From positions 1-64,000 of the forward strand of contig NZ_FMZH01000012.1 in assembly GCF_900101435.1 (NCBI RefSeq): DNA of 64,000 nt, given 5' to 3'. Positions 1-64,000 of this stretch are shown piece after piece; the stretch's first letter is position 1; every line of letters begins with the position of its first letter. Under the pieces are notes generated by a model that saw only the letters and a list, made by a program, of their open reading frames with translations, was not told the DNA's origin and did no database searches. The position numbers and the translations under genes were made by a program. This DNA is from Pedobacter soli. GTDB taxonomy: Bacteria > Bacteroidota > Bacteroidia > Sphingobacteriales > Sphingobacteriaceae.

Positions 1-578
1 CCTTGATCAGGAGAAAGAAATACAGATCCTATAAGGGTGAGTTAGGAAAAATTGCACCCAATTTATTGAATCGAGATTTTAATTCAGCACAACCTTGCCA
101 GAAGTGGGCCACCGACATTACAGAATTCAAAGTGGGGGATAAAAAACTGTATCTATCTCCAATCATAGAATTATTTAATGGGGAAATTCTCAGCTATAAC
201 TTATCTGAGTCTCCAAATTTTGAACAGGTATCCCTTATGTTGAAAGATGCGTTCAAAAAGATAAATAGGAACACAAACCTGATTTTACACTCTGATCAGG
301 GATGGCAATATCAGATGAAAGAACATCAGCGAATGCTGAAAAAGAAAGGCATTAGGCAGAGCATGTCCAAAAAAGGTAACTGCCTGGATAATGCCATTAT
401 TGAGAATTTCTTTGGCATCATAAAGTCGGAACTATTCTATCTTAATAAGTACAGTGCAATCAATGAACTTAAACAGGATATAAAAAATTACATTGAATAC
501 TATAATAACGATCGAATAAAACTCAATCTAAAAGGAATGAGCCCGATAAAATATCGAGCTCATCACATTAATAATTAA
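1..578 (+). CDS. IS3-family transposase (OrfB, integrase core), 5' partial
   Basis: DDE transposase/integrase catalysing strand transfer of an IS3-family element, closest in style to the IS150 group. The visible 191 residues are the catalytic rve core. The three acidic residues sit in WATDIT (first Asp), LHSDQGWQY (second Asp) and DNAIIENFFG (catalytic Glu), followed by the usual C-terminal YIEYYNNDRIK and MSPIKY segments. Full OrfB proteins of this group are about 270-290 residues, so about 90 N-terminal residues and the upstream OrfA lie outside the window. The first in-frame start codon seen (TTG at 3) is inside the protein and is not a real start. The reading frame is intact to its stop, and the right terminal repeat follows 12 bases later, so this end of the element looks undamaged. 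Confidence 0.9.
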   Translation, partial: LIRRKKYRSYKGELGKIAPNLLNRDFNSAQPCQKWATDITEFKVGDKKLYLSPIIELFNGEILSYNLSESPNFEQVSLMLKDAFKKINRNTNLILHSDQGWQYQMKEHQRMLKKKGIRQSMSKKGNCLDNAIIENFFGIIKSELFYLNKYSAINELKQDIKNYIEYYNNDRIKLNLKGMSPIKYRAHHINN

Positions 579-589
579 TTGCTAATTTC

Positions 590-613
590 GTCCAACTTTT
601 GGGGTGCACTTCA
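590..613. repeat. Right terminal inverted repeat of the IS3-family element
   Basis: The 24 bases just after the transposase stop read, on the minus strand, TGAAGTGCACCCCAAAAGTTGGAC. This begins with TG and has the form of terminal repeats I know from IS3-family elements of Bacteroidota. The partner left repeat is outside the window, so the target duplication cannot be verified. The element ends 39 bases from the stop codon of the fucosidase gene and does not interrupt it. Confidence 0.7.
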
Positions 614-652
614 CAAATACAACTGTCCTCTTTTTGATATGCATCCTATCAG

Positions 653-2158
653 TTACCCTTTCTCATCCAAAAGATACAAACCAAACTCGGCTAATGTAGG
701 GTTTAACCGCGAAGCCAATATTTTAAACCTCACCTGCTTAGTGGTAACGGCATTAAACTTCAGCAAACGTTTGTAGCCTACTGTAGTGCCCATTGCAAAA
801 TTCTTCCACTGCTTACCATCAAAATACTCAGCTTCAAACTTTTCAATACGTTGCCCCACGGCTATGTTTTCTTGTAAAGCAAGTACATTAAAAGTTGCAT
901 TATTGGTCCAGTTTAACTGGATAGTAGCAGTAGTATCTTTACCTGTAGTAGTAAAATAGGTATTTAATTTACCATCAAACATGGCTTTTAAACCTTTGCC
1001 AGTTGTTGATGTAGCGGTTGCCGTCTGAGCAATATTGTGGCTAAACGTACTTTTCATTTTGCGTCCAAAAGCAGCCAGGTTTTTAACATCACTTTCGGCA
1101 ATAAGCCCTTTTTTATCTGGTGGAATATTTAAAAGCAAAACACCGTTTCTGCCTACCGAAGTGAAATAGATATCCATTAGTTTAGCGGGCATTTTTACTT
1201 TTGCATCTTCATTGCTGTGGTAAAACCATCCCGGACGGATACTCACATCGGTTTCGGCCGGATACCATACCAAACCTTTTGCATTGGCCAGTTTACTGCG
1301 GCTGCCACGATCCTGATCTTTGTACGATCCGGTTAAGGTTGGGATCACATTTACATCTTTTTGAGATAAAGCAGCAATTTTTTCCTGGCTCTGCTCGCCC
1401 ATAGGCAACACACTCCATTCAGTTTCGCGCCCAACGCCAGTTTCGGTACCCACCCAGCGTACATCAGGCCCCTGCACAGCAATAACCGCCTGTGGTTGTA
1501 ATTTCCTGATTAAGGTGTACCAGCTATTAAAATCATATACCTGCTTTTTGCCATTAGGGCCTTCGCCATTTGCGCCGTCAAACCAAACCTCATCTACCTT
1601 ACCGTATTGGGTTAACAGTTCAGTTAACTGGTTAACAAAATAAGTATTGTAAGCATCAGTTCCGTACAAAGCATTATTGCGGTCCCAGGGCGATAAATAA
1701 ACACCAAAACCAATGTTATATTTTCTGCAGGCATCGGCTACTTCTTTTATAATATCGCCTTTACCTTGTTTGTATGGTGTATTTTTGATGCTGTGCTCCG
1801 TAAACTTACTTGGCCATAAGCAAAAACCATCGTGGTGCTTGGCGGTAATAATGGCCTGCTTAAAACCAGCCTCCTTTATGGCTTTAACCCATTGTTCGGC
1901 ATCTAATTGCGCGGGATTAAAAGCCCTGATATCTTCCTTGCCATCGCCCCATTCCCTATCGGTAAAAGTATTAATACCAAAGTGAAAAAAAGCCGTTAAC
2001 TCGAGCATTTGCCAGCGCAACTGCCGTGGCGAGGGGGTTACATTGGCAGCCTTGGTAATGATGGTGCTTTCACTATCGTCTGGCGAAAGGCTAACAATGC
2101 TTTTTTGTGCATAGACCTGCGTGCAGAGCAGGGAAATTAAAAAAATAATCTTTTTCAT
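653..2158 (-). CDS. Alpha-L-fucosidase, GH29, with C-terminal discoidin-like domain
   Basis: Exported glycosidase that removes alpha-L-fucose from glycans, a retaining enzyme of family GH29. A signal peptide (residues 1-17, ending VYAQ) is followed by the GH29 barrel: FFHFGINTFTDREWGDG, AKHHDGFCLWPS, and VDEVWFDGANG, in which Asp194 is the expected nucleophile. The FHFGINTF form is typical of the GH29 subfamily that acts on branched alpha-1,3/1,4-fucosyl linkages; this is inference. Residues ~370-500 look like a discoidin-type (F5/8C) carbohydrate-binding fold. At 501 residues it has normal length. It is the last gene before the IS element and lies 137 bases downstream of susD on the same strand, so it is the enzyme of the SusC/SusD locus, perhaps transcribed separately because a hairpin lies between them. 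Confidence 0.93.
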   Translation of the reverse strand: MKKIIFLISLLCTQVYAQKSIVSLSPDDSESTIITKAANVTPSPRQLRWQMLELTAFFHFGINTFTDREWGDGKEDIRAFNPAQLDAEQWVKAIKEAGFKQAIITAKHHDGFCLWPSKFTEHSIKNTPYKQGKGDIIKEVADACRKYNIGFGVYLSPWDRNNALYGTDAYNTYFVNQLTELLTQYGKVDEVWFDGANGEGPNGKKQVYDFNSWYTLIRKLQPQAVIAVQGPDVRWVGTETGVGRETEWSVLPMGEQSQEKIAALSQKDVNVIPTLTGSYKDQDRGSRSKLANAKGLVWYPAETDVSIRPGWFYHSNEDAKVKMPAKLMDIYFTSVGRNGVLLLNIPPDKKGLIAESDVKNLAAFGRKMKSTFSHNIAQTATATSTTGKGLKAMFDGKLNTYFTTTGKDTTATIQLNWTNNATFNVLALQENIAVGQRIEKFEAEYFDGKQWKNFAMGTTVGYKRLLKFNAVTTKQVRFKILASRLNPTLAEFGLYLLDEKG

Positions 2159-2212
2159 TTGTGTTGTTGGTTGTATTGGATAAACTCAATTTGAGGTTAT
2201 AAATTTATGCAT

Positions 2213-2238
2213 AAAAGCAACAGCAATTCTGCTGCTGC
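2213..2238 (-). terminator. Candidate terminator after susD
   Basis: On the minus strand GCAGCAGC, a six-base loop, GCTGTTGC and then TTTT follow the SusD stop codon by about 60 bases. All eight pairs form if one G-U pair is allowed. It could end or attenuate the sus transcript before the fucosidase gene. Confidence 0.45.
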
Positions 2239-2295
2239 CTTTAAAGAGCGCATATTTTAAAGATTGTTATAGCTGGCTTCAAAGTCTGCCCCGGT

Positions 2296-4173
2296 TTACC
2301 ATCCAGGATTTTGAACCAGTTTGGTGCTTTTCTGAATTTCTGCCAGTGGAATAGGCCATAAATAATAGGCACGGGTAAATACCCTGGTCTCGTATTGTGT
2401 ACGTTTAAGAAAATCGGCATCGGTTTCGGCCCCAACGTTCATACCATAAAAAGGCCCTCCCTGTGCGCCTTGCCCCGAAGCATTTTCGGCAATCATCCAC
2501 CTGCGCACATCAAAATACCGCTGTCCTTCAAAACAAAGTTCTACCCGGCTTTCTTTTCTGATGGCCTCGCGCTGCAAAGCCTGGTTGCCAATTATAGCCG
2601 GATTACTTACACTCCATTTTGGAATACCTGCACGTTCGCGAACCAGATCTACATACTGTGCAATTTTAGGGTCGGCCGGATTAACTTCATTTAATGCTTC
2701 GGCATATAAAAGGTAAAATTCTGCCAGGCGAAAGATAAAAGAAGGGCGGTAAAAAGTTTTCGGTGCCGTGGTTACCGACTGGCTTACTGTTCTGTTTAAA
2801 CGTTTGTACATGTTGTAGCCGGTAATCGAATAGTTAGAAGCAATGTCGTTACCATTCCCTTTGGTGAACTTAATCAGCGCATTGGTTACCGGCCATCTTT
2901 TTCCATGATAAACAATCGAAGCATAAAAACGGGGTTCGCGGTTTACATACATGTTAAAAGTTCCGGCTTCCGATCTTCCTGCAGGCACCTCGGTTACGGT
3001 AGAAAAACCTACCTCACTGTAACCCGATCCCGGATCGTTAATGGATTTACCGTTTTTCATAAAAAAGGCATCTACCAATTCCTGGGTAGGTCCAACATTT
3101 CCGTAGCCACCCTGACTGCGTGGGGTTGCCCGGCGCACCATACCATCTCCGGAAGAAATACTCCCGTAAGCTTCGTTACCGCTTGCCCAGATTACTTCAC
3201 TGTTCATGGCCTGAAACAACTGATAAATAGATTTATCGGGATCTAAAACGCCAGCCGTAAATTCGCGGTACAAATCATATTTACCCACCGAGAAATTAAT
3301 AAAATCCTGAAGTGCACTAACTGCCTTTTGCCATTTGTTATCATCTTTTGCCGGGAACAGTTTTTTACCACTTTTATTGGTTAAGGCCATGGCTTCAGCA
3401 AAACCTCCGTTGTACAATGGGCTTGCGGCCAGAACCAGTATTTTGGCCTTTACTGCCAGCGCAACACCTTTAGTTGGTAAGCCAAGATTATTGATATCAG
3501 TTAGGGAAATATATTCATCCAGATCAGGTGCTACCGCATCCATCTCTTTAGTCACAAAATTAACTACTTCGTCTACACTGTTGCGCTCAAAATCCAGATC
3601 GGCATCGTTTGGGTTAACGGTCTTATCCATAATCGGAACCGGCCCATACAGTTCGAATAACAAATAGTGATAATAGGCCCTTAAAAACCTGGCCTGTGCC
3701 ATTAGTTTTTTGTATTCAGGCTCTTCAATGGCATCGGCAACGGTACCACCGGATGAAGTGCCACCAACACGGGGTATAATTTTAGCATTGGCCATAAAAA
3801 CATTGGCCTGGCGGATATACAGGTATAAATCCCAGCGACTAAAGGGTGCACTTGAAGCATTAAAACCAGCAGGTGGTTCTACCCTGAAAGCGCCTTGCTG
3901 ATTTCTGTTTTCATCGGTAAAAGCTGGCCACGGGTTGTCTACTCCCCTAACGGCTGTAGTAGATAACTGAAAAACCATTGCCGATGAAGTGCCAATACCT
4001 GCAAAAATATTGCGGTGAAAGGCACGTGCATTAGCCGGTGTAGAAAAAATCTGGTCGAGTGTAAGCTGACCGGCTAATTCATCAGATACATTTAAATAGT
4101 TTTTACTGCAGGAACCCATACTGATGATTATGCAGCATAACAACAGGGCTTTATATATTTTTGATTTCATCAT
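2296..4173 (-). CDS. SusD/RagB-family glycan-binding outer-membrane lipoprotein
   Basis: Surface lipoprotein that captures oligosaccharides and passes them to its SusC partner. The N-terminus carries a lipoprotein signal with lipobox SMGSC (Cys ~23), then the SusD N-terminal TPR-type region (NARAFHRNIFAGIG, ARFLRAYYHYLLFELYGPVPIMD) and the C-terminal RagB/SusD region (RPSFIFRLAEFYLLYAEALNEVNP, RKESRVELCFEGQRYFDVRRWM). It ends with YYLWPIPLAEIQ and LVQNPGW, the standard SusD tail. At 625 residues it is normal for a large SusD. It starts 12 bases after the susC stop, so the two are co-transcribed. The substrate is not readable from sequence, but the adjacent GH29 gene suggests fucosylated glycans. 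Confidence 0.95.
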   Translation of the reverse strand: MMKSKIYKALLLCCIIISMGSCSKNYLNVSDELAGQLTLDQIFSTPANARAFHRNIFAGIGTSSAMVFQLSTTAVRGVDNPWPAFTDENRNQQGAFRVEPPAGFNASSAPFSRWDLYLYIRQANVFMANAKIIPRVGGTSSGGTVADAIEEPEYKKLMAQARFLRAYYHYLLFELYGPVPIMDKTVNPNDADLDFERNSVDEVVNFVTKEMDAVAPDLDEYISLTDINNLGLPTKGVALAVKAKILVLAASPLYNGGFAEAMALTNKSGKKLFPAKDDNKWQKAVSALQDFINFSVGKYDLYREFTAGVLDPDKSIYQLFQAMNSEVIWASGNEAYGSISSGDGMVRRATPRSQGGYGNVGPTQELVDAFFMKNGKSINDPGSGYSEVGFSTVTEVPAGRSEAGTFNMYVNREPRFYASIVYHGKRWPVTNALIKFTKGNGNDIASNYSITGYNMYKRLNRTVSQSVTTAPKTFYRPSFIFRLAEFYLLYAEALNEVNPADPKIAQYVDLVRERAGIPKWSVSNPAIIGNQALQREAIRKESRVELCFEGQRYFDVRRWMIAENASGQGAQGGPFYGMNVGAETDADFLKRTQYETRVFTRAYYLWPIPLAEIQKSTKLVQNPGW

Positions 4174-4185
4174 TTCTTCTTTGGA

Positions 4186-7100
4186 TTATAAATTAAACTC
4201 AATGCCAATGGTGTACGAACGTGGAATAGGATAATTTAGCCCTTCATTGGCATTGCCGATCTCAGGATCCCACATTTTAATGCTATCCCAAACGGCTATA
4301 TTGTTACCCATTAAATATATCCTGCCGGTTTCGAAACCAATTTTCCGCAGCATTTTTTTAGGGAAACGATACCCCAGTTCAATATTTTTTAAACGTATAA
4401 AACTGGCATCACGCAGCCACCAGGTGCTTGCTACCTGATTGTTTGCAAAACTGATAGAATGTAACCTTGGGAACATTACATTTTGGCTGGGATTAGCTTC
4501 TGTCCACCTGTCTGCCACTTCAGCCCTTAAATTTGATTCTTCTACACCAAAAGCAAACGGGAAAAAGTTACCTGCAGCGTTTTGGCCAAATACGGTTGAG
4601 GTTTTGGCTACGCCCTGAAAAAAGATACTTCCATAAAAGCCTTTATACTCGGCATTGAGGCCGAAGCCATACACAATGCCCGGGTTTGCAGGATTGCTGC
4701 CTGTATAGTAACTGCGGTCGAAATTATCAATCTTCCCATCACCGTTTAAATCCTTGTATTTAATATCACCGGGCCTAACTACTCCCCCCAGGGTGCTTAC
4801 CGGCAATCCTGGTTTTAAGGTATAGGTGCGTTTTCCTGCCGCATCGGTAGTCAGGGTGAAATCATTATCGGTATGTAAGCCATCGGCGGTATACAAATTC
4901 CACTCCCCTATGCTTGTACCGGTTTGGTTCATCCAGGGATAAGGTTGTGGCAGCTCATCAATCTCAAGTATTTTATTTTTGGCAATAGTTAAATTACCCC
5001 TTGCTGTTAATTTCAGCTCGCCAATATTTTGTTTAATGTTAACTGATCCATCCATCCCTTTGTTAGCTACGGAACCAAAGTTTTGCCATGGCGACTGCCT
5101 GAATCCGGTAACGCCCGAAACGGTGCGGCGTTGCAATAAAATACTGGAACGCAGGTTATTGAAATAATCGACAGAAAAATCGACAGCTCCTTTAAAAAAT
5201 TCGATATCTATTCCGTAATTCCTTTTGTTTTCAATCTCCCAGGTTAAATCGGGTGCTTCAAAACGTCCTTCTACAATACCATTTAGACCATTCAGAGAGC
5301 CGGTGCCACCAATTCCGATCGGATACCCGGTTGTGCCAGTGGTGTAGGTACCGCGGTAAAGAAACCTTGCCCCACCGGTATTATCGTTACCTGTTTTCCC
5401 CACAGATGCCCTGAATTTTAATGATGATACTACTTTGCGCAGTGCTTCGGGATAAAAAGGCTCATTGCTGGCAAACCAGGCACCACCTACTGCAGGGAAA
5501 AACCCAAACCGGTTTTCGGGTGAAAAAGCTTCACTACCGGTAATACCAAAATTCCCTTCTATTGAATATCGGTTGGCATAATTGTAAGTTACCCGGCCTA
5601 CGTAGGCTTGCTTTTTAAAGGCCAGGGCTTCACCTTGTTGCTGCGCCTCTTTTTGATAGGTTAACAACATGGCACCAACGGTGTGGTCGTTTGCGAAAAC
5701 CCGGTTATAATTTAATGAACTCTCTAAATAGATATTTTTTTGGCCGTTGCTTGTTTCTACAGGCTCGCCCAAAGTGGTTTCAGGATTTCCAACCTGAACA
5801 TAGATTAGTTTTCCATTGGCATCGCGCGAGGTTGCATTGAATTGTTTAGGCGATTTTAGCCTGTTCATGTAATAGTTCATGGTAGCATCGAAACTAACAA
5901 TGCCTTTAAAGCTCAATCCTTTGGTTATAAAATCTAATTTCTGATCTAATGATAATTTGGATTGCAAACTTGTTCTCCACTCTTTGGCATAACCAGACTC
6001 CATTAATAAATTATATGGGTTTACCCTGTTACTACTTGGAATACCAGGGTGACCGGCTATGGTGCCATCAGAATAAACGGCCGGGAAGAGATAACCGGGC
6101 ACGCCCATCATCCTCGAAAATATGGCTGCAGTTCCGGTACCGGGGTAATTGGTTAAAAGATACTGTCCGCTCAAATCTACCCCCAAAATGGTTGTTTTGG
6201 TCACATTTAAATCGATATTGCTGCGCAGGTTATAACGCTTAAGACCTAAATTATTATCGTAAATATTGTTGGGATTGGATTTAAAAATCCCGTTTTCCTG
6301 ATAATAGGCCCCGGAAACAAAAAACTTAGCGATATCACCTCCACCCCTGAAATTTAAAGTATGGCGGGTATTAAAGGTATTATCCCTAAGCATAACATCC
6401 AGGAATTTGGTATTCGGATATAAATCAGGGTCTGTTCCGTTTTTATACAAAGCCAGTTGTTCATCTGTTTTAAACACTGGACTATCTTCATTCCTCAAGG
6501 CCTCATTGTAGGCAAAAAGGTAATCGTACGAGTCCATAAACTCGGGGAGCCTGGTGGGTTTATTCTGCGTATACTCGCCGCGGTAAGTAATTTTTGTTTT
6601 TTGTACTATACCACGTTTAGAAGTAATTAAAATTACACCATTAGCGCCTTCAGCCCCATATACCGCAGTAGCCGCGGCATCTTTCAATACGTTAAAGGTT
6701 TCAATTTCATCGGGCTCAATATCGGTCATAGCGCGGGGTATCCCGTCAACCAGTACCAGCGGATTGGTTCCACCTGCAAAAGAGCTTACCCCTCTGATCC
6801 AGAACTCGGCATTATCATAACCCGGTTCTCCCGATCGCTGAATAGCGATAATACCTGGCACCTGGCCTGCAATGGCATTGGTTAAGCTGCGCGTGGGTAC
6901 GCGCAATGCATCGCCCTTTACCGAAGCTACTGAACTAACCAGGCTACTCTTTTTTTGTTTACCAAAGCCAACCACGACCACATCACTCAGGTTAGCCTCA
7001 TCGTTTTTAAGCACCACGTTGATCACTGTACGACCATTTAGCGGTTGTTCCTGACTCTTGTAGCTTAACAAACTAAAAACAAGTACCGCCCCCTCCGGCA

Positions 7101-7623
7101 CTCCTTTTAATACAAAGGCACCGTTTCCATCAGTAGCAGTGCCGATAGTAGGTTTATTTTTAACCTGTACCGTAACACCCGGTAATGCAAGCCCCGAGGT
7201 ATCTTTTACTGTTCCGGTAATGGTTAAGACCTTTAGGGCAATTGGATTTATTTTAGCTGTTTCTAAAATGGTGATGGTTTCTCCGTGAATCCTGAACCCT
7301 AAACCCGAGCCTTGCAAAGCTTTACTTAAGGCGGTATTGATATCGGCATTGCTTACTTTAAAGGTAACCCGAAAAGCCTTTTGGATGATTTCTTCGTTAT
7401 AAAGAAACCGGTAACTGGTCTGTTTATTCAACTCGGCAAAAACAGTTTTTAGTTCCGCATTTTTTACCGAAATATTAACCTGCTGTGCCCTTCCCTTGGC
7501 GAATACACCAATCTGAAGCACAAAGATTAAAAGGGTAATAAGTTTCATAATTCTGATCACTATAGGTATACCGGAAATTGCTTCCCGATGGGCAATATTT
7601 TGTCTGTGACAAAAGAAATTCAT
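4186..7623 (-). CDS. SusC/RagA-type TonB-linked outer-membrane transporter with STN domain
   Basis: TonB-dependent outer-membrane transporter of glycans. Order of parts: signal segment, STN domain (residues ~50-120, from VNISVKNAELKTVFAEL to TITIL), CarboxypepD_reg-like domain (~130-215), plug (~225-340, with DVVVVGFGKQKK, IRGVSSFAGGTNPLVLVDG and the SusC-type DAAATAVYGAEGANGVILI) and a beta-barrel ending YTIGIEFNL. The STN domain is the part that signals to FecR, matching the ECF sigma/FecR genes directly upstream. The start at 7623 gives a 25-residue N-terminal extension before MKLITLL; such extensions are common in Sphingobacteriaceae STN-SusC proteins. The Met at 7548 is an alternative start. 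Confidence 0.95.
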   Translation of the reverse strand: MNFFCHRQNIAHREAISGIPIVIRIMKLITLLIFVLQIGVFAKGRAQQVNISVKNAELKTVFAELNKQTSYRFLYNEEIIQKAFRVTFKVSNADINTALSKALQGSGLGFRIHGETITILETAKINPIALKVLTITGTVKDTSGLALPGVTVQVKNKPTIGTATDGNGAFVLKGVPEGAVLVFSLLSYKSQEQPLNGRTVINVVLKNDEANLSDVVVVGFGKQKKSSLVSSVASVKGDALRVPTRSLTNAIAGQVPGIIAIQRSGEPGYDNAEFWIRGVSSFAGGTNPLVLVDGIPRAMTDIEPDEIETFNVLKDAAATAVYGAEGANGVILITSKRGIVQKTKITYRGEYTQNKPTRLPEFMDSYDYLFAYNEALRNEDSPVFKTDEQLALYKNGTDPDLYPNTKFLDVMLRDNTFNTRHTLNFRGGGDIAKFFVSGAYYQENGIFKSNPNNIYDNNLGLKRYNLRSNIDLNVTKTTILGVDLSGQYLLTNYPGTGTAAIFSRMMGVPGYLFPAVYSDGTIAGHPGIPSSNRVNPYNLLMESGYAKEWRTSLQSKLSLDQKLDFITKGLSFKGIVSFDATMNYYMNRLKSPKQFNATSRDANGKLIYVQVGNPETTLGEPVETSNGQKNIYLESSLNYNRVFANDHTVGAMLLTYQKEAQQQGEALAFKKQAYVGRVTYNYANRYSIEGNFGITGSEAFSPENRFGFFPAVGGAWFASNEPFYPEALRKVVSSLKFRASVGKTGNDNTGGARFLYRGTYTTGTTGYPIGIGGTGSLNGLNGIVEGRFEAPDLTWEIENKRNYGIDIEFFKGAVDFSVDYFNNLRSSILLQRRTVSGVTGFRQSPWQNFGSVANKGMDGSVNIKQNIGELKLTARGNLTIAKNKILEIDELPQPYPWMNQTGTSIGEWNLYTADGLHTDNDFTLTTDAAGKRTYTLKPGLPVSTLGGVVRPGDIKYKDLNGDGKIDNFDRSYYTGSNPANPGIVYGFGLNAEYKGFYGSIFFQGVAKTSTVFGQNAAGNFFPFAFGVEESNLRAEVADRWTEANPSQNVMFPRLHSISFANNQVASTWWLRDASFIRLKNIELGYRFPKKMLRKIGFETGRIYLMGNNIAVWDSIKMWDPEIGNANEGLNYPIPRSYTIGIEFNL

Positions 7624-7690
7624 ACTTTCGTTTGATTTAGGTTAGAGAAATAAGTTCGGTTTTACACTGTTTTTTCGTGTCTGAATTACT

Positions 7691-7718
7691 TACCGGAGGT
7701 GGTGGTACACTTCCGGTA
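7691..7718. other. Hairpin in the fecR-susC gap
   Basis: Inside the 165-base gap between the FecR stop and the SusC start, TACCGGA and TCCGGTA form a seven-base-pair stem around a 14-base loop. No T-tract follows on the minus strand, so it is more likely a leader structure or processing site than a terminator. No clear promoter was seen in this gap. Confidence 0.3.
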
Positions 7719-7788
7719 TTCATTTTTTCAGACATGGATGGTTCTGTCTGCTTTTACATCATATTTTTTCGGTTTGGTTTATATTTGG

Positions 7789-8952
7789 TTAATTGATAAT
7801 CAGGTTGCGGCCTTCTATACCGAAAGAGCGGTTACTTACATCTTTAAGCATATCCAGTACCTCGCTTAACTTAGCCTTTCTGCTTACATGCCCAGTGATA
7901 TGGATTTCTGGTATTTTAGTTTTATAAATGAGTTTTAAATCGTACCATCTGCTTATTTCAGTCAAAACGGGCTCCAGTGCATCATTACTGAAATAGAAAT
8001 CGCCTTTACACCAAGCCACGGCTTTATCTAGATCACCTTTTGCAACTACAATGTTCTGCTGATCAGACAATGCCTGTTTTCCGGGAACGAGGATACTACT
8101 ACTTTCTCCGTTTCTTACCTTAACTGAACCTTCTAAAAGTGTGGTTTTGGCAGTTTGGTTATAGGCTGAGACGTTAAAATGGGTACCTAAAACTTCAACT
8201 TCCGACCCGTTAAGCTTTACTTTAAAGGGACGGGCAGCATCTTTTGCTACTTCGAAATAGGCTTCGCCCTTTAAGCTTACCAACCGCTCATTGTCTGCAA
8301 AACTAACCGGAAATTCCAGTTCAGACATCGCATTCAACATAACTTTTGAACCATCAGGCAAGGTTACTTTATAAGTACCGGCTTTAGGTACAATAAGCGT
8401 ATTGAATTTTGTAGCTGCAAGCGCATTGGTGGCCGACTGACCATAACTGATTTCCCCCTGATTACTCACAATAGTGGTTCCTTTTTCATCACCGATTATC
8501 TGCTTTTCTTTATCTAAGGTTATTTGGGTTCCATCCGAAAGAATCAGTTTAGCGGTTTGGGTACCTGGCAAAACATCGTTCTGGTAGGTCTTAGTAATAT
8601 CAGCCACAATTCCCGGATCAGCTTTATTTAAATTAAAATAGAAAAGAAAAACTCCAATAACTGCAATCAAAATAGCGGCATATTTAAGCCATCCATACCG
8701 GTTCTTGCGTTGAACAACCTGAGGTGTCTGAAAACGGTTATTAACCTTGTGCCAGGCCTGATCTACATCCACACTATCCATGTTGGACAGACGCGCTGCA
8801 GTGGGCTCGGCAGCACGGTAAGCTTCCAATATCCTATACCTTTCTTCATCAGCTGCCAATAGTAACTTCAATCGCTCCTCCTCTTGAGGGGTTAAGGTAC
8901 AAAGCAGATATCCGGAAATTAATGCTGACAATTCAAAGGCTTCTTCTTTCAT
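7789..8952 (-). CDS. FecR-family anti-sigma factor
   Basis: Inner-membrane sigma regulator that holds the neighbouring ECF sigma factor and responds to contact with the STN domain of SusC. The protein has a cytoplasmic N-terminus (residues 1-88), one membrane helix (~90-106, KYAAILIAVIGVFLFYF), a periplasmic FecR domain (~190-285, GTYKVTLPDGSKVMLNAMSELEFP, VEVLGTHFNVSAY) and a C-terminal DUF4974-type secretin-like domain (~310-387, FYFSNDALEPVLTEISRWYDLKL). At 387 residues it is typical of Bacteroidota FecR. It lies 67 bases downstream of the sigma gene on the same strand. Confidence 0.94.
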   Translation of the reverse strand: MKEEAFELSALISGYLLCTLTPQEEERLKLLLAADEERYRILEAYRAAEPTAARLSNMDSVDVDQAWHKVNNRFQTPQVVQRKNRYGWLKYAAILIAVIGVFLFYFNLNKADPGIVADITKTYQNDVLPGTQTAKLILSDGTQITLDKEKQIIGDEKGTTIVSNQGEISYGQSATNALAATKFNTLIVPKAGTYKVTLPDGSKVMLNAMSELEFPVSFADNERLVSLKGEAYFEVAKDAARPFKVKLNGSEVEVLGTHFNVSAYNQTAKTTLLEGSVKVRNGESSSILVPGKQALSDQQNIVVAKGDLDKAVAWCKGDFYFSNDALEPVLTEISRWYDLKLIYKTKIPEIHITGHVSRKAKLSEVLDMLKDVSNRSFGIEGRNLIIN

Positions 8953-9019
8953 CGTTTATATTGGCTATATAACTAAGAAACCTGAAGGGCAAAAAAGGAT
9001 GGAAAATATTTTAAAAAAA

Positions 9020-9580
9020 TTAATGGTGGAGATACATGACCGTAAAAAGTGCCATTGCAGCTTTACCAAGGTGGATTTTCATTAAAGATAAGGCACGTTT
9101 TTTCTGACTTTTAACGGTATTTATGCTAATATTCATCAGCTTGGCAATTTCGCTGTTGCTTAATCCTTCTAAATAGCCATATCTGATTACCATAGCACAT
9201 CCTGGCGGAAGGGCATTGATCTGATCATAAATTTCAGCAATAATCTCGGTATGAATAATACTTTCCAGAATCTGCGGATCAGAATAAATATCCAGGGGAT
9301 TGTTTTTATGATAAACATCAACCACATTATTGTGTCTGATTTTATTTAAACAGGCATTTTTTACGGTTGTGTATAAAAATGATTTTACCGCATTGAAATT
9401 GGCTGCGATACTTTCCTGCTGCTCTAAATAAACCACGAAAGCATCCTGTGCCACATCTTCAGCCAGTTCTTTATCCTTTAAAAGGTAATACGCAAAATCG
9501 TATAAACGCCGGTAAAGCCCCTTAAAAAGCTGCTCTGGTTGCAAAACATCAACAACATCTTCGCCGTTTTTACTGAACAT
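9020..9580 (-). CDS. RNA polymerase ECF-type sigma-70 factor
   Basis: Alternative sigma factor of the FecI-like type, expected to drive the susC/susD genes when glycan is present. Region 2 covers residues ~20-85 (LYDFAYYLLKDKELAEDVAQDAFVVYLE) and region 4 covers ~125-175 (LPPGCAMVIRYGYLEGLSNSEIAKLMNISINTVKSQKKRAL), with the helix-turn-helix clear in the latter. At 186 residues it is normal length. It heads the sigma, FecR, SusC, SusD, fucosidase series. No TAnnTTTG box could be assigned confidently upstream. Confidence 0.95.
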   Translation of the reverse strand: MFSKNGEDVVDVLQPEQLFKGLYRRLYDFAYYLLKDKELAEDVAQDAFVVYLEQQESIAANFNAVKSFLYTTVKNACLNKIRHNNVVDVYHKNNPLDIYSDPQILESIIHTEIIAEIYDQINALPPGCAMVIRYGYLEGLSNSEIAKLMNISINTVKSQKKRALSLMKIHLGKAAMALFTVMYLHH

Positions 9581-9773
9581 GCTTATCTATTATGGGATAG
9601 TCAAATTGGTTACACAAAAATTGGAATTGAATATAAATAAAGGGATTTCCGCCAGTATGGTATTGAGTTAATGTATTTGGTCACAGCAAATTTATAATAA
9701 TTAAGCTAGGATCAAAATCAAATGAGATATTTAAAGACTAAAGCTGAAAGACCAAGCGTGAATATTTAACCCA

Positions 9774-10159
9774 TTAATACTTATCATCAATCAGTTCTAT
9801 TTCTTTAAGATTTTTCCCTTTAAAAAAAACTCTCCGGATGAAAAGAAACCTAACCTGAATTTTAGCAGTGAAGCGAATCGTTTGGCGATTTTCTGCTTCA
9901 GCAAAAACATAGAAACCTTTTCGTAAAAATGAGAAGTATCACTTGCAAAATAAATATTTTTTCCATTTTCCAGTATTACCGTTTTTGTTCTATGATTTCC
10001 CTGATCAATAAATTTCTATGCAACTGTACCTGAATAGGATTCAACCTTAAAGCCATTGAGCCGGTCACAGGCGAGCAACCGGGAAAATTTACGTTCATTA
10101 AAATAGGCAATTACCAGAATCAGCATCCCAACTACCGGTAATAGTTTAATATATTTCAT
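9774..10159 (-). pseudogene. Decayed small single-TM protein gene
   Basis: Reading the minus strand from ATG at 10159 gives a 47-residue start with a membrane helix (IKLLPVVGMLILVIAYF), interrupted by an in-frame TAG. The same frame then continues sensibly for about 36 residues (KFIDQGNHRTKTVILENGK, IYFASDTSHFYEKV). After that the plausible coding frame shifts and ends with KNLKEIELIDDKY and TAA at 9774. One stop and one frameshift therefore separate three readable parts. Short proteins with a single TM helix and a G-x-V-x-x-K-F-I-D-x-x-N-H stretch are common in Bacteroidota and have no known function. Sequencing error is an alternative explanation. Confidence 0.55.
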
Positions 10160-10291
10160 CTGATATAACCTATAAAATACTAGCGCTATAGGTAAAGCTT
10201 AAAAGGAAAAGGCCAAAACAGATCATCATTTAAACCTTAGCGGAGAAATCTACCCTAAAGAGGACTAAAGCTGAATGTTAAAAGGAACAAA

Positions 10292-10326
10292 ATAAAGGCA
10301 GGTGGTAAGCTTGGCTCCCACCTACC
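10292..10326 (-). terminator. Candidate terminator of the peroxidase/glycyl-radical fusion gene
   Basis: Just past the stop codon, on the minus strand, GGTAGGTGG and CCACCTGCC (one G-U pair) form a nine-base-pair stem around 11 bases, followed by TTTATTTT. This is a good intrinsic terminator shape. Confidence 0.65.
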
Positions 10327-10338
10327 TATTATTCAATT

Positions 10339-13300
10339 TTATCCTTCTGCCATTTTATGGTGGAACGGACATTTACTGATATCTCCCTCTTTCTTTTCCA
10401 TCACTTCTGGTGTAGAAACCGGCCTTCTGCGGTGCTGATCCTGTGTAAGCGGGAACACCGAAGTAAAGAAGTTAGACCAACCTCCTGTCCTTACCCTAAG
10501 CAGGTTAAACTGCTCTGGCGAGCCTACAGCCTGGCTATAGGTATCAGGGCTTGCTACTGTAATAGTTAAAATATTGGATGAATGACCTTGGGCGAATTGC
10601 TGCATAACGCGTACGATTCTCTCTGCCGGAAAATCTTCATTCACATTATAATCGGTTGGTGCACCATCGGTCATCAGATCAGTGCCTTCTCCTTCAAAAC
10701 CAGCTAATGAAGCTTCGAAACCTGCATATTGATGTTCTACCGGTAAATCCATCGGACTTGGTGCTGCGCTCAAATCGGAAGCTACAGCAGTACCCAATCT
10801 ACGTCCATCTGCACTCGCACCATTCCAGGCACCCATTTCTACGTGGTTTTCGAATGTACCCACCCCCGGCTGAATCTGAATACCAAAAGGATGCTCTTCT
10901 GTACCGTAACGTACAGCGAGGTTTTGCAAAGCGCTGTACATTTGCGGCAGTGGTTTGGTAAAAGTCTCTACTGAAATTTTAGCAATTCCACCCACGATAG
11001 TATCGCCAAAGGCATCAATTTCGTGATGTCCTCTGCCATAACGCGGCAGGCTTAAAGCAATTTCGCGCAGACGTTTAAAACGATCGGAACGGCTGGTAAT
11101 GCGCGATTCGCCGGCCAGTGTACTGATAAAGGGCTCGGTCATTTTATATCCCCAGTCGCAGCACAAACATTCCAACAACTCGGGCAATGTGGTAACCGCA
11201 TTTTTATCGTCAAACACCATTACTTTAATGGCGTATAATGAATTAATGGCCGAACTTAGCGAGATGTAACAAGGTCCGTAAATATTGTATTTGGTACCAC
11301 CGCTATAAAAATCAAGTCCACGGGCCAGGCAATCGTCCATCAATACGTTTAATATTGGCGAAGGGCAGAATTTGGTGTTGGCACCAAAGCCCATGAGCTG
11401 TCCGTTAAAGGCTTTACGGTTTAACAGTTCAAAATGCTGGAAATAAATCCTTACCAGCTCATCAAAGCTCTTGATCTGATCGGCAGGTTTGGAATTAAGC
11501 GATACATTTTGTCCGAACAGGTAGGCTTGCCCGGCCGATGAATAGGTACGTCCCTGGTTTAAAGCACACTCCAGCGGCTGTAAGGTAGAAAAGCCACCCA
11601 GCGAAAACCAGTTCTCGCCCGGAAACTGTGGCTCGTAGCAACCATCGCAGGCATAATTCTGTGCCGATTGCATGGAAACTGCCGAATTCCAGTTTTTATT
11701 GTTATGACTCAATTCGCCTCCTACATGATCACCACTGCGGTAAAGCCCTTCGATAATTTTCTCATCGTTAAGCAAAATCGGATGTGCACCGCCTGAGAGG
11801 ACAGCATGGGCCGCTTCTTCGAGTATTTCTTTGGGAATATCTTTACGGGTACGCAACGACAGACAAGGTGCATTTAAAGGTAACCTGCCCGAGGCGCGGA
11901 TAAACAGTTTGGTTATATCGTTATAGGCTGGTTTGCTGGCAGCAAAATCTGTAGTGCCATCGGCAATGGTTCCGCCTACGGTAATTTGCTGAATCCACTG
12001 ACCTAAAGAAGCGCCCTGCGGGTACGGACCAGAGGCACCACCCATGGCCAGGTTGCCAAAAGGCTGATGATCTTCCATAAAAATACGGTTCTGCTGTACT
12101 TTCTCATCCAATTTAATGTAAAAAGCATCGATAATTTCCTGTGCTTCATCTTCAGAAATACCATCCTTTTCATAAAAAGGCTGCAACAGCTGATCCATAC
12201 GACCAATTGCGGTAGGCTCGCCGTTTAAGTGCAAACAGGTGTGCAGGGTAAAAATAAACTGTACCGCTTCTACAAAAGTATCGGGCTTATCGTTAGCCAG
12301 TTTTTTCATCCTTGCGGCAATAGCCAGCAGGTTGGCTTTTTCCCAGGCCTGCCCTTCGGCCATTTTTGCAGCAGTTTCCCGTGCCAGCTTTTCGTAGTTC
12401 TGAATGTATTCGGTAATGCCTTGCAACGATAAATATGAAGAACGGTAAAAGTCTTTCAACTCAGCAGTTGTGGCCTTATGCTCGTAAGCCAATACCTCGG
12501 TTTTCATTTGCTGTAAACCTTTTTGCAAGGCTTTTTCGTAGTGCGGAATTACGTGCCCTACTCCCGATGCTTCACTCAGGTTGCTTAAAAAGCCATCCAT
12601 ACGCTCCGTTTCTGAAAGGTATTTCATTACATAACGTCCTTCGCCCAGCGACAGGTTTGGCATAGCACCTACAATAATCTCTTCGGGCGAAATGCGGTAG
12701 GTATCCGATCCGTACACACATTCGCCTTTAGCTTCGATAAAAGCGGAATAAGGGTGTAGCGAACCATCAGGAAACCTGATTTTACGTCCCCTGAAACCGT
12801 AATCGGCCGAGCTGAATAACTGCAGGCTCATGCGTACTGCCCAGCCCTTTCTGATCATGATCGATTCTTTCATGATGTCGGCCGGTTTATCGCTGCCCTC
12901 GTAAGCTTTGATGTAATGTGCCAGGTCTTCTTTAATTTCCTCCTGCTTGCGGTTAAAATACCAGTTGTCCTGCCATAAAGAAAAAATATTTTCGAGCAGA
13001 CTCAGGATACGGTTGCTAGGGGTTTTAAAATAGTGGTTGTGGCGGTTAATACCAGTCGACATGGCAAAAAGATAATTCTGATGGTTGTAGTACATCAGAC
13101 CGTTTTTAGATGCATCCTGATAATGACGGTCTAAACGTGTCCAGTCTACCCCTGGAAATTTAGACCAATCGCCTTTTTCCATAAACGAGAAGTTATTGCT
13201 GTAATCGGGATGTATATCAAGCCCCAAATCATCTACGCTTGGGATGTAAAAAATACCACCCAGATCAGATTTAAGGTGATTGAACAAACGGTCGTTCATA

Positions 13301-14265
13301 AAGCCTTTATCGCCACCAACCTGGTTGCTCATGATGTTTTCGAGAATACCTGCTTCCTTGGCAAAACCGGCAAAGTAAATACCTTCCTCATCAGAAACAG
13401 TAACCGATTTAGGTGCCCTAAAACCAACTGATGATTGTTTAGCTCTGCCAAAAGGTAAACCTAAACGCAGGATTGGTGTGGTATTCCCATGTGCGTCCTG
13501 TATCCGGGCCGATTTAATGTGGCTACGCGAATCGCGGTCGGGAATAATGGTATCATCAGTTTTGCGGCCAATCAGGTCTTCAATCTGGTCTTCTGTCATC
13601 ATGTTGATCTGGTTCCAGTTAATAATAAATCGCTGTGCCAGTACAAACGATCCACCCAGGTGACTAATGTCTTCGCCACCAATTAAAGTATGTTTGGCTA
13701 TGGTGATCGGGTCAGACGGATTGTTGAGGTTTTCGGAAAAACGACAGCCCAGTACCTTACCTTTATTGCCATCCTTTTGGTTGGATTTAGAAGCCGCATC
13801 TTGCGCAAAATAATGTTTGGTTACCCCTTTAAGTCCGTTGGTCAGAAAATCGAGTACAACCTCGCAGGCCTGCTTGCTATCGCTTTTAATGTGAAACCAA
13901 AGATCGCCATCCGTATCATCAAAAACCCCTTTCGAGGCGTCGAAAACATCAGAGGTAAAAGGATCATCTTTGGTTGGGAAATTAAGGCGCATGCCCAGCG
14001 GTAAGGTTAGTCCTTCTTTTTTACAGATATTGGCCCAGTTTTTAAAAGAAATACCCAGTACTACCGAAGTATTTCTGTTGGCCAATACTTCGTTGGTATT
14101 AATTTCTTTCCGTACTGCAGCCATCAGTTCGGTTAATTGCGGCCGGCTTACGGGTGCATTAGTCCAGAAGGTGGTAAAAATGGCAAATGGTGATGGGTAC
14201 ACTAATCCACGCTGACAATGTTTCCACACTTCGTCGAGTCTTTCTTCAAGTTTTAAGGTGTTCAT
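10339..14265 (-). CDS. DyP-type peroxidase-like / glycyl radical enzyme (PFL-like) fusion protein
   Basis: One uninterrupted 1308-residue frame holds two families. Residues ~20-330 resemble B-type DyP haem peroxidases: GDLWFHIKSDS, then LNNPSDP, GGSFVLAQRF, IGRKTDD, SHIKSA (His249, aligned with the proximal haem ligand), ILRLGLPFG (Arg267, aligned with the distal Arg) and GIYFAGFAKE. The GxxDG motif is replaced by RFSEN, so the catalytic Asp position appears to be Glu178. Residues ~440-1290 are a glycyl radical enzyme: thiyl loop DGCYEPQ (Cys876, Glu878; the Cys-x-Glu form of dehydratase/lyase members rather than the Cys-Cys of pyruvate formate-lyase) and the C-terminal RTGGWSNFF, aligned with RVSGYSAYF, giving candidate radical Gly1262. 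The tail has KCPFHH (Cys1299), like a haem-regulatory Cys-Pro motif. No signal peptide is present. No radical-SAM activase occurs in the window. The substrate is unknown. Family assignments are firm, the catalytic state is not. Confidence 0.88.
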   Translation of the reverse strand: MNTLKLEERLDEVWKHCQRGLVYPSPFAIFTTFWTNAPVSRPQLTELMAAVRKEINTNEVLANRNTSVVLGISFKNWANICKKEGLTLPLGMRLNFPTKDDPFTSDVFDASKGVFDDTDGDLWFHIKSDSKQACEVVLDFLTNGLKGVTKHYFAQDAASKSNQKDGNKGKVLGCRFSENLNNPSDPITIAKHTLIGGEDISHLGGSFVLAQRFIINWNQINMMTEDQIEDLIGRKTDDTIIPDRDSRSHIKSARIQDAHGNTTPILRLGLPFGRAKQSSVGFRAPKSVTVSDEEGIYFAGFAKEAGILENIMSNQVGGDKGFMNDRLFNHLKSDLGGIFYIPSVDDLGLDIHPDYSNNFSFMEKGDWSKFPGVDWTRLDRHYQDASKNGLMYYNHQNYLFAMSTGINRHNHYFKTPSNRILSLLENIFSLWQDNWYFNRKQEEIKEDLAHYIKAYEGSDKPADIMKESIMIRKGWAVRMSLQLFSSADYGFRGRKIRFPDGSLHPYSAFIEAKGECVYGSDTYRISPEEIIVGAMPNLSLGEGRYVMKYLSETERMDGFLSNLSEASGVGHVIPHYEKALQKGLQQMKTEVLAYEHKATTAELKDFYRSSYLSLQGITEYIQNYEKLARETAAKMAEGQAWEKANLLAIAARMKKLANDKPDTFVEAVQFIFTLHTCLHLNGEPTAIGRMDQLLQPFYEKDGISEDEAQEIIDAFYIKLDEKVQQNRIFMEDHQPFGNLAMGGASGPYPQGASLGQWIQQITVGGTIADGTTDFAASKPAYNDITKLFIRASGRLPLNAPCLSLRTRKDIPKEILEEAAHAVLSGGAHPILLNDEKIIEGLYRSGDHVGGELSHNNKNWNSAVSMQSAQNYACDGCYEPQFPGENWFSLGGFSTLQPLECALNQGRTYSSAGQAYLFGQNVSLNSKPADQIKSFDELVRIYFQHFELLNRKAFNGQLMGFGANTKFCPSPILNVLMDDCLARGLDFYSGGTKYNIYGPCYISLSSAINSLYAIKVMVFDDKNAVTTLPELLECLCCDWGYKMTEPFISTLAGESRITSRSDRFKRLREIALSLPRYGRGHHEIDAFGDTIVGGIAKISVETFTKPLPQMYSALQNLAVRYGTEEHPFGIQIQPGVGTFENHVEMGAWNGASADGRRLGTAVASDLSAAPSPMDLPVEHQYAGFEASLAGFEGEGTDLMTDGAPTDYNVNEDFPAERIVRVMQQFAQGHSSNILTITVASPDTYSQAVGSPEQFNLLRVRTGGWSNFFTSVFPLTQDQHRRRPVSTPEVMEKKEGDISKCPFHHKMAEG

Positions 14266-14560
14266 TTTAAGAGATGTTTATGTTTATAGATGGTTAATTT
14301 TGCCTGCTCTTTAACTTAAGATTTAGCGATCTACTAAGTAACCATATTTCGATGTATTTTTACACCGTATAATCACCCTATTTTTAACTACACATCTACT
14401 ATCACGGCCCTTACATCTACTTCTGCAGAACCGCACTTAAAACCGTCGACATAAATCACTAATTACCAACTAAATCCATTTTTAATCCACGGGCTCAGCT
14501 GCCGGAAATCCGACGGAAATTTCGATAATGAAAGCAACATTAGTCATCTAATAAATTGAT

Positions 14561-14570
14561 CAAACGTTTG
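14561..14570. promoter_or_regulatory. Palindrome CAAACGTTTG, candidate LacI-type operator
   Basis: A perfect ten-base palindrome with a central CG lies in the 381-base divergent gap (14266-14646) between the fusion gene and the sulfatase. The form fits operators of LacI-family regulators. No such regulator is in the window. The rest of the gap shows AT-rich DNA without a reading frame. Confidence 0.35.
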
Positions 14571-14575
14571 CGTTG

Positions 14576-14604
14576 TTTTGCATTAAACATTTAGCTTATC
14601 TTAG
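14576..14604 (+). promoter_or_regulatory. Candidate sulfatase promoter
   Basis: TTTTG at 14576 and TATCTTAG at 14597 match the Bacteroidota -33 and -7 (TAnnTTTG) boxes with one mismatch in the -7 box and 16 bases between. The palindrome at 14561 lies just upstream of the -33 box. Confidence 0.4.
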
Positions 14605-14646
14605 AACCTAACAGCTATTCATCAACAAGTTAACCAGCTAACCAAA

Positions 14647-16224
14647 TTGAAAACAACTCCTAAAATAAGCAGCAACATAATACAGCGATTGGCCTTTATA
14701 CTCTTGCTTTTAACTGGTGTAAACACCTTTGCGCAACAAAAGAAAAGCAGGCCAAATATCATTTTATTTTTAGTAGATGATATGGGTATCATGGATACTT
14801 CTGTTCCTTTTCGCGGCGAGGCAATGCCCTTAAACAAGCGATATCATACCCCCAACATGGAGCGATTGGCCAAACAAGGCATGAAATTTACCAATGCGTA
14901 TGCGCAACCGGTTTGTACGCCCACACGAACAAGCTTGCTTACAGGAATGAACACGGCACGTACCCACATCACCAACTGGACATCGCCCAATAAAAATGAA
15001 CCAACAGATGCTAAAGACGAACAGTTTGGTCCTTTAAACTGGAATATTAACGGATTAAGCAACACTCCGCAAACCGAAAACACAGTTTATGCTACTACTT
15101 TCCCACAATTATTAAAAAATGCAGGCTACTACACCATTCATGTAGGCAAAGCGCATTGGGGCTCAATGGGTACACCAGGATCAAACCCTTACAACCTGGG
15201 GTTTATGGTTAATATTGCCGGTCACTCGGCAGGTCACCCGCAAAGTTATCTTTCCGAGCAACGCTATGGCAATTTACCAGGCAAAGCACAGGCACAAGCC
15301 GTGCCCGATTTGCAGGAATACTATAATACCGGTACTTTTTTAACTGAAGCACTGACTCTAGAAGCTAAGAAAGCGATGGAAACGCCTATTGCCAGAAAAG
15401 AACCTTTTTATCTCAATCTGGCACATTATGCTGTACATGTACCACTAATGGCCGATAAACGTTTTGTGCAGCGATATTATGATGCTGGGTTAGATAGTGC
15501 CGAAGCCAGGTATGCCAGCATGATTGAAGGTATGGACAAAAGTTTGGGCGATATTATGGATTTCCTTAAAGCAAAGGGCATAGCAGAAAATACCATTATA
15601 GTTTTTATGAGCGATAATGGTGGCTTGGACGCGCATGGTCGTGGTGGACCGGTGAATACGCACAATTATCCTTTCCGTTCGGGAAAAGGTTCGGTATATG
15701 AAGGCGGTATCCGCGAGCCGATGCTGGTAAAATGGCCAGGTGTAACCAAACCACAAAGTACAAATGCCAATCCGGTAATTATCGATGATTTTTTTCCCAC
15801 TATACTGGATTGGGCAGGCATACGCAATAATAAAACGATTCAAAAACTGGATGGCATAAGCCTGGTACCTACCTTAAAAAACCCAGCTGTTAAACTTACC
15901 GAACGCCCACTCGTTTTCCATTACCCAAACAAATGGACCAACGAAAAGGAAAAAGATGAGCAGCTTTTAGGCATAAACTATTATAGTGCGCTAAGGTACG
16001 GCCAATGGAAACTGATTTACCGCATGCGAAACCAGGAATTAGAATTGTACGATTTGAGTAAGGATATATCGGAGAAAAATAACCTGGCAGCAGCAAATCC
16101 TGCCGAGACTAAAAAACTGGCTGGCATTTTAGGTAAAACCTTAAAAGAACGTGGTGCACAAATGCCTGTAGCAAGTAGTACATCAAAGCCAGTTCCTTTC
16201 CCTGATGAAGTGACTATCCGGTAA
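14647..16224 (+). CDS. Sulfatase (arylsulfatase family), exported
   Basis: Type I sulfatase that hydrolyses sulfate esters, probably on glycans. The signal peptide is followed by RPNIILFLVDDMG (metal-binding Asp pair), QPVCTPTRTSLLTG (Cys90 in the C-x-P-x-R signature that is converted to formylglycine) and VFMSDNGGLDAHGRGGP (second metal site). The start is TTG at 14647: no ATG lies between the upstream sequence and a good signal peptide (KTTPKISSNIIQRLAFILLLLTG), so TTG is preferred. At 525 residues it has normal length. No anaerobic sulfatase-maturing enzyme is in the window. Together with the GH29 locus it suggests sulfated, fucosylated glycans as food; that is inference. Confidence 0.93.
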   Translation: MKTTPKISSNIIQRLAFILLLLTGVNTFAQQKKSRPNIILFLVDDMGIMDTSVPFRGEAMPLNKRYHTPNMERLAKQGMKFTNAYAQPVCTPTRTSLLTGMNTARTHITNWTSPNKNEPTDAKDEQFGPLNWNINGLSNTPQTENTVYATTFPQLLKNAGYYTIHVGKAHWGSMGTPGSNPYNLGFMVNIAGHSAGHPQSYLSEQRYGNLPGKAQAQAVPDLQEYYNTGTFLTEALTLEAKKAMETPIARKEPFYLNLAHYAVHVPLMADKRFVQRYYDAGLDSAEARYASMIEGMDKSLGDIMDFLKAKGIAENTIIVFMSDNGGLDAHGRGGPVNTHNYPFRSGKGSVYEGGIREPMLVKWPGVTKPQSTNANPVIIDDFFPTILDWAGIRNNKTIQKLDGISLVPTLKNPAVKLTERPLVFHYPNKWTNEKEKDEQLLGINYYSALRYGQWKLIYRMRNQELELYDLSKDISEKNNLAAANPAETKKLAGILGKTLKERGAQMPVASSTSKPVPFPDEVTIR

Positions 16225-16239
16225 AACATGAAGATATCT

Positions 16240-16277
16240 AAATATCCCAAAGGCATAAAAGCGTTGGGATATTTTTC
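16240..16277 (+). terminator. Terminator between the sulfatase and the convergent small gene
   Basis: AATATCCCAA and TTGGGATATT form a ten-base-pair stem around 13 bases, followed by TTTT. It sits in the convergent gap, and its minus-strand copy could also serve the facing gene. Confidence 0.75.
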
Positions 16278-16710
16278 AATGCCATAATAAAACAATAACC
16301 ATTACCAGAAGCATAACCAGCAGTAAGATAAAAATAAATGGTTTTGTAACCAGGTTACCGAATATTCCTTGCGGATTTGTAAACCAGGAAGTTAACGTCT
16401 TCCGTACCCCATGCAGCGAAGCAGCCTCGCTTGATTTAAATTCGTTCCAATTGAGATAACCCACAAATATGGCCAATGCATTTAATGTTGTAATTTGAGG
16501 GTGGTAGGACTCTTTGGTTTTCAACTTTCCGAAAACCCTTTTAAGTGTATTTTTACTAATGTATATTTTGGTTTCCCGCATTACAGCTTCCGATAATACG
16601 ATATAATTAGAGTCAGACCACTTGTTTATTATGGGCATATTTAATTTTTGGGCAATTAAATTGCCACAAACAGTCAGATATGAATTGAGATTAACCAGTT
16701 TTCTATGCAT
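16276..16710 (-). CDS. Small protein with regulator-like N-terminus and C-terminal TM helix
   Basis: Function not recognised. The 144-residue protein begins with a region found in many Bacteroidota signalling proteins (LSEAVMRETKIYISKNTLKRVFGKLKTKE, then LNALAIFVGYLNWNEFK), which resembles a helical DNA- or protein-binding domain. It ends with one strongly hydrophobic helix (residues ~120-143, FIFILLLVMLLVMVIVLLW), so it is probably tail-anchored in the inner membrane. It is convergent with the sulfatase and has its own upstream region. A membrane-tethered regulator is possible but unproven. Confidence 0.7.
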   Translation of the reverse strand: MHRKLVNLNSYLTVCGNLIAQKLNMPIINKWSDSNYIVLSEAVMRETKIYISKNTLKRVFGKLKTKESYHPQITTLNALAIFVGYLNWNEFKSSEAASLHGVRKTLTSWFTNPQGIFGNLVTKPFIFILLLVMLLVMVIVLLWH

Positions 16711-17161
16711 TTTCAGTGCAGTTGTAAATTATTTCCCTTTGCTTTAATGCCCCGTTTTCCGGCAGGAAACCGCTATTTAATAGTGAAGGGCTGATATGGT
16801 GACAAAGACAACAATTACACCAATAGCCATATACGCACAGTTTTACGCAGTAATTAGCTCATTTATTAACTGTATAATGCAAATAACAGCTGTTTCGGGC
16901 CTTTATTTTTTTCAGGCTTAGCTATTTATCTAAAATCAGGGATTAAAAAAGTGTGGAAATAATTCCACGCTTTTCCACAATTCAACAATATTTTATTCCA
17001 CACTACAAATCCCGCAAACAGCAGCACAAAAAAATCACGTCCATGATTTTGGATGAACAATGGGCAAGAAAAAAATAGGCTACATCTTGATTTTACAATA
17101 GTTTTGGGACAATGATTCTTGATTCTGGCATTGAGCCGAATTCAGACAAATAACAAACCCA

Positions 17162-17251
17162 ATGCAACTTCAAATAGACAGTACCTGGATATTGGTTATA
17201 GCAGGAGCGCTATTGGGTTATTACCAATTAAAAAACAAAGGGAAGATTTAG
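17162..17251 (+). CDS. Candidate 29-residue membrane peptide
   Basis: In the 736-base gap between two facing-away genes (16711-17446) there is one small frame with a good ATG. It encodes a polar N-terminus, a hydrophobic helix (WILVIAGALLGYY) and a basic tail (QLKNKGKI). A -7-like box TAGTTTTG lies at 17099-17106 and a strong terminator at 17355-17389, so a transcript of about 275 bases could carry it. The frame could be chance; the transcript itself is better supported than the peptide. The left part of the gap (16711-17040) has only short inverted repeats such as GTGGAA/TTCCAC near 16953. Confidence 0.4.
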   Translation: MQLQIDSTWILVIAGALLGYYQLKNKGKI

Positions 17252-17354
17252 CAGCAGTGCTTTAAAAAACATTTAAGATTCTTCGCTCTGGAGATATACC
17301 TCGGGATGGGTAATCAATCAGGGTTTAGAGTTGCCCTGAATAGCTTATAGCTAT

Positions 17355-17389
17355 GGATGCAGTTTCTCATCAACTGCATCCTTTTTTTT
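17355..17389 (+). terminator. Strong intrinsic terminator of a short transcript
   Basis: GGATGCAGTT, a seven-base loop, AACTGCATCC and then T8. The ten perfect base pairs and T-tract are the best terminator in the window. The region before it (17281-17354) can form small hairpins such as TCAGGG/CCCTGA, consistent with a structured RNA. Confidence 0.85.
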
Positions 17390-17446
17390 ATTTACGTTGC
17401 TAAGTTATCGTAAGCTTAAATAACATTGTTTTAAAAAGAGATTTGT

Positions 17447-19306
17447 TTAAACCTGTTTGGTACCTACGTGCTGCAAGAATAGGTTAAGATCGTCTTCTTT
17501 GCTTAAGCCCAGTTTTTGTTTTATACGGTACCGGCTCATACGCACACTTTTGGCTTCTATGTGCAGAATTTGTGCTATTTTTTTGGTATCCATATTCAGG
17601 TGTAGGTAGGCACAAAGCTTCAAATCAAGCGTTGTGAGTTTTTGTTGTGCCTGCTGAATAAGTAATGTAAAGAAATCGGGATGAACTTCCTGTATCTGAA
17701 ATTTAGCCTGTTCAAAATCATGATCAAGCAACAGTTCCTCGTTCCAGATCTTATTAATGTTAAGCGTACTGTTTGTGCCCAGCTGCTCTTTGATCTGAAA
17801 AAGCATTTCTTTTTTATGCGCCAACTGCAGTTTACTGGCCATCATCTCTTTCTGTAATTGCTGTTGCTGGCTTTCTAACAACTGTTGCTCGGCTTTTAAC
17901 CGCGACTGTTCTTCTTTCTCCAGTCTGGCCTGTAGTTCTGCTTCTTGTTTTTCTAAATCCAGTTCGCGCTCGCGCTGGATAGAATATCGTAACCTGAAAT
18001 GATAGGATCGAAACATAAATACCAGGCCCAGTAAGGAAGCGATGGCAATGCCGATGTACAGATTTTGTTGCTGACGGGCGTATTTTTCGCTTTGCTTTAA
18101 TAATTTAACCTCATTGTTTTTTTTTTCAGACTCGTATTGTATTTCCAGTTTCTGTGCATTTAATACCTGTTTCTGATCAAAGAGCTTCTTATTGTATTCG
18201 GTTATTTTTTGCTGAAATATCAAAGCTTTCTGAAAATCTCCCTGCTGTTCGTAAAAGTCAGCCAAGCCCATTGCAACGGTAATCAGTGTAGGATAATATG
18301 GAGTTTCCTGACTTTTCATGATGCTATAAGCTTGCTGTAAATAAGCTTCTACCAGAGGCATATTCTTGTCCCTTTTGGCAAACTCGCTTAAAATACCTAA
18401 ACCATTGGCCCTTATTTCTTCGCCGTTAACAGCATTGCGCATTACTTCTTCGGCCATACCAGCATAGCGGATAGCATTGTTTTTCGCTTGCTCATCAGTT
18501 TCAGGGAAAAACCTTACGTAATAGTCGGCACTGTTAATACACACAATAGCATAGGTTTTACGGGCCACATCTTGCCCATGTTGCTGATAAAGTTGCTCAG
18601 CCCGGTTTAAGTAATAAATGATACTATCGCGCATTACCTCATTTTTGGAAGCAGCATAATTGTAATCAGCTGCAACCGAGCACGCAACATAGCAGTTGCT
18701 TAACAAATTATAATCACTTGCCTGAAGTGCATTTACAGTAGCTGCCTTGGCATAACGGTTTACATTAGCTACATTATCCCAACGTGTATTTAAAGCATAT
18801 AACTGGTAATAAATTTTAGCCGAAAGATACGGATCGGCTGTTTTCTCCAAAGCTTTTAGCCCCTGCTGGCAATATTTGGTTACCAGTTCGGTATTATCAA
18901 TCGCATTGTACAATAAGGCTTGCGCATAACAGGCGTAAGCCATGGCAAGTGGCTGGTGTGCAAGTTGTGCCATAACCAAGGTGGTATCGGTCATTTTTTT
19001 TGCCAAAGCCAGTTGTTTAGTATTGGCATAAACATTTGCCAACATTAAATAAGCCTTTGTGGCTTCCAGATAATTCTTGTGTTTCAAAGCCAGGCCAGTA
19101 CTTTGTTGGGCCTTAACTAAAGCGGCTGCATAATTGCCACCGGTACGGTCCTTTTCGGCCAGTTTGGTAAGTAATGCAGGGCGGTCTTTCTCGCTAAGCC
19201 GAAACAAAGCGCTGCTATCGGCCGGTTTTTGTGCCCTCGCCAGACTTAAACAGCACATAAAGCTGCCTAAATAAAAGGGTATGTTTTTAAAAACGGTAGT
19301 TTTCAT
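17447..19306 (-). CDS. TPR-repeat membrane regulator with C-terminal LuxR-like HTH
   Basis: Bacteroidota-type one-component regulator. From the Met at 19306 it has 619 residues: signal peptide, several tetratricopeptide repeats (~30-370, for example NYAAALVKAQQSTGLALKH and LADFYEQQGDFQKALIFQQ), one TM helix (LYIGIAIASLLGLVFMF), a Gln/Glu-rich coiled coil, and a C-terminal HTH (LTTLDLKLCAYLHLNMDTKKIAQILHIEAKSVRMSRYRIKQKLGL). A periplasmic sensor therefore connects to a cytoplasmic DNA-binding end. The frame is open further up to 19396, but the added residues lack signal-peptide character, so 19306 is preferred. The target genes are unknown; the gene stands alone, divergent from the 19536-20402 pair. 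Confidence 0.88.
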   Translation of the reverse strand: MKTTVFKNIPFYLGSFMCCLSLARAQKPADSSALFRLSEKDRPALLTKLAEKDRTGGNYAAALVKAQQSTGLALKHKNYLEATKAYLMLANVYANTKQLALAKKMTDTTLVMAQLAHQPLAMAYACYAQALLYNAIDNTELVTKYCQQGLKALEKTADPYLSAKIYYQLYALNTRWDNVANVNRYAKAATVNALQASDYNLLSNCYVACSVAADYNYAASKNEVMRDSIIYYLNRAEQLYQQHGQDVARKTYAIVCINSADYYVRFFPETDEQAKNNAIRYAGMAEEVMRNAVNGEEIRANGLGILSEFAKRDKNMPLVEAYLQQAYSIMKSQETPYYPTLITVAMGLADFYEQQGDFQKALIFQQKITEYNKKLFDQKQVLNAQKLEIQYESEKKNNEVKLLKQSEKYARQQQNLYIGIAIASLLGLVFMFRSYHFRLRYSIQRERELDLEKQEAELQARLEKEEQSRLKAEQQLLESQQQQLQKEMMASKLQLAHKKEMLFQIKEQLGTNSTLNINKIWNEELLLDHDFEQAKFQIQEVHPDFFTLLIQQAQQKLTTLDLKLCAYLHLNMDTKKIAQILHIEAKSVRMSRYRIKQKLGLSKEDDLNLFLQHVGTKQV

Positions 19307-19535
19307 ATCGTAAAAATAACCATATAGATGATAGCTTGAGCAAACATCTGGCCGAAAAGCAAAAGCAAAACACAAATAAAAACAATTAATAATCAATACG
19401 TTACATAAAACTGTAGATATATTGTAGACGCGCTTTTTTAAGTTGTAGATGCTCTGTAGCCAGCTAAACTTTGCAAAAAAAAGTCATTTACCCCAGCTTT
19501 GCCTTAAACATTTTTAAACTTAAAAACATCAAACC

Positions 19536-19859
19536 ATGGACAACAAGACCTTATCCATCATTTCTTACATTACCATCATCGGATGGTTAGTCGCTTATTT
19601 TAGTGGAAAAGATAAAGCCGACAGTTTACTCAAGTACCATTTAAGACAAGCGCTGGGGCTGGGTATAGTGAGTATCATTTTTAATATTGTGTTTACCGCT
19701 GTAGCCATGGCGGTACCTGCATTGTCCTTTTTGGGTATAGTGGGTTATGTATTTATTATCCTGTGGATTATCGGTATTATTAATGCAGCCAACAGCGTAG
19801 AAAAACCTTTGCCCCTTATTGGTAAGGCTTTTGAAAATAAATTTGCTTTTGTAGGCTAG
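19536..19859 (+). CDS. DUF4870-type small membrane protein
   Basis: A 107-residue inner-membrane protein with about three hydrophobic helices (LSIISYITIIGWLVAYF, ALGLGIVSIIFNIVFTAVAM, FLGIVGYVFIILWIIGIINA) and the family's DKADSLLKYHLRQALGL segment between helices one and two. It is similar to DUF4870/Tic20-like small proteins whose role is unknown. It starts a plus-strand run of small genes; the next start is 12 bases beyond its stop. Confidence 0.85.
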   Translation: MDNKTLSIISYITIIGWLVAYFSGKDKADSLLKYHLRQALGLGIVSIIFNIVFTAVAMAVPALSFLGIVGYVFIILWIIGIINAANSVEKPLPLIGKAFENKFAFVG

Positions 19860-19871
19860 TAAAAAAGAAGT

Positions 19872-20402
19872 ATGTCTCTCCAATCTATCAGAATTTATGT
19901 GCTTATGGTGGCGGTACTAACTGCCACCGCATGTAAATTTCAGCAAAACAGCCCTGAAGAATATTTCGACCAGGCAGCATTAAATACCAATGATATATCG
20001 CGCTTTGGTACATACTACTTTGAAGGCTACCAGAAATATCTTAAAAGTACAAGTGGCTCCGGCAAAGTGACCAGCTGTGAGGAATATTTGAAAAATTCTA
20101 TTTCAAGGGCTGAAAATAATTTAGAAAAAGTAAAACAGCTTAAACAAACTACTGAAACAAGGCAAATGCTGGAGGCCTCGATAGCGTTGCATTCTTATGT
20201 TTTAACAAGTTATAAATCAGAACATCTTGAAATAGCGAAAATGATTGATATGCATGAGCCTGAAGCACAAATTAACCAGGCGCTTACAAGCCTGGATAAT
20301 AAGCCCTACAATGCTTTTATTGACAAATACAACAAGCTTTGGAAACTTGCCTCCAAATATGCTAAAGACAATAAAATTGAAGTAGAAGAGATGCCTTTTT
20401 AA
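19872..20402 (+). CDS. Hypothetical lipoprotein
   Basis: Not recognised. The 176-residue protein has a lipoprotein signal (LMVAVLTATAC, Cys ~21), then a mostly helical, charged periplasmic part (EEYLKNSISRAENNLEKVKQLKQ). It follows the DUF4870 gene by 12 bases and is probably co-transcribed with it. Confidence 0.75.
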   Translation: MSLQSIRIYVLMVAVLTATACKFQQNSPEEYFDQAALNTNDISRFGTYYFEGYQKYLKSTSGSGKVTSCEEYLKNSISRAENNLEKVKQLKQTTETRQMLEASIALHSYVLTSYKSEHLEIAKMIDMHEPEAQINQALTSLDNKPYNAFIDKYNKLWKLASKYAKDNKIEVEEMPF

Positions 20403-20450
20403 GCATTGTTGTTTCAACCATGTAAAAATTTTATCATTAACTGAACAATC

Positions 20451-21014
20451 ATGATAAACATAACAGATTTTAAAGAAAACCTGGGGCTGAAGGAAATCCC
20501 TGTTGAACTTGAAAAACTAATTTATTTCCAAAATAACATCTCTTCCTTCGAAAATTATGTACAGGGTTTTGGTGTTTTGATCGATAACAAATGGGGATTG
20601 AAAAGCTGGAGCGAAGATGAAGATTTTTTAGCCCGATTATTTCCCTTTGCCCAGGCAAACAGTACAGGTTCTTTTTATACTATCTGGAACGACGGGAGCA
20701 ATAAACCTTTAAACCAGATGCCCGTTGTAGTTTTTGGAGATGAAGGCGGCGTACATGTAGTGGCAGAAAACATCTTACAATTGCTGCATCTGCTTACCTA
20801 CGATACCGAAATCATGGTGGATTTTGATGAGGCTTATTTCTATAAAGATGAAGAAGACGACTATCAAAGTGAAGATCTGGATCGGTATTTAGAATGGACA
20901 ACAGCAGATTACAAGCTCAATAAAATTGAAGTACCCAATGAACTCATTAAAAATGCACAGGAAAAGTATAAAGAAAATTTCGACGGGTGGTTCCAACAAT
21001 ATTTTAAGAACTAA
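20451..21014 (+). CDS. SMI1/KNR4-like cytoplasmic protein
   Basis: Soluble 187-residue acidic protein. The middle part (LFPFAQANSTGSFYTIWNDG, then MPVVVFGDEGGVHVVAENILQLLHLL) has the pattern of SMI1/KNR4 (SUKH)-type domains, where a small-residue core and a GDEGG-like turn are usual. SUKH proteins often act as immunity proteins to contact-dependent toxins, but no toxin is next to this gene and many members are housekeeping orphans. It lies 48 bases after the lipoprotein gene. Confidence 0.6.
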   Translation: MINITDFKENLGLKEIPVELEKLIYFQNNISSFENYVQGFGVLIDNKWGLKSWSEDEDFLARLFPFAQANSTGSFYTIWNDGSNKPLNQMPVVVFGDEGGVHVVAENILQLLHLLTYDTEIMVDFDEAYFYKDEEDDYQSEDLDRYLEWTTADYKLNKIEVPNELIKNAQEKYKENFDGWFQQYFKN

Positions 21015-21117
21015 GGGCAGCAGAAATTAAAAATCGGATAAGCTTGTTTAACAGGAGCTATAAGTGTTTTGAATGATATAAAACAGACCGGGCAATGAAA
21101 AAGCAAACCCCAACGCT

Positions 21118-22110
21118 ATGATAGGCCGCATATTTTCGATATTCTGGATGGTGTTTATGTTATTTTTCGCTATCCCTTTTCCGATGTTGCTGTATTACAA
21201 CATCAAGAGCGAAAGTATGCCCAATCTGATCGAAAATGATCCATGGATTTCGCTGGCCCTGGTAGCTTTATCTATTTTACTTTGGGTAAAGCTGTTAATT
21301 GGCTACTACTACAAATGGGTACTGGTAAACTTTGCAATAAAACGCAATATCGAGCGCCTCAAAACCACTGGTATACCGCGTGAAGCTAAAATTTTGGCAG
21401 CTACAAAAGTACCAGATACTTATGCTGGCTGCGACACTTACAACCTCAAAATTCAATTTAAAAATCTGGTCGATAGTGAAATTACCCATCAAACAGCTGT
21501 AAACGATGCCAAACCTTACGAACGTCGCTACGAAGCGGGTAAACGTGTCAGCATCCTGATTGATCCGGGAGTTAAACGGATTCCTTATTTCATTTTTGCG
21601 TCTACCGAAGTCAGTATCCGTAAAATGACTATTCTACTCACCTCTCTAGGCTGGCTCGTGCTCTTAAGTGCGGTTGCAGCTTATTATATTTATGCTTATA
21701 CGACCGAAAGCGAAGGTATGGGCTGGCGTTTTATGAGTATTGGCCATCCTTTACTCATCTGCCCTGCAGTACTTTTGTTTTACCGGTTTTTACTGGCGTT
21801 TATTGCAGGAAAATTATCAGGCAAACCCAACGAGAAATTCCTGATTAAATTTAAAGGCATAGCTACCGAGGCAAAACTCCTTGCTGCAAGACAAACCGGA
21901 ACCTACATTAACGAGCAGCCGATGATTGAATTTGAACTGGAATTTCGCGATAACCACTACCAGAAACATCAGGTGAGTATAAAAAAGGTAATCGACTTGT
22001 TAGCACTCGATATTACGAAGCAGGAATATATTTCAATTTTTTATCTGAAAGACAATCCGCAGCGTGTGGCATTTGCACAGGATTTAAATGAAATTAACGG
22101 AGAATTCTGA
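21118..22110 (+). CDS. DUF3592-like membrane protein with two related soluble segments
   Basis: Function unknown. The 330-residue protein has a hydrophobic N-terminal pair of helices, a soluble segment (AKILAATKVPDTYAGCDTYNLKIQF, RVSILIDPG), two more helices (~175-240) and a second soluble segment of the same design (TEAKLLAARQTGTYINEQPMIEFELEF, EYISIFYL). The duplicated A-K-[IL]-L-A-A-[TR] starts suggest an internal repeat. Its stop overlaps the start of the next gene by one base (TGATG), so the two are translated together. Confidence 0.72.
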   Translation: MIGRIFSIFWMVFMLFFAIPFPMLLYYNIKSESMPNLIENDPWISLALVALSILLWVKLLIGYYYKWVLVNFAIKRNIERLKTTGIPREAKILAATKVPDTYAGCDTYNLKIQFKNLVDSEITHQTAVNDAKPYERRYEAGKRVSILIDPGVKRIPYFIFASTEVSIRKMTILLTSLGWLVLLSAVAAYYIYAYTTESEGMGWRFMSIGHPLLICPAVLLFYRFLLAFIAGKLSGKPNEKFLIKFKGIATEAKLLAARQTGTYINEQPMIEFELEFRDNHYQKHQVSIKKVIDLLALDITKQEYISIFYLKDNPQRVAFAQDLNEINGEF

Positions 22111-22994
22111 TGAAAAACCTAAAACATATTTCTCTGATTATATTGTTGGCTTTACTGTGCCTGGGTTGTCAACACATCAGTAAAAGCATTGATGAAACTT
22201 TTCATCCTAACGATTCGCTGGTTAAAGCTTACTATAAGAAACATAGCTTTGCAAGCAATAGAGCGTATACCAGCACAATTAAAACAAATATTACTACCGA
22301 TACGCTACGTCATCAGGAGAAAATTGTAATTATAAATGGTGATACAATTACTACAACTAACATGGAAAGTAAAGCAAAATTACTTTTCGAGGATATTGAG
22401 CAACTCAAACAAAAACAATCGCCTACGGCTGCAAAGGCCATGCAAAAACGGATAAATGATTTTTTAAAAGAAATGAATTTGCCAAACATCGGTCCCAAAA
22501 GCCCCCCAGAAGGGAAAACCTTAAAAAAAGCCAGAAAAGGAATACTAAATGAAAGCGAACTAGCCAGGGCACAAGAAAAATTGAAACAGCTTCCGCAATA
22601 CCAAGGCAAAGAGATATTTTTATATGAGTCTGTTCACTTTTACCAGGATGGATCTATTAACCTTGCACTTCAGCAGCCTGCTAACCCAGCATATGTAGAT
22701 GCATACCGGTATCGGCATGGAGAATGGTCGACGCCAAAGGCTGTTTTGGCTCGAAATATACCGCGGAGGATCTTTCCTTTAAGTAAGATCAATTTTGCCG
22801 ATGCGCTTAAAGTAGTGAGCAACTACAATGAGAAAGCAGCACTGGTTGAAGGTGCAGAGCCTACTGCTACCGTCTATATTTCCATTTGGGATGGTGGTAT
22901 GCGTTGGTTTCCTGGTACCATAACCGGTAGCCGGATGCGTTATGATATACAATTTAACAACGACGGATCACTTAAAAGTTTCAGGGAGGAATAA
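22110..22994 (+). CDS. Hypothetical lipoprotein coupled to the DUF3592-like gene
   Basis: Not recognised. The 294-residue lipoprotein has lipobox LCLGC (Cys ~20), a Lys/Glu-rich helical middle (LFEDIEQLKQKQSP, ARAQEKLKQLPQYQGKEIFLYESVHFYQDG) and a compact C-terminal part ending FNNDGSLKSF. It is probably anchored in a membrane facing the periplasm. The one-base overlap with the upstream membrane protein gene suggests that the two act together. Confidence 0.72.
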   Translation: MKNLKHISLIILLALLCLGCQHISKSIDETFHPNDSLVKAYYKKHSFASNRAYTSTIKTNITTDTLRHQEKIVIINGDTITTTNMESKAKLLFEDIEQLKQKQSPTAAKAMQKRINDFLKEMNLPNIGPKSPPEGKTLKKARKGILNESELARAQEKLKQLPQYQGKEIFLYESVHFYQDGSINLALQQPANPAYVDAYRYRHGEWSTPKAVLARNIPRRIFPLSKINFADALKVVSNYNEKAALVEGAEPTATVYISIWDGGMRWFPGTITGSRMRYDIQFNNDGSLKSFREE

Positions 22995-23095
22995 TGGAAA
23001 TAGTTTTCATTCCAGCGTTTACCACAGAACCATTCTAAATAACGCAATGCAGTTTAGCTTAACATAAGCTTTAATTTTTCGCAACATAGCCCATG

Positions 23096-23103
23096 TAATT
23101 TTG
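23096..23103 (+). promoter_or_regulatory. -7 box of the phoX-like gene
   Basis: TAATTTTG matches the Bacteroidota TAnnTTTG -7 consensus exactly and lies 21 bases before the preferred ATG. The -33 side is only a T-rich run (TTTTTC at 23075). Confidence 0.5.
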
Positions 23104-23124
23104 CGCAAACGGAAAACAAAACTT

Positions 23125-24615
23125 ATGAACAAAACACTCTTAAAGCAAAAGGCTTTAGCCCTTGCTGTGGCCGCATTCGTTACTTCGGCAGTTGTAATCA
23201 GTGCCTGTAAAAAGAACAATGAGCCTGAAACACCTGAAACCACTACCCCGGTTACATTAAAAGATTATTCAGTAAACCCTTCGCTGGTAAAAGCAATGCC
23301 TGGTTTCGAGAACCTGAACATTACTACCTTAATCAGTTCGGATGATGTATTGCCCGAATCACCAAATTTCATTTTCGGTGCACAGCCCGATGGAGCAGGA
23401 ATTATTAAAAATCCTGCAGGCGAAGGTTTCATTATGATCAACAATCATGAAATTCTTCAGTCGGTATCGCGCGTATATCTGGATAAAAACTTCAAACCGG
23501 TAAAGGGAGAATACATTGTTGATTCGGATGGTGGCATGACCCGTCTTTGTTCTGCTACTATGGCCACTCCGGAAGAACACGGCTTTCCTAAACCAGTTTT
23601 CTTAACTGCAGGAGAAAGTGGTGCAGAATCGATGATTCATGCCATCGATCCGCTTGCAGCAGCCGACAAAAAGAATAAACAAAGAACCGTTAGCGCTTTG
23701 GGCAGATGGAGTGCCGAAAATGCGGTACCACTTCCTAAAGGAGCGTTTGCGGGTAAAACTGTAATCATGATTGGCGAAGACGAGAGTGACGGACAGTTGG
23801 CCATGTATGTTTCCAATACACAGGGTGATTTGGAAAACGGCAAGTTATACGTAATGAAACGCAGCAATAACGATCCAATTGAAACCAATATGGATAAAGG
23901 ACAAAGCTACGACGTAGAATTTGTAGAGCTTGATAACGTAAAAAGCAGTACCGGCGCCCAGTTACAACAACAAACTATTGATAAAAAAGCTTTAATGTTA
24001 GCACGTGTAGAAGATATCGACTACAGAAAAGGCAGTGCTGCTAACGGACGCGAAATATACTTTACTGCCACTGGTGTTAGTCAGGGCGATAAAATTACAC
24101 CTGTAAGTGGTAAAACCATGTGGGGTCGTGTATACAAGCTGGTATTGGATGCAAGCAACCCATTAAAAGGTAAATTGGAAGTAGCGGTTGACGGGAACGA
24201 CAATCCTGGAAAAAGTATCGTAAACCCGGATAACCTTTGCGTTACCGAAAACTACGTATACATTCAGGAAGATGGCGATTCATTTTACAAAAACAACGAT
24301 CACGATGGAACCATCTGGCAGTTTGCAATGGCTTCGAAATCGCTAAAACCGATGTTGCAGATGAACCACCGCAGAACGGATGCTACGTTTAATGCAAAAT
24401 ACAACCCATCCAACAACACACAATTAAGCAGCTGGGAGTATGGTGCCATGTACGATATCTCTGCTTTAACCGGTATTCCAGATACATTTGTGGTGAATTT
24501 ACATCCACATACCTGGACAAATGATAAATACAAAAATGCCGATGGTGGTACAACCAGGTTGGTTAACAACAACGAAGGTGGACAAGTAGTAATTGTTCGC
24601 GGCGTTTCTAAATAA
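23125..24615 (+). CDS. PhoX-like phosphatase (DUF839 family)
   Basis: Exported protein of the PhoX/DUF839 family, whose characterised members are calcium- and iron-dependent alkaline phosphatases. From ATG at 23125 there are 496 residues: a lipoprotein-type signal (AFVTSAVVISAC), then PNFIFGAQPDGAG, FIMINNHEILQ (the family's N-H-E motif), SDGGMTRLCSATMATPEEHG, GEDESDGQLAMYVSN and NPDNLCVTENYVYIQEDGDS. The TTG at 23101 would lengthen the N-terminus, but it overlaps the -7 box, so the ATG is chosen. A terminator follows, then a di-haem peroxidase gene. Whether it is a true phosphatase is inference. Confidence 0.85.
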   Translation: MNKTLLKQKALALAVAAFVTSAVVISACKKNNEPETPETTTPVTLKDYSVNPSLVKAMPGFENLNITTLISSDDVLPESPNFIFGAQPDGAGIIKNPAGEGFIMINNHEILQSVSRVYLDKNFKPVKGEYIVDSDGGMTRLCSATMATPEEHGFPKPVFLTAGESGAESMIHAIDPLAAADKKNKQRTVSALGRWSAENAVPLPKGAFAGKTVIMIGEDESDGQLAMYVSNTQGDLENGKLYVMKRSNNDPIETNMDKGQSYDVEFVELDNVKSSTGAQLQQQTIDKKALMLARVEDIDYRKGSAANGREIYFTATGVSQGDKITPVSGKTMWGRVYKLVLDASNPLKGKLEVAVDGNDNPGKSIVNPDNLCVTENYVYIQEDGDSFYKNNDHDGTIWQFAMASKSLKPMLQMNHRRTDATFNAKYNPSNNTQLSSWEYGAMYDISALTGIPDTFVVNLHPHTWTNDKYKNADGGTTRLVNNNEGGQVVIVRGVSK

Positions 24616-24631
24616 TCCAAAACGCTTTCTT

Positions 24632-24663
24632 ATCCCTTTCAGCAAAAGCTGGAAGGGATTTTT
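24632..24663 (+). terminator. Terminator after the phoX-like gene
   Basis: ATCCCTTTCAGC and GCTGGAAGGGAT pair over 12 positions (one G-U) around an AAAA loop, then TTTT. It lies 16 bases after the stop codon and 26 bases before the next start, so the peroxidase gene may be expressed by read-through or from a weak promoter inside the gap. Confidence 0.8.
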
Positions 24664-24689
24664 CTATTTTATTTCAACTCTACCCAAAC

Positions 24690-26483
24690 ATGCCTGCGCT
24701 TAAAAAATTTGTCTTTTTTGCTTCATTAATCAGCCTGACTACGGTGTTATCTATTTTCTGTAAAACAGAAACTAAAACGACTGCAGAACAGATTAAAACA
24801 GATTTCGATGAGCAGCTCACTGAATTTCAAAGCATTATTGACCAAAAATTATTTAAAGCTGCTCAAAACCGGGACGAAAAAGCAATTAAGCAAGCCTTTT
24901 TACTGGCAAGGGCAAAATACAAGCAACTGGAATATTATATCGAATATTTTTTTCCTTCAACAGCAGTTATGCTTAATGGCGCCCCTATTGATGAAATTGA
25001 ACTGGGCGAAAACCTGATCGAGAACCCAACTGGTTTCCAGGTGATGGAAGAAATAATTTACGAAAGTCCAACGAAAGAAAACCGACTTGAATTACTAAAC
25101 GAGGTAAAGAAAATGCAGCTGAACCTGCAAAGGGTTAGTCGCTTTAATGCGCAATACCAGCTTACCGATGCCCAGCTCTTTGATGCAATCCGTTTAGAAA
25201 TTTTCAGGATTACAAGCCTGGGCATTACTGGTTTCGATACGCCAAATGCCTTGCAGTCAATTCCCGAAACCACTTCTGCTTTAAAAGGAATTGAAGGTGT
25301 ACTGGAGAAATATGAGGGAAAAGCAGCAGATCAAACAATCACTTCGGCGATTGCCTACCTGGATAAAAACTCCGATTTTAATACTTTTGACCGGCTAACT
25401 TTTATTACGCAATATCTCGATCCAATCAGTAAAAAAATCAACGCAATCCGGTTGAAAAAAAATATCGCAACAGCAGCAAGTGGCTCTGCATTGCGTGATG
25501 AAGCGGTAAGCATGTTTGAGCCAAATGCCTTTAATGTAAATAAATTTGTAGGTAACAGCACTTTGTTTATCAGCGACGCTAAAATTGCATTGGGCAAAAC
25601 CTTATTTAACGATCCGGTACTTTCTAACAGTGGTAACCGCAACTGTGCCGGTTGTCATCACCAGGCGAAGGCCTTTACCGATGGTTTAACTAAAGCGGTA
25701 GGAATATCGAAACGCGAAACCTTGCTCCGGAATACCCCAACACTAAGTTATGCAGGTTTGCAACGTGGTTTCTTTTACGATTTAAAAGCTGGGACACTCG
25801 AAGATCAAGCCTTGGATGTAGTACATCACAAACAGGAAATGAACGGATCGCTTAGTCGGGCTGCTGAGCGCATCAACGCTTCCAAAAATTATCAAACCTT
25901 ATTTCAAACAGCCTATCAGGATAAAGCCGGGAAAGCCGACCCCTGGAAGATTCAACATGCATTAGCCTCTTATATCCGGTCGTTATCTCCTTTCAGCTCC
26001 AGATTTGATCGCTATATGCAGGGAGACCAGAAACAACTGAGTACAGAGGAAAAAAAGGGTTTTAACTTATTTATGGGCAAGGCCAAATGCGGCAGCTGCC
26101 ATTTTGCACCGCTTTTTAACGGTACTCCGGCTCCCCTTTTCAATAAAAGCGAAGCAGAAGTTTTAGGTGTACCTGCAACCACCGATACCATTAAGCCTCA
26201 ATTAGACCGCGACCTGGGTCGTTACGCGCTTTATAATTACCCGCAATACAAGCATGCCTTTAAAACTTCGACTTTAAGAAACATTACCAAAACAGCGCCT
26301 TACATGCACAACGGAGTTTACAAAACCCTGGAAGAAGTTATGGATTTTTATAACCGTGGTGGAGGGGCAGGAATGGGCATTGAGGTTGATAACCAAACTT
26401 TATCTGCAGATAAACTGAATTTAAGTAAAACGGAGATTAAACAGATTATTGCCTTTTTAGATACGCTTGAGGATTTGCCTTAG
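24690..26483 (+). CDS. Di-haem cytochrome c peroxidase with imelysin-like N-terminal domain
   Basis: Periplasmic peroxidase of the CcpA/MauG family. Two haem-binding motifs are seen: CAGCHH (Cys319) and CGSCHF (Cys467), with GKTLFNDPVLSNSGNRNC before the first and the C-terminal TSTLRNITKTAPYMHNGVYKTLEEVMDFYNRGGG that is standard for the family. Residues ~30-270 are extra. They are helical, and GAPIDEIELGENLIENPTGFQVMEE looks like an imelysin-type fold, although the usual GxHxxE is GFQVMEE here. The N-terminus (LSIFCK) fits a lipoprotein or signal anchor. At 597 residues it is about 250 longer than classical CcpA. It follows the PhoX-like gene. Confidence 0.88.
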   Translation: MPALKKFVFFASLISLTTVLSIFCKTETKTTAEQIKTDFDEQLTEFQSIIDQKLFKAAQNRDEKAIKQAFLLARAKYKQLEYYIEYFFPSTAVMLNGAPIDEIELGENLIENPTGFQVMEEIIYESPTKENRLELLNEVKKMQLNLQRVSRFNAQYQLTDAQLFDAIRLEIFRITSLGITGFDTPNALQSIPETTSALKGIEGVLEKYEGKAADQTITSAIAYLDKNSDFNTFDRLTFITQYLDPISKKINAIRLKKNIATAASGSALRDEAVSMFEPNAFNVNKFVGNSTLFISDAKIALGKTLFNDPVLSNSGNRNCAGCHHQAKAFTDGLTKAVGISKRETLLRNTPTLSYAGLQRGFFYDLKAGTLEDQALDVVHHKQEMNGSLSRAAERINASKNYQTLFQTAYQDKAGKADPWKIQHALASYIRSLSPFSSRFDRYMQGDQKQLSTEEKKGFNLFMGKAKCGSCHFAPLFNGTPAPLFNKSEAEVLGVPATTDTIKPQLDRDLGRYALYNYPQYKHAFKTSTLRNITKTAPYMHNGVYKTLEEVMDFYNRGGGAGMGIEVDNQTLSADKLNLSKTEIKQIIAFLDTLEDLP

Positions 26484-26517
26484 ACTACTTGCGTTTTTTT
26501 ACCATTCCGGATCGTCA

Positions 26518-26536
26518 CCCTGAATTTATTTCAGGG
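26518..26536. repeat. Short intergenic palindrome (CCCTGAA/TTCAGGG)
   Basis: Seven-base-pair stem with five-base loop just after the peroxidase gene. The wider context, GTCACCCTGAAT ... TTTCAGGGTCTC, resembles a dispersed repeat common in Bacteroidota intergenic DNA. Confidence 0.55.
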
Positions 26537-26558
26537 TCTCTGGCTAATCTATGAAGTG

Positions 26559-26647
26559 TTTTTGCCACGGAAGCACAGAATCCACGGAGGAAATTTTATA
26601 ACTTAGCGTACTTTGCGCCTGCTCTTTATGCGCTTTGCGGTTAAAAA
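26559..26647. repeat. Dispersed ~90-base repeat, copy 1
   Basis: Begins TTTTTGCCACGGAAGCACAG and contains CTTAGCGT and CTTTGCGCCT blocks; 26661-26750 is a second copy in the same orientation, separated by 13 bases. A partial inverted copy is at 48281-48313. Together with the hairpin at 26518 it fills the gap 26484-26764; no gene is visible there. Confidence 0.75.
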
Positions 26648-26660
26648 AGGCGATGGGTTA

Positions 26661-26750
26661 TTTTTGCCACGGAAGCACAGAACCCACGGAGTATTATTTT
26701 ATAACTTAGCGTGCTTTGCGCCTAATCTTTGTATCCTTTGCGGTAAAAAA
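26661..26750. repeat. Dispersed ~90-base repeat, copy 2
   Basis: Tandem-like second copy of the element at 26559-26647, with the same opening 20 bases and the same internal blocks, differing by scattered substitutions and short indels. Confidence 0.75.
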
Positions 26751-26764
26751 TGGTGGTTAAAAAA

Positions 26765-27448
26765 TTAAAGTAAATCTTTCAGCACCACCCAAACATTTTC
26801 CGCCAAAATCTTATCGCCTTCTGCTGTTGGATGAATACCATCTGCCTGATTTAATTTCGGTATGCCACCGACCTTATCGAGCAAAAACGGAATCAGCGCC
26901 ATATTATTTTTCTTAGCCAACTCCGGAAATATGTTTTTAAAATCGGATGCATATTTAGCACCCATATTTGGTGGCACCTGCATGCCGGCCAATACCAGCT
27001 TGGCATCAGGATATTTTGCTTTTACCCGATCTACAATATCCTGCAGATTTTTAGTGGTTTGCGCAACCGGCAATCCCCTTAAACCATCGTTAGCGCCAAG
27101 TTCGAGTACAAAGATTGATACCGGCTGTTTCAATAACCAATCAATCCTCCCTTTACCACCTGCAGAAGTTTCGCCGCTCAAGCCGCCATTAATTACCTTA
27201 TAAGGCAGCTTTAACGAGTCGATTTTATTTTGGATTACCGCCGGATAAGCTTCCGATGGATCGAGCCCCATACCGGCTGTTAAGCTGGTCCCAAAAAAGA
27301 GAATATTCTTTTCCTGTTGATTTACCACAACAGCTTTTTGGTCAGCCGAATCTAAAGTTTTATCCGTATCGCTTTTGCTTTGCCCATTACCGCAGCCCAG
27401 TAGCGCTATTCCCAAAACAAATAAGCCTAAAATGCGTTTTCGTAACAT
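26765..27448 (-). CDS. SGNH/GDSL esterase, TesA-like lipoprotein
   Basis: Esterase or lysophospholipase of the SGNH family. The four blocks are visible: FFGTSLTAG (catalytic Ser), GGLSGETSAGG (Gly), LGANDGLRG (Asn) and DGIHPTAEG (Asp and His). The N-terminus is a lipoprotein signal with LLGC. At 227 residues it is near E. coli TesA (208). It is divergent from an ABC ATPase and an FtsX-like permease, the same order as tesA-ybbA-ybbP in proteobacteria, which supports the assignment. The natural substrate is unknown. Confidence 0.9.
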   Translation of the reverse strand: MLRKRILGLFVLGIALLGCGNGQSKSDTDKTLDSADQKAVVVNQQEKNILFFGTSLTAGMGLDPSEAYPAVIQNKIDSLKLPYKVINGGLSGETSAGGKGRIDWLLKQPVSIFVLELGANDGLRGLPVAQTTKNLQDIVDRVKAKYPDAKLVLAGMQVPPNMGAKYASDFKNIFPELAKKNNMALIPFLLDKVGGIPKLNQADGIHPTAEGDKILAENVWVVLKDLL

Positions 27449-27548
27449 ATTTAACCGGTGTATATCTAATTATAAAACATTATCTTAACAGGCAACATCC
27501 TGTTATGTTTGGCAACAATCTATCCGCAAACCTTAAAAAAATCAGCTA

Positions 27549-28238
27549 TTGGAAAGCATATTGAACATCCGAAAAGTAAGCAAAATTTACCAAAGTGCCG
27601 GACGCGAATTAACAGTTCTCGATCAAATTAATTTTTCAATCACACAAGGTTCAACTGTAGCCATTACCGGTCCATCGGGAAGTGGAAAAACTACTTTACT
27701 CGGTTTATGTGCAGGGCTTGATCGGGCAAGCACCGGCACGGTAGAGCTTAATGGCATTGCCCTCGAAAAATTAGACGAAGATGAACGCGCAGCCGTAAGG
27801 AACCAATATGTTGGCTTCATTTTCCAGAATTTCCAGTTACTGCCTACGCTGACAGCATTAGAAAATGTAATGGTTCCTATGGAGCTAAGGGGCGCAAAAA
27901 ACATAAAGGCACATGCTTTAGAGCTGCTGGATAAAGTTGGACTGGCCGATCGCGCACATCACTATCCCGTACAATTATCGGGCGGAGAACAGCAAAGGGT
28001 TTCCCTAGCCAGGGCTTTTTCAAATCAACCGGCCATTCTTTTTGCCGACGAGCCTACCGGAAACCTCGATGCCGAAACGAGCGAAAAGGTAATTAAGCTG
28101 CTTTTCGATTTAAACAAAGATGCCGGAACCACATTAATTATTGTAACACACGATCTTGAACTCGCTGCCCGTACAGCAAGAACCATCAAAATTAAAGGTG
28201 GCGCAATCCTCTCAGACGAAAACCCTACCTATGCATAA
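27549..28238 (+). CDS. ABC transporter ATP-binding protein, YbbA/LolD-like
   Basis: ATPase of a MacB/Lol-type ABC exporter. Walker A is GPSGSGKTTL, the Q-loop lies in FIFQNFQLLP, the signature is LSGGEQQRVSLARAF, Walker B is ILFADEPTGNLD and the switch His is in IIVTHDLE. It has 229 residues. No ATG lies at the 5' end; the TTG at 27549 gives MESILNIRKVSKIYQ and is preferred because ATPases of this family start a few residues before this IRKVSKIY segment. Its end overlaps the permease start by eight bases. Confidence 0.92.
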   Translation: MESILNIRKVSKIYQSAGRELTVLDQINFSITQGSTVAITGPSGSGKTTLLGLCAGLDRASTGTVELNGIALEKLDEDERAAVRNQYVGFIFQNFQLLPTLTALENVMVPMELRGAKNIKAHALELLDKVGLADRAHHYPVQLSGGEQQRVSLARAFSNQPAILFADEPTGNLDAETSEKVIKLLFDLNKDAGTTLIIVTHDLELAARTARTIKIKGGAILSDENPTYA

Positions 28239-30765
28239 TCTCATCCCGAAACAGCGTATTAAACTTTCGTGGCTCCTTAAAATGGCCTGGCGGGATAGCC
28301 GCAAAAACCGTTCGCGTTTATTGCTTTTTATTTCTGCTATTGTTTTGGGCATTGCTGCCTTGGTAGCTGTTTATTCCTTTAAAGATAACCTGCAAAAAGA
28401 TATCGATGCGCAAGCGAAAGAATTAACCGGTGCCGATTTGGTGTTGGATAGCCGGAAAGGGGTAAGTAATGTGATGAACAATATGCTCGATACACTGGGC
28501 GATGAGCGTTCGCAGGAGAAAACTTTTGCCTCCATGATTTATTTCCTGAAAGGTGGTGGCAGCCGTTTGGTACAAATGAAAGCCCTGCAAGGAAAATATC
28601 CTTACTATGGCAGCATCGAAACCACTCCAATAGCAGCAGCTACAAACTTTCAATCAGATAGAAATGCTTTGGTCGATAAAACATTGATACTTCAATTCAA
28701 CGCAAAGGTGGGCGACTCGGTAAAGGTAGGTGATCTTAATTTTAAAATCTTGGGTACACTAACCAAGGCGCCTGGTCAAACCGGTATTTCGGCCAGCATT
28801 GCCCCCACTGTTTACATTCCGCTACAATACCTCGAAAAAACCAATCTGATTAAAACCGGAAGCCGGATTAACCATAAGTTTTACTTTAAATTTAACGATC
28901 CATCAAAAGTTGACGAATGGGTAAAAAAACACGATAGCAAACTCGAAAAAGAAGGCTTTGATGCCGAAACCGTCGAATCAAAAAAAGAACAAACCGGCAG
29001 ATCGTTTAAAGATGTAAACCGCTTTCTGGCCTTGTCGGGTTTTATTGCATTGCTACTGGGCTGCATAGGTGTTGGTAGTGCCATACAGGTATATATTCAG
29101 GAAAAACTGGCAGCCATTGCTACCTTACGTTGCCTGGGTTTAAAAGCGCGCCATGCCTTTTTTATTTACCTGATTCAGGTCTTTTTTATTGGTTTAATTG
29201 CAGCAGTTATCGGCGCAGTGCTGGGTACAGCCATTCAATTTTTGCTTCCCTGGGTATTGAAAGATTTTCTGCCCATCGAAATTACCATGCAGGTTTCCTG
29301 GCCTGCCGTGGGCCAGGGCATTTTACTCGGAATCATCATATCTGTACTCTTTGCCCTACCATCGCTCTTAGGGGTAAGAAAAATATCGCCATTAAATGCC
29401 ATCCGGGTTTCCTTCGAAAAAAGCCGGGGCCGTCTCGATCCCCTCTTGTGGTTGGTATATCTGCTTATGGCAGCCTTTATTGCAGGTTTTACACATTTAC
29501 AGATGAAAACCTGGGTACAGACCCTATTTTTCACCACGAGTATCGCCATTGCCTTTATTTTACTGCTGATCTTATCTAAACTACTCATGTTTATGGTCAG
29601 AAAGCTTTTGCCCGGAACAGCTAGTTATTTGTGGCGCCAGGGTTTTGCCAATCTGTACCGCCCCAACAACCAAACTTTGATGTTGACGGTTTCCATTGGC
29701 CTTTCTACAACTTTTATCTGTACTTTATTTTTTGTACAAGGTATTTTAATGAACCGCGTTAGCCTGTCGTCAGGCAGCAACCAGCCCAACATGGTGATGT
29801 TCGATATCCAGAATACACAAAAGGAAGGGCTCGACAGTTTAACCAAATCCTTTAAGCTGCCCTTAATGAACCAGGTACCGGTAATTACCATGCGTATTGA
29901 AGAAATTAATGGCAAAAAATCAACTGCTGATACCAATAACCGAAGGGCCTACCGCAACGAAATCAGGGCTACCTATCAGGATACCCTAACTGCAGCAGAA
30001 AAAATTACTGCAGGTAAATGGACTGGAAGCGTAAAAGCTGGTGCAACAGTCTACATTTCGCTCGATCAGCGGTATGCGCAACAAATTAAGGTAGGCTTAA
30101 ACGACAAAATTCTTTTCAATGTTCAGGGTATGATGATCCCGACTGTAGTGGGGAGCTTAAGGGAAGTAAACTGGAGCAGGATGCAAACCAATTTCAGGGT
30201 TGTTTTTCCGGCAGGTGTTTTAGAAGAGGCGCCGCAGTTTCATGTGCTGATGACCAGGGTGCCATCAAGCGAAGTTTCTGCACGTTTTCAGGGCGAAGTG
30301 GTGCGGCAATTCCCCAATGTTTCGGTTATTGATTTAGACCTGGTTCTAAAACTGCTCGACGAACTATTGGGCAAAATCGGCTTCGTTATCCAGTTTATGG
30401 CGGGATTCAGCATGGTAACCGGTTGGATTGTGCTGATTTCTTCAGTGCTAACGAGTAAAAACCAGCGGATAAAAGAAAGTATTTTACTGCGCACTATGGG
30501 TGCCAGCAGTAAGCAGATCATCCGGATTAATGCGATTGAATATTTCTTTTTAGGAGCCTTTGCAGCTGGTGCCGGATTAATCCTGTCACTGGTTGGAAGC
30601 TGGACACTGGCTAAATTTAGTTTCGATGCAGCATTTATACCGCCGTTTTGGTCAACGCTGGCATTATTTGGTTCGATTGTATTACTGGTGGTAATTACGG
30701 GTGTTTTAAGTACAAGAAGCATTCTGAAACAGCCACCCTTAAAGATTTTAAGAACGGAGGGTTAA
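28231..30765 (+). CDS. FtsX-like ABC permease, YbbP-like
   Basis: Inner-membrane permease partner of the ATPase. From ATG at 28231 (overlapping the upstream stop as ATGCATAA) it has 844 residues. It begins with a cytoplasmic segment (KMAWRDSRKNRSRLLLF) and a first TM helix, then a periplasmic MacB-type domain, a three-helix FtsX block (~265-400, FLALSGFIALLLGCIGVGSAIQVYI), a middle TM region, a second periplasmic domain and a second FtsX block (~720-840, ILLRTMGASSKQIIRINAIEYFFLGAF). The doubled FtsX block is normal for YbbP. The frame is open upstream to 28156 but those residues are shadows of the ATPase end. Confidence 0.92.
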   Translation: MHNLIPKQRIKLSWLLKMAWRDSRKNRSRLLLFISAIVLGIAALVAVYSFKDNLQKDIDAQAKELTGADLVLDSRKGVSNVMNNMLDTLGDERSQEKTFASMIYFLKGGGSRLVQMKALQGKYPYYGSIETTPIAAATNFQSDRNALVDKTLILQFNAKVGDSVKVGDLNFKILGTLTKAPGQTGISASIAPTVYIPLQYLEKTNLIKTGSRINHKFYFKFNDPSKVDEWVKKHDSKLEKEGFDAETVESKKEQTGRSFKDVNRFLALSGFIALLLGCIGVGSAIQVYIQEKLAAIATLRCLGLKARHAFFIYLIQVFFIGLIAAVIGAVLGTAIQFLLPWVLKDFLPIEITMQVSWPAVGQGILLGIIISVLFALPSLLGVRKISPLNAIRVSFEKSRGRLDPLLWLVYLLMAAFIAGFTHLQMKTWVQTLFFTTSIAIAFILLLILSKLLMFMVRKLLPGTASYLWRQGFANLYRPNNQTLMLTVSIGLSTTFICTLFFVQGILMNRVSLSSGSNQPNMVMFDIQNTQKEGLDSLTKSFKLPLMNQVPVITMRIEEINGKKSTADTNNRRAYRNEIRATYQDTLTAAEKITAGKWTGSVKAGATVYISLDQRYAQQIKVGLNDKILFNVQGMMIPTVVGSLREVNWSRMQTNFRVVFPAGVLEEAPQFHVLMTRVPSSEVSARFQGEVVRQFPNVSVIDLDLVLKLLDELLGKIGFVIQFMAGFSMVTGWIVLISSVLTSKNQRIKESILLRTMGASSKQIIRINAIEYFFLGAFAAGAGLILSLVGSWTLAKFSFDAAFIPPFWSTLALFGSIVLLVVITGVLSTRSILKQPPLKILRTEG

Positions 30766-30886
30766 GCGGATGAGCGAAATGCGTTTGGCGTTAAGGGTTA
30801 ACCACTGGACAAACAGAAATAAATCTGGCTTTAACTTCTGGTGTATTAAGCTAATTGCTAAACATCATTTAACCAACGATAAAAAG

Positions 30887-30918
30887 GATGCACGCAGATA
30901 TAAAAATCTGTGTGCATC
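30887..30918. terminator. Convergent-gap hairpin (GATGCACGCAGAT/ATCTGTGTGCATC)
   Basis: A 13-base stem (one G-U pair) with a six-base loop sits between the YbbP-like stop and the convergent HPS stop. No long T-tract follows, so it may act as a bidirectional terminator or belong to the CAGAT-rich dispersed hairpins also seen at 42131. Confidence 0.45.
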
Positions 30919-30951
30919 TGTGGTTAAAACCGAACTTAATAACGTTTTGTC

Positions 30952-31584
30952 CTATGCGGCATTAATCGCTTCGCGAAGTGCTTTTGCTGCTGCTGCCGGA
31001 TCTTCGGCACCGTAAATGGCCGCACCTGCTACAGCTACTGTTGCACCTGCCTGTATAACGGCGGTAACATTACTAAGATTTACACCTCCTGCTATAGAAA
31101 CCGGAACACCAGCTCTTGCAGCTTCATCAATCAATACCTGAATCGAGTAACCTGCCGTCCATTGCTCATCTAAACCTGCGTGCAGTTCTACAAACTCAAC
31201 ACCTAGTGAAGTAACTTCCTGCGCTCGTTTAACACGGTCAGGATAACCTATAGTATCTACTACTACACCTTTTCCATGGGTTTTTGCGGCTTTTACGGCT
31301 CCAATAATTGTTGCATTTCCGGCAGCACCCATTACGGTAACTAAATCAGCACCTGCTTTAAAAGCAATATCAGCTTCTAATTCTCCAGCGTCAGCAGTTT
31401 TTAAATCTGCAAAAACCAATTTATCAGGATGCGCGGCTTTCATTGCGGTAATAACTGTCGAACCCATATTTTTGATCAAAGGGGTTCCCAATTCTATAAT
31501 ATCTACATAAGGTGCAACTTTAGCAGCCAAAGCCAATGCTTCTTCTGTCGTTAATAAATCTATTGCTACTTGTAATTTTGCCAT
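30952..31584 (-). CDS. hxlA: 3-hexulose-6-phosphate synthase
   Basis: Aldolase of the ribulose monophosphate pathway: formaldehyde plus ribulose 5-phosphate give hexulose 6-phosphate. The 210-residue protein follows HPS throughout: QVAIDLLTTEEAL, IIELGTPLIKNMG, FADLKTADAGELEADIAFKAGADLVTVMGAAGNATI, VDTIGYPDRVKRAQEV, FVELHAGLDEQ and the phosphate site SIAGGVNLSNV, AGAAIYGAEDP. The related keto-gulonate-6-phosphate decarboxylase (UlaD) is the main alternative, but the HPS-type ELEADIAF and VMGAAGNATI segments and the PHI neighbour favour HPS. It starts 31 bases after the PHI stop. Confidence 0.9.
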   Translation of the reverse strand: MAKLQVAIDLLTTEEALALAAKVAPYVDIIELGTPLIKNMGSTVITAMKAAHPDKLVFADLKTADAGELEADIAFKAGADLVTVMGAAGNATIIGAVKAAKTHGKGVVVDTIGYPDRVKRAQEVTSLGVEFVELHAGLDEQWTAGYSIQVLIDEAARAGVPVSIAGGVNLSNVTAVIQAGATVAVAGAAIYGAEDPAAAAKALREAINAA

Positions 31585-31615
31585 GATTTTATTTTATATA
31601 TGATTAAATTAATTG

Positions 31616-32245
31616 TTATTCCAGGTTTGCGTGTCTTGCCCATAACAGTTCTGCCGGTTGACCGCTCAGTTTCCATAGTGACTGAAAAACGGCATCGTTA
31701 AGTAAAAGCAGAAACTGCTCAAAAAGGCTACCTGCATATTGCACGGATATTTTCTTACTGTGGTCTTGTTTTTCCGCAGCAGGTATCAGTACCAGATGGC
31801 TTGATAATTTCGCCAATGGCGATGCTACGCTGGTAGTTATTGCTACTACATTCGCCCCTGCCGCAATCGATTTTTCCGCAGCCTTTACAATTGACCCGGT
31901 TTTTCCCGAACCTGATGCCGCAATCAATAAATCGCCTGTTCCAATTGCCGGACTTGTTGTTTCGCCTACATAATAAACGGTTAATCCAAGGTGCATTAAA
32001 CGCATAGCTGCTGATTGCATAGCAAAACCCGAACGACCTGCAGCAATTATAAAAATCCGCTTAGCCTGCTGAATATGGTTTACAAAAGGAATAAGCTGAT
32101 CGAATTCCATTTGTGTAACCAAACGGGCATTTTCTTCAATAATCTTATCCAGGTTCATCTGCAGATCCCAAACCAGTTGCTGGTTATCAAGAAAATCCGT
32201 TGCTGATTGCTTATCTATAACCTCTTCATTTGATTTTAAATCCAT
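31616..32245 (-). CDS. hxlB: 6-phospho-3-hexuloisomerase
   Basis: SIS-domain isomerase turning hexulose 6-phosphate into fructose 6-phosphate. Sugar-phosphate-binding segments are clear: IFIIAAGRSGFAMQSAAMRLMHLG, GDLLIAASGSGKTGSIVKAAEKS, VVAITTSVASPLAKLSSHLVLIPAAEK and the PHI-type QYAGSLFEQFLLLLNDAVF. At 209 residues it is slightly longer than B. subtilis HxlB because of an extra N-terminal stretch. It heads the hxlB-hxlA operon and is divergent from an AraC-type regulator. Confidence 0.9.
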   Translation of the reverse strand: MDLKSNEEVIDKQSATDFLDNQQLVWDLQMNLDKIIEENARLVTQMEFDQLIPFVNHIQQAKRIFIIAAGRSGFAMQSAAMRLMHLGLTVYYVGETTSPAIGTGDLLIAASGSGKTGSIVKAAEKSIAAGANVVAITTSVASPLAKLSSHLVLIPAAEKQDHSKKISVQYAGSLFEQFLLLLNDAVFQSLWKLSGQPAELLWARHANLE

Positions 32246-32268
32246 TTTTAGCAGTCTATTTATTGGCT

Positions 32269-32297
32269 CAAAGGTATAGCCACATGCTAAAACAATG
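32269..32297 (-). promoter_or_regulatory. Promoter of hxlB-hxlA
   Basis: On the minus strand a -33 TTG (32295-32293) and an exact TAnnTTTG -7 box, TACCTTTG (32276-32269), are 16 bases apart and lie just upstream of the hxlB ATG at 32245, leaving a leader of roughly 20 bases. Confidence 0.6.
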
Positions 32298-32450
32298 ATT
32301 ATACATTTAGCTACTTATATAGGACAATTTGGAAATATATCTCACCAAAAGTCATCCATTAGCCACATTAAAAGCATTATTTCCGAATAGTCCACCATTA
32401 TCATCAATTAATCCAACACCTAAAAAATTAATCTTTTAACTTTAACCATC

Positions 32451-33314
32451 ATGAGTTTATCGAAAGAAGCCAGCTACCTTGAAAAATCGATTATTTACAT
32501 CCGCGATCTGAGTAATTGCCCTCCCAGCTACCTTAACGATCCAGGTAGAAAAGAGTTTTTCGAGATCGTTTGGCTCAAAAATGAAGAGCCCTTACATGCG
32601 CTTCAGTTATCAGAATTCGAAAGTAAAGGCGACTGGATTTACCTTATCCCACCATATCGCGTACATCAGCTAAATAAAGCAGGCAAAAATGGGGTATTGA
32701 TCTCTTTTAAAAGATCGGTACTGGAAGGAGAAGAGAAAGAATTTTTGCTCGATCTGTTTAAGATCTTTAATGTTCAGGGCGAATTTTCATGCTTAAGGCT
32801 AAATCAGGAAACGGCAGCTGAGTTAAGCAATATTTATCGGTTGATCGAAGATGAATACCAGAAAGTTAGCAATACTTTCATCATTACCAGGGCTTTGTTA
32901 AAAGTATTTCTGTTAAAATTGATTCAGGTAAAAGAGCATGAATTCACGAGCCATGATGTACAGCAAAAAAGAGTTTACGAATTCCTGATGTTACTCGAAA
33001 GCAACTATCAACAGATTAGAAACACTGATTTTTATGCCGGTAAAATCGGCCTCAGTTCAAAACGACTGAACCAGATTTTAAAAGAAAAACTAAATAAAAC
33101 TGGTATGCAGATCATTCACGACCGTATTATACTGGAAGCTAAAAGAAAAATCATCCATAGTGAGCAAACTATAAAGGAAATTGCCTTTGAACTCGGATTT
33201 TCCGACCGCCCTTATTTTAGCCGTTTCTTTAAAAAACAAACCCAGCAAACACCAGAAGAGTTTCAAAAAGAGGCCAGAAAGCACATTGAATCGAAATTTA
33301 ATACGCTGGTTTAA
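32451..33314 (+). CDS. AraC-family transcriptional regulator
   Basis: A 287-residue regulator with an N-terminal cupin-like sensing domain (EIVWLKNEEPLHALQLSEFE, YLIPPYRVHQLNKAGKNGVLISF) and a C-terminal pair of HTH motifs (KIGLSSKRLNQILKEKLNKTGMQIIHDRIILEAKRKII, TIKEIAFELGFSDRPYFSRFFKKQTQQTPEEF). It is divergent from hxlBA and followed by a small gene and a GntP permease, so it probably controls both sides in response to a sugar or aldehyde. Confidence 0.92.
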   Translation: MSLSKEASYLEKSIIYIRDLSNCPPSYLNDPGRKEFFEIVWLKNEEPLHALQLSEFESKGDWIYLIPPYRVHQLNKAGKNGVLISFKRSVLEGEEKEFLLDLFKIFNVQGEFSCLRLNQETAAELSNIYRLIEDEYQKVSNTFIITRALLKVFLLKLIQVKEHEFTSHDVQQKRVYEFLMLLESNYQQIRNTDFYAGKIGLSSKRLNQILKEKLNKTGMQIIHDRIILEAKRKIIHSEQTIKEIAFELGFSDRPYFSRFFKKQTQQTPEEFQKEARKHIESKFNTLV

Positions 33315-33356
33315 AAAAACCTACAATTTTTACGAATAATCTATACTTTTATCTTT

Positions 33357-33539
33357 ATGATCAGATTAAACAGTGATACCCCAATTGATGTGCTTCAGGA
33401 TGTAAAAGTTGGCAGCATGGTTACCGATACTTTCAGCAAAACCGGCCTGGTAGAAAGCATTGAAGTAAAAGATGATGGCTTATACCGAATTTATGAATTT
33501 ACACTGGTTACCGGCCGAACCATTACAATTAAAAAATAG
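33357..33539 (+). CDS. 60-residue conserved-looking soluble protein
   Basis: Not recognised. A short beta-rich protein (VLQDVKVGSMVTDTF, GLVESIEVKDDGLYRIYEFTLVTGRTITIKK) with an ATG start 42 bases after the AraC stop. The balanced composition and ordered hydrophobic pattern suggest a real gene. Its place between the regulator and the permease suggests that it belongs to the same unit. Confidence 0.6.
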   Translation: MIRLNSDTPIDVLQDVKVGSMVTDTFSKTGLVESIEVKDDGLYRIYEFTLVTGRTITIKK

Positions 33540-33639
33540 CTTGTAACTATGGTGATTTAACCACTGATAAACAGGATAAACACAGATACAGTATTTATCC
33601 TTAGTAAAAAATAAAACATCGATCCTTAACCCTAACCAA

Positions 33640-34929
33640 ATGTCATTATTCATCTTACTCTTCGGAATCCTGCTGCTATTTGTATTGATTTTGAAAAAAA
33701 TCAACCCGATGATTGCTTTGCTGGCTGTTGCCATGATAACAGGTTTGCTCTTGGGCATGCCTATCACCAAGGTAATGGGCGCCATAAGCAATGGAATTGG
33801 TAGTACGCTGGGTGGTATGGTAATGGTTCTGGCTCTTGGTGCTATGATGGGCAAAATAATTGAGGATAGTGGCGCAGCAAAAAAGATTGTCTTTATCCTG
33901 ATCAGGGCTTTTGGTCAGCAAAATATCCAGTGGGCAGTCTTGTTAACCGGATTATTGGTTGGCATTCCGCTTTTTTACAATGCTGGTTTTGTGGTACTAA
34001 TTCCGCTGGTTTTCGCTATTTCAGCAGCTACGGGTTTATCTAAATTATATATCGGATTGCCCATGGCTACTGCACTTTCGGTAACACATGGTTTTTTACC
34101 TCCGCACCCGGGCCCGGTAGCGCTTGCGGGTATATTTCATGCTGATATTGGCAAAACCCTGATTTACGGATTGGCACTCAGTTTACCGATTGCAGTTATT
34201 GCAGGGGTATATCTACCCAGGCTCATCATTAAACGAAACCCGGCAAATACACCGCAGTTCTTTGTATGGAATGAAGATGAGCATCTCCCATCGGCTACCA
34301 GAAGTTTTATTACCGCATTACTTCCGGTATTTTTAATTATTGCCGGAACACTGGGCAGTAGTTTTAAAATGGAGTATCCAGGCAAAGCCATCTTTATTTT
34401 CCTGGCCGATCCAACCGCAGCACTTTTGCTTTCGGTAATACTTACCTTATTGCTGCAAAAAGTTGCGATAGCCAAAGCCATGGAATCGTGCACTGAAGGG
34501 GTAAAAAGCATTGCCATGATTGTTTTAATCATTGCCGCAGGCGGTGCCTTTAAACAAATATTAATCGATAGCGGTATGGGTGAAACGGTAAAAGCGCTTA
34601 CAGGAGGTTTAAACTTATCGCCATTATTGCTAGCCTGGCTCATTACTGCATCACTCAGGATAACTTTGGGCTCGGCTACCGTTGCAGCGTTAACAGCCTC
34701 GGGCATGGTTTTGCCTTTAATCGGATCAGGTACCCCACCCGAACTGATGGTATTATCAGTTGGTGCGGGCAGCCTGATGTTCTCGCACGTTAACGATACC
34801 GGTTTCTGGATGTTTAAAGAATATTTTAACCTTAGCCTGAAAGAAACCTTCAGCACCTGGACGGTGATGGAAAGTTTAGTCTCAGTTTTAGGTTTGGTAG
34901 GTGTTTTGCTATTGAACCAGATCGTTTAA
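33640..34929 (+). CDS. GntP-family permease (gluconate:H+ symporter type)
   Basis: Inner-membrane symporter of the GntP family, whose known substrates are gluconate and related sugar acids. The 429-residue protein has about 12 hydrophobic segments and family marks: MIALLAVAMITGLLLGMP, GSTLGGMVMVLALGAMMGKIIEDSGAA, GLPMATALSVTHGFLPPHPGPVALAGIF, GSATVAALTASGMVLPLI and LSVGAGSLMFSHVNDTGFWMFKEYF. It closes the AraC, 60-residue protein, permease series and converges on the OMP gene 15 bases on. No gluconate kinase is in the window. Confidence 0.93.
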   Translation: MSLFILLFGILLLFVLILKKINPMIALLAVAMITGLLLGMPITKVMGAISNGIGSTLGGMVMVLALGAMMGKIIEDSGAAKKIVFILIRAFGQQNIQWAVLLTGLLVGIPLFYNAGFVVLIPLVFAISAATGLSKLYIGLPMATALSVTHGFLPPHPGPVALAGIFHADIGKTLIYGLALSLPIAVIAGVYLPRLIIKRNPANTPQFFVWNEDEHLPSATRSFITALLPVFLIIAGTLGSSFKMEYPGKAIFIFLADPTAALLLSVILTLLLQKVAIAKAMESCTEGVKSIAMIVLIIAAGGAFKQILIDSGMGETVKALTGGLNLSPLLLAWLITASLRITLGSATVAALTASGMVLPLIGSGTPPELMVLSVGAGSLMFSHVNDTGFWMFKEYFNLSLKETFSTWTVMESLVSVLGLVGVLLLNQIV

Positions 34930-34944
34930 AAGACGATTAATCCA

Positions 34945-37392
34945 TTAATTCTTCACCCTGTTCTTTTCTGCATCGGCACCCGATGATTCATGACTGGAAG
35001 GTGTGTTAAATGCTTTACCAAAGCGGTAGCTGTAACTCACAACTATTCTTCTCGAATCCTGACGGTTAACCCAATTGGCTTCTGTAGCGGCCAGGTTATT
35101 AATTACCCCATTAAAAATCCGGTTTCTGAAAATATCGCCAGCACTTAATTTCAATGTACTTTTGGGACTTAGCTTTTTCTGTACCGCGGCGCCAAACTCA
35201 TGCACCGATCCCAATAAAAACTGTACATTCGAAAACTTGCTCTGGTATTGTCCGTTCAGTTCGGCGCTCCAGCTCGGGCTGATTTTAAACTGCAGATTGG
35301 GATAAGCCCTGAAAAAAGTACCATTGGTTACCAAAAATCCGGTATAAAAATCGGTCTTCGAAACCATCCTGCCCACCTCTGTGTAAGCGTTCAGTTTCAG
35401 CCATTTGGTTAAATCGATTTCTGCATTTACCGAAAGATTGGCTACTCTGGTTTTACCCACATTGGCTGGCCGGCTATAATAGGTGCCGTTTAAAATTTCG
35501 ATGGTTTCATTTACTTCATCGCACACCCAGCTGTAGCTAAAGGTGGTGGTTATTTTATTTTTAAAGGTATGCGATAACTCTAAACTCTGCGTAAACGAGG
35601 GCTTTAAGAAAGGGTTACCCACATAATACGTAAACTTATCCAGCGGAGAAAAGAAAGGGTTCAGGTCCTGGTAATAAGGCCTGTCAATGCGGCGACCATA
35701 GTTTAACCCGAGCTGGTTATTTCCTGCAGTATCAAGCTTGTAAGAAAAGTAAAAGGTAGGGAACAAGCTGTTGTAGGTACGTTTAAAACTCGAATCGGGT
35801 TTAATCAGGTTACCTAACTGATGCCCGTTTGAAACGGTATTTTCGTAACGCAAACCCACTTGCAACGAAAACCTTTTCCCTTCCCTGCTCATGTTCAGAT
35901 AAGCCGCATTGATATTTTCGCGGTACAAAAAGTGATTGCTCTTTTCGTAATCAGGGCTTGTTTTTCCGTTAGCAGTATTGAAATAACCTGCCGTGTTATT
36001 GGTTTTGGTATAAGCCGATTTCGCGCCGGCATCCAGCTTCCATTTATTGGCCAATGGATGGCTGTAATCTATTTTAGCCGTATAAATATCGATATTGGAA
36101 GGTAAATCGCCCGTTAAAATATCCTGATATTTCAAAGCCATGTTGGGCAGATAACTGAAGTTGTAATAAGTTTGATCAGTTTGGTTGTGATACAGGAGGT
36201 AATCTGCATCAAAGGTTAACTCTCTACCCGCTTGATTAAATTTATGCCTGTAATTTAAATTCACCCCCGCATTCTGGTACTTAATCTGGTCGATATTTTC
36301 GGCACGGATTACCGAATCGAGTTGCATGCTGGCATTAGACAGGTTGCTGGTGTTGTTATTTACCTGTTTCGAAATCCTGTTCATCCCTGTAAACACTACA
36401 CCCCATGTTGTTTTTTCGGTCGCATAAAAATCCAGTCCTGTTTTCAGGTTAAAAGTGTTGCCATGCCTGCGGAAATAAGAATTCTGGTTAAAGTAGGATT
36501 TGGCACTACCATCGTCATTTTTATATTTCCTGTTCAGATCCAGATCGGTAAAACTGTTGTTAAGGTTGTAACTGAGCGTTCCGAAAACATTGAGCTTATC
36601 TTTGCGGTAATTAAAATTAAAACTGTCGTTCGAGCGGCTCATCTGGCCCTGATTCAGACTAAGGTTAATTCCTCCATTAAATCCTGCCGTTTTGGTTTTC
36701 TTCGTTTTAATGTTAATTACCCCACCATTTCCAGCCGCATCATATTTGGCCGGTGGATTGGTCATCAGTTCAATCTGATCGAGTGATGAAGAGGGCAACG
36801 AGCGCAGGTAATTTTCAAGATCAGCACCAGAAAGGTAAGTAGGCTTATCATCGATAAAAATAGCCACCCCATTTTTTCCTTTAAGCGAAATAGCCCCGTT
36901 CTGATCGACACTTACGCCCGGCGATTTGCTCAGCACATCAAGCGCTGTGGTACCCGCATTGGAAATTAACGCATCAACATTAACCACAGTACGATCTATC
37001 TTGCGTTCAACAAAGGCCTTTTGGCCGGCAACCGTTACCTCTTTCAGGTTATTGGCTCCGGTAGCCATTTTAATATCCGCCAGGGCGATATTGGGTTGCG
37101 CCGCATCCACCACCAATAAATCTGACTGGTAAATGGACGCTCCCACAACTGATATTTTAATCTGGTATTTACCATAACCCAACTGATCAAAACTAAACCG
37201 TCCGTCGGCTTCGGTAAAACTGGTTTTTAACAAAATAGTATCTTTAAGCAACGCAACCGTAGCAAATTCGATGTTTTTGCCTTCGGCATCCAATACCCTG
37301 CCATAAATTTTAGATGATGGTGTTTGAGCTTGAGCGAAAGTAAGGGCAATATTCATCCACATGGCAAAAAAAGCCACTATAATTGTTTTCAT
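34945..37392 (-). CDS. Outer-membrane beta-barrel protein of the TonB-dependent receptor superfamily
   Basis: An 815-residue exported protein: signal peptide (to FAQAQ), CarboxypepD_reg-like domain (residues ~28-110, IYGRVLDAEGKNIEFATVALL), plug (~115-225, RTVVNVDALISNAGTTALDVL, GVAIFIDDKPTYLSGADLENYLRSLPSSSLDQIELMTNPPAKYDAAGNGGVINIKT) and an outer-membrane barrel ending RRIVVSYSYRFGKAF, plus a short polar tail. This is the OMP_b-brl_3 type, often peptide- or metal-linked rather than glycan-linked, with no SusD partner. It is the third gene of the blaI, M56, OMP operon, 23 bases after the M56 stop, so it is likely controlled by the BlaI/M56 pair. Confidence 0.9.
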   Translation of the reverse strand: MKTIIVAFFAMWMNIALTFAQAQTPSSKIYGRVLDAEGKNIEFATVALLKDTILLKTSFTEADGRFSFDQLGYGKYQIKISVVGASIYQSDLLVVDAAQPNIALADIKMATGANNLKEVTVAGQKAFVERKIDRTVVNVDALISNAGTTALDVLSKSPGVSVDQNGAISLKGKNGVAIFIDDKPTYLSGADLENYLRSLPSSSLDQIELMTNPPAKYDAAGNGGVINIKTKKTKTAGFNGGINLSLNQGQMSRSNDSFNFNYRKDKLNVFGTLSYNLNNSFTDLDLNRKYKNDDGSAKSYFNQNSYFRRHGNTFNLKTGLDFYATEKTTWGVVFTGMNRISKQVNNNTSNLSNASMQLDSVIRAENIDQIKYQNAGVNLNYRHKFNQAGRELTFDADYLLYHNQTDQTYYNFSYLPNMALKYQDILTGDLPSNIDIYTAKIDYSHPLANKWKLDAGAKSAYTKTNNTAGYFNTANGKTSPDYEKSNHFLYRENINAAYLNMSREGKRFSLQVGLRYENTVSNGHQLGNLIKPDSSFKRTYNSLFPTFYFSYKLDTAGNNQLGLNYGRRIDRPYYQDLNPFFSPLDKFTYYVGNPFLKPSFTQSLELSHTFKNKITTTFSYSWVCDEVNETIEILNGTYYSRPANVGKTRVANLSVNAEIDLTKWLKLNAYTEVGRMVSKTDFYTGFLVTNGTFFRAYPNLQFKISPSWSAELNGQYQSKFSNVQFLLGSVHEFGAAVQKKLSPKSTLKLSAGDIFRNRIFNGVINNLAATEANWVNRQDSRRIVVSYSYRFGKAFNTPSSHESSGADAEKNRVKN

Positions 37393-37415
37393 GAGGGGTT
37401 TGGATTAGCGCTTTT

Positions 37416-39347
37416 TTAGAAATTGGTTTTGTGGTTCTCAATCACATAATTATACATCAGTGAATGGCCCTCATTTTTCAGAAACTTTTGTTTGTATTTT
37501 TTCTGCACATCGGCACTTTGCTTAACACCATTTACAATCAGTTCATCTTTGTTAAGCTTGTAAGATAGCTTGTTGGTACTGCTGATAATCCCATCTTTCA
37601 TCATTTCCTGATTAATTTCACTGGTATAATCGTGGCCATCGCCATTGGTTACTGTTTTAGAAGTAACGGTACGTTCAACACCGGTTCTGGTTGTTGTGGT
37701 GCCATAGGCAGGTGGCGTAGGCGGAGTTGGCGGCGTTGCAGGTGTACCATACGCAGCCGGAGTTGGAGGAGTGGGAGGCGTAGGTGGTACCGCGTAAGAA
37801 TTTATAGCTCTTGGTGCTCTGGCCGGACGTGGAGCCCTTGCCGGACGTGCTGGTCTCGGAGGACGAGGAGGACGAGGCACATCATAACCTTTTCCATCAG
37901 CATGCTCTTTTGCCCATTTTGCATCTTCCTTAGCCCATATTGCGTCTTGTTTTGCCCATTCAGCATCTTCCTTAGCCAGTTTTTTGTCTTCTTCCGCGCG
38001 TTTTTTATCTTCAGCGGCCATTTTCCTGTCTTCTCTTGCGCGCTGTTGATCTTCCTTCCGGGCTTTAATGTCTTGTTCAGTTGCTAATGCAGCTTTGTTT
38101 TTTTCCTGCACCAATTTTTCGTTACGATCAAGCTTAGCCGCTATTTCGCGTTCCATTTGCTCAGCAGATTTACCTTGTTCTGTTTCGCTGGCTTTGCGAT
38201 TGGCAGCAGTCCGCTTTTTGGTCGAATCCTGCAGTACCTGAATAGCACTTGATATGTTATTTCCGGCAACGGTTTTTGCATTGCCCACACTTTTAAACGC
38301 AGCAGTGCAAATCACTACCGAAACCAGTGCGATGGTTAATATTGTCTTTTCCATTTTGTTTAAAGTTGAATTGGTATTGAATAACATCCTGCTTGCCCTA
38401 TGCAGCAGGCTACCTTTCCTGCCCGTAACCGCCATTGCATAAGCAGGTGCACGCTGCTTAAACTCCTGACAGACAACCAGGGCCTGAACGTAGTTTTTAC
38501 GATCGTTAACACAGGCAATGGCCAAATCATCGCAGCAGTGTTCACGTTCTGTTTTTATTAATTGCGATACCCAAAGTACCGCCGGGTTGAAGAAGAAAAC
38601 GATTTCGATAAAGCTCTGTAACAGGTTTACCAGATAATCTTTGCGTTTAATGTGCGCCAGCTCATGGGCGAGAATGGCTTCCACCTCGGTAGTTGATAAT
38701 CCGTTAAGTAAACCAAGCGGCACTAACACCAAAGGTTTAAAGTGACCTACCACCATAGGCATTTGGGCAATACCCGATTGCATCAGGCTGATTTGCTGGT
38801 TTATCCCCAGTTTTTCACTAAGTTCAGTCAGTTTTGCATCCCATTTTTTACCAGCAGCATAAATGGCATGGTTACGCAAATGGTAAACATTATTTAAGCC
38901 CACAATCAGCTGAATGCTTTTACCACAAATGATCAAAAACCAGATCAATACAATTTGTATATCGTAGGCATTCCATAATGAAAGTGCCCTGTTCATACCG
39001 GCACTCATTTTATCCTGAACACTGGTAACTGCTTGCCCGTCAGCAGGAGAAAGGTTAACGATCTTATTGTGGTTATCGCTAAACAATTGTGCGGCTATTA
39101 CCGGCTTTTGCAATTCTTTATAAAAGGTAAAAGCGATGGCTATTACAAACAGGCTTAAACAAATGGTTAACAGGTTATAACGCAAAGTAGCACTTGCCTT
39201 GCGGGTAGTAAACATAACCAAACCTGCCAGCAGGGCCAGTATTACACCCAGCCAAAGCGAATGAAAAAGCGTTGCGCCTAAGGCATGCAGCCAATTTTCG
39301 GGTAAAAGGTTAACCAGTTTAAATTCCATGATTGTGGTTTTTAGCAT
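37416..39347 (-). CDS. BlaR1-like M56 membrane metallopeptidase with long charged and Pro-rich tail
   Basis: Sensor-type zinc peptidase that in the BlaR/MecR systems cleaves or triggers loss of the BlaI repressor. Residues 1-320 carry several TM helices and the zinc motif HELAHIKRKDY, followed by SFIEIVFFFNPAVLWVSQLIKTEREHCCDDLA. After a last TM helix (~335-355) comes a coiled, highly charged stretch with repeated AKEDAxWAKxDA-type units, then a Pro/Arg/Ala and Pro/Thr-rich part (PRPPRPPRPARPARAPRP, PPTPPTPPTP), then a short folded end. No penicillin-binding sensor domain is present. Start at 39347 or the Met at 39329; the first is eight bases from the blaI stop. Confidence 0.88.
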   Translation of the reverse strand: MLKTTIMEFKLVNLLPENWLHALGATLFHSLWLGVILALLAGLVMFTTRKASATLRYNLLTICLSLFVIAIAFTFYKELQKPVIAAQLFSDNHNKIVNLSPADGQAVTSVQDKMSAGMNRALSLWNAYDIQIVLIWFLIICGKSIQLIVGLNNVYHLRNHAIYAAGKKWDAKLTELSEKLGINQQISLMQSGIAQMPMVVGHFKPLVLVPLGLLNGLSTTEVEAILAHELAHIKRKDYLVNLLQSFIEIVFFFNPAVLWVSQLIKTEREHCCDDLAIACVNDRKNYVQALVVCQEFKQRAPAYAMAVTGRKGSLLHRASRMLFNTNSTLNKMEKTILTIALVSVVICTAAFKSVGNAKTVAGNNISSAIQVLQDSTKKRTAANRKASETEQGKSAEQMEREIAAKLDRNEKLVQEKNKAALATEQDIKARKEDQQRAREDRKMAAEDKKRAEEDKKLAKEDAEWAKQDAIWAKEDAKWAKEHADGKGYDVPRPPRPPRPARPARAPRPARAPRAINSYAVPPTPPTPPTPAAYGTPATPPTPPTPPAYGTTTTRTGVERTVTSKTVTNGDGHDYTSEINQEMMKDGIISSTNKLSYKLNKDELIVNGVKQSADVQKKYKQKFLKNEGHSLMYNYVIENHKTNF

Positions 39348-39354
39348 TAATTAA

Positions 39355-39744
39355 TTATTCCATGCTATCCAATAGCCGCTTAATCTCTTCAATCTCTTTT
39401 TTAGATGTCTTTTCATTGCCCAGAAGTTGCATCATTAGTTGCGATGCCGAGCCTTTGTACAGGGTATTTACAAAACGATCTAATAATTGTACTTTGGTTT
39501 TCTCTTCTGCCTCAACCGGAATATAAATGTGCTTCATTTGGCTTTCATCACGTTTTAAAATTCCTTTCTCGGTCAGGATTTGCATTTGTTTGAGGGTTGA
39601 AGTGTAGTTCACCTCGCGCTGCATATTCAACTGATCGTTCACAAACCGAACCGTAGATGGACCAAATTCCCACAAAACCTGCAATATTTCTAATTCGGCT
39701 TTGGTAGGTTCGGGTAGATTATTTTCAGTCTCATTCATTTTCAT
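39355..39744 (-). CDS. BlaI/MecI/CopY-family repressor
   Basis: A 129-residue winged-helix repressor: EPTKAELEILQVLWEFGPSTVRFVNDQLNMQREVNYTSTLKQMQILTEKGIL is the DNA-binding part, and the C-terminal helix (VQLLDRFVNTLYKGSASQLMMQLL) is the dimerisation part. It heads an operon with an M56 peptidase and an outer-membrane receptor. An inverted repeat that overlaps its own promoter lies upstream, suggesting self-control. Confidence 0.92.
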   Translation of the reverse strand: MKMNETENNLPEPTKAELEILQVLWEFGPSTVRFVNDQLNMQREVNYTSTLKQMQILTEKGILKRDESQMKHIYIPVEAEEKTKVQLLDRFVNTLYKGSASQLMMQLLGNEKTSKKEIEEIKRLLDSME

Positions 39745-39748
39745 ACGC

Positions 39749-39780
39749 TAAAGGTACGATAGTTTTCGTACGATACAAAT
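39749..39780 (-). promoter_or_regulatory. blaI promoter with overlapping inverted-repeat operator
   Basis: GTACGA (39754-39759) and TCGTAC (39766-39771) form a perfect inverted repeat with a six-base spacer. It lies between a -33 TTTG (39779-39776) and a -7-like TACCTTTA (39756-39749), with the left arm touching the -7 box. A bound BlaI dimer would block the polymerase. Confidence 0.6.
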
Positions 39781-39918
39781 ATTAGGTTAATTATTTTTTC
39801 ACAACCAATCCCGAAAAACATATAATAGCCTCATAATCAATTAAAAATATTTTAAAAATTAACCACTACCAAATGAGAGTTTATATATAAAATATAGAAA
39901 TGAGATTAAAAAGACACT

Positions 39919-39953
39919 AAACATCTGATGTTTAAAATAAACATCGTATGTTT
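39919..39953. promoter_or_regulatory. Twin operator palindromes of the FadR-type regulator
   Basis: AAACATCTGATGTTT (39919-39933, a perfect palindrome) and AAACATCGTATGTTT (39939-39953, arms AAACAT/ATGTTT) are spaced 20 bases centre to centre, i.e. about two helical turns. The second overlaps an exact -7 box TATGTTTG (39947-39954). The first covers the -33 region. Self-repression is the simplest reading. Confidence 0.65.
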
Positions 39954-39972
39954 GCGACATCATTTTAAAGCT

Positions 39973-40623
39973 ATGGAACAGGAAGGTAAACTTTTCGAAC
40001 AAGTTTCGGTTAAAATCCGCAACGACATTAAAGCAGGCAAATTTAAAACCGGCGAAAAAATACCGGCAGAACCGGCTTTGATGGAAATTTATGGTGTAGG
40101 CCGCTCTACCATCAGGGAAGCAATCAAATCGCTCACCCTCTCAGGTATACTTACAGTTAAACAAGGTTTTGGTACTTTGGTCAATGCAATCCCTGCTGAA
40201 CCGATTGAACAACGCCTGCGCCGGTCGGATTTTGCCGAAATTAATCAGGTAAGATCGATACTTGAGCTGGAGATTGTACTCCTGGCCGCACAAAACCGTA
40301 CGGAGCGTGATCTGGAAACCATAGCCACCGCACTGCAAAGCAGAAAAGAAGCGATTGAGCAAGAATCGCGGCCCGATTGTTCCAATGCCGACATCGAATT
40401 TCACCTGGCCATTGCCCGGGCATCAGGCAATCATGTTTTAGCTGATCTTTACGAGAGCTTTACGGTAATCATCCGCGACTTCTTTGCCAAAAGGGCACCA
40501 TCAGGTATTACCCATTTTGCCATGAGCCACCACTTGCACCAATCGTTGTTTGAGGCCATCCAAAACCGAAATGCTGCCGCAGCCCGCGAAATTACCAGTA
40601 CCATATTGAACAATAACCATTAA
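39973..40623 (+). CDS. FadR/GntR-family transcriptional regulator (FCD domain)
   Basis: A 216-residue regulator from the Met at 39973: GntR winged HTH (residues ~8-70, KIPAEPALMEIYGVGRSTIREAIKSLTLSGILTVKQGFGTLV) and an FCD effector domain (~80-210, EINQVRSILELEIVLLAAQ, DIEFHLAIARASGNHVLADL, HHLHQSLFEAIQNRN) whose His and Asp residues usually bind a metal and an organic acid. The frame is open upstream to 39928, but those residues overlap the operators, so the later Met is used. It starts an operon with a TauE/SafE exporter five bases on and a DUF1634 gene. Confidence 0.9.
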   Translation: MEQEGKLFEQVSVKIRNDIKAGKFKTGEKIPAEPALMEIYGVGRSTIREAIKSLTLSGILTVKQGFGTLVNAIPAEPIEQRLRRSDFAEINQVRSILELEIVLLAAQNRTERDLETIATALQSRKEAIEQESRPDCSNADIEFHLAIARASGNHVLADLYESFTVIIRDFFAKRAPSGITHFAMSHHLHQSLFEAIQNRNAAAAREITSTILNNNH

Positions 40624-40627
40624 TATC

Positions 40628-41461
40628 ATGTCAATTTTAACTTTTACCCTAATATTAATCCTGGGGGCTTATCTGGCCGGTCTGGTCGGTTCGTTAACCG
40701 GTTTGGGTGGTGGAGTAGTTGTAATTCCGCTGCTTACCCTGGTGTTTCATGTCGATATCCGTTACGCCATTGGTGCCGCCCTTCTGGCCTCCATTGCCAA
40801 TTCATCGGGTGCAGCAAGTGCTTATATTAAAGAAGGCATTACCAATATAAGACTGGGCATGTTTCTCGAAATTGCCACGACCCTCGGCGCAGTACTGGGT
40901 GCGTTAATTGCCATTTATACGCCAACCAATACCATTGCGATCCTTTTTGGCTGTGTATTGCTTTTTTCTGCAGCCATGACACTGAGGAAAAAGAACCAGG
41001 AAGCTTTAACGGAAGGCAGCCAGCTATCGGCCATTTTAAAACTGAACAGCAGCTATCCTACAGCAGCAGGCCCGGTAAATTATAAGCTTAGAAACGTGGG
41101 TGCGGGTTTTTCCATTATGACAGTGGCCGGGGTAATGTCGGGTTTACTAGGCATTGGCTCGGGAGCTTTAAAGGTACTGGCAATGGATACAGCCATGAAA
41201 ATCCCTTTTAAAGTGAGTACAACCACGAGTAATTTCATGATTGGGGTTACGGCAGCGGCCAGTGCAGTGGTTTACCTGCAACGTGGCTACATGGACCCAG
41301 GTATTGCTTTTCCGGTAGTACTCGGCGTACTGGGTGGTGCATTTACGGGTGCGAAACTCTTAACACATATCAACCCTTCAACACTCCGTATCATCTTTTG
41401 TATTGCCATTACTTTTGTCGCCTTAGAGATGATTTATAACGGTTATCACCATCAATTTTAA
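40628..41461 (+). CDS. TauE/SafE-family membrane transporter
   Basis: A 277-residue membrane protein of the sulfite/sulfoacetate exporter family, with about eight helices. The family's Gly-rich repeat is seen twice: GLVGSLTGLGGGVVVIPLLTL near the start and AGVMSGLLGIGSGALKVLAMD in the second half. The anion carried is unknown; members move sulfite, sulfoacetate or carboxylates. It is translated close behind the FadR-type regulator and before a DUF1634 protein, a combination often seen as a unit. Confidence 0.9.
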   Translation: MSILTFTLILILGAYLAGLVGSLTGLGGGVVVIPLLTLVFHVDIRYAIGAALLASIANSSGAASAYIKEGITNIRLGMFLEIATTLGAVLGALIAIYTPTNTIAILFGCVLLFSAAMTLRKKNQEALTEGSQLSAILKLNSSYPTAAGPVNYKLRNVGAGFSIMTVAGVMSGLLGIGSGALKVLAMDTAMKIPFKVSTTTSNFMIGVTAAASAVVYLQRGYMDPGIAFPVVLGVLGGAFTGAKLLTHINPSTLRIIFCIAITFVALEMIYNGYHHQF

Positions 41462-41472
41462 ACACTACCAAT

Positions 41473-41874
41473 ATGAAAAATTCAATTTCAAAACAACTGA
41501 TCGGCGACCGCGATGTAGAAAAAATTGTTGGTCAGTTGTTGCGCTTCGGAGTAATTACCGCAAGTTTAGTTGTGCTGTTGGGCGGCATCCTTTTTTTAAC
41601 GCAAAACGGCAACGGGCCCCGTCCCGATTATCATATTTTTAAAGGCGAGCAAGACAGCTTTATCACTTTTGAAGGGATATTTATGGGGCTTTTTACTTTT
41701 AAACCCATGGCCATTATCCAGTTTGGGGTTTTACTGCTAATCATTACCCCTATCATGCGGATTGTATTTTCGCTATTTGCATTTATGCTGGAAAAAGACA
41801 AACTCTATGTAATCATTACGCTGATTGTTTTGGGGATTATTCTGGCGAGTACTTTTGGCGGATTGAAGGTTTAA
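41473..41874 (+). CDS. DUF1634 membrane protein
   Basis: A 133-residue inner-membrane protein with three hydrophobic helices (VITASLVVLLGGILFLT, KPMAIIQFGVLLLIITPIMRIVFSLFAFML, YVIITLIVLGIILASTF) and the family's DRDVEKIVGQLLRFGV start. Its function is unknown; it accompanies TauE/SafE transporters and is 11 bases behind one here. Confidence 0.9.
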   Translation: MKNSISKQLIGDRDVEKIVGQLLRFGVITASLVVLLGGILFLTQNGNGPRPDYHIFKGEQDSFITFEGIFMGLFTFKPMAIIQFGVLLLIITPIMRIVFSLFAFMLEKDKLYVIITLIVLGIILASTFGGLKV

Positions 41875-41909
41875 ATTTTCGGTTGTTGCAAACAAGCCAA
41901 TCATTGCTG

Positions 41910-42169
41910 TCCGTAGAGTTAAGCGTAGCGTCTCTACGGATTGGTAAATGAAATTGAGTTTTCTAACTCAATCCATAAAAACGAGTCAAAGACTCTTTTC
42001 TATTCATAATCCGTAGAGTCCTCCGGAACTCTACGGACAGACAGTGGTCATTAATTTATCGGTCGGTGTCACCACCGACCGAAATAAAATATCTATTCGG
42101 TTGGTGCAGACACCAACCGATAGTCCAAAGCCACAGATTAACAGATTGGATTAATCTGTTAATCTGTGG
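41910..42169. repeat. Array of five intergenic hairpins
   Basis: The gap between the DUF1634 gene and the next gene (41875-42208) has no reading frame but five hairpins: CCGTAGAG/CTCTACGG (41911-41939), CCGTAGAGT/ACTCTACGG (42011-42036), TCGGTCGGTG/CACCGACCGA (42059-42082), TCGGTTGGTG/CACCAACCGA (42097-42120) and a 17-base perfect stem CCACAGATTAACAGATT/AATCTGTTAATCTGTGG (42131-42169). The third and fourth share GGTnGGTG stems. Similar pieces recur at 48230-48509. Confidence 0.8.
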
Positions 42170-42208
42170 CAAAAAAATAATAGCTAATAGCCGTAAGAAT
42201 AGTGGTCA

Positions 42209-43066
42209 TTAATCAGCCTTAATCTCTTTTATCACTGCAATAATATCTTCTTCGCCATATTTAACAGCTGCAGCTTCGAAAGTTTGCAATGCCGTTTTAG
42301 CGAGTGGCGATGAAATCCCTTCCGCTTTAGCCAGGTTTAAATCTTTCACAATGTGTTTCAGTGCGAAAGCGGCCTGATATTGATCTGCAATGATCGCATC
42401 GCCCTTAATTTTCGTAAAGATATTTCCAATGGCGGCATTGTTGATCAGATTGAGCAAATCTTCGGTTTTGATTCCCTGTGCATTGGCAAACAATACGGTT
42501 TCGGCCAATCCCTGAGCATACAAAGCCAAAAGTGAATTAATGGCCAGTTTCGCACTATTCCCTGCTCCTGTTTCGCCTACGTGCATGGCTAGTTTTCCCA
42601 ACCGTTCTAGAATGGGTTTTATGGTATTAAAAGTACTTTCATCGCCTCCAACCATAATAACTAACTGACCTGTTTCGGCCTGCTTTACACTACCCGAAAC
42701 CGGGGCATCTAAATAAAAGTGTCCTTTAGCCGCGCAATCGGTAGCCATTTGCTTCGAGATAGCAGGTGAAACCGTACTCATGTTAACAATGGTTTTCCCA
42801 GTTGTTTCTGCACTCAAAATACCATCCGATCCCTTAAAAACAGCTTCTATTGCGGCATCGTCACTCACCATTACAAATACTACATCTGTTTGTAATGTGA
42901 GCTCTTTTGGTGTTTCGGCCAGTAAAGCCCCTGCTTCTGTCAAGGCTCCTTCTTTTGCTTTGTTCCGGTTATATACTTTTACCTGGTAACCTGCTTCAAT
43001 CAATTGCGTAGCCATCGGGATACCCATGTTACCCAATCCGATCCAGCCTATTTTTGTTGTGTTCAT
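42209..43066 (-). CDS. NAD(P)-dependent beta-hydroxyacid dehydrogenase (3-hydroxyisobutyrate dehydrogenase type)
   Basis: Cytosolic oxidoreductase acting on beta-hydroxyacids or reducing small semialdehydes. From the Met at 43066 there are 285 residues: Rossmann motif KIGWIGLGNMGIPMATQLIEAG with NRNKAK at the cofactor end, the substrate motif FYLDAPVSGSVKQAETGQLVIMVGG, and GETGAGNSAKLAINSLLALYAQGLAE with the catalytic Lys. The NRNK start of the ribose loop points to NADPH use as in glyoxylate/succinic-semialdehyde reductases; this is inference. The frame extends to 43147, but the extra residues lack domain character. Confidence 0.9.
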   Translation of the reverse strand: MNTTKIGWIGLGNMGIPMATQLIEAGYQVKVYNRNKAKEGALTEAGALLAETPKELTLQTDVVFVMVSDDAAIEAVFKGSDGILSAETTGKTIVNMSTVSPAISKQMATDCAAKGHFYLDAPVSGSVKQAETGQLVIMVGGDESTFNTIKPILERLGKLAMHVGETGAGNSAKLAINSLLALYAQGLAETVLFANAQGIKTEDLLNLINNAAIGNIFTKIKGDAIIADQYQAAFALKHIVKDLNLAKAEGISSPLAKTALQTFEAAAVKYGEEDIIAVIKEIKAD

Positions 43067-43169
43067 TCTGTCTTTTTGTTGATAAACAAATGTGCCAAAC
43101 AAAAAGCTGAAATCGTTTACGACAATGGTAAAAATGATGTTGACCAAACAAAATAAAATTTTATTGCGT

Positions 43170-43177
43170 TAACTTTG
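43170..43177 (+). promoter_or_regulatory. -7-like box before the alkylation repair gene
   Basis: TAACTTTG is an exact TAnnTTTG match 19 bases before the ATG at 43196. No matching -33 box at the usual spacing was seen. Confidence 0.4.
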
Positions 43178-43195
43178 ATCTTCTATTCTACTCCT

Positions 43196-44299
43196 ATGGC
43201 CAGCCCCCTTAAAGATTTATATTCACCAGCATTTTACAACAGGTTAAGCAGCGCATTAACGACTACTATTCCGGATTTTGACACACAAAAGTTTACGCAA
43301 AACATTTTTGTAGCGCATTTCGATTCGATGGAGCTGAAGGAAAGAATGAAGCACACCTCGCAGGTATTGCATCATTTTTTACCTAAAAACTATCCGCAGA
43401 CCATTACAATCCTCAAAAAAACAATAGAACAGCTAAGAATTCAGGGTATTGGCGAAGATGGACTTGCTTATATGTTTTTACCCGATTACATCGAGACCTA
43501 TGGCATTGATGATTTTGAAAACTCTGTAGCAGCACTGGAGTTTGTTACCCAGTTTGTAAGCTGCGAGTTTGCCGTTCGCCCTTTTATCTTGAAATATGGT
43601 AACGAAATGATTTTGCAGATGCAACAATGGTCGTTACACGAGAGCCATAAAGTGCGCCGACTGGCTAGCGAGGGCAGCAGACCGCGCCTGCCCTGGGCCA
43701 TGGGTATCCCGTTTCTGAAAAAGGATCCGGCTTCTATTTTACCGATTTTAGAAAACCTTAAAAACGATCCTTCCGAATATGTAAGGAGAAGTGTAGCCAA
43801 CAGCCTAAACGATATTGCGAAAGACCATCCACATATCGTTTTGCAGGTTGCCAAAAGCTGGTCGGGCTTAAGTGCCGAAACGGATGCCCTGATTAAACAT
43901 GGTAGCCGTACCCTTTTAAAACAAGGCCATGCCGAAATTTTGAAACATTATGGTTTGGATGATACCGGCATTGTACTGAAAGATTTTAAGCTTTTAACAC
44001 CGACAGTAAAAATTGGCGATAGCCTGACTTTTTCATTTACGATTAGAAACGAAAATCCCACAGAACAAAAGGTAAGGCTTGAATATGCAGTGTACTACAA
44101 AAAACAAAACGGACAGAACACCAAAAAAGTTTATAAAATTTCAGAAAGAATTTATCCTTCAGCTGCCGAAATCAGCATCATCCGCAAGCAAAAATTTGTA
44201 TTAATTACCACCCGGAAATTCCATTTAGGCGATCATCAGCTTTCGATGATTATCAATGGAGCAGAAAAAAATCTGGTAAGTTTTGAATTAATCAGTTAG
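43196..44299 (+). CDS. DNA alkylation repair protein, HEAT-repeat type
   Basis: A 367-residue protein of the AlkC/AlkD-like DNA glycosylase superfamily. Residues ~20-250 form helical HEAT-like repeats: HFDSMELKERMKHTSQVLHHFL, EFVTQFVSCEFAVRPFIL, KVRRLASEGSRPRLPWAMGIPFL, DPSEYVRRSVANSLNDIAKDHP. Residues ~270-367 are an extra beta-rich domain (LTPTVKIGDSLTFSFTIRNENPTEQKVRLEYAVYY) typical of AlkC-type members. It removes N-alkyl lesions such as 3-methyladenine in characterised relatives. A hairpin follows its stop by three bases. Confidence 0.85.
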   Translation: MASPLKDLYSPAFYNRLSSALTTTIPDFDTQKFTQNIFVAHFDSMELKERMKHTSQVLHHFLPKNYPQTITILKKTIEQLRIQGIGEDGLAYMFLPDYIETYGIDDFENSVAALEFVTQFVSCEFAVRPFILKYGNEMILQMQQWSLHESHKVRRLASEGSRPRLPWAMGIPFLKKDPASILPILENLKNDPSEYVRRSVANSLNDIAKDHPHIVLQVAKSWSGLSAETDALIKHGSRTLLKQGHAEILKHYGLDDTGIVLKDFKLLTPTVKIGDSLTFSFTIRNENPTEQKVRLEYAVYYKKQNGQNTKKVYKISERIYPSAAEISIIRKQKFVLITTRKFHLGDHQLSMIINGAEKNLVSFELIS

Positions 44300-44302
44300 C
44301 TC

Positions 44303-44348
44303 AAGAAGTCAAGTTTTTAGCACAATGGCATTAAAAACTTGACTTCTT
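44303..44348. repeat. REP-like palindrome upstream of the RAYT gene
   Basis: AAGAAGTCAAGTTTTTA (44303-44319) and TAAAAACTTGACTTCTT (44332-44348) form a perfect 17-base stem around a 12-base loop, 24 bases before the transposase ATG. The core AAGAAGTCAAGTTTT recurs in the palindrome downstream of the same gene. It may also terminate the alkylation repair transcript. Confidence 0.85.
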
Positions 44349-44372
44349 TAAAAAGTTTATATAAATTCATTA

Positions 44373-45032
44373 ATGCCTGTTAATGAAAAATATATCCAAG
44401 ATTTCATTGAAGATGAGTACATTCATATTATTTGTAAATCTGTTAGTGGCTCATTATTATTTAAAAGTGATGAGAACCGTATATATTTTCTCAAAAAATA
44501 TGCAGCGTATACCTCAGGATATTTAGATACCTACTCCTATATTTTATTGGACAATCATTCACATTTCCTGGTAAAATGTATTAATTCCGATGATCTTAAA
44601 TCTTATTTAAGTACTCTAAACAATGGCTCTTTAAAATCACATCAAAAAAAATACCTGCTTGGTAAAATCACCTATAGTGAGGCTGTCGAATTTCAAATGA
44701 AAGATTTTTTCATTGCTTATGCGATGGCTTTTAATAAAGAAAATAACCGATCAGGCTCTTTGTTTATTAATCCTTTTCGAAGAATAAGAATCAATGATGA
44801 TGCGCACTTGCAGCAAATCGTAATCTATATTCATGCTAATGTACTGAAACACAATACACGCAAGAAGTTTGAGGATTACAGATGGTCATCTTACTTATCA
44901 ATCTTATCAGATAAAGCGACCCTGTTAAAAAGAAAAGAGATTATTGATTTCTTTGAAACCAGAAATAATTTTATCCTTCAACATCGTACACAAAGCCAGT
45001 ACTTTTATAATTGTGAAGGACAATTGGAATAA
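44373..45032 (+). CDS. RAYT-like HUH/Y1 transposase
   Basis: Tyrosine-type single-strand transposase related to IS200 TnpA and to REP-associated proteins (RAYT). The 219 residues include the HUH motif in LLDNHSHFLVKC (His-x-His) and the helix with the candidate nucleophilic Tyr, FIAYAMAFNKENNRSGSLFINPFRRIRI, followed by the family's LQQIVIYIHANVLKHN and YRWSSYLS. It is an intact frame. Both flanks carry palindromes with the same AAGAAGTCAAGTTTT core (44303-44348 and 45046-45078), the arrangement expected for a RAYT and its REP sites. The AT-rich composition differs from the neighbours, suggesting transfer. Confidence 0.85.
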   Translation: MPVNEKYIQDFIEDEYIHIICKSVSGSLLFKSDENRIYFLKKYAAYTSGYLDTYSYILLDNHSHFLVKCINSDDLKSYLSTLNNGSLKSHQKKYLLGKITYSEAVEFQMKDFFIAYAMAFNKENNRSGSLFINPFRRIRINDDAHLQQIVIYIHANVLKHNTRKKFEDYRWSSYLSILSDKATLLKRKEIIDFFETRNNFILQHRTQSQYFYNCEGQLE

Positions 45033-45045
45033 ATGGCAGGAAACA

Positions 45046-45078
45046 AAAGAAGTCAAGTTTTAAAAACTTGACTTCTTT
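45046..45078. repeat. REP-like palindrome downstream of the RAYT gene
   Basis: AAAGAAGTCAAGTTTT and AAAACTTGACTTCTTT form a 16-base perfect inverted repeat with only one base between, 13 bases past the transposase stop. It shares its arms with the upstream palindrome but lacks that one's 12-base loop. Confidence 0.85.
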
Positions 45079-45110
45079 GCTAGTATATTGAGAATTTTTT
45101 AAATGGTGTT

Positions 45111-45302
45111 TTACAGCAACCCATACAAACCGTGTGCATAATTCCGCAAGGAAGCCGATACTGTTTTCATTTTATCGGGCGATGGTCCTTTAACTTTATA
45201 AGCCTCCGGATGAAGGGCTAAAGGTTGCTCATCGGTTTCTGCTGTCGTGTTTCTGTTGCTTAATGTAGCATGTTGTTCGTCGCTTAATTTTAAAGGTGCC
45301 AT
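45111..45302 (-). CDS. 63-residue hydrophilic protein
   Basis: Not recognised. An ATG-started, Ser/Thr/Lys-rich short protein (LKLSDEQHATLSNRNT, ALHPEAYKVKGPSPDKMKTV) ending SLRNYAHGLYGLL. It lacks a signal peptide and membrane helix. It lies between the RAYT region and the GH92 gene on the GH92 strand. The ordered composition suggests a real gene, but nothing else supports it. Confidence 0.5.
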   Translation of the reverse strand: MAPLKLSDEQHATLSNRNTTAETDEQPLALHPEAYKVKGPSPDKMKTVSASLRNYAHGLYGLL

Positions 45303-45372
45303 GATCTCGAATTTATACTACAATAACAGGGCAGATTTAAATATGTTTTCCGGTTAAGCTTAATTTTTCAAA

Positions 45373-47457
45373 TTAATTTTCGAGACTGGAAATCCAGTTT
45401 TCAGTATCAGAAATTTTAACAGGTGTAGCGCTCGCCACAATCTTTAAAACACCTCCCGCATTAATATCTTCCTGTGTAATATAATTTTTCTTAAAAGGCT
45501 TTCCGTTCAGAAAAACTTCTTTAATGTATTTGTTTTTTAAGCTAAAATTAACGGTTTCAATTTTAAAGGTTTTTCCTTGCGGCAGGTTATAGGTAACCGT
45601 CGGGAATAAAGGCACATTTAAGTAATAAACCGGCCAACCCACGCAAGCCGGAGAAAAACCACTGGCAGCAAATACATACCAGGCACTCATTGCGCCAGCA
45701 TCATCATCCATGGTACGCAGATAAGCATGCGGCTGATTGCGGTAAATTTTACCGATATAACTACCAATGCCGCGGCTGTTGTCGTTAAAGTAATTCTGGA
45801 TCACCGTATCGGCAGCCAGTTGATGCATCCAGTACTGTGATTTATATCCCGATTTGGTTACATTGTACATTAACGGCACCTGTAAATCGGGTTCGTTGGC
45901 ATGGTTATACAAATCGCGGTCAAAAAATTCATCCAGTTTGGCTAGGTACGATTCTTCTCCCCCGTCAAGCTCGATCAGCCCTTTAAAATCGTAAGGTACA
46001 AACCACCTGTACTGCCAGATGGTACCCTGATATAAACCTCTTGCCTGCATGCGGTCCACATCATTCTTGCGCATGTCTTTAAAATCTTTGTTCCAGTATT
46101 TTTTGTACTCCAAAGCCTTAGCAAGGTAATAATCAGCCTTTTCCTTGTTCTTTAAGATCTTGAATATTTCGGCCAGTGCCCAGTTATCGTAACTCGATTC
46201 CAAAGCTTTATCCGGCGATTTATAATCCAAACCATTTACTTCTTTCACCAAAGAATCGGCTATTTTATTAAAATCAACCGGATATCCTTTCCGGTAGGCA
46301 TCCAGCAATACTACAATGGCATGTTCTGAACGTACCGTGTTTGAAGGCTCATTTTGACCTGCATAATCTTTTTTACCTGACTGATACAAATCGGCAATGG
46401 AGCTAACCATGCCCGCATAACGGTCTTGTGCAATTAAAGAAAGTAGAGGAAGCTGTGTTCGGTAATTATCCCAAATGGCCCATCCATTGTAACGGATTTC
46501 TTTGTCTTTCTGTTCTTCACCTTTGGTGTTCCGGTAGGTACCATCTGTTTCTGAAATAACATAAGGCGACTGCATAGTACGGTACAGGAGCGAATAAAAT
46601 AGCTTTGCACTTTCTAAATCGCCATTTACTGCAATTTTCGATAAATTGGCATTCCAGTCTTCGCGGCTTTGCGCCTTTACCGCAGCAAATGCATTTTTAT
46701 TGATTGACGCTTTTGCAGCAGCTACACTAACCGAAGAAAGCGCAATATTGATACCAGCAGAAGTGATACCTGATTGCAGTGTAGCAATTAACTTATGTTC
46801 ACCAAGTACTTTCCAGGAAACATTTTCTCCCATTTCCAGATAGTAAAACAGTTTGTATTTACCCGCTCCACAGGTTGTGCGTGAGGTAATCCAACCGCTA
46901 ATGGTATTGCCATTTACTTCATGTTCTTCGGCTACAAATGCACCATTAAAAGCATAACCTAAATCGAGGTAAAAACCTTTTGCACCTACCGGGAATTGAT
47001 AAGCATGCTTACCGGCCTTTCCCAGCACAGTAAAGCTGGCTTTAATTTTATTTTCGAAACCCACTTCATAATAACCCGGACCAGCCTTTTCTGATGCTTT
47101 AATTAATTCTGATTGTGCCGGATCGCTACCTAAGAAAGGTTTGATGAAGATATTCCCACCTGAACCCTGACAACCTACCCCTTCAAAACGGTTATGCGTA
47201 AAACCTTCAAACTTCTTAGCCAGATACTCGTAACCGGTATGGGTTTTAGGGTAAGTTTGCGGACCGATACTTAGCATACTGAAAGGGTAAGATGCTGCTG
47301 GCGACATTTGTCCGTGATCTGCAGAAGAACCTAAAAAAACATTCACCTGATCGACAGGTTTAGCTGTACTAACGGAAAATAAGCTTGTTTTCTGTTGAGG
47401 TAAAACGTTTAACGAGAAGAGTAATAGCACCGCTATTATTGGGATTGAAAACTTCAT
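45373..47457 (-). CDS. GH92-family glycosidase (alpha-mannosidase type)
   Basis: Exported calcium-dependent exo-glycosidase of GH92, a family of alpha-mannosidases acting on N-glycans and yeast mannan. Signal peptide to VLPQQ; N-terminal beta domain with VDQVNVFLGSSADHGQMSPAASYPFSMLSIGP and THNRFEGVGCQGSGGNIFIKPFLG; helical domain with GWAIWDNYRTQLPLLSLIAQDRY and DAYRKGYP; C-terminal MDDDAGAMSAWYVFAASGFSPA. In most GH92 the last motif reads G-N-D-D-x-G; here it is M-D-D-D-A-G, and the protein (694 residues) is shorter than the usual ~750, so the subfamily is unusual and specificity is uncertain. Confidence 0.88.
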   Translation of the reverse strand: MKFSIPIIAVLLLFSLNVLPQQKTSLFSVSTAKPVDQVNVFLGSSADHGQMSPAASYPFSMLSIGPQTYPKTHTGYEYLAKKFEGFTHNRFEGVGCQGSGGNIFIKPFLGSDPAQSELIKASEKAGPGYYEVGFENKIKASFTVLGKAGKHAYQFPVGAKGFYLDLGYAFNGAFVAEEHEVNGNTISGWITSRTTCGAGKYKLFYYLEMGENVSWKVLGEHKLIATLQSGITSAGINIALSSVSVAAAKASINKNAFAAVKAQSREDWNANLSKIAVNGDLESAKLFYSLLYRTMQSPYVISETDGTYRNTKGEEQKDKEIRYNGWAIWDNYRTQLPLLSLIAQDRYAGMVSSIADLYQSGKKDYAGQNEPSNTVRSEHAIVVLLDAYRKGYPVDFNKIADSLVKEVNGLDYKSPDKALESSYDNWALAEIFKILKNKEKADYYLAKALEYKKYWNKDFKDMRKNDVDRMQARGLYQGTIWQYRWFVPYDFKGLIELDGGEESYLAKLDEFFDRDLYNHANEPDLQVPLMYNVTKSGYKSQYWMHQLAADTVIQNYFNDNSRGIGSYIGKIYRNQPHAYLRTMDDDAGAMSAWYVFAASGFSPACVGWPVYYLNVPLFPTVTYNLPQGKTFKIETVNFSLKNKYIKEVFLNGKPFKKNYITQEDINAGGVLKIVASATPVKISDTENWISSLEN

Positions 47458-47537
47458 TGGTGTTTGGTTTTAAAATTGCGCCAAAATAACATTTTAAGAT
47501 GAAGTGAAGGTTATGTTTTAGCTTCTTTACAAAACAA

Positions 47538-47569
47538 AAAAGCCATTCCGAAAATTCGGAATGGCTTTT
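47538..47569 (-). terminator. Terminator of the DUF2911 gene
   Basis: AAAAGCCATTCCGAA and TTCGGAATGGCTTTT form a 15-base perfect stem with a two-base centre; on the minus strand the right arm ends in T6. It lies 20 bases past the DUF2911 stop. Confidence 0.85.
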
Positions 47570-47590
47570 AATATCGTATTTGCCTTAAGC

Positions 47591-48109
47591 TTATTTTACC
47601 GCAACCGGAACAGAAATCTTATCCCAGTCTAAAGAAAAACCGCTTTTGCCAATTTTATAAACCAAACGCTCCTGGGTAGCTTTCAAAGCTTTTGTTTTTA
47701 CATCAACGCGCAAAGCATCTTTAGCTTCTTCGTATTTGTAAGCACCCCATTGTTTAGGCTCTTTGTTAAAAATAGCTGTCCAGGTTCCGCTTTCTTTCGG
47801 GATTAAGAAGAAGCTATATTTACCAGCCGGCAACGCTTTACCTTCTACCATAATGTCTTTATCGGTTTCGAAAGTTGTGGCTTCGTTTGCACCTGCACGC
47901 CAAACTTTATCCCATGCTTCTAAACCACCCCAAATTTTACGGCCTTTTACCGCAGGGCTGCTGTAGTTGATGGTAATGGTTGCATTCTTGATTTTACCGG
48001 TTGCAGTTGCTGCAGGGCTTGGTTTAGGCTGCGCATCTTGTGCCATTGCACTTACAGAAACCGTAATTGCTGCAAATAACATAGCGATTGATTTGATCAT
48101 CGTTTTCAT
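47591..48109 (-). CDS. DUF2911 exported protein
   Basis: A 172-residue periplasmic protein of unknown role. Signal peptide to SAMAQDAQ, then the family pattern [78 protein letters not shown] and a final [20 protein letters not shown]. It stands as a single gene with its own promoter and terminator. Confidence 0.92.
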
Positions 48110-48147
48110 AGTATTGTATTTATCTGTTTTTGTTGTTTTTGATTTTA

Positions 48148-48179
48148 CGAATTTATGGCTTTAACACGATAAAACAATA
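48148..48179 (-). promoter_or_regulatory. Candidate promoter of the DUF2911 gene
   Basis: On the minus strand TTG (48177-48175) and TAAATTCG (48155-48148, one mismatch to TAnnTTTG) are 19 bases apart, leaving a leader of about 35 bases before the ATG at 48109. Confidence 0.4.
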
Positions 48180-48408
48180 ATCCTGAATAAATTGATACCG
48201 GAATGACGATTAGCACCATCCGTCCAGATCCTGTCCGTAGAGTTAAGCGTAGTGACACCGACCAGTAGGATGAATGAATTACTCCGTGCGTTCAGTGCTT
48301 CCGTGGCAAAAAATGCCGGTTTTGGTGCCAGAGAAATACGCACGTGATATTGGGAAAAAGTTGTAAAAATATTTGTGCTCCTTGTGTCTTTGTGGTTAAA
48401 TATAAATG

Positions 48409-48509
48409 ATGGTTCGTGTGACACGAACCATGGGAAGGTAATAGAAAAACTCAGTTGGTTGGTGGCGACACCAACCAGTAAAAAAATGGTTCGAGTGGAC
48501 ACGAACCAT
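48409..48509. repeat. Second array of intergenic hairpins
   Basis: The gap 48110-48522 has no believable gene. It holds ATGGTTCGTGT/ACACGAACCAT (48409-48431), TGGTTGGTG/CACCAACCA (48456-48477) and ATGGTTCG/CGAACCAT (48486-48509). The middle one matches the hairpin at 42097. TCCGTAGAGTTAAGCGTAG at 48235 repeats a stretch at 41910, and 48281-48313 is an inverted partial copy of the 26559 repeat. Confidence 0.75.
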
Positions 48510-48522
48510 GGGAAAATAAAAT

Positions 48523-50217
48523 TTATTGACTTACAACCGCCTTAGGTTTATGAAACAGTAAGCCCAGCAGTGAAAACCCAATTACAGCAGCAGCGCCAAT
48601 TACATTAAGCCACAAAAAGGAAACAATATCAAACTCGTATACGGCAACCACTACAATTTCTGCTAGAATTGCAGCAACAAAAACCAGTGGTCCATCAATT
48701 TTTTTAAAGTAAAACGCCACCAGGAAGATTCCCAGTATTGGTCCATAAAAAAGGGATCCCAGTACATTTACTGCCTCGATTAAAGACCCCATCTGTGTAG
48801 CAAACATGGCCACAGCAATTGAAAAAACACCCCAGCCTAGTGTGTGTAGCCTGCTGTATTTCAGTTCCGTTTCATCATCTGCAGCTTTGGTGCCGAAAAT
48901 GAGATGTACATCTTTTAATGAGCACGCTGCAAGCGAATTAAGCGCGGCAGAGATAGATCCCCAACTGGCCAGAAATATCACCGCAAAAAGCAATCCCACC
49001 ATACCTACCGGCAGTGTATTTTTAACAAAATATAAAAAGATATAATTGGTATCTGTTTTCTCTGCGTTGTAGTTCGATTGGTTAATAGCCTCTTCTACCC
49101 GCGTATGCAGGTCTTTCACCTTGCTTTGGGTAGCTCTAAAGTCAGCTATCGAGGCATCCAGCAAAGGTGACTGCTTATCCTTTTCGGCCAAAATAGCACG
49201 CGATTGCCGGGTAAACTGCTGTTCGAGTACATTGTGTTCTTTCTCGAAGTCAGCAGCCTGTTGAGGTGATTTTTCCTTTAAAAATTGATAGGAACGTTCG
49301 TTAAAATAAATGGGAGCCGGTTTTAAAGAGAAAAAAGCAAAAAGTAAGGCACCAATTAAAAGAATGGCAAACTGCATGGGGATTTTAACCAGGCCATTTA
49401 GCAGCAATCCCATCTTAGCATTGGTATTATCTTTTGCAGTGATATACCGCCCTACCTGACTTTGATCGGTACCGAAATAAGAGAGCGCCAGGAAAAAGCC
49501 CCCAATCAGTCCGCTCCAGATATTGTATTTATCTTTCCAATCGAACTCAGTAGTGATTACGTTCAATTTACCCGATTTGCCGGCCAGATAAAGCGCATCC
49601 TTAAATCCAATACCATCAGGCATGTGCTGAATCAACAAGTAGCCAGCAAAGGCCATGGTGCCCAAAATAATTAAAAACTGTAGTTTCTGGGTATGCGCGA
49701 TGGCTTTGGCTCCACCCACATAGGTATAAATCAGCAAAATACCTCCTGTAAGGATATTGGTTAAATAAATATTCCAGTTTAAAACACTCGATAAAATAAT
49801 GCTTGGCGCATATATACTAATCCCGGTTGATAATCCCCTGGAGAACAGGAAAAGCAGAGAAGTGAGTACCCGCGTTTTTTTATCGAAACGGTTTTCCAGA
49901 TACTCGTAGGCCGTGTAAACATTCAGTTTTTGAAAAATGGGAATGAAGGTAATGCAGATTACAATCATGGCCAGCGGCAGACCAAAATAATACTGTACAA
50001 AGCGCATTCCATCGGTATAGGCCTGGCCCGGTGCCGATAAAAAAGTGATGGCGCTGGCTTGTGTTGCCATAATGCCCAACAGCACAATATACCAGGGCAT
50101 TTTATTATCGGCCTTCAGGTAGGAGGCATTGTTTTTTTGCCCGCGACCAATAAACACGCCATATGCCACTACAGCAAAAAGGGTAAATATCAATACTGCC
50201 CAATCGATATTACTCAT
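48523..50217 (-). CDS. Sodium:solute symporter (SSS family)
   Basis: Inner-membrane Na+-coupled symporter with about 13 hydrophobic segments in 564 residues: DWAVLIFTLFAVVAYGVFIGRG, LGIMATQASAITFLSAPGQAYTDGMRFVQYYFGLPLAM, GGFFLALSYFGTDQSQVGRYITAKD and LASWGSISAALNSLAACSLKD. About 100 hydrophilic residues (~280-380, rich in Glu, Lys and Gln) separate two helices, a long soluble insert. The start overlaps the stop of a 34-residue gene (ATGA), and PIG-L lies before that, so the three are one operon. The substrate is probably the sugar or amide product of the PIG-L enzyme, but this is inference. Confidence 0.92.
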   Translation of the reverse strand: MSNIDWAVLIFTLFAVVAYGVFIGRGQKNNASYLKADNKMPWYIVLLGIMATQASAITFLSAPGQAYTDGMRFVQYYFGLPLAMIVICITFIPIFQKLNVYTAYEYLENRFDKKTRVLTSLLFLFSRGLSTGISIYAPSIILSSVLNWNIYLTNILTGGILLIYTYVGGAKAIAHTQKLQFLIILGTMAFAGYLLIQHMPDGIGFKDALYLAGKSGKLNVITTEFDWKDKYNIWSGLIGGFFLALSYFGTDQSQVGRYITAKDNTNAKMGLLLNGLVKIPMQFAILLIGALLFAFFSLKPAPIYFNERSYQFLKEKSPQQAADFEKEHNVLEQQFTRQSRAILAEKDKQSPLLDASIADFRATQSKVKDLHTRVEEAINQSNYNAEKTDTNYIFLYFVKNTLPVGMVGLLFAVIFLASWGSISAALNSLAACSLKDVHLIFGTKAADDETELKYSRLHTLGWGVFSIAVAMFATQMGSLIEAVNVLGSLFYGPILGIFLVAFYFKKIDGPLVFVAAILAEIVVVAVYEFDIVSFLWLNVIGAAAVIGFSLLGLLFHKPKAVVSQ

Positions 50218-50318
50218 GCCCAGAATTTAGTAAAGAGGTAATAAAATACAATCTGAAACACCAGTGCAAGCGCCAGTAGAATGTACCAGGTGTTCCAGTT
50301 TTTAAGTTGATTTTTCAT
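50214..50318 (-). CDS. 34-residue single-TM protein between PIG-L and the symporter
   Basis: Minus-strand ATG at 50318 directly follows the PIG-L stop codon (TAAATG). Its own TGA at 50214-50216 overlaps the symporter ATG. The peptide has a short basic start (KNQLKNW), one membrane helix (WYILLALALVFQIVFYYLF) and ends TKFWA. Both junctions are translationally coupled, which makes it unlikely to be chance. Similar small helices accompany some Bacteroidota SSS transporters and may be an accessory subunit. Confidence 0.75.
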   Translation of the reverse strand: MKNQLKNWNTWYILLALALVFQIVFYYLFTKFWA

Positions 50319-52787
50319 TTACTTCCCAGCTGATAAAAAGTTAAAGAATAACCTGGCAGCACCAACATTTCCAGCAGGCAACTGTCTGAAGAATGCAAGC
50401 GGACTATAAATAAAATTACCTTTACCATATTTGGCATATAAGGTCGATCCCTGCAAAGGTTCCTCATCGGTATCGTGCATTTCAAAAAGTGTTTCGTATT
50501 TATCATCCCATTTATCAGGGAAATAAGCACCACGTTCCTGCACCCAGCCTTTAAAATCTTCGGCAGTTATTTTGTTTGGATAGTTCAACAGCTTGTGATC
50601 TGGCTTTAAGATTTTTACCTCAGCATTTTCTTCGGTTACCCTTTTCCCGCTAATACTCAACGGATAAATGCCGAAATCCTGCAACGCCATATCCTGAGTG
50701 GTGTTATACTGCATTACAATGGTACCACCATTTTCTACATAACTACGTAGCGCAGCCTGCCAGTTTTTAATTCTTTTCTCTGTATTAATTACACGCACAC
50801 CGGTTACCACTGCATCGTAAGTAGCGAGCTTTGCAGCATTCAGGATATCTGCTTCGGTTAACACATCAACCTGCAAACCTGCTTGTCTTAAAAACTCCGG
50901 AATTAAATCCCCTGCACCTTCAATATAACCAATTTTTTTAGCCAGCACTTTTACATCGCCTTTTATCAACCAGGTGGTAGCAGGTACAAAATACTGTAAG
51001 GTTGGCAAATGTGGATACTGAATCATTACCTGCCCGCGGGTGTATTCGGCACTTTCTGACGAAAACACAGCTTCAAGTTTATTCTGGCTGGTTTTAATTG
51101 CCGCCAGGTCTTCAGCAGGGATTAAGAAATTACGGGTATTGATGGTATTCTCAGCCAGGTTAATCCCTTGGAAGGTTTTGATCACCTGATTGCCGATTTT
51201 GAAGCTGATTTTACCATAATTGAGATTCTTATTGGCCCTTAAACGCAGCGTAATATTCAAACCTTCTTTCTCTTTGGCAAAATAAACCGGTTCGGTAAAA
51301 CTCAAATCAAGCGCCGGAATAATGCGGAGTCCTTCAACCACATCACCTTTAACGGGATCAAGCTTCTTGAACGACAAAGGCAATTGCACATCAAATTTTT
51401 CGGTTTCAATTTTTAAGGAAAGTAGTACATTAATAGGCGATTGCACTTCAGGCAAACCAATCAATGTATCGTTAGGCACGCTAAAAGTTGCCGCGTTTTT
51501 TGCCGGTTTAGCTAACCAGTAAGGCTCCGTTGGAGCAGCATCGGCTGGAATCTGAATCTTACGTTCGATGGTAATTAACGAATCGCCTGATAATTTCCTG
51601 TTGAGATTATCGGTTTGGTTTAACCAGTTTACGCTTTCTAAAATTACCGGGCTTGCCGACCGCGAAATGAGGTTTAAACGGAAGTTATAACTGTTACCTG
51701 CAATGGCTTCTGGTTGATTAGTTACTACCTCTCCCATAAAGCCTACACAGCTTAAAATAATATGATCTATAGTCGCAAGTTTATCTTTACGCAAGTCTGC
51801 ATCAGGCAATGCGGCTATCTTTTTCCGAAGCATGAGCAGGCCATGCAAACTTTTATCGGGCTGGTTGTAATTAAACGATAACAAAATAATATCGATCAGT
51901 TCATCAATGTCGCCCACACCTTTGTCAGACCAGTTCATGTTTAAGCCATCAAAAAGCCCTCTTTTAGCCGGCTCGCCAGCTACATGGGTAAAATACTCGG
52001 TACGCACACCTGCTACCGACTGCGTGCCCGCGCCCTGGCTTTTGTGCAAACTTCTGCTTAATCCGGCCAGTTCGCCGTAACCCATACCCAATTGCGCATC
52101 GTACTGACCAACGGTAAGCTTTAACTGATTTTCGGCAGTGGTGTTAACCGAACCAAACCTGAACGTATTCCACAACAACCTTTTAGGCTGCCAGACCGAA
52201 ACGTATTTTAGCTGATTGGGAAACATGTTTTTATCTGCCGCAGCCTTAAAGGCTTTTTCGGCTACCACAGCGGAAGCGGCATGTTGGCCATGACCTGCCG
52301 CAGCAGTAGGCGGAAAGCGGCAGATAATTACATCGGGCCTGAATTTCCGGATTACCCAAACTACATCCGCGGTAATACTATCGGCATCCCATTGTTTAAA
52401 AGTATCGTTGGTGTTTTTAGAGAAACCAAAATCAATAGCACGGGTAAAAAATTGCTGTGCCCCATCCAGTTTTCGGGCTTCTAACAGCTCATGCGTTCTA
52501 ATCAATCCCAAAGCAGCCCCTTGTTCAGTACCCAGAAGGTTTTGGCCACCATCTCCCCTGGTAAGCGATAAATAAGCAGTTTCTACATTTTGATCATTTA
52601 TTAACCACGAAAGTAAACCTGTATTTTCATCATCGGGGTGTGCAGCTAAATATAAAACCTTGGGCAAGTGCTTTAGGGTTTTGAGTTCTCTGTAAATCTC
52701 GGCCGATTTTGCCGGGCGCACTTGTTGGGCAGCACAGAACATTACCGGTAAGCATAGGGTGAATATGGCAGTTAATCTTTTGAACAT
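50319..52787 (-). CDS. Exported PIG-L-family deacetylase with C-terminal extension
   Basis: Zinc-dependent N-acetyl-sugar deacetylase of the PIG-L/LmbE family. From the Met at 52787 (822 residues) there is a signal peptide (MFKRLTAIFTLCLPVMFCAAQ), the metal site AAHPDDEN and RGDGGQN near residues 45-75, and the third ligand in AAAGHGQHAASA. Residues ~270-820 are additional: beta-rich segments and a final glutamine-amidotransferase-like part (EADILNAAKLATYDAVVTGVRVINTEKR, VENGGTIVMQYNT). The long frame to 52820 gives an unneeded N-terminal tail. It heads an operon with a small TM protein and a symporter. Confidence 0.88.
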   Translation of the reverse strand: MFKRLTAIFTLCLPVMFCAAQQVRPAKSAEIYRELKTLKHLPKVLYLAAHPDDENTGLLSWLINDQNVETAYLSLTRGDGGQNLLGTEQGAALGLIRTHELLEARKLDGAQQFFTRAIDFGFSKNTNDTFKQWDADSITADVVWVIRKFRPDVIICRFPPTAAAGHGQHAASAVVAEKAFKAAADKNMFPNQLKYVSVWQPKRLLWNTFRFGSVNTTAENQLKLTVGQYDAQLGMGYGELAGLSRSLHKSQGAGTQSVAGVRTEYFTHVAGEPAKRGLFDGLNMNWSDKGVGDIDELIDIILLSFNYNQPDKSLHGLLMLRKKIAALPDADLRKDKLATIDHIILSCVGFMGEVVTNQPEAIAGNSYNFRLNLISRSASPVILESVNWLNQTDNLNRKLSGDSLITIERKIQIPADAAPTEPYWLAKPAKNAATFSVPNDTLIGLPEVQSPINVLLSLKIETEKFDVQLPLSFKKLDPVKGDVVEGLRIIPALDLSFTEPVYFAKEKEGLNITLRLRANKNLNYGKISFKIGNQVIKTFQGINLAENTINTRNFLIPAEDLAAIKTSQNKLEAVFSSESAEYTRGQVMIQYPHLPTLQYFVPATTWLIKGDVKVLAKKIGYIEGAGDLIPEFLRQAGLQVDVLTEADILNAAKLATYDAVVTGVRVINTEKRIKNWQAALRSYVENGGTIVMQYNTTQDMALQDFGIYPLSISGKRVTEENAEVKILKPDHKLLNYPNKITAEDFKGWVQERGAYFPDKWDDKYETLFEMHDTDEEPLQGSTLYAKYGKGNFIYSPLAFFRQLPAGNVGAARLFFNFLSAGK

Positions 52788-52880
52788 ACTATTTGTTTTG
52801 CGAAACTCAAATATGCTCAAAAAGCTTTTACTTTAGCGCTTCGGAAACGAAAAAGGTACAAAAAATGGCGCTTTGCAGAT

Positions 52881-53984
52881 TTATTGCGTTTTAAAAAGCG
52901 TTTCGAGCAAATGAATGTAAAGACTTATCCCCTCCTCTATTTCTTCTATCCTGATAAACTCATCGGCCGTATGCGATCTGGCCGATTCGCCCGGCCCCAT
53001 TTTTACCGAAGGCATAGTCAGCCAGCCCTGATCGGAACTGGTAGGCGAAACATATGTTTTTCTACCCAGCGCCAGTCCGGCCACTACCACTGGGTGTAGT
53101 ACATCAATATTGGATGGATTGAGCACATTGGGCCGAACATTGAAACTGCACAGGGTGTGATTGATAATAACATTAAGAATCTCGCGTGGCGTATAGTTGT
53201 GATCGAAACGGATATCGACTGTAAAATGACATTCGCCGGGTACAATATTGTGCTGTAACCCTGCATTGATTTGTGTAACAGTCATTTTTACCGGGCTAGG
53301 CAAATGGTCTTCTATGGGAAACTGAAAGTGCGAAAACCATTCGATATCTTTTATGGCTTTGTAAATCGCATTATCACCTTCCTCACGTGCAGCGTGCCCT
53401 GAACGACCCTTGGCCACGCAGTCAATCACCATCGATCCCTTCTCTGCAATAGCCATATGCATACCTGTTGGTTCTCCAACGATAGCAAAAGAAATGGGTT
53501 TAAGATCGTTCAGAATACTTCTGATACCGTTTACCCCCGAGGTTTCTTCTTCGCCTGTCGCTGCTAAACATAAATTAAACGGAAGATCAGTCGATTCATA
53601 AAAATAAATAAAGGCCGAGATGAGCGATACCAATGAAGCCCCTGCATCATTACTGCCTAAACCATGTATTTTTTCATCATAAATCAGCGCACGAAACGGA
53701 TCTAAAGTATACTGCTCATTGGGTTTTACGGTATCGTGGTGCGAGTTGAGCAAAATAGTTGGTTTGGCATTGTCGAAATATCTATTGTAGCACCATACAT
53801 TATTGTTTTTGCAGATGGTGTTAACGCCGTGTTTGGCCAGATGCGATGCTATTTCGCTGGCGGTACCCTGCTCTGAACCGCTAAAAGAAGGTATGGAAAT
53901 TAAAGTGGACAAAAGCTCGAGTGCCTCTGTGTACAATTGGTTTAAATCGGGATGAGCGGTCTGTTGTTTTTCTGCGATGTTCAT
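52881..53984 (-). CDS. M20-family deacylase, ArgE-like (acetyl/succinyl-ornithine deacylase type)
   Basis: Zinc-dependent amidohydrolase of the ArgE/DapE/ACY1 group with 367 residues. Metal ligands are seen in LLNSHHDTVKP, GLGSNDAGASLVSL and ATGEEETSG (the general-base Glu is in the last), then EPTGMHMAIAEKG and KGRSGHAAREEGDNAIYKA from the dimerisation lid, and GPGESARSHTADEFI with the last His. This pattern is that of Bacteroidota ArgE, where the acyl group can be acetyl or succinyl. It follows a GNAT gene with no space, as in arginine clusters, but no other arg gene is in the window, so the substrate is not certain. Confidence 0.85.
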   Translation of the reverse strand: MNIAEKQQTAHPDLNQLYTEALELLSTLISIPSFSGSEQGTASEIASHLAKHGVNTICKNNNVWCYNRYFDNAKPTILLNSHHDTVKPNEQYTLDPFRALIYDEKIHGLGSNDAGASLVSLISAFIYFYESTDLPFNLCLAATGEEETSGVNGIRSILNDLKPISFAIVGEPTGMHMAIAEKGSMVIDCVAKGRSGHAAREEGDNAIYKAIKDIEWFSHFQFPIEDHLPSPVKMTVTQINAGLQHNIVPGECHFTVDIRFDHNYTPREILNVIINHTLCSFNVRPNVLNPSNIDVLHPVVVAGLALGRKTYVSPTSSDQGWLTMPSVKMGPGESARSHTADEFIRIEEIEEGISLYIHLLETLFKTQ

Positions 53985-53985
53985 A

Positions 53986-54597
53986 TTAAATGCTTTTAAG
54001 GTTGAGGTTTTGTTTCAGTTGGAGCGTATTTTCTGCACTGGCAATAATTTGATCGATATGTTCGGGGCTGAATAACATGGCTGTGCATAAACAGTTACTT
54101 CTGTTTTTACTTTCGAGAATTGGATAGTTGATGCAGCTTTTGCAGCCTTCCCAAAACGCGGGATCCTGGGTAATCTGTGCAAAGGTTACCGGCTCGAAAC
54201 CCAGCTGATTGTTCATTTTCATGATGGCTGCACCAGAGGTAATGCTGAATATTTTCGCATCAGGATATATACGGCGTGAGAGACTGAAAATTCTGTTTTT
54301 AATACTTTTGGCAACCCCCGAATTTCTAAATTTGGGTGCCACAATTAATCCCGAATTGGAAATGAAGGTATCTTTTTCCCAGCTCTCGAAATAGGAGAAG
54401 CCCACCCATTCGCCAGCAGCAGTTACCGCAATCACGGCCTTCCCTGCATTCATTTTTTCGACAATGGAGGCCGGTGTTCTTTTCGAAATACCCGAACCCC
54501 TTAACAATGCTGAGCTTTGCGTTTCAGCTACAATTTCTTCTGCATATTTTGCATCTGCGCTGGTAGCAACCCTGACAAAAATTATTGAATTGTTCAT
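53986..54597 (-). CDS. GNAT-family acyltransferase
   Basis: A 203-residue N-acyltransferase. IIFVRVATSADAKYAEEIVAET begins the fold; VGFSYFESW and LIVAPKFRNSGVAKSIKNRIF cover strand 4 and the CoA-binding loop; AAIMKMNNQLGFEPVTF is the last core piece. A C-terminal part with Cys residues (FWEGCKSCINYPILESKNRSNCLCTAML) resembles that of the GNAT that opens arginine clusters in Bacteroidota. It is directly upstream of the ArgE-like gene (stop and start are two bases apart), so the pair may add and remove the same acyl group in different conditions. Confidence 0.82.
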   Translation of the reverse strand: MNNSIIFVRVATSADAKYAEEIVAETQSSALLRGSGISKRTPASIVEKMNAGKAVIAVTAAGEWVGFSYFESWEKDTFISNSGLIVAPKFRNSGVAKSIKNRIFSLSRRIYPDAKIFSITSGAAIMKMNNQLGFEPVTFAQITQDPAFWEGCKSCINYPILESKNRSNCLCTAMLFSPEHIDQIIASAENTLQLKQNLNLKSI

Positions 54598-54881
54598 TTT
54601 AATAAAATTTCATACTTGTCAGTCATCAAATGCAATACCCACAGTAGCACAAAACGATTAAAGCATTGATTATCAATACAAAAATTTAAATCAAGTCTAA
54701 AGCTATCCCAGCAGCAACAAACAAAACCCTGCCATTTTGAAAAGCTTTTTACCATATTGAAAAGTTTTCAAGCCAGCGGAATTTAATTCAGCCCTTTACC
54801 AATTAAGCGCCTGGGCTGAATTCTAACAATCGTTAATTATTCGGTATATTTATTGTTAATATTGCAGCATAAATTGAACCT

Positions 54882-56219
54882 ATGAATGGGATGGTGCTCA
54901 TCATCGATGACGAAAAGAAAATCTGCAGTTTACTTTCCAGAATTATAGAACTGGAGGGCTTTAAAACCTTACAGGCTAACACCGGGAAAGAAGGATTAAA
55001 ACTTTTAAAAAACAACGATGTAAGTATCGTGATCAGTGATGTAAAGCTGCCTGATGTGAATGGCGTTGCACTGGTAAAGGAGCTTAAAGCCATTAAACCG
55101 TTTGTCGAAATCATTAACCTTACCGCTTATGGCACCATTGCTGATGGCGTACTTGCCATTAAAAACGGAGCCTTCGATTACCTGGTAAAAGGCGACGACA
55201 ATGATAAAATTATCCCCCTTTTATACCGCGCGATGGATAAATCCAATCTGCAACGACGTGTTGCGGACCTGGAAAACAAAATTGCTCAAAAACACAGTTT
55301 CGAAACCATTATCGGCCAATCAAAAGCCTTAAAAGAGGCGATTGATCTGGCCCGAAAAGTAAGTGTAACTGATACAACTGTTCTGCTTTTAGGAGAGACG
55401 GGTACGGGTAAAGAGGTTTTTGCACAATCTATCCACTATGCAAGCCCCCGGGCAGACAAGCCTTTTGTAGCATTGAACTGCAGTGGTTTTAGTCCCGATT
55501 TGCTAGAAAGTGAGCTTTTTGGTTACAAAGCTGGGGCATTTACTGGGGCCAATAAAGATAAAAAGGGCTTATTGGAAGAAGCCAACGGTGGCACCTTGTT
55601 GCTGGACGAAATTGGCGAAATGAATCTCGACCTGCAAGCCAAACTATTGCGTGTATTGGAGAGCCAGACTTTTATAAAGGTAGGTGATACCCATACCCAA
55701 CAGGTAAATGTCAGGGTTTTAGCGGCCACCAATAAAGATTTGAAAGGCGATGCCGCTTCCGGCAAATTCCGTTCAGACCTTTATTACCGCCTTTCAGTTT
55801 TTACACTCACGCTTCCGCCGCTACGCGAACGTAAAACAGATATCCCGGCTTTGGCCAAACACTACTTAAAGGCTTTTGCTGATAAAGTAAACCGTGCAGT
55901 ACCAAAAATGGATGATAAAATCCTTTCCATCCTCACCGACCACAGTTGGAAAGGCAATATCCGCGAACTTAAAAATGTAATTGAACGCCTGGTCATCCTT
56001 TCAGATGGCGATACTTTAAGTGCCACTGCCCTGCCCCCTGAGTTTTTCGAGTTTATGCCTGCCGAAAATGAGTATAACTTACAACAGATCGAAAAGCAAC
56101 ACATCCAGAAAGTACTCCTGCATACCAAAGGCAACAAAACAGAAACTTCGAGATTACTGGGCATTGGCTTAACTACGCTTTACCGTAAAATAGAAGAATA
56201 TCAGATTAAAGAGATCTAG
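54882..56219 (+). CDS. NtrC-family sigma-54-dependent response regulator
   Basis: A 445-residue activator. Receiver domain (residues 1-115) with acidic pair DDEKK, phospho-Asp in VISDVKLPDVNG, Thr in NLTAYG and Lys in YLVKGDD; AAA+ domain (~140-370) with Walker A LGETGTGKE, sigma-54 contact loop GAFTGAN, Walker B GGTLLLDEIGEM and sensor-2 region WKGNIRELKNVIERLVILSDG; Fis-type HTH at the end (EKQHIQKVLLHTKGNKTETSRLLGIGLTTLYRKIEEY). No histidine kinase is adjacent. Target genes are unknown. The ATG at 54882 is three codons before the GMVLIIDDE core, a good start. Confidence 0.95.
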   Translation: MNGMVLIIDDEKKICSLLSRIIELEGFKTLQANTGKEGLKLLKNNDVSIVISDVKLPDVNGVALVKELKAIKPFVEIINLTAYGTIADGVLAIKNGAFDYLVKGDDNDKIIPLLYRAMDKSNLQRRVADLENKIAQKHSFETIIGQSKALKEAIDLARKVSVTDTTVLLLGETGTGKEVFAQSIHYASPRADKPFVALNCSGFSPDLLESELFGYKAGAFTGANKDKKGLLEEANGGTLLLDEIGEMNLDLQAKLLRVLESQTFIKVGDTHTQQVNVRVLAATNKDLKGDAASGKFRSDLYYRLSVFTLTLPPLRERKTDIPALAKHYLKAFADKVNRAVPKMDDKILSILTDHSWKGNIRELKNVIERLVILSDGDTLSATALPPEFFEFMPAENEYNLQQIEKQHIQKVLLHTKGNKTETSRLLGIGLTTLYRKIEEYQIKEI

Positions 56220-56327
56220 TGGAAAGCTTAAAGACTAAAGCTAAAAGACCAAAGCTGAAAGCAGGTCTCCCATAGGCACATCGTCATTTCGAGCGCAGCC
56301 GAGAAATCTATCTTGAGCCTAAAACTC

Positions 56328-56493
56328 AAATGCCCTTAAGTGTCTTAGGTGGTAAATAAAAGTCGGAAGTCAGAGGTCGGAAGACCGGACGTTAAAAGGA
56401 TGGAAGGTGGAAGGCTGGAAGGTAGAAGATCAAATGCCTGTCTTTTCAATATACCCTTAAATGCCCTTAAGTGTCTTAGGTGGTAAATAAAAA
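56328..56493. repeat. Two 35-base direct repeats with low-complexity DNA between
   Basis: The identical stretch from AAATGCCCTTAAGTGTCTTA to TAAATAAAA occurs at 56328-56362 and 56459-56493. Between lie short purine-rich units (GGAAGGTGGAAGGCTGGAAGG at 56402). The whole gap 56220-56530 has no gene. It also carries TTTCGAGCGCAGCCGAGAAATC at 56287 and AAAGACTAAAGCTAAAAGACC at 56231, both like dispersed repeats; the latter resembles 9732-9752. Confidence 0.75.
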
Positions 56494-56530
56494 GTGTAGG
56501 ATCGGCGCCTTATATGGTGAAACAGCCAGA

Positions 56531-56983
56531 CTAAGCCCCAAAGCGAATCCATTTATCCCCTTCATGACCAAATATAAAAGAGCCAGGATGCAACATTTCG
56601 GCAATATCTTCGATTAAAGAAACGGCATTTTCGGCAGTTCTTTCCCGGTTAACATCGTCGTTTAAAAGAATAATGCGATTATTTTGTACAGCCTGCCAAT
56701 CGGTGTTCAAAGCAGCGGGTACCTCGCGCATTAAATCTGTAAGTGTTTTGCCTGGTTGATAATAAATTATAAATACCGCATTTAAAACATCGGCTTCTAC
56801 CATTCCACCAGCCAGCGCGATCTCTTCGGTTAACAGATAGTTTGGATTATTGCTGGTATCCAGGCAGGCTACCGGCATTTTATCCATAAATTTAATCTTA
56901 TGTTCTACTAAATCTAAACGTTCCTGTAATTCTTCCTGTTTAGTAGCTTCGAGGCCAATAAATAAATCGTTTAAAAAAGACAT
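56531..56983 (-). CDS. BtuF-like substrate-binding half protein without signal peptide
   Basis: A 150-residue protein whose sequence matches the second lobe of periplasmic iron-siderophore/cobalamin-binding proteins: DKMPVACLDTSNNPNYLLTEEIALAGGM, ALNTDWQAVQNNRIILLND, NAVSLIEDIAEMLHPGSF. The first lobe and the export signal are missing, and the N-terminus (LNDLFIGLEATKQEELQERLDLVEHKIKFMD) is helical. It may be a cytoplasmic relative with another role or a stable truncated gene. The Met at 56983 is preferred over the 57019 start because the latter overlaps the divergent gene's promoter space. It is divergent from an OppA-like gene 45 bases away. Confidence 0.65.
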   Translation of the reverse strand: MSFLNDLFIGLEATKQEELQERLDLVEHKIKFMDKMPVACLDTSNNPNYLLTEEIALAGGMVEADVLNAVFIIYYQPGKTLTDLMREVPAALNTDWQAVQNNRIILLNDDVNRERTAENAVSLIEDIAEMLHPGSFIFGHEGDKWIRFGA

Positions 56984-57028
56984 CTGCATTAAATTTATTA
57001 ATTTGTGCAAAAATAACATTCCTACCCG

Positions 57029-58663
57029 ATGCGAGGCTCATTTAATTATATATTTTGGATTTTTTGTGCTACCCTGATTTTTAGCTGTAAAGAAAACACC
57101 AGTCACCAGGACAAAAAAGTCTTCAATATTAACCTCGATCAGGGCCTGACCTCAATAGATCCAGCCTTTGCACGCAACCAGAATGCGATTTGGATGACCA
57201 ATCAGATTTTTAATGGTTTAGTGCAGGTCGATTCATCACTGCAAACCATTCCCTGCATTGCCAAAAGCTGGCAGATTTCTGCAGATGCTTTGACTTACAC
57301 TTTCCACCTGCGCAACGATGTGTATTTTCACGACGATCCTATTTTTAAAAATGGCAAGGGACGAAAAGTTGTAGCCAGCGATTTTGCCTATAGCTTTTAC
57401 CGGTTAATTGATCCGAAGGTCGCTTCATCTGGCGGATGGATTTTTAGCGATAAAGTGAAGGACGAGCATAATTTTATAGCCTTAAACGATTCTACTTTTC
57501 AGATTAAACTCGTGCGCCCCTTCCCGCCGTTTATGAGTTTGCTTACCACGCAGTATTGCTCGGTAGTACCCAAAGAAATTGTAGCGCATTATGGCAAAGA
57601 CTTCAGGAGTCACCCTATTGGCACCGGGCCATTCAAATTTAAATACTGGAAAGAAGGTGAAATTCTGGTGCTTTTAAAAAACGAGCACTATTTCGAAAAA
57701 GACGCCAACGGTAAACAGTTGCCTTACCTGGATGCCGTAAAAGCGACCTTTATTACCGATAAACAGAGTGGGTTTATGAGTTTCTTGAAAAAAGACCTCG
57801 ATTTCTACTACAATGTTGATGGCAGTTATCGCGACGATATTTTGACCAAGAGCGGCAAAATGACCACTAAATATAAGGGAAAATTCAGTTTGACCAAAAG
57901 CCCTTATCTCTGCACTGAATATGTAGGCATATTGGTCGATACCAATCTGACTATTGTTAAAAAATCGCCTTTGCGATTAAAAAAAATCAGACAAGCCATT
58001 AATTACGCCATTGATAAAGATAAACTCATTAAATATCTCCGCAATGGCATTGGTGTAGCTGCTACCTCCGGTATTATTCCGAAGGGCATGCCTGGATTTG
58101 ACAGCGTTGCAGTAAAGGGATATGCCTATAACCCCAAACTGGCCGCCAAACTTTTAGCAGAAGCAGGTTTTCCGGAGGGCAAAGGTTTAGCAGAAGTTAC
58201 CCTGAATACCACTACAACTTATAAAGATTTAATTGAGTTTATACAAGGCGAGCTAACCGCCGTTGGAATTAAAACCAAAATTGATGTAAGCCCAAGTGCA
58301 AGCTTAAGGGATTTAATGTCTAAAAACCATGTTAATTTTTTCCGTGGCTCCTGGCTGGCCGATTATGGTGATGGCGAAAATTTCCTTTCGATGTTCTACT
58401 CCAAAAACAAGGTTCCGTATGGCCCTAACTATACAGCCTTTTACAATAAGGCCTTCGATGCGTTATTTGAGCAAAGCTATTATGAACCTGATAGCGAAAA
58501 GCGTTTTGCGCTATACCGTAAAATGGACCAAATTGTGATGGATTATGCCCCAGTAGTTCCCCTTTTTTACGACCAATCGGTGGTGATGCTACAAAATAAT
58601 ATCTCGGGATATTCTTTTAATCCGCAGAGCCTGATGATTTTAAAGCGGGTTCAAAAAAAGTAA
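57029..58663 (+). CDS. OppA-like solute-binding lipoprotein (SBP family 5)
   Basis: A 544-residue binding protein for peptides, nickel or related solutes of the DppA/OppA family. Lipobox ATLIFSC (Cys ~18), then the family's NLDQGLTSIDPAFARNQNAIWMTNQIFNGLV, AKSWQISADALTYTFHLRNDVYFHDD, HPIGTGPFKFKYWKEGEILVLLKNEHYF and RQAINYAIDKDKLIKYLRNGIG segments. No permease or ATPase gene is adjacent, so it would depend on a transporter elsewhere. It shares a 45-base divergent start region with the BtuF-like gene. Confidence 0.9.
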   Translation: MRGSFNYIFWIFCATLIFSCKENTSHQDKKVFNINLDQGLTSIDPAFARNQNAIWMTNQIFNGLVQVDSSLQTIPCIAKSWQISADALTYTFHLRNDVYFHDDPIFKNGKGRKVVASDFAYSFYRLIDPKVASSGGWIFSDKVKDEHNFIALNDSTFQIKLVRPFPPFMSLLTTQYCSVVPKEIVAHYGKDFRSHPIGTGPFKFKYWKEGEILVLLKNEHYFEKDANGKQLPYLDAVKATFITDKQSGFMSFLKKDLDFYYNVDGSYRDDILTKSGKMTTKYKGKFSLTKSPYLCTEYVGILVDTNLTIVKKSPLRLKKIRQAINYAIDKDKLIKYLRNGIGVAATSGIIPKGMPGFDSVAVKGYAYNPKLAAKLLAEAGFPEGKGLAEVTLNTTTTYKDLIEFIQGELTAVGIKTKIDVSPSASLRDLMSKNHVNFFRGSWLADYGDGENFLSMFYSKNKVPYGPNYTAFYNKAFDALFEQSYYEPDSEKRFALYRKMDQIVMDYAPVVPLFYDQSVVMLQNNISGYSFNPQSLMILKRVQKK

Positions 58664-58669
58664 GACGGA

Positions 58670-60754
58670 TTACTTTTTATCCATTAATTTACGTTTCAGA
58701 AAATCGGCGGTAGCCTCGCTTACCTTTAAGCCGTTTGAAAATTTCATCCAATGGTGCGTATCATCTGGAATGACTAAATATTCAAAATCAAACTTCTTGT
58801 CTTCGAAACGTTTGGCCAAATCAACACTTTGGTTAAAGGCTACATTGCGGTCATCATCGGCATGGATAATGAGTGTTGGCGATGTCCAGGTGTTGATGTA
58901 GCTAACCGGCGAGGATGATAAAGCAATTTTAGCTGCCAATGCAGCATCGGGTGCAGGTTCTTTACCTTCGGCAGCCTGATTGCTGAAACGGTTGTTTACA
59001 CCATGAATATCTACACCAGCAGCAAACAGTTTAGAATCTTTTCCAAGAGCCAACGCAGTTAAATAACCACCATAAGAGCCTCCGTAAACCCCTATTTTGG
59101 TTTTATCGATGTTAGGCTGGGTAGCCAGCCACTCTCCGGCGGCTTTAATGTCCTGATATTCTGATGCCCCCTGCGCCCCTGCCCCCATTGGTTTATGAAA
59201 ATCGAATCCATAACCAATGCCTAAACGGTAATTAACAGCTAGTACCGTAAAGCCCAAATTAACAAGGTATTGATTCAATGCATAATCAATGGAATAATAA
59301 TCCATAGGGTTCCAGCCTAAAAACATTTGCCTTTGCGGACCGCCATGCACATACACGATTGCAGGCTGGTTTTTGATCGCTTTCTTTGGCGAGAAGAGCT
59401 GCCCGTAAACCGTATTACCATCGGCAGCTTTAAACTGTACATGTTTGGGCACCACCATTTCTTTAATTGGAAAATCGGCTGGAATCAGCGAATCACCAAT
59501 CAGCGTCACTTTTTTCCCTGCGTTAAGTATAGCCGGTAAAAGCGGTCTTTGCGCGGTAGCGCTCAGGCAGAAAAAGGTTTGGTTATCACCCGCAATTACC
59601 GGGTAAGCCTCAATCCCTTCGCCGCTGCTTAAAGGCTGCATATTGGCTTCATTTACCGAAACCTTGTAAATGTGCCTCCTATCCAGATCATCCTGATTTT
59701 TGCCTGTGTTGGCTGCAAAAACCAGGGTCTTTTTATCGTTGCTCAGTTTAATATTTTCGACACCATAATTGCCCGGAGTAAGCAACAACCTGCCCGTACC
59801 ATCGGGATTGATGGCGTACAGGTGCGGCCAGCCATCTTCGTAAGAAGTAAATACAATTTTACCCTGTGCCCAGTGTAAATTGGCACCTCCATCAATAGTC
59901 GGATAGGAGCCTCTGATCGTTTCAGCCGCTTTCCAAACCTGTATGTCCTGACCGGTTGAAATATTAACTTTGCGAATGGCCCAGGGCTGGTGTTTGCGGG
60001 TTAAAACAGAATCCGTTTCGGTACCTGTACCGGGTGTACGGATAAAAGTAATTTCACTTCCATCTGGCGACCAAACCGGCATATTATCCCTGGAAAAAGA
60101 TGGCGATAACCATTGTACCGGGGTTTCATCGTTGGTGTACACCCCTATAAAAGCGTGATCGCTTCGGTTGGAAACGAAAGCAACTTTTTGCCCGTCAGGC
60201 GACCATTTATAACTTCCGTTCAGGCCTTTTGCGTAAAACAGGTTTCTGGCGGGTACTGTGCCATCTATTGCGGCAATTAAAATCTGGCCTGCTTTGCTAA
60301 AAAGTACCTGTTTACTATTGGGAGAAATTGCCGGGTTATCCCCCTCGCCAAGCACAATTACCTTTCCTCCACCATAAGGAACCGCCAATACCTGTACTTT
60401 AGGTGCAATTGGAGATGAATTTGCATTAACCGGGCCGCCATCTCTGCCACCATGATCTCCGCCGCGCACAAAAACAATCCAGTCACCATCAGGCGAAACA
60501 GATAAACTGGTTAACTCCTGACCATCATCTTCGTTGTAGCTGGTAATTTTAATCGCTTTATAATCGGGCGCCGTTGCTGTATAAATATTTCTCCTGCCCT
60601 GTTCGTTTGCGGCCCAAGCTATTTTTGAACCAGTAGGCGCAGCTACCAACTGGCTTGGAAAAGGATAAGACAAAACAGATTTTAGGCTAAACGACTGTGC
60701 AAATATTTTTGAGGTAAAAAGGAGCACAAACAGAATAAACAGCGATTTTTTCAT
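58670..60754 (-). CDS. S9-family peptidase (dipeptidyl/prolyl oligopeptidase type)
   Basis: Exported serine peptidase. From the Met at 60754 there are 694 residues: signal peptide to KIFAQ, a WD40/TolB-like beta-propeller (~30-430, with repeats such as SPDGDWIVFVRGG, ISPNSKQVLFSKAG, WSPDGQKVAFVSNRS, WSPDGSEITFIRT) and an alpha/beta-hydrolase domain (~440-694): AIVYVHGGPQRQMF, the nucleophile elbow GVYGGSYGGYLTAL (Ser560), HADDDRNVAF (Asp) and IPDDTHHWM (His). The upstream frame to 60826 encodes no signal peptide and is rejected. It lies after the susD gene on the same strand, 98 bases on. Confidence 0.92.
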   Translation of the reverse strand: MKKSLFILFVLLFTSKIFAQSFSLKSVLSYPFPSQLVAAPTGSKIAWAANEQGRRNIYTATAPDYKAIKITSYNEDDGQELTSLSVSPDGDWIVFVRGGDHGGRDGGPVNANSSPIAPKVQVLAVPYGGGKVIVLGEGDNPAISPNSKQVLFSKAGQILIAAIDGTVPARNLFYAKGLNGSYKWSPDGQKVAFVSNRSDHAFIGVYTNDETPVQWLSPSFSRDNMPVWSPDGSEITFIRTPGTGTETDSVLTRKHQPWAIRKVNISTGQDIQVWKAAETIRGSYPTIDGGANLHWAQGKIVFTSYEDGWPHLYAINPDGTGRLLLTPGNYGVENIKLSNDKKTLVFAANTGKNQDDLDRRHIYKVSVNEANMQPLSSGEGIEAYPVIAGDNQTFFCLSATAQRPLLPAILNAGKKVTLIGDSLIPADFPIKEMVVPKHVQFKAADGNTVYGQLFSPKKAIKNQPAIVYVHGGPQRQMFLGWNPMDYYSIDYALNQYLVNLGFTVLAVNYRLGIGYGFDFHKPMGAGAQGASEYQDIKAAGEWLATQPNIDKTKIGVYGGSYGGYLTALALGKDSKLFAAGVDIHGVNNRFSNQAAEGKEPAPDAALAAKIALSSSPVSYINTWTSPTLIIHADDDRNVAFNQSVDLAKRFEDKKFDFEYLVIPDDTHHWMKFSNGLKVSEATADFLKRKLMDKK

Positions 60755-60852
60755 TCCTTCCGATTTTGGGATAAAGCAGTTAATGCATAGCGTTTGGCGG
60801 ATAGCGTCTGGCGAAAAGCATATCAAACACTTTCCGCCACACGCTTAACGCT

Positions 60853-62283
60853 TTACTGATCCCACCACAATTTGGTTGTCCGTGGTACATCAACAGGTAC
60901 ATTGCCTCCGTTTTTACTTCTTTCGCCCTGGGTATAATCTAAACGGCGGATAAAGGTAGGAAGCGCTGCATTGGCTGGCATTCCGAAATCTTTATACTTG
61001 TAATCGAAACGGCGGGCATCGTTCCAGGCTTCGGGATTTAAATAAGTAACAATGTACTTTTCTTTAAAAATAAGGTCTTTGGTTAAGGCCGCAGCACCAA
61101 CCGCCACCAAAGGATTGGCCAGATAAGCATCCCTGTTAGCCGCTGTAACCCCAAGTTTATCCATATTGGCACTGATCCCAGCGAGGTATGCTGCATAAGA
61201 TTTTACCTTATCAGTACTAAAATAAGCTTCTGCTTCGATAAATTTAAGCTCGGCATAGGTAACAATAAACAAAGGAGAAGTATCGCTCGTCCAGGGCGAA
61301 TTTCTAGAAATGTAGCACTCATCTTTGGTAGTGTTAGCTCCGGGCAGGCGGTTACCGGCACCATTTACCGTTCCGATATATACGTTATTGATCGTTTTAT
61401 CGGTAATCTTTTCAATACGGGGATCAAAAACAGTAAAAGTGGTACCATTCATCGCATCAATAAGCTGCTCAGACAGCCAGCCACCTAACGATTGTTGGGA
61501 ATTAGCCAGTGCCACGTTTGCCCATGGGTTGCGCTCTTTAAAAGTAGCCATGCTTGCATCATCGGCATTGGCGGTAAAAGAATTGCTCAATGCTGCCAAT
61601 ACAGCCGTTGGATTGTAGGCACTTGTTTTACTCACCTTATTCAACAATCTCGCTTTCAAAGCATAAGCCATTTTTAGCCAGTTTGCCCTTTCGGCAGTAG
61701 TTTTTCCATAAATCAAATCGCTGGTTGGCGCCAGTTTAACGGTCGATGTGGTTTTAGCCAGTTCTACAATGGCTTCATCTAAAAGCGCCATGGCCTGGTT
61801 ATAAACATCCTGCTGTTTATCGTACTTAGGCCTCAGGTTATTGATGTTAAAAGCTTCCGAAAATGGTGCATCGCCCCAAAGATCGTTTACCAATGTAATA
61901 TTGTAGGCTATAATTACATCGGCCACGCCTTTATATTCGCTAGATCCCTGGGCAATGGCCAGTTTCTTCATTTCATTTGCATCAGCCATGGCAAAATAAA
62001 GAGCATCCCAGGTGGCACTAAAATCGATAGCCTGATAGGTATCGCCAGCACCATTGGCTGTTGGATTAGCCGTATATTGCACATATGGAGCAGTAATACT
62101 TCCAATGAAATAATTGTTGTTTCCAATTTTATAGGTTGAGGTAGCCAGCAAAGTACTAAGCGTTGCCACCGGAACCTGGTTCGGATTATCAGACAGTTTA
62201 TCAAAATAGCTGTCTTTACAGCTTTGCAATCCTAAAGTTGCAATTAAAGCTGAGCATAAGGTATATTTTATAATCTTTTGCAT
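60853..62283 (-). CDS. SusD-like nutrient-binding lipoprotein
   Basis: A 476-residue surface lipoprotein of the SusD-like group 2. Lipobox LGLQSC (Cys ~22), then YFDKLSDNPNQVPVATLSTLLATSTYKIG, IAYNITLVNDLWGDAPFSEAFNINNLRPKYDKQQDVYNQAMALLDEAI, WLKMAYALKARLLNKVSK and the C-terminal IFKEKYIVTYLNPEAWNDARRFDYKY. It is 11 bases downstream of susC, so the two form a transport pair. An S9 peptidase follows, so the cargo may be peptide-rather than glycan-derived; this is a guess. Confidence 0.93.
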   Translation of the reverse strand: MQKIIKYTLCSALIATLGLQSCKDSYFDKLSDNPNQVPVATLSTLLATSTYKIGNNNYFIGSITAPYVQYTANPTANGAGDTYQAIDFSATWDALYFAMADANEMKKLAIAQGSSEYKGVADVIIAYNITLVNDLWGDAPFSEAFNINNLRPKYDKQQDVYNQAMALLDEAIVELAKTTSTVKLAPTSDLIYGKTTAERANWLKMAYALKARLLNKVSKTSAYNPTAVLAALSNSFTANADDASMATFKERNPWANVALANSQQSLGGWLSEQLIDAMNGTTFTVFDPRIEKITDKTINNVYIGTVNGAGNRLPGANTTKDECYISRNSPWTSDTSPLFIVTYAELKFIEAEAYFSTDKVKSYAAYLAGISANMDKLGVTAANRDAYLANPLVAVGAAALTKDLIFKEKYIVTYLNPEAWNDARRFDYKYKDFGMPANAALPTFIRRLDYTQGERSKNGGNVPVDVPRTTKLWWDQ

Positions 62284-62294
62284 CGTAATACTAT

Positions 62295-64000
62295 TTAAAA
62301 ACCAACATTAAGGGTAAACATTATGGTACGGGCAGATGGATAGGTAAAACCTGCCGATCCATCGTTGTTGCTACCTGCATCGAAAGAACTCGATTCCGGA
62401 TCTACACCATAATATTTGGTCCACAACCATAAGTTATTTCCGGTAACCGAAAGTGAAGCATTTTTAATGGCTTTTGCCGGCAACCAGTTTTGTGGCACGT
62501 TGTAAGTTAAACTTGCCGAACGTAAGCGCACCCAGGATGCATCGCTAACAAAAGGCTCTGAAACGTTACGGTAATAAATACGGTAGTAACCCTCACCATA
62601 ATCTACACCATCCGGTCCAAAACGCTGCCCCATGTAAACCGGTTTGGTATTGGGCTGGCCATTGGCCAATACACCATCAAATACTTTGGTCGTTCTTCTA
62701 TCGGCAGTATAATCAGGTAAACCGAAAGCGGAATAGAAATCTTCAAGCCAGTTGTATTTTTCAAAACCTAAACGGGCATCGAACAAGATATTTAAACTAA
62801 AATCTTTATACCTGAAGGTGTTGCCCAAACCTACAATATAATTTGGCTGCGAGTTACCCAAAAGCTTCTGTTTACCGCCCGAAATACTCGGAAAACCATT
62901 GGCACCGATTAATAAAGGCAGATTTTTATCAAGTACAATCGGATCTTCGGCCTGGCTGCCATAGTAACGGTTAAAATAACTGCCATAAATATTACCATAA
63001 GGCTGGCCCTCGATGAGTTTCATGGTTACGCCGGCATTTCCATAACCTCTTGCCGCACCATAAACAATCTCGGTTATTCCGTTTGGCATAGTAAGCACCT
63101 TATTTCTGTTGGCCGATAGGTTCAGGTTTACATCCCACCTAAAATCTTTTGATACAATGGGTTTACCATTGATTACCAATTCTACCCCCCGGTTCCTGAT
63201 ATCGCCGGCATTGATAGATTTGGTTACATAGCCTACTGCCGAAGAAATCTGCGTCTGGATAATCTGATCCTGGCTCAACGAGTAATAATAGGTAAAATCG
63301 AATCCTAAACGATTTTTAAAGAACGACATTTCCAAACCAGCCTCGTAAGTATTGGTAAACTCGGGACGAAGATCGGGGTTACCCAGGTTTGGTGCAATGG
63401 TTAAACCTCCGGTGCCTGTTGGTAAAGGCGTGTAAGGTGTATATCCGGTAAAAGTCGAATATTCGGAAGCATCTTTACCTATGCGCGCGTAAGACAGACG
63501 TAATTTAGCCTGACTGATTACCTCTGGCAGCTTAAACTGATCGGAGAACACATAACTTAAACTTGCAGAGGGATAAAAGAACGACCTGCTTGCTTTAGGT
63601 AAGGTAGAGGTAATATCATTTCTACCGGTGATGGTTAGGAATAGGTAATTTTTATAATCAAAAGTAGCCTCGCCAAAATAACCAACCAGCCTTTTTTGCC
63701 TTGAACTCTGGCTTGGTGTCAGCACCCCTGCATTGGCGAGATTAAAGAAATCGTAAACGCCCAATATGCTTCCCAGCGTACCCACTTCTTTTATCTTGCG
63801 GTCGTAAAGCTCTTGTCCGAGCCTTAAGGTTCCGGTAAGGTCGTCAGTTAATTTAGTAGTTAGGGTGGCCACAAAGGTGCTGTTAATGGTCCTGAACTTG
63901 GTATTGTATTCGCCATAAAAACCCTGCAAGTTATCGTACATGGCCTCAGTTGCATACATCGGGCCACGCGCGGTACGCACCCGGTTATCGTTATAAGTAT
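62295..64000 (-). CDS. SusC/RagA-type TonB-linked transporter, 5' partial
   Basis: C-terminal part of an outer-membrane transporter; the frame is open to the right edge of the window, so the start and plug domain are outside. About 568 residues are visible, all barrel: TLRLGQELYDRKIKEVGTLG, RNDITSTLPKASRSFFYPSASLSYVFSDQF, LRLSYARIGKDASEYS, NTYEAGLEMSFFKNRLGFDFTYYYS and the tail SARTIMFTLNVGF. The GTG at 63980 is an internal codon, not a start. It pairs with the SusD-like gene after it. Confidence 0.93.
   Translation of the reverse strand, partial: TYNDNRVRTARGPMYATEAMYDNLQGFYGEYNTKFRTINSTFVATLTTKLTDDLTGTLRLGQELYDRKIKEVGTLGSILGVYDFFNLANAGVLTPSQSSRQKRLVGYFGEATFDYKNYLFLTITGRNDITSTLPKASRSFFYPSASLSYVFSDQFKLPEVISQAKLRLSYARIGKDASEYSTFTGYTPYTPLPTGTGGLTIAPNLGNPDLRPEFTNTYEAGLEMSFFKNRLGFDFTYYYSLSQDQIIQTQISSAVGYVTKSINAGDIRNRGVELVINGKPIVSKDFRWDVNLNLSANRNKVLTMPNGITEIVYGAARGYGNAGVTMKLIEGQPYGNIYGSYFNRYYGSQAEDPIVLDKNLPLLIGANGFPSISGGKQKLLGNSQPNYIVGLGNTFRYKDFSLNILFDARLGFEKYNWLEDFYSAFGLPDYTADRRTTKVFDGVLANGQPNTKPVYMGQRFGPDGVDYGEGYYRIYYRNVSEPFVSDASWVRLRSASLTYNVPQNWLPAKAIKNASLSVTGNNLWLWTKYYGVDPESSSFDAGSNNDGSAGFTYPSARTIMFTLNVGF

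Follow-up and report, generated by a model that had tools for sequence, protein, structure and literature searches.

What is a glycyl radical enzyme (GRE), of a class that textbooks present as confined to anaerobic conditions and reliant on a radical-SAM activase, doing in one polypeptide with a haem peroxidase in Pedobacter soli, a bacterium that looks aerobic? We analysed a window comprising the first 64,000 nucleotides of contig NZ_FMZH01000012.1, in which positions 10339..14265 of the minus strand form one uninterrupted open reading frame of 1308 codons (codon n begins at 14265-3(n-1)); the plus strand of the same interval is full of stops. A preliminary description made from the letters alone had read this frame as a DyP-type peroxidase joined to a GRE, and that reading was borne out: every DyP and glycyl-radical motif it quoted was found, and the models TIGR01413, Dyp_perox_C and PF02901 all scored over their cut-offs. 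The DyP-type haem peroxidase domain (residues 1–346; 13228..14265, minus strand) is nearest to B-type DyPs, with matches to NCBIfam Dyp_perox_fam TIGR01413 over residues 18–346 (135.1 bits versus a cut-off of 100.5) and to Pfam Dyp_perox_C PF20628 over residues 181–345 (55.5 bits versus 20). Its best PDB matches by sequence alignment were 9obr, 7bok and DypB (3qnr/3vee). Residues 347–554 (12604..13227, minus strand), assigned to a linker plus the diverged N-terminal portion of the barrel of the GRE, had no Pfam match. The PFL-like GRE barrel follows (residues 555–1104; 10954..12603, minus strand; PF02901, 332.6 bits versus 24.3), and a PFL2-3 model alignment extends to residue 1281. Residues ~555–1281 constitute a GRE of the diol-dehydratase/PFL2 type.

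Two checks proposed in the preliminary description gave divided results. In the profile search, the Dyp_perox and PFL-like models scored over their cut-offs, whereas Pfam Gly_radical (PF01228) stayed below threshold in the Pedobacter soli genome, because the glycyl loop has diverged (RVRTGGWSNFF versus RVxGYxxxF); the loop nonetheless aligns with those of known GREs. In structure prediction, the GRE half modelled alone reached a pTM of 0.68, sufficient for fold recognition only, and Foldseek returned 1,2-propanediol dehydratase 5i2g as its best match (E 2.5e-23), whereas an AlphaFold model of residues 1–1200 was too poor for domain geometry (pLDDT 49, pTM 0.41), such that the haem was not placeable relative to C876 or G1262.

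The fusion is not an assembly or annotation artefact. Our scan of species genomes recovered it at full length in 24 other genomes from two phyla, at 64–99% identity, together with a few partial copies; the carriers include Pedobacter, Taibaiella, Flavobacterium, Acinetobacter, Burkholderia, Trinickia, Rheinheimera, Shewanella, Marinomonas, Hahella and some metagenome-assembled genomes. These homologues, which answer the call for a search for proteins of the same architecture, also exclude the misassembly of two genes that had been entertained earlier. The GRE half is 66–90% identical among them, 559 alignment columns are invariant, and dN/dS, where estimable, was 0.03–0.13 throughout, from the DyP half across the linker to the GRE half (0.05–0.09 in the linker region, residues 347–554, where measurable), values that exclude a decaying gene. 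The fusion is thus under strong purifying selection. Its distribution within the order is patchy (14 of 380 genomes, all in the genus of Pedobacter soli), and a sample of 398 genomes from the Acinetobacter phylum yielded four matches at E 1e-35 or better, with intact fusions only in Acinetobacter itself and in genome G665. The G665 protein (1209 aa; 42% identity in the GRE part) is a deeper member of the family, as is one encoded on an Asticcacaulis plasmid (39% identity). Phage records held no fusion, their matches being partial GREs or free DyPs. No neighbouring gene is conserved across the family, which fits a self-sufficient enzyme and led us to dismiss an operon partner as activase.

The preliminary description knew of no characterised protein of this architecture. 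That appears right, although the architecture itself was already on record: Zamocky et al. (2016; PMC5041501), citing a 2014 review, described a DyP-B/PFL fusion, present in Chaetomium as well as in bacteria, and called its significance elusive. Among the open-access papers searched, nothing on the fusion turned up beyond PMC5041501, nor any proposal of a DyP as activator. We are dealing with a real, conserved and uncharacterised protein family, noticed before but left without explanation.

Turning to the active sites (all on the minus strand), alignment with DyPs places GCRFSENLNNP (13717..13749) at the position of the DyP GxxDG motif, with the acid E178 (13732-13734; confirmed by codon check) replacing the distal Asp. 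This Glu is invariant in the core family and present in the Asticcacaulis protein, while G665 has Asp; the canonical GxxDG Asp is thus replaced in most members, and for that reason we place the domain in the DyP family as one whose distal motif is variant, rather than as a canonical DyP. The predicted proximal haem ligand H249 (13519..13521) aligns with the DyP proximal His, and the predicted distal Arg R267 (13465..13467) with the ILR/IMR of DyPs; both are invariant. In the GRE half, the invariant H571 of GVGHV (12553..12555) corresponds to the His conserved among GRE diol dehydratases. The invariant C876-Y-E878 (11632..11640) aligns with dehydratase GCVEP and supplies the predicted thiyl-radical Cys and eliminase-type Glu (C-x-E). 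The glycyl-radical loop RVRTGGWSNFF (10465..10497) aligns with RVAGYSALF of known and solved GREs and contains the predicted radical glycine G1262 (10480-10482); its R-T-G-G-W, including R1259 and G1262, is invariant in the core family (24 homologues). C876, E878, R1259 and G1262 are also conserved in the deep fused members. The C-terminal tail, DISKCPFHHKMAEG (10342..10383), carries a Cys-Pro-Phe/Tyr kept in nearly all members of the core family only. Set against the diol dehydratases, the Cys, Glu and His (GxGH) are kept and a downstream Asp has become Ser888; the reaction type of the GRE half, as far as sequence can indicate it, is most likely elimination. Both catalytic sites look intact on the basis of these residues: the acid, His and Arg of a DyP and the Cys, Glu, Arg and Gly of a GRE are retained together, which counts in favor of activation of the GRE by the DyP.

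To our knowledge, every characterised GRE requires a radical-SAM activase. We scored an activase as present when a protein passed TIGR02494 (GRE activating protein) above its curated cut-off. One of the 26 fusion genomes (Pedobacter soli, 23 others including Shewanella, G301 and G665) passed, and 25 therefore hold no dedicated activase by this test; Hymenobacter and Asticcacaulis entered the analysis through their plasmid records only. The exception is Shewanella, where the activase adjoins the strain's own canonical PFL. A fusion genome that holds an activase counts against activation by the DyP. Among thirteen fusion genomes of the genus Pedobacter, partly of the same species, likewise none passed TIGR02494. 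By comparison, each of the 13 genomes with a related but unfused GRE passed, with the activase adjoining that GRE (Fisher p 1.7e-9 for 1/26 versus 13/13, counted over distinct genomes and uncorrected for kinship).

The Pedobacter soli genome encodes 18 radical-SAM proteins, none recognised as a GRE activase. They are MoaA, MiaB, MtaB, RimO, HemW, HemN, BioB, LipA, MqnC/E-like proteins, RlmN, ThiH, QueE, a YtqA-like protein, PA0069, a UDG-linked protein, a SPASM maturase-like protein and one of 733 aa. The best activase-like match, below the TIGR02494 cut-off, proved to be MoaA and was dismissed. The 733-aa protein is the only one of the 18 with neither an assigned family nor a near match; a conceivable activase that escaped recognition counts against DyP activation. 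A 73-bit match in Trinickia looks by eye like a broken remnant of a PflA-type protein with an interrupted reading frame, and was also set aside.

Missing activases in aerobic-looking hosts could also mean that the GRE half is past radical chemistry and that its fold survives as a scaffold for binding or catalysis, such as one that presents a substrate to the peroxidase, leaving an activase unneeded. A C-terminus that the Pfam Gly_radical model no longer recognises and the replacement of the dehydratase Asp by Ser near C876 agree with such a role. We nevertheless consider it unlikely, given that C876, E878, R1259 and G1262 are invariant in 24 homologues and kept in the deep fused members.

A maximum-likelihood tree placed the GRE half of the fusion in a clade (support 100/100) of GREs with a GGW loop; the branches are long, and the deep order within the tree is therefore tentative. 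The nearest unfused relatives, in genomes G145 and G262, are GREs ending in R[VI]GGW, each with an adjoining TIGR02494 activase. These activase-linked relatives also have the Trp that replaces Tyr after the radical Gly, which therefore does not by itself signal activation by a DyP. Sister to the G145 and G262 GREs is a second fusion, in G301 (same class as Pedobacter soli), with a DyP half of C/V type whose nearest relatives are Alr1585 (E 4e-73) and DyP2; the B-type and C/V-type DyP halves show no pairwise BLASTP similarity. A Hymenobacter plasmid encodes a GRE that falls beside the main fusion clade; a free-standing DyP gene, the first half of which is nearest to EfeB, lies 12 bp downstream of it (both genes are frame-disrupted in the record and were read piece by piece). 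One GRE clade thus shows three DyP pairings: fusion to a B-type DyP, fusion to a C/V-type DyP (G301) and an EfeB-like DyP encoded next to the GRE (Hymenobacter). Within one clade, then, some GREs go with a radical-SAM activase and others with a DyP, the latter of three classes, and we read this as replacement of the activator. New in this analysis are the absence of the activase from bacterial fusion genomes, the sister lineage of unfused GREs with linked activases, and the further DyP pairings.

The preliminary description had guessed at three roles for the peroxidase half, namely to protect the radical half from peroxide, to feed it an electron or radical, or to sense haem or oxygen. Activase-free fusion genomes, activases in the unfused relatives and the pairing with three DyP classes favor the feeding of a radical. 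Protection would have the DyP half remove peroxide near the oxygen-sensitive GRE, with activation by some other, unrecognised radical-SAM protein. DyPs are indeed peroxidases, and the transcript of the Chaetomium homologue rose 3-fold under H2O2 and 18.5-fold under peroxyacetic acid in a fungus for which a putative PFL activase was reported (PMC5041501); we counted the peroxide induction as a point for DyP activation as well, and the putative activase in a fusion carrier as one against it. However, 25 of the 26 fusion genomes have no dedicated activase, nearly all radical-SAM proteins of Pedobacter soli have other assigned roles, a peroxidase would be no shield against O2 itself, and the unfused relatives hold an activase with no DyP. 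Protection alone would leave radical formation unexplained; we regard it as rather improbable. Haem sensor domains are common among bacteria, and the distal Asp is Glu in most of the fusion family, but a DyP half that senses haem, peroxide or O2 and toggles a GRE activated by another route seems very improbable, as the Arg, the acid and the His of the catalytic site are each kept, as in a peroxidase, the domains recruited are of three DyP classes and not known sensor haem domains, and no alternative activase is in evidence.

We thus favor, as somewhat probable, the proposal that the DyP takes the place of the radical-SAM activase and draws on peroxide to generate a protein radical in a self-activating GRE-type enzyme suited to oxygen-exposed cells. 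Domain identities, conservation and the genome-level complementarity of DyP and activase are observed, whereas haem binding, the transfer of a radical and the path it takes, the substrate and the reaction itself are inferred. In the proposed course, the N-terminal domain would bind haem through H249, and peroxide would convert this haem into a high-valent ferryl species (compound I); compound I of haem peroxidases has the oxidising power to produce radicals on proteins. The oxidising equivalent could then move through the protein to the GRE half by electron/proton transfer, forming a glycyl radical at G1262 or possibly a thiyl radical directly at C876. The C876 thiyl would take a hydrogen from a small substrate and initiate an eliminase-type (dehydratase or lyase) reaction. 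The main chemical difficulty is the O2 sensitivity of a stored glycyl radical: O2 destroys the glycyl radicals of known GREs, and an aerobe would therefore have to shield a stored radical specially or form it only transiently. A transient radical made in each turnover would escape the problem.

The broader claim, that these are the first GRE-fold enzymes activated by a haem peroxidase, that this state arose on more than one occasion through different classes of DyP, and that GRE chemistry thereby operates in aerobes, stands in our judgement at about even odds. If true, it would establish a second route of GRE activation, in aerobic-looking bacteria such as Pedobacter, Acinetobacter and Burkholderia, and would show how radical chemistry entered oxygenated life; biotechnology could gain an aerobic, activase-free GRE. 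Activation by the DyP is testable within one purified protein, and it offers a possible role for a fusion left without explanation in the literature since at least 2016.

Among known systems, the Chaetomium and bacterial DyP-B/PFL proteins (PMC5041501) have the same order by description, with an N-terminal B-type DyP and a C-terminal PFL/glycyl-radical part, and are hypothetical proteins; the fungal likeness is by description only. That study assumed a PFL activase, whereas the bacterial fusion genomes analysed here are without one, Shewanella excepted. The GRE diol dehydratases, namely 5i2g and the B12-independent glycerol dehydratase 1r8w, are the best PDB matches by sequence and fold, with GVGH, GCxEP and the Arg-x-x-Gly glycyl loop in common. 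The fusion differs from them in its ~20% identity, Ser888 for Asp, GGW for xGY, the fused DyP and the lack of an activase. With B-type DyPs (DypB and encapsulin cargo DyPs) it shares the fold family, the proximal His, the distal Arg and an acid at the GxxDG position; it differs in having Glu for Asp in most members, in not being free-standing and in showing no evident encapsulin-targeting function. The closest parallels in working principle are systems in which a peroxide- or O2-driven metal centre makes a radical used elsewhere in the protein: in cyclooxygenase, the haem peroxidase site makes the radical used in a second site, and class I ribonucleotide reductase relies on O2/metal chemistry instead of SAM chemistry. 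Neither is homologous to the fusion, and the analogy is one of working principle only, the principle we propose for a DyP that activates the GRE to which it is joined.

The fusion gene in the window is bordered on one side by an ECF sigma/FecR/SusC/SusD locus (2296–9580) and on the other by a divergent sulfatase gene (14647–16224), surroundings common to close Pedobacter relatives only. A different association recurs in two distant lineages, in both of which a gene of FGE-sulfatase (SUMF1-like) type lies upstream of a DyP-GRE fusion: in the Asticcacaulis plasmid locus (L087 5891–6895) it sits directly 5′ of a fusion containing a B-type DyP, and in genome G301 (L079 2800–3762) one small gene separates it from a fusion containing a C/V-type DyP. 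The FGE-sulfatase gene could encode a partner of the fusion, or could reflect a common mobile or conflict context.

Directly 3′ of the GRE gene, and on the same strand, genomes G145 (L080 6551–7594; activase-linked GRE) and G665 (L089 9473–10426; fused GRE) encode a HAD-like or DUF2608 protein, possibly a phosphatase acting in the same pathway as the GRE. In Trinickia terrae, an interrupted PflA-like fragment (L048 1435–1929) is consistent with a lost activase.

Within the fusion itself, a C-terminal tail bearing Cys-Pro-Phe/Tyr (CPFHH; window 10342–10383) is kept in nearly all core family members and is missing from the deep members; conceivably, it is a candidate haem-binding tail of Cys-Pro type.

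On the Hymenobacter plasmid (L088 866–7190), genes for a STAND-like ATPase and a Trypsin_2 protein adjoin the GRE/DyP pair in divergent orientation, an arrangement resembling published NTP-dependent conflict systems.
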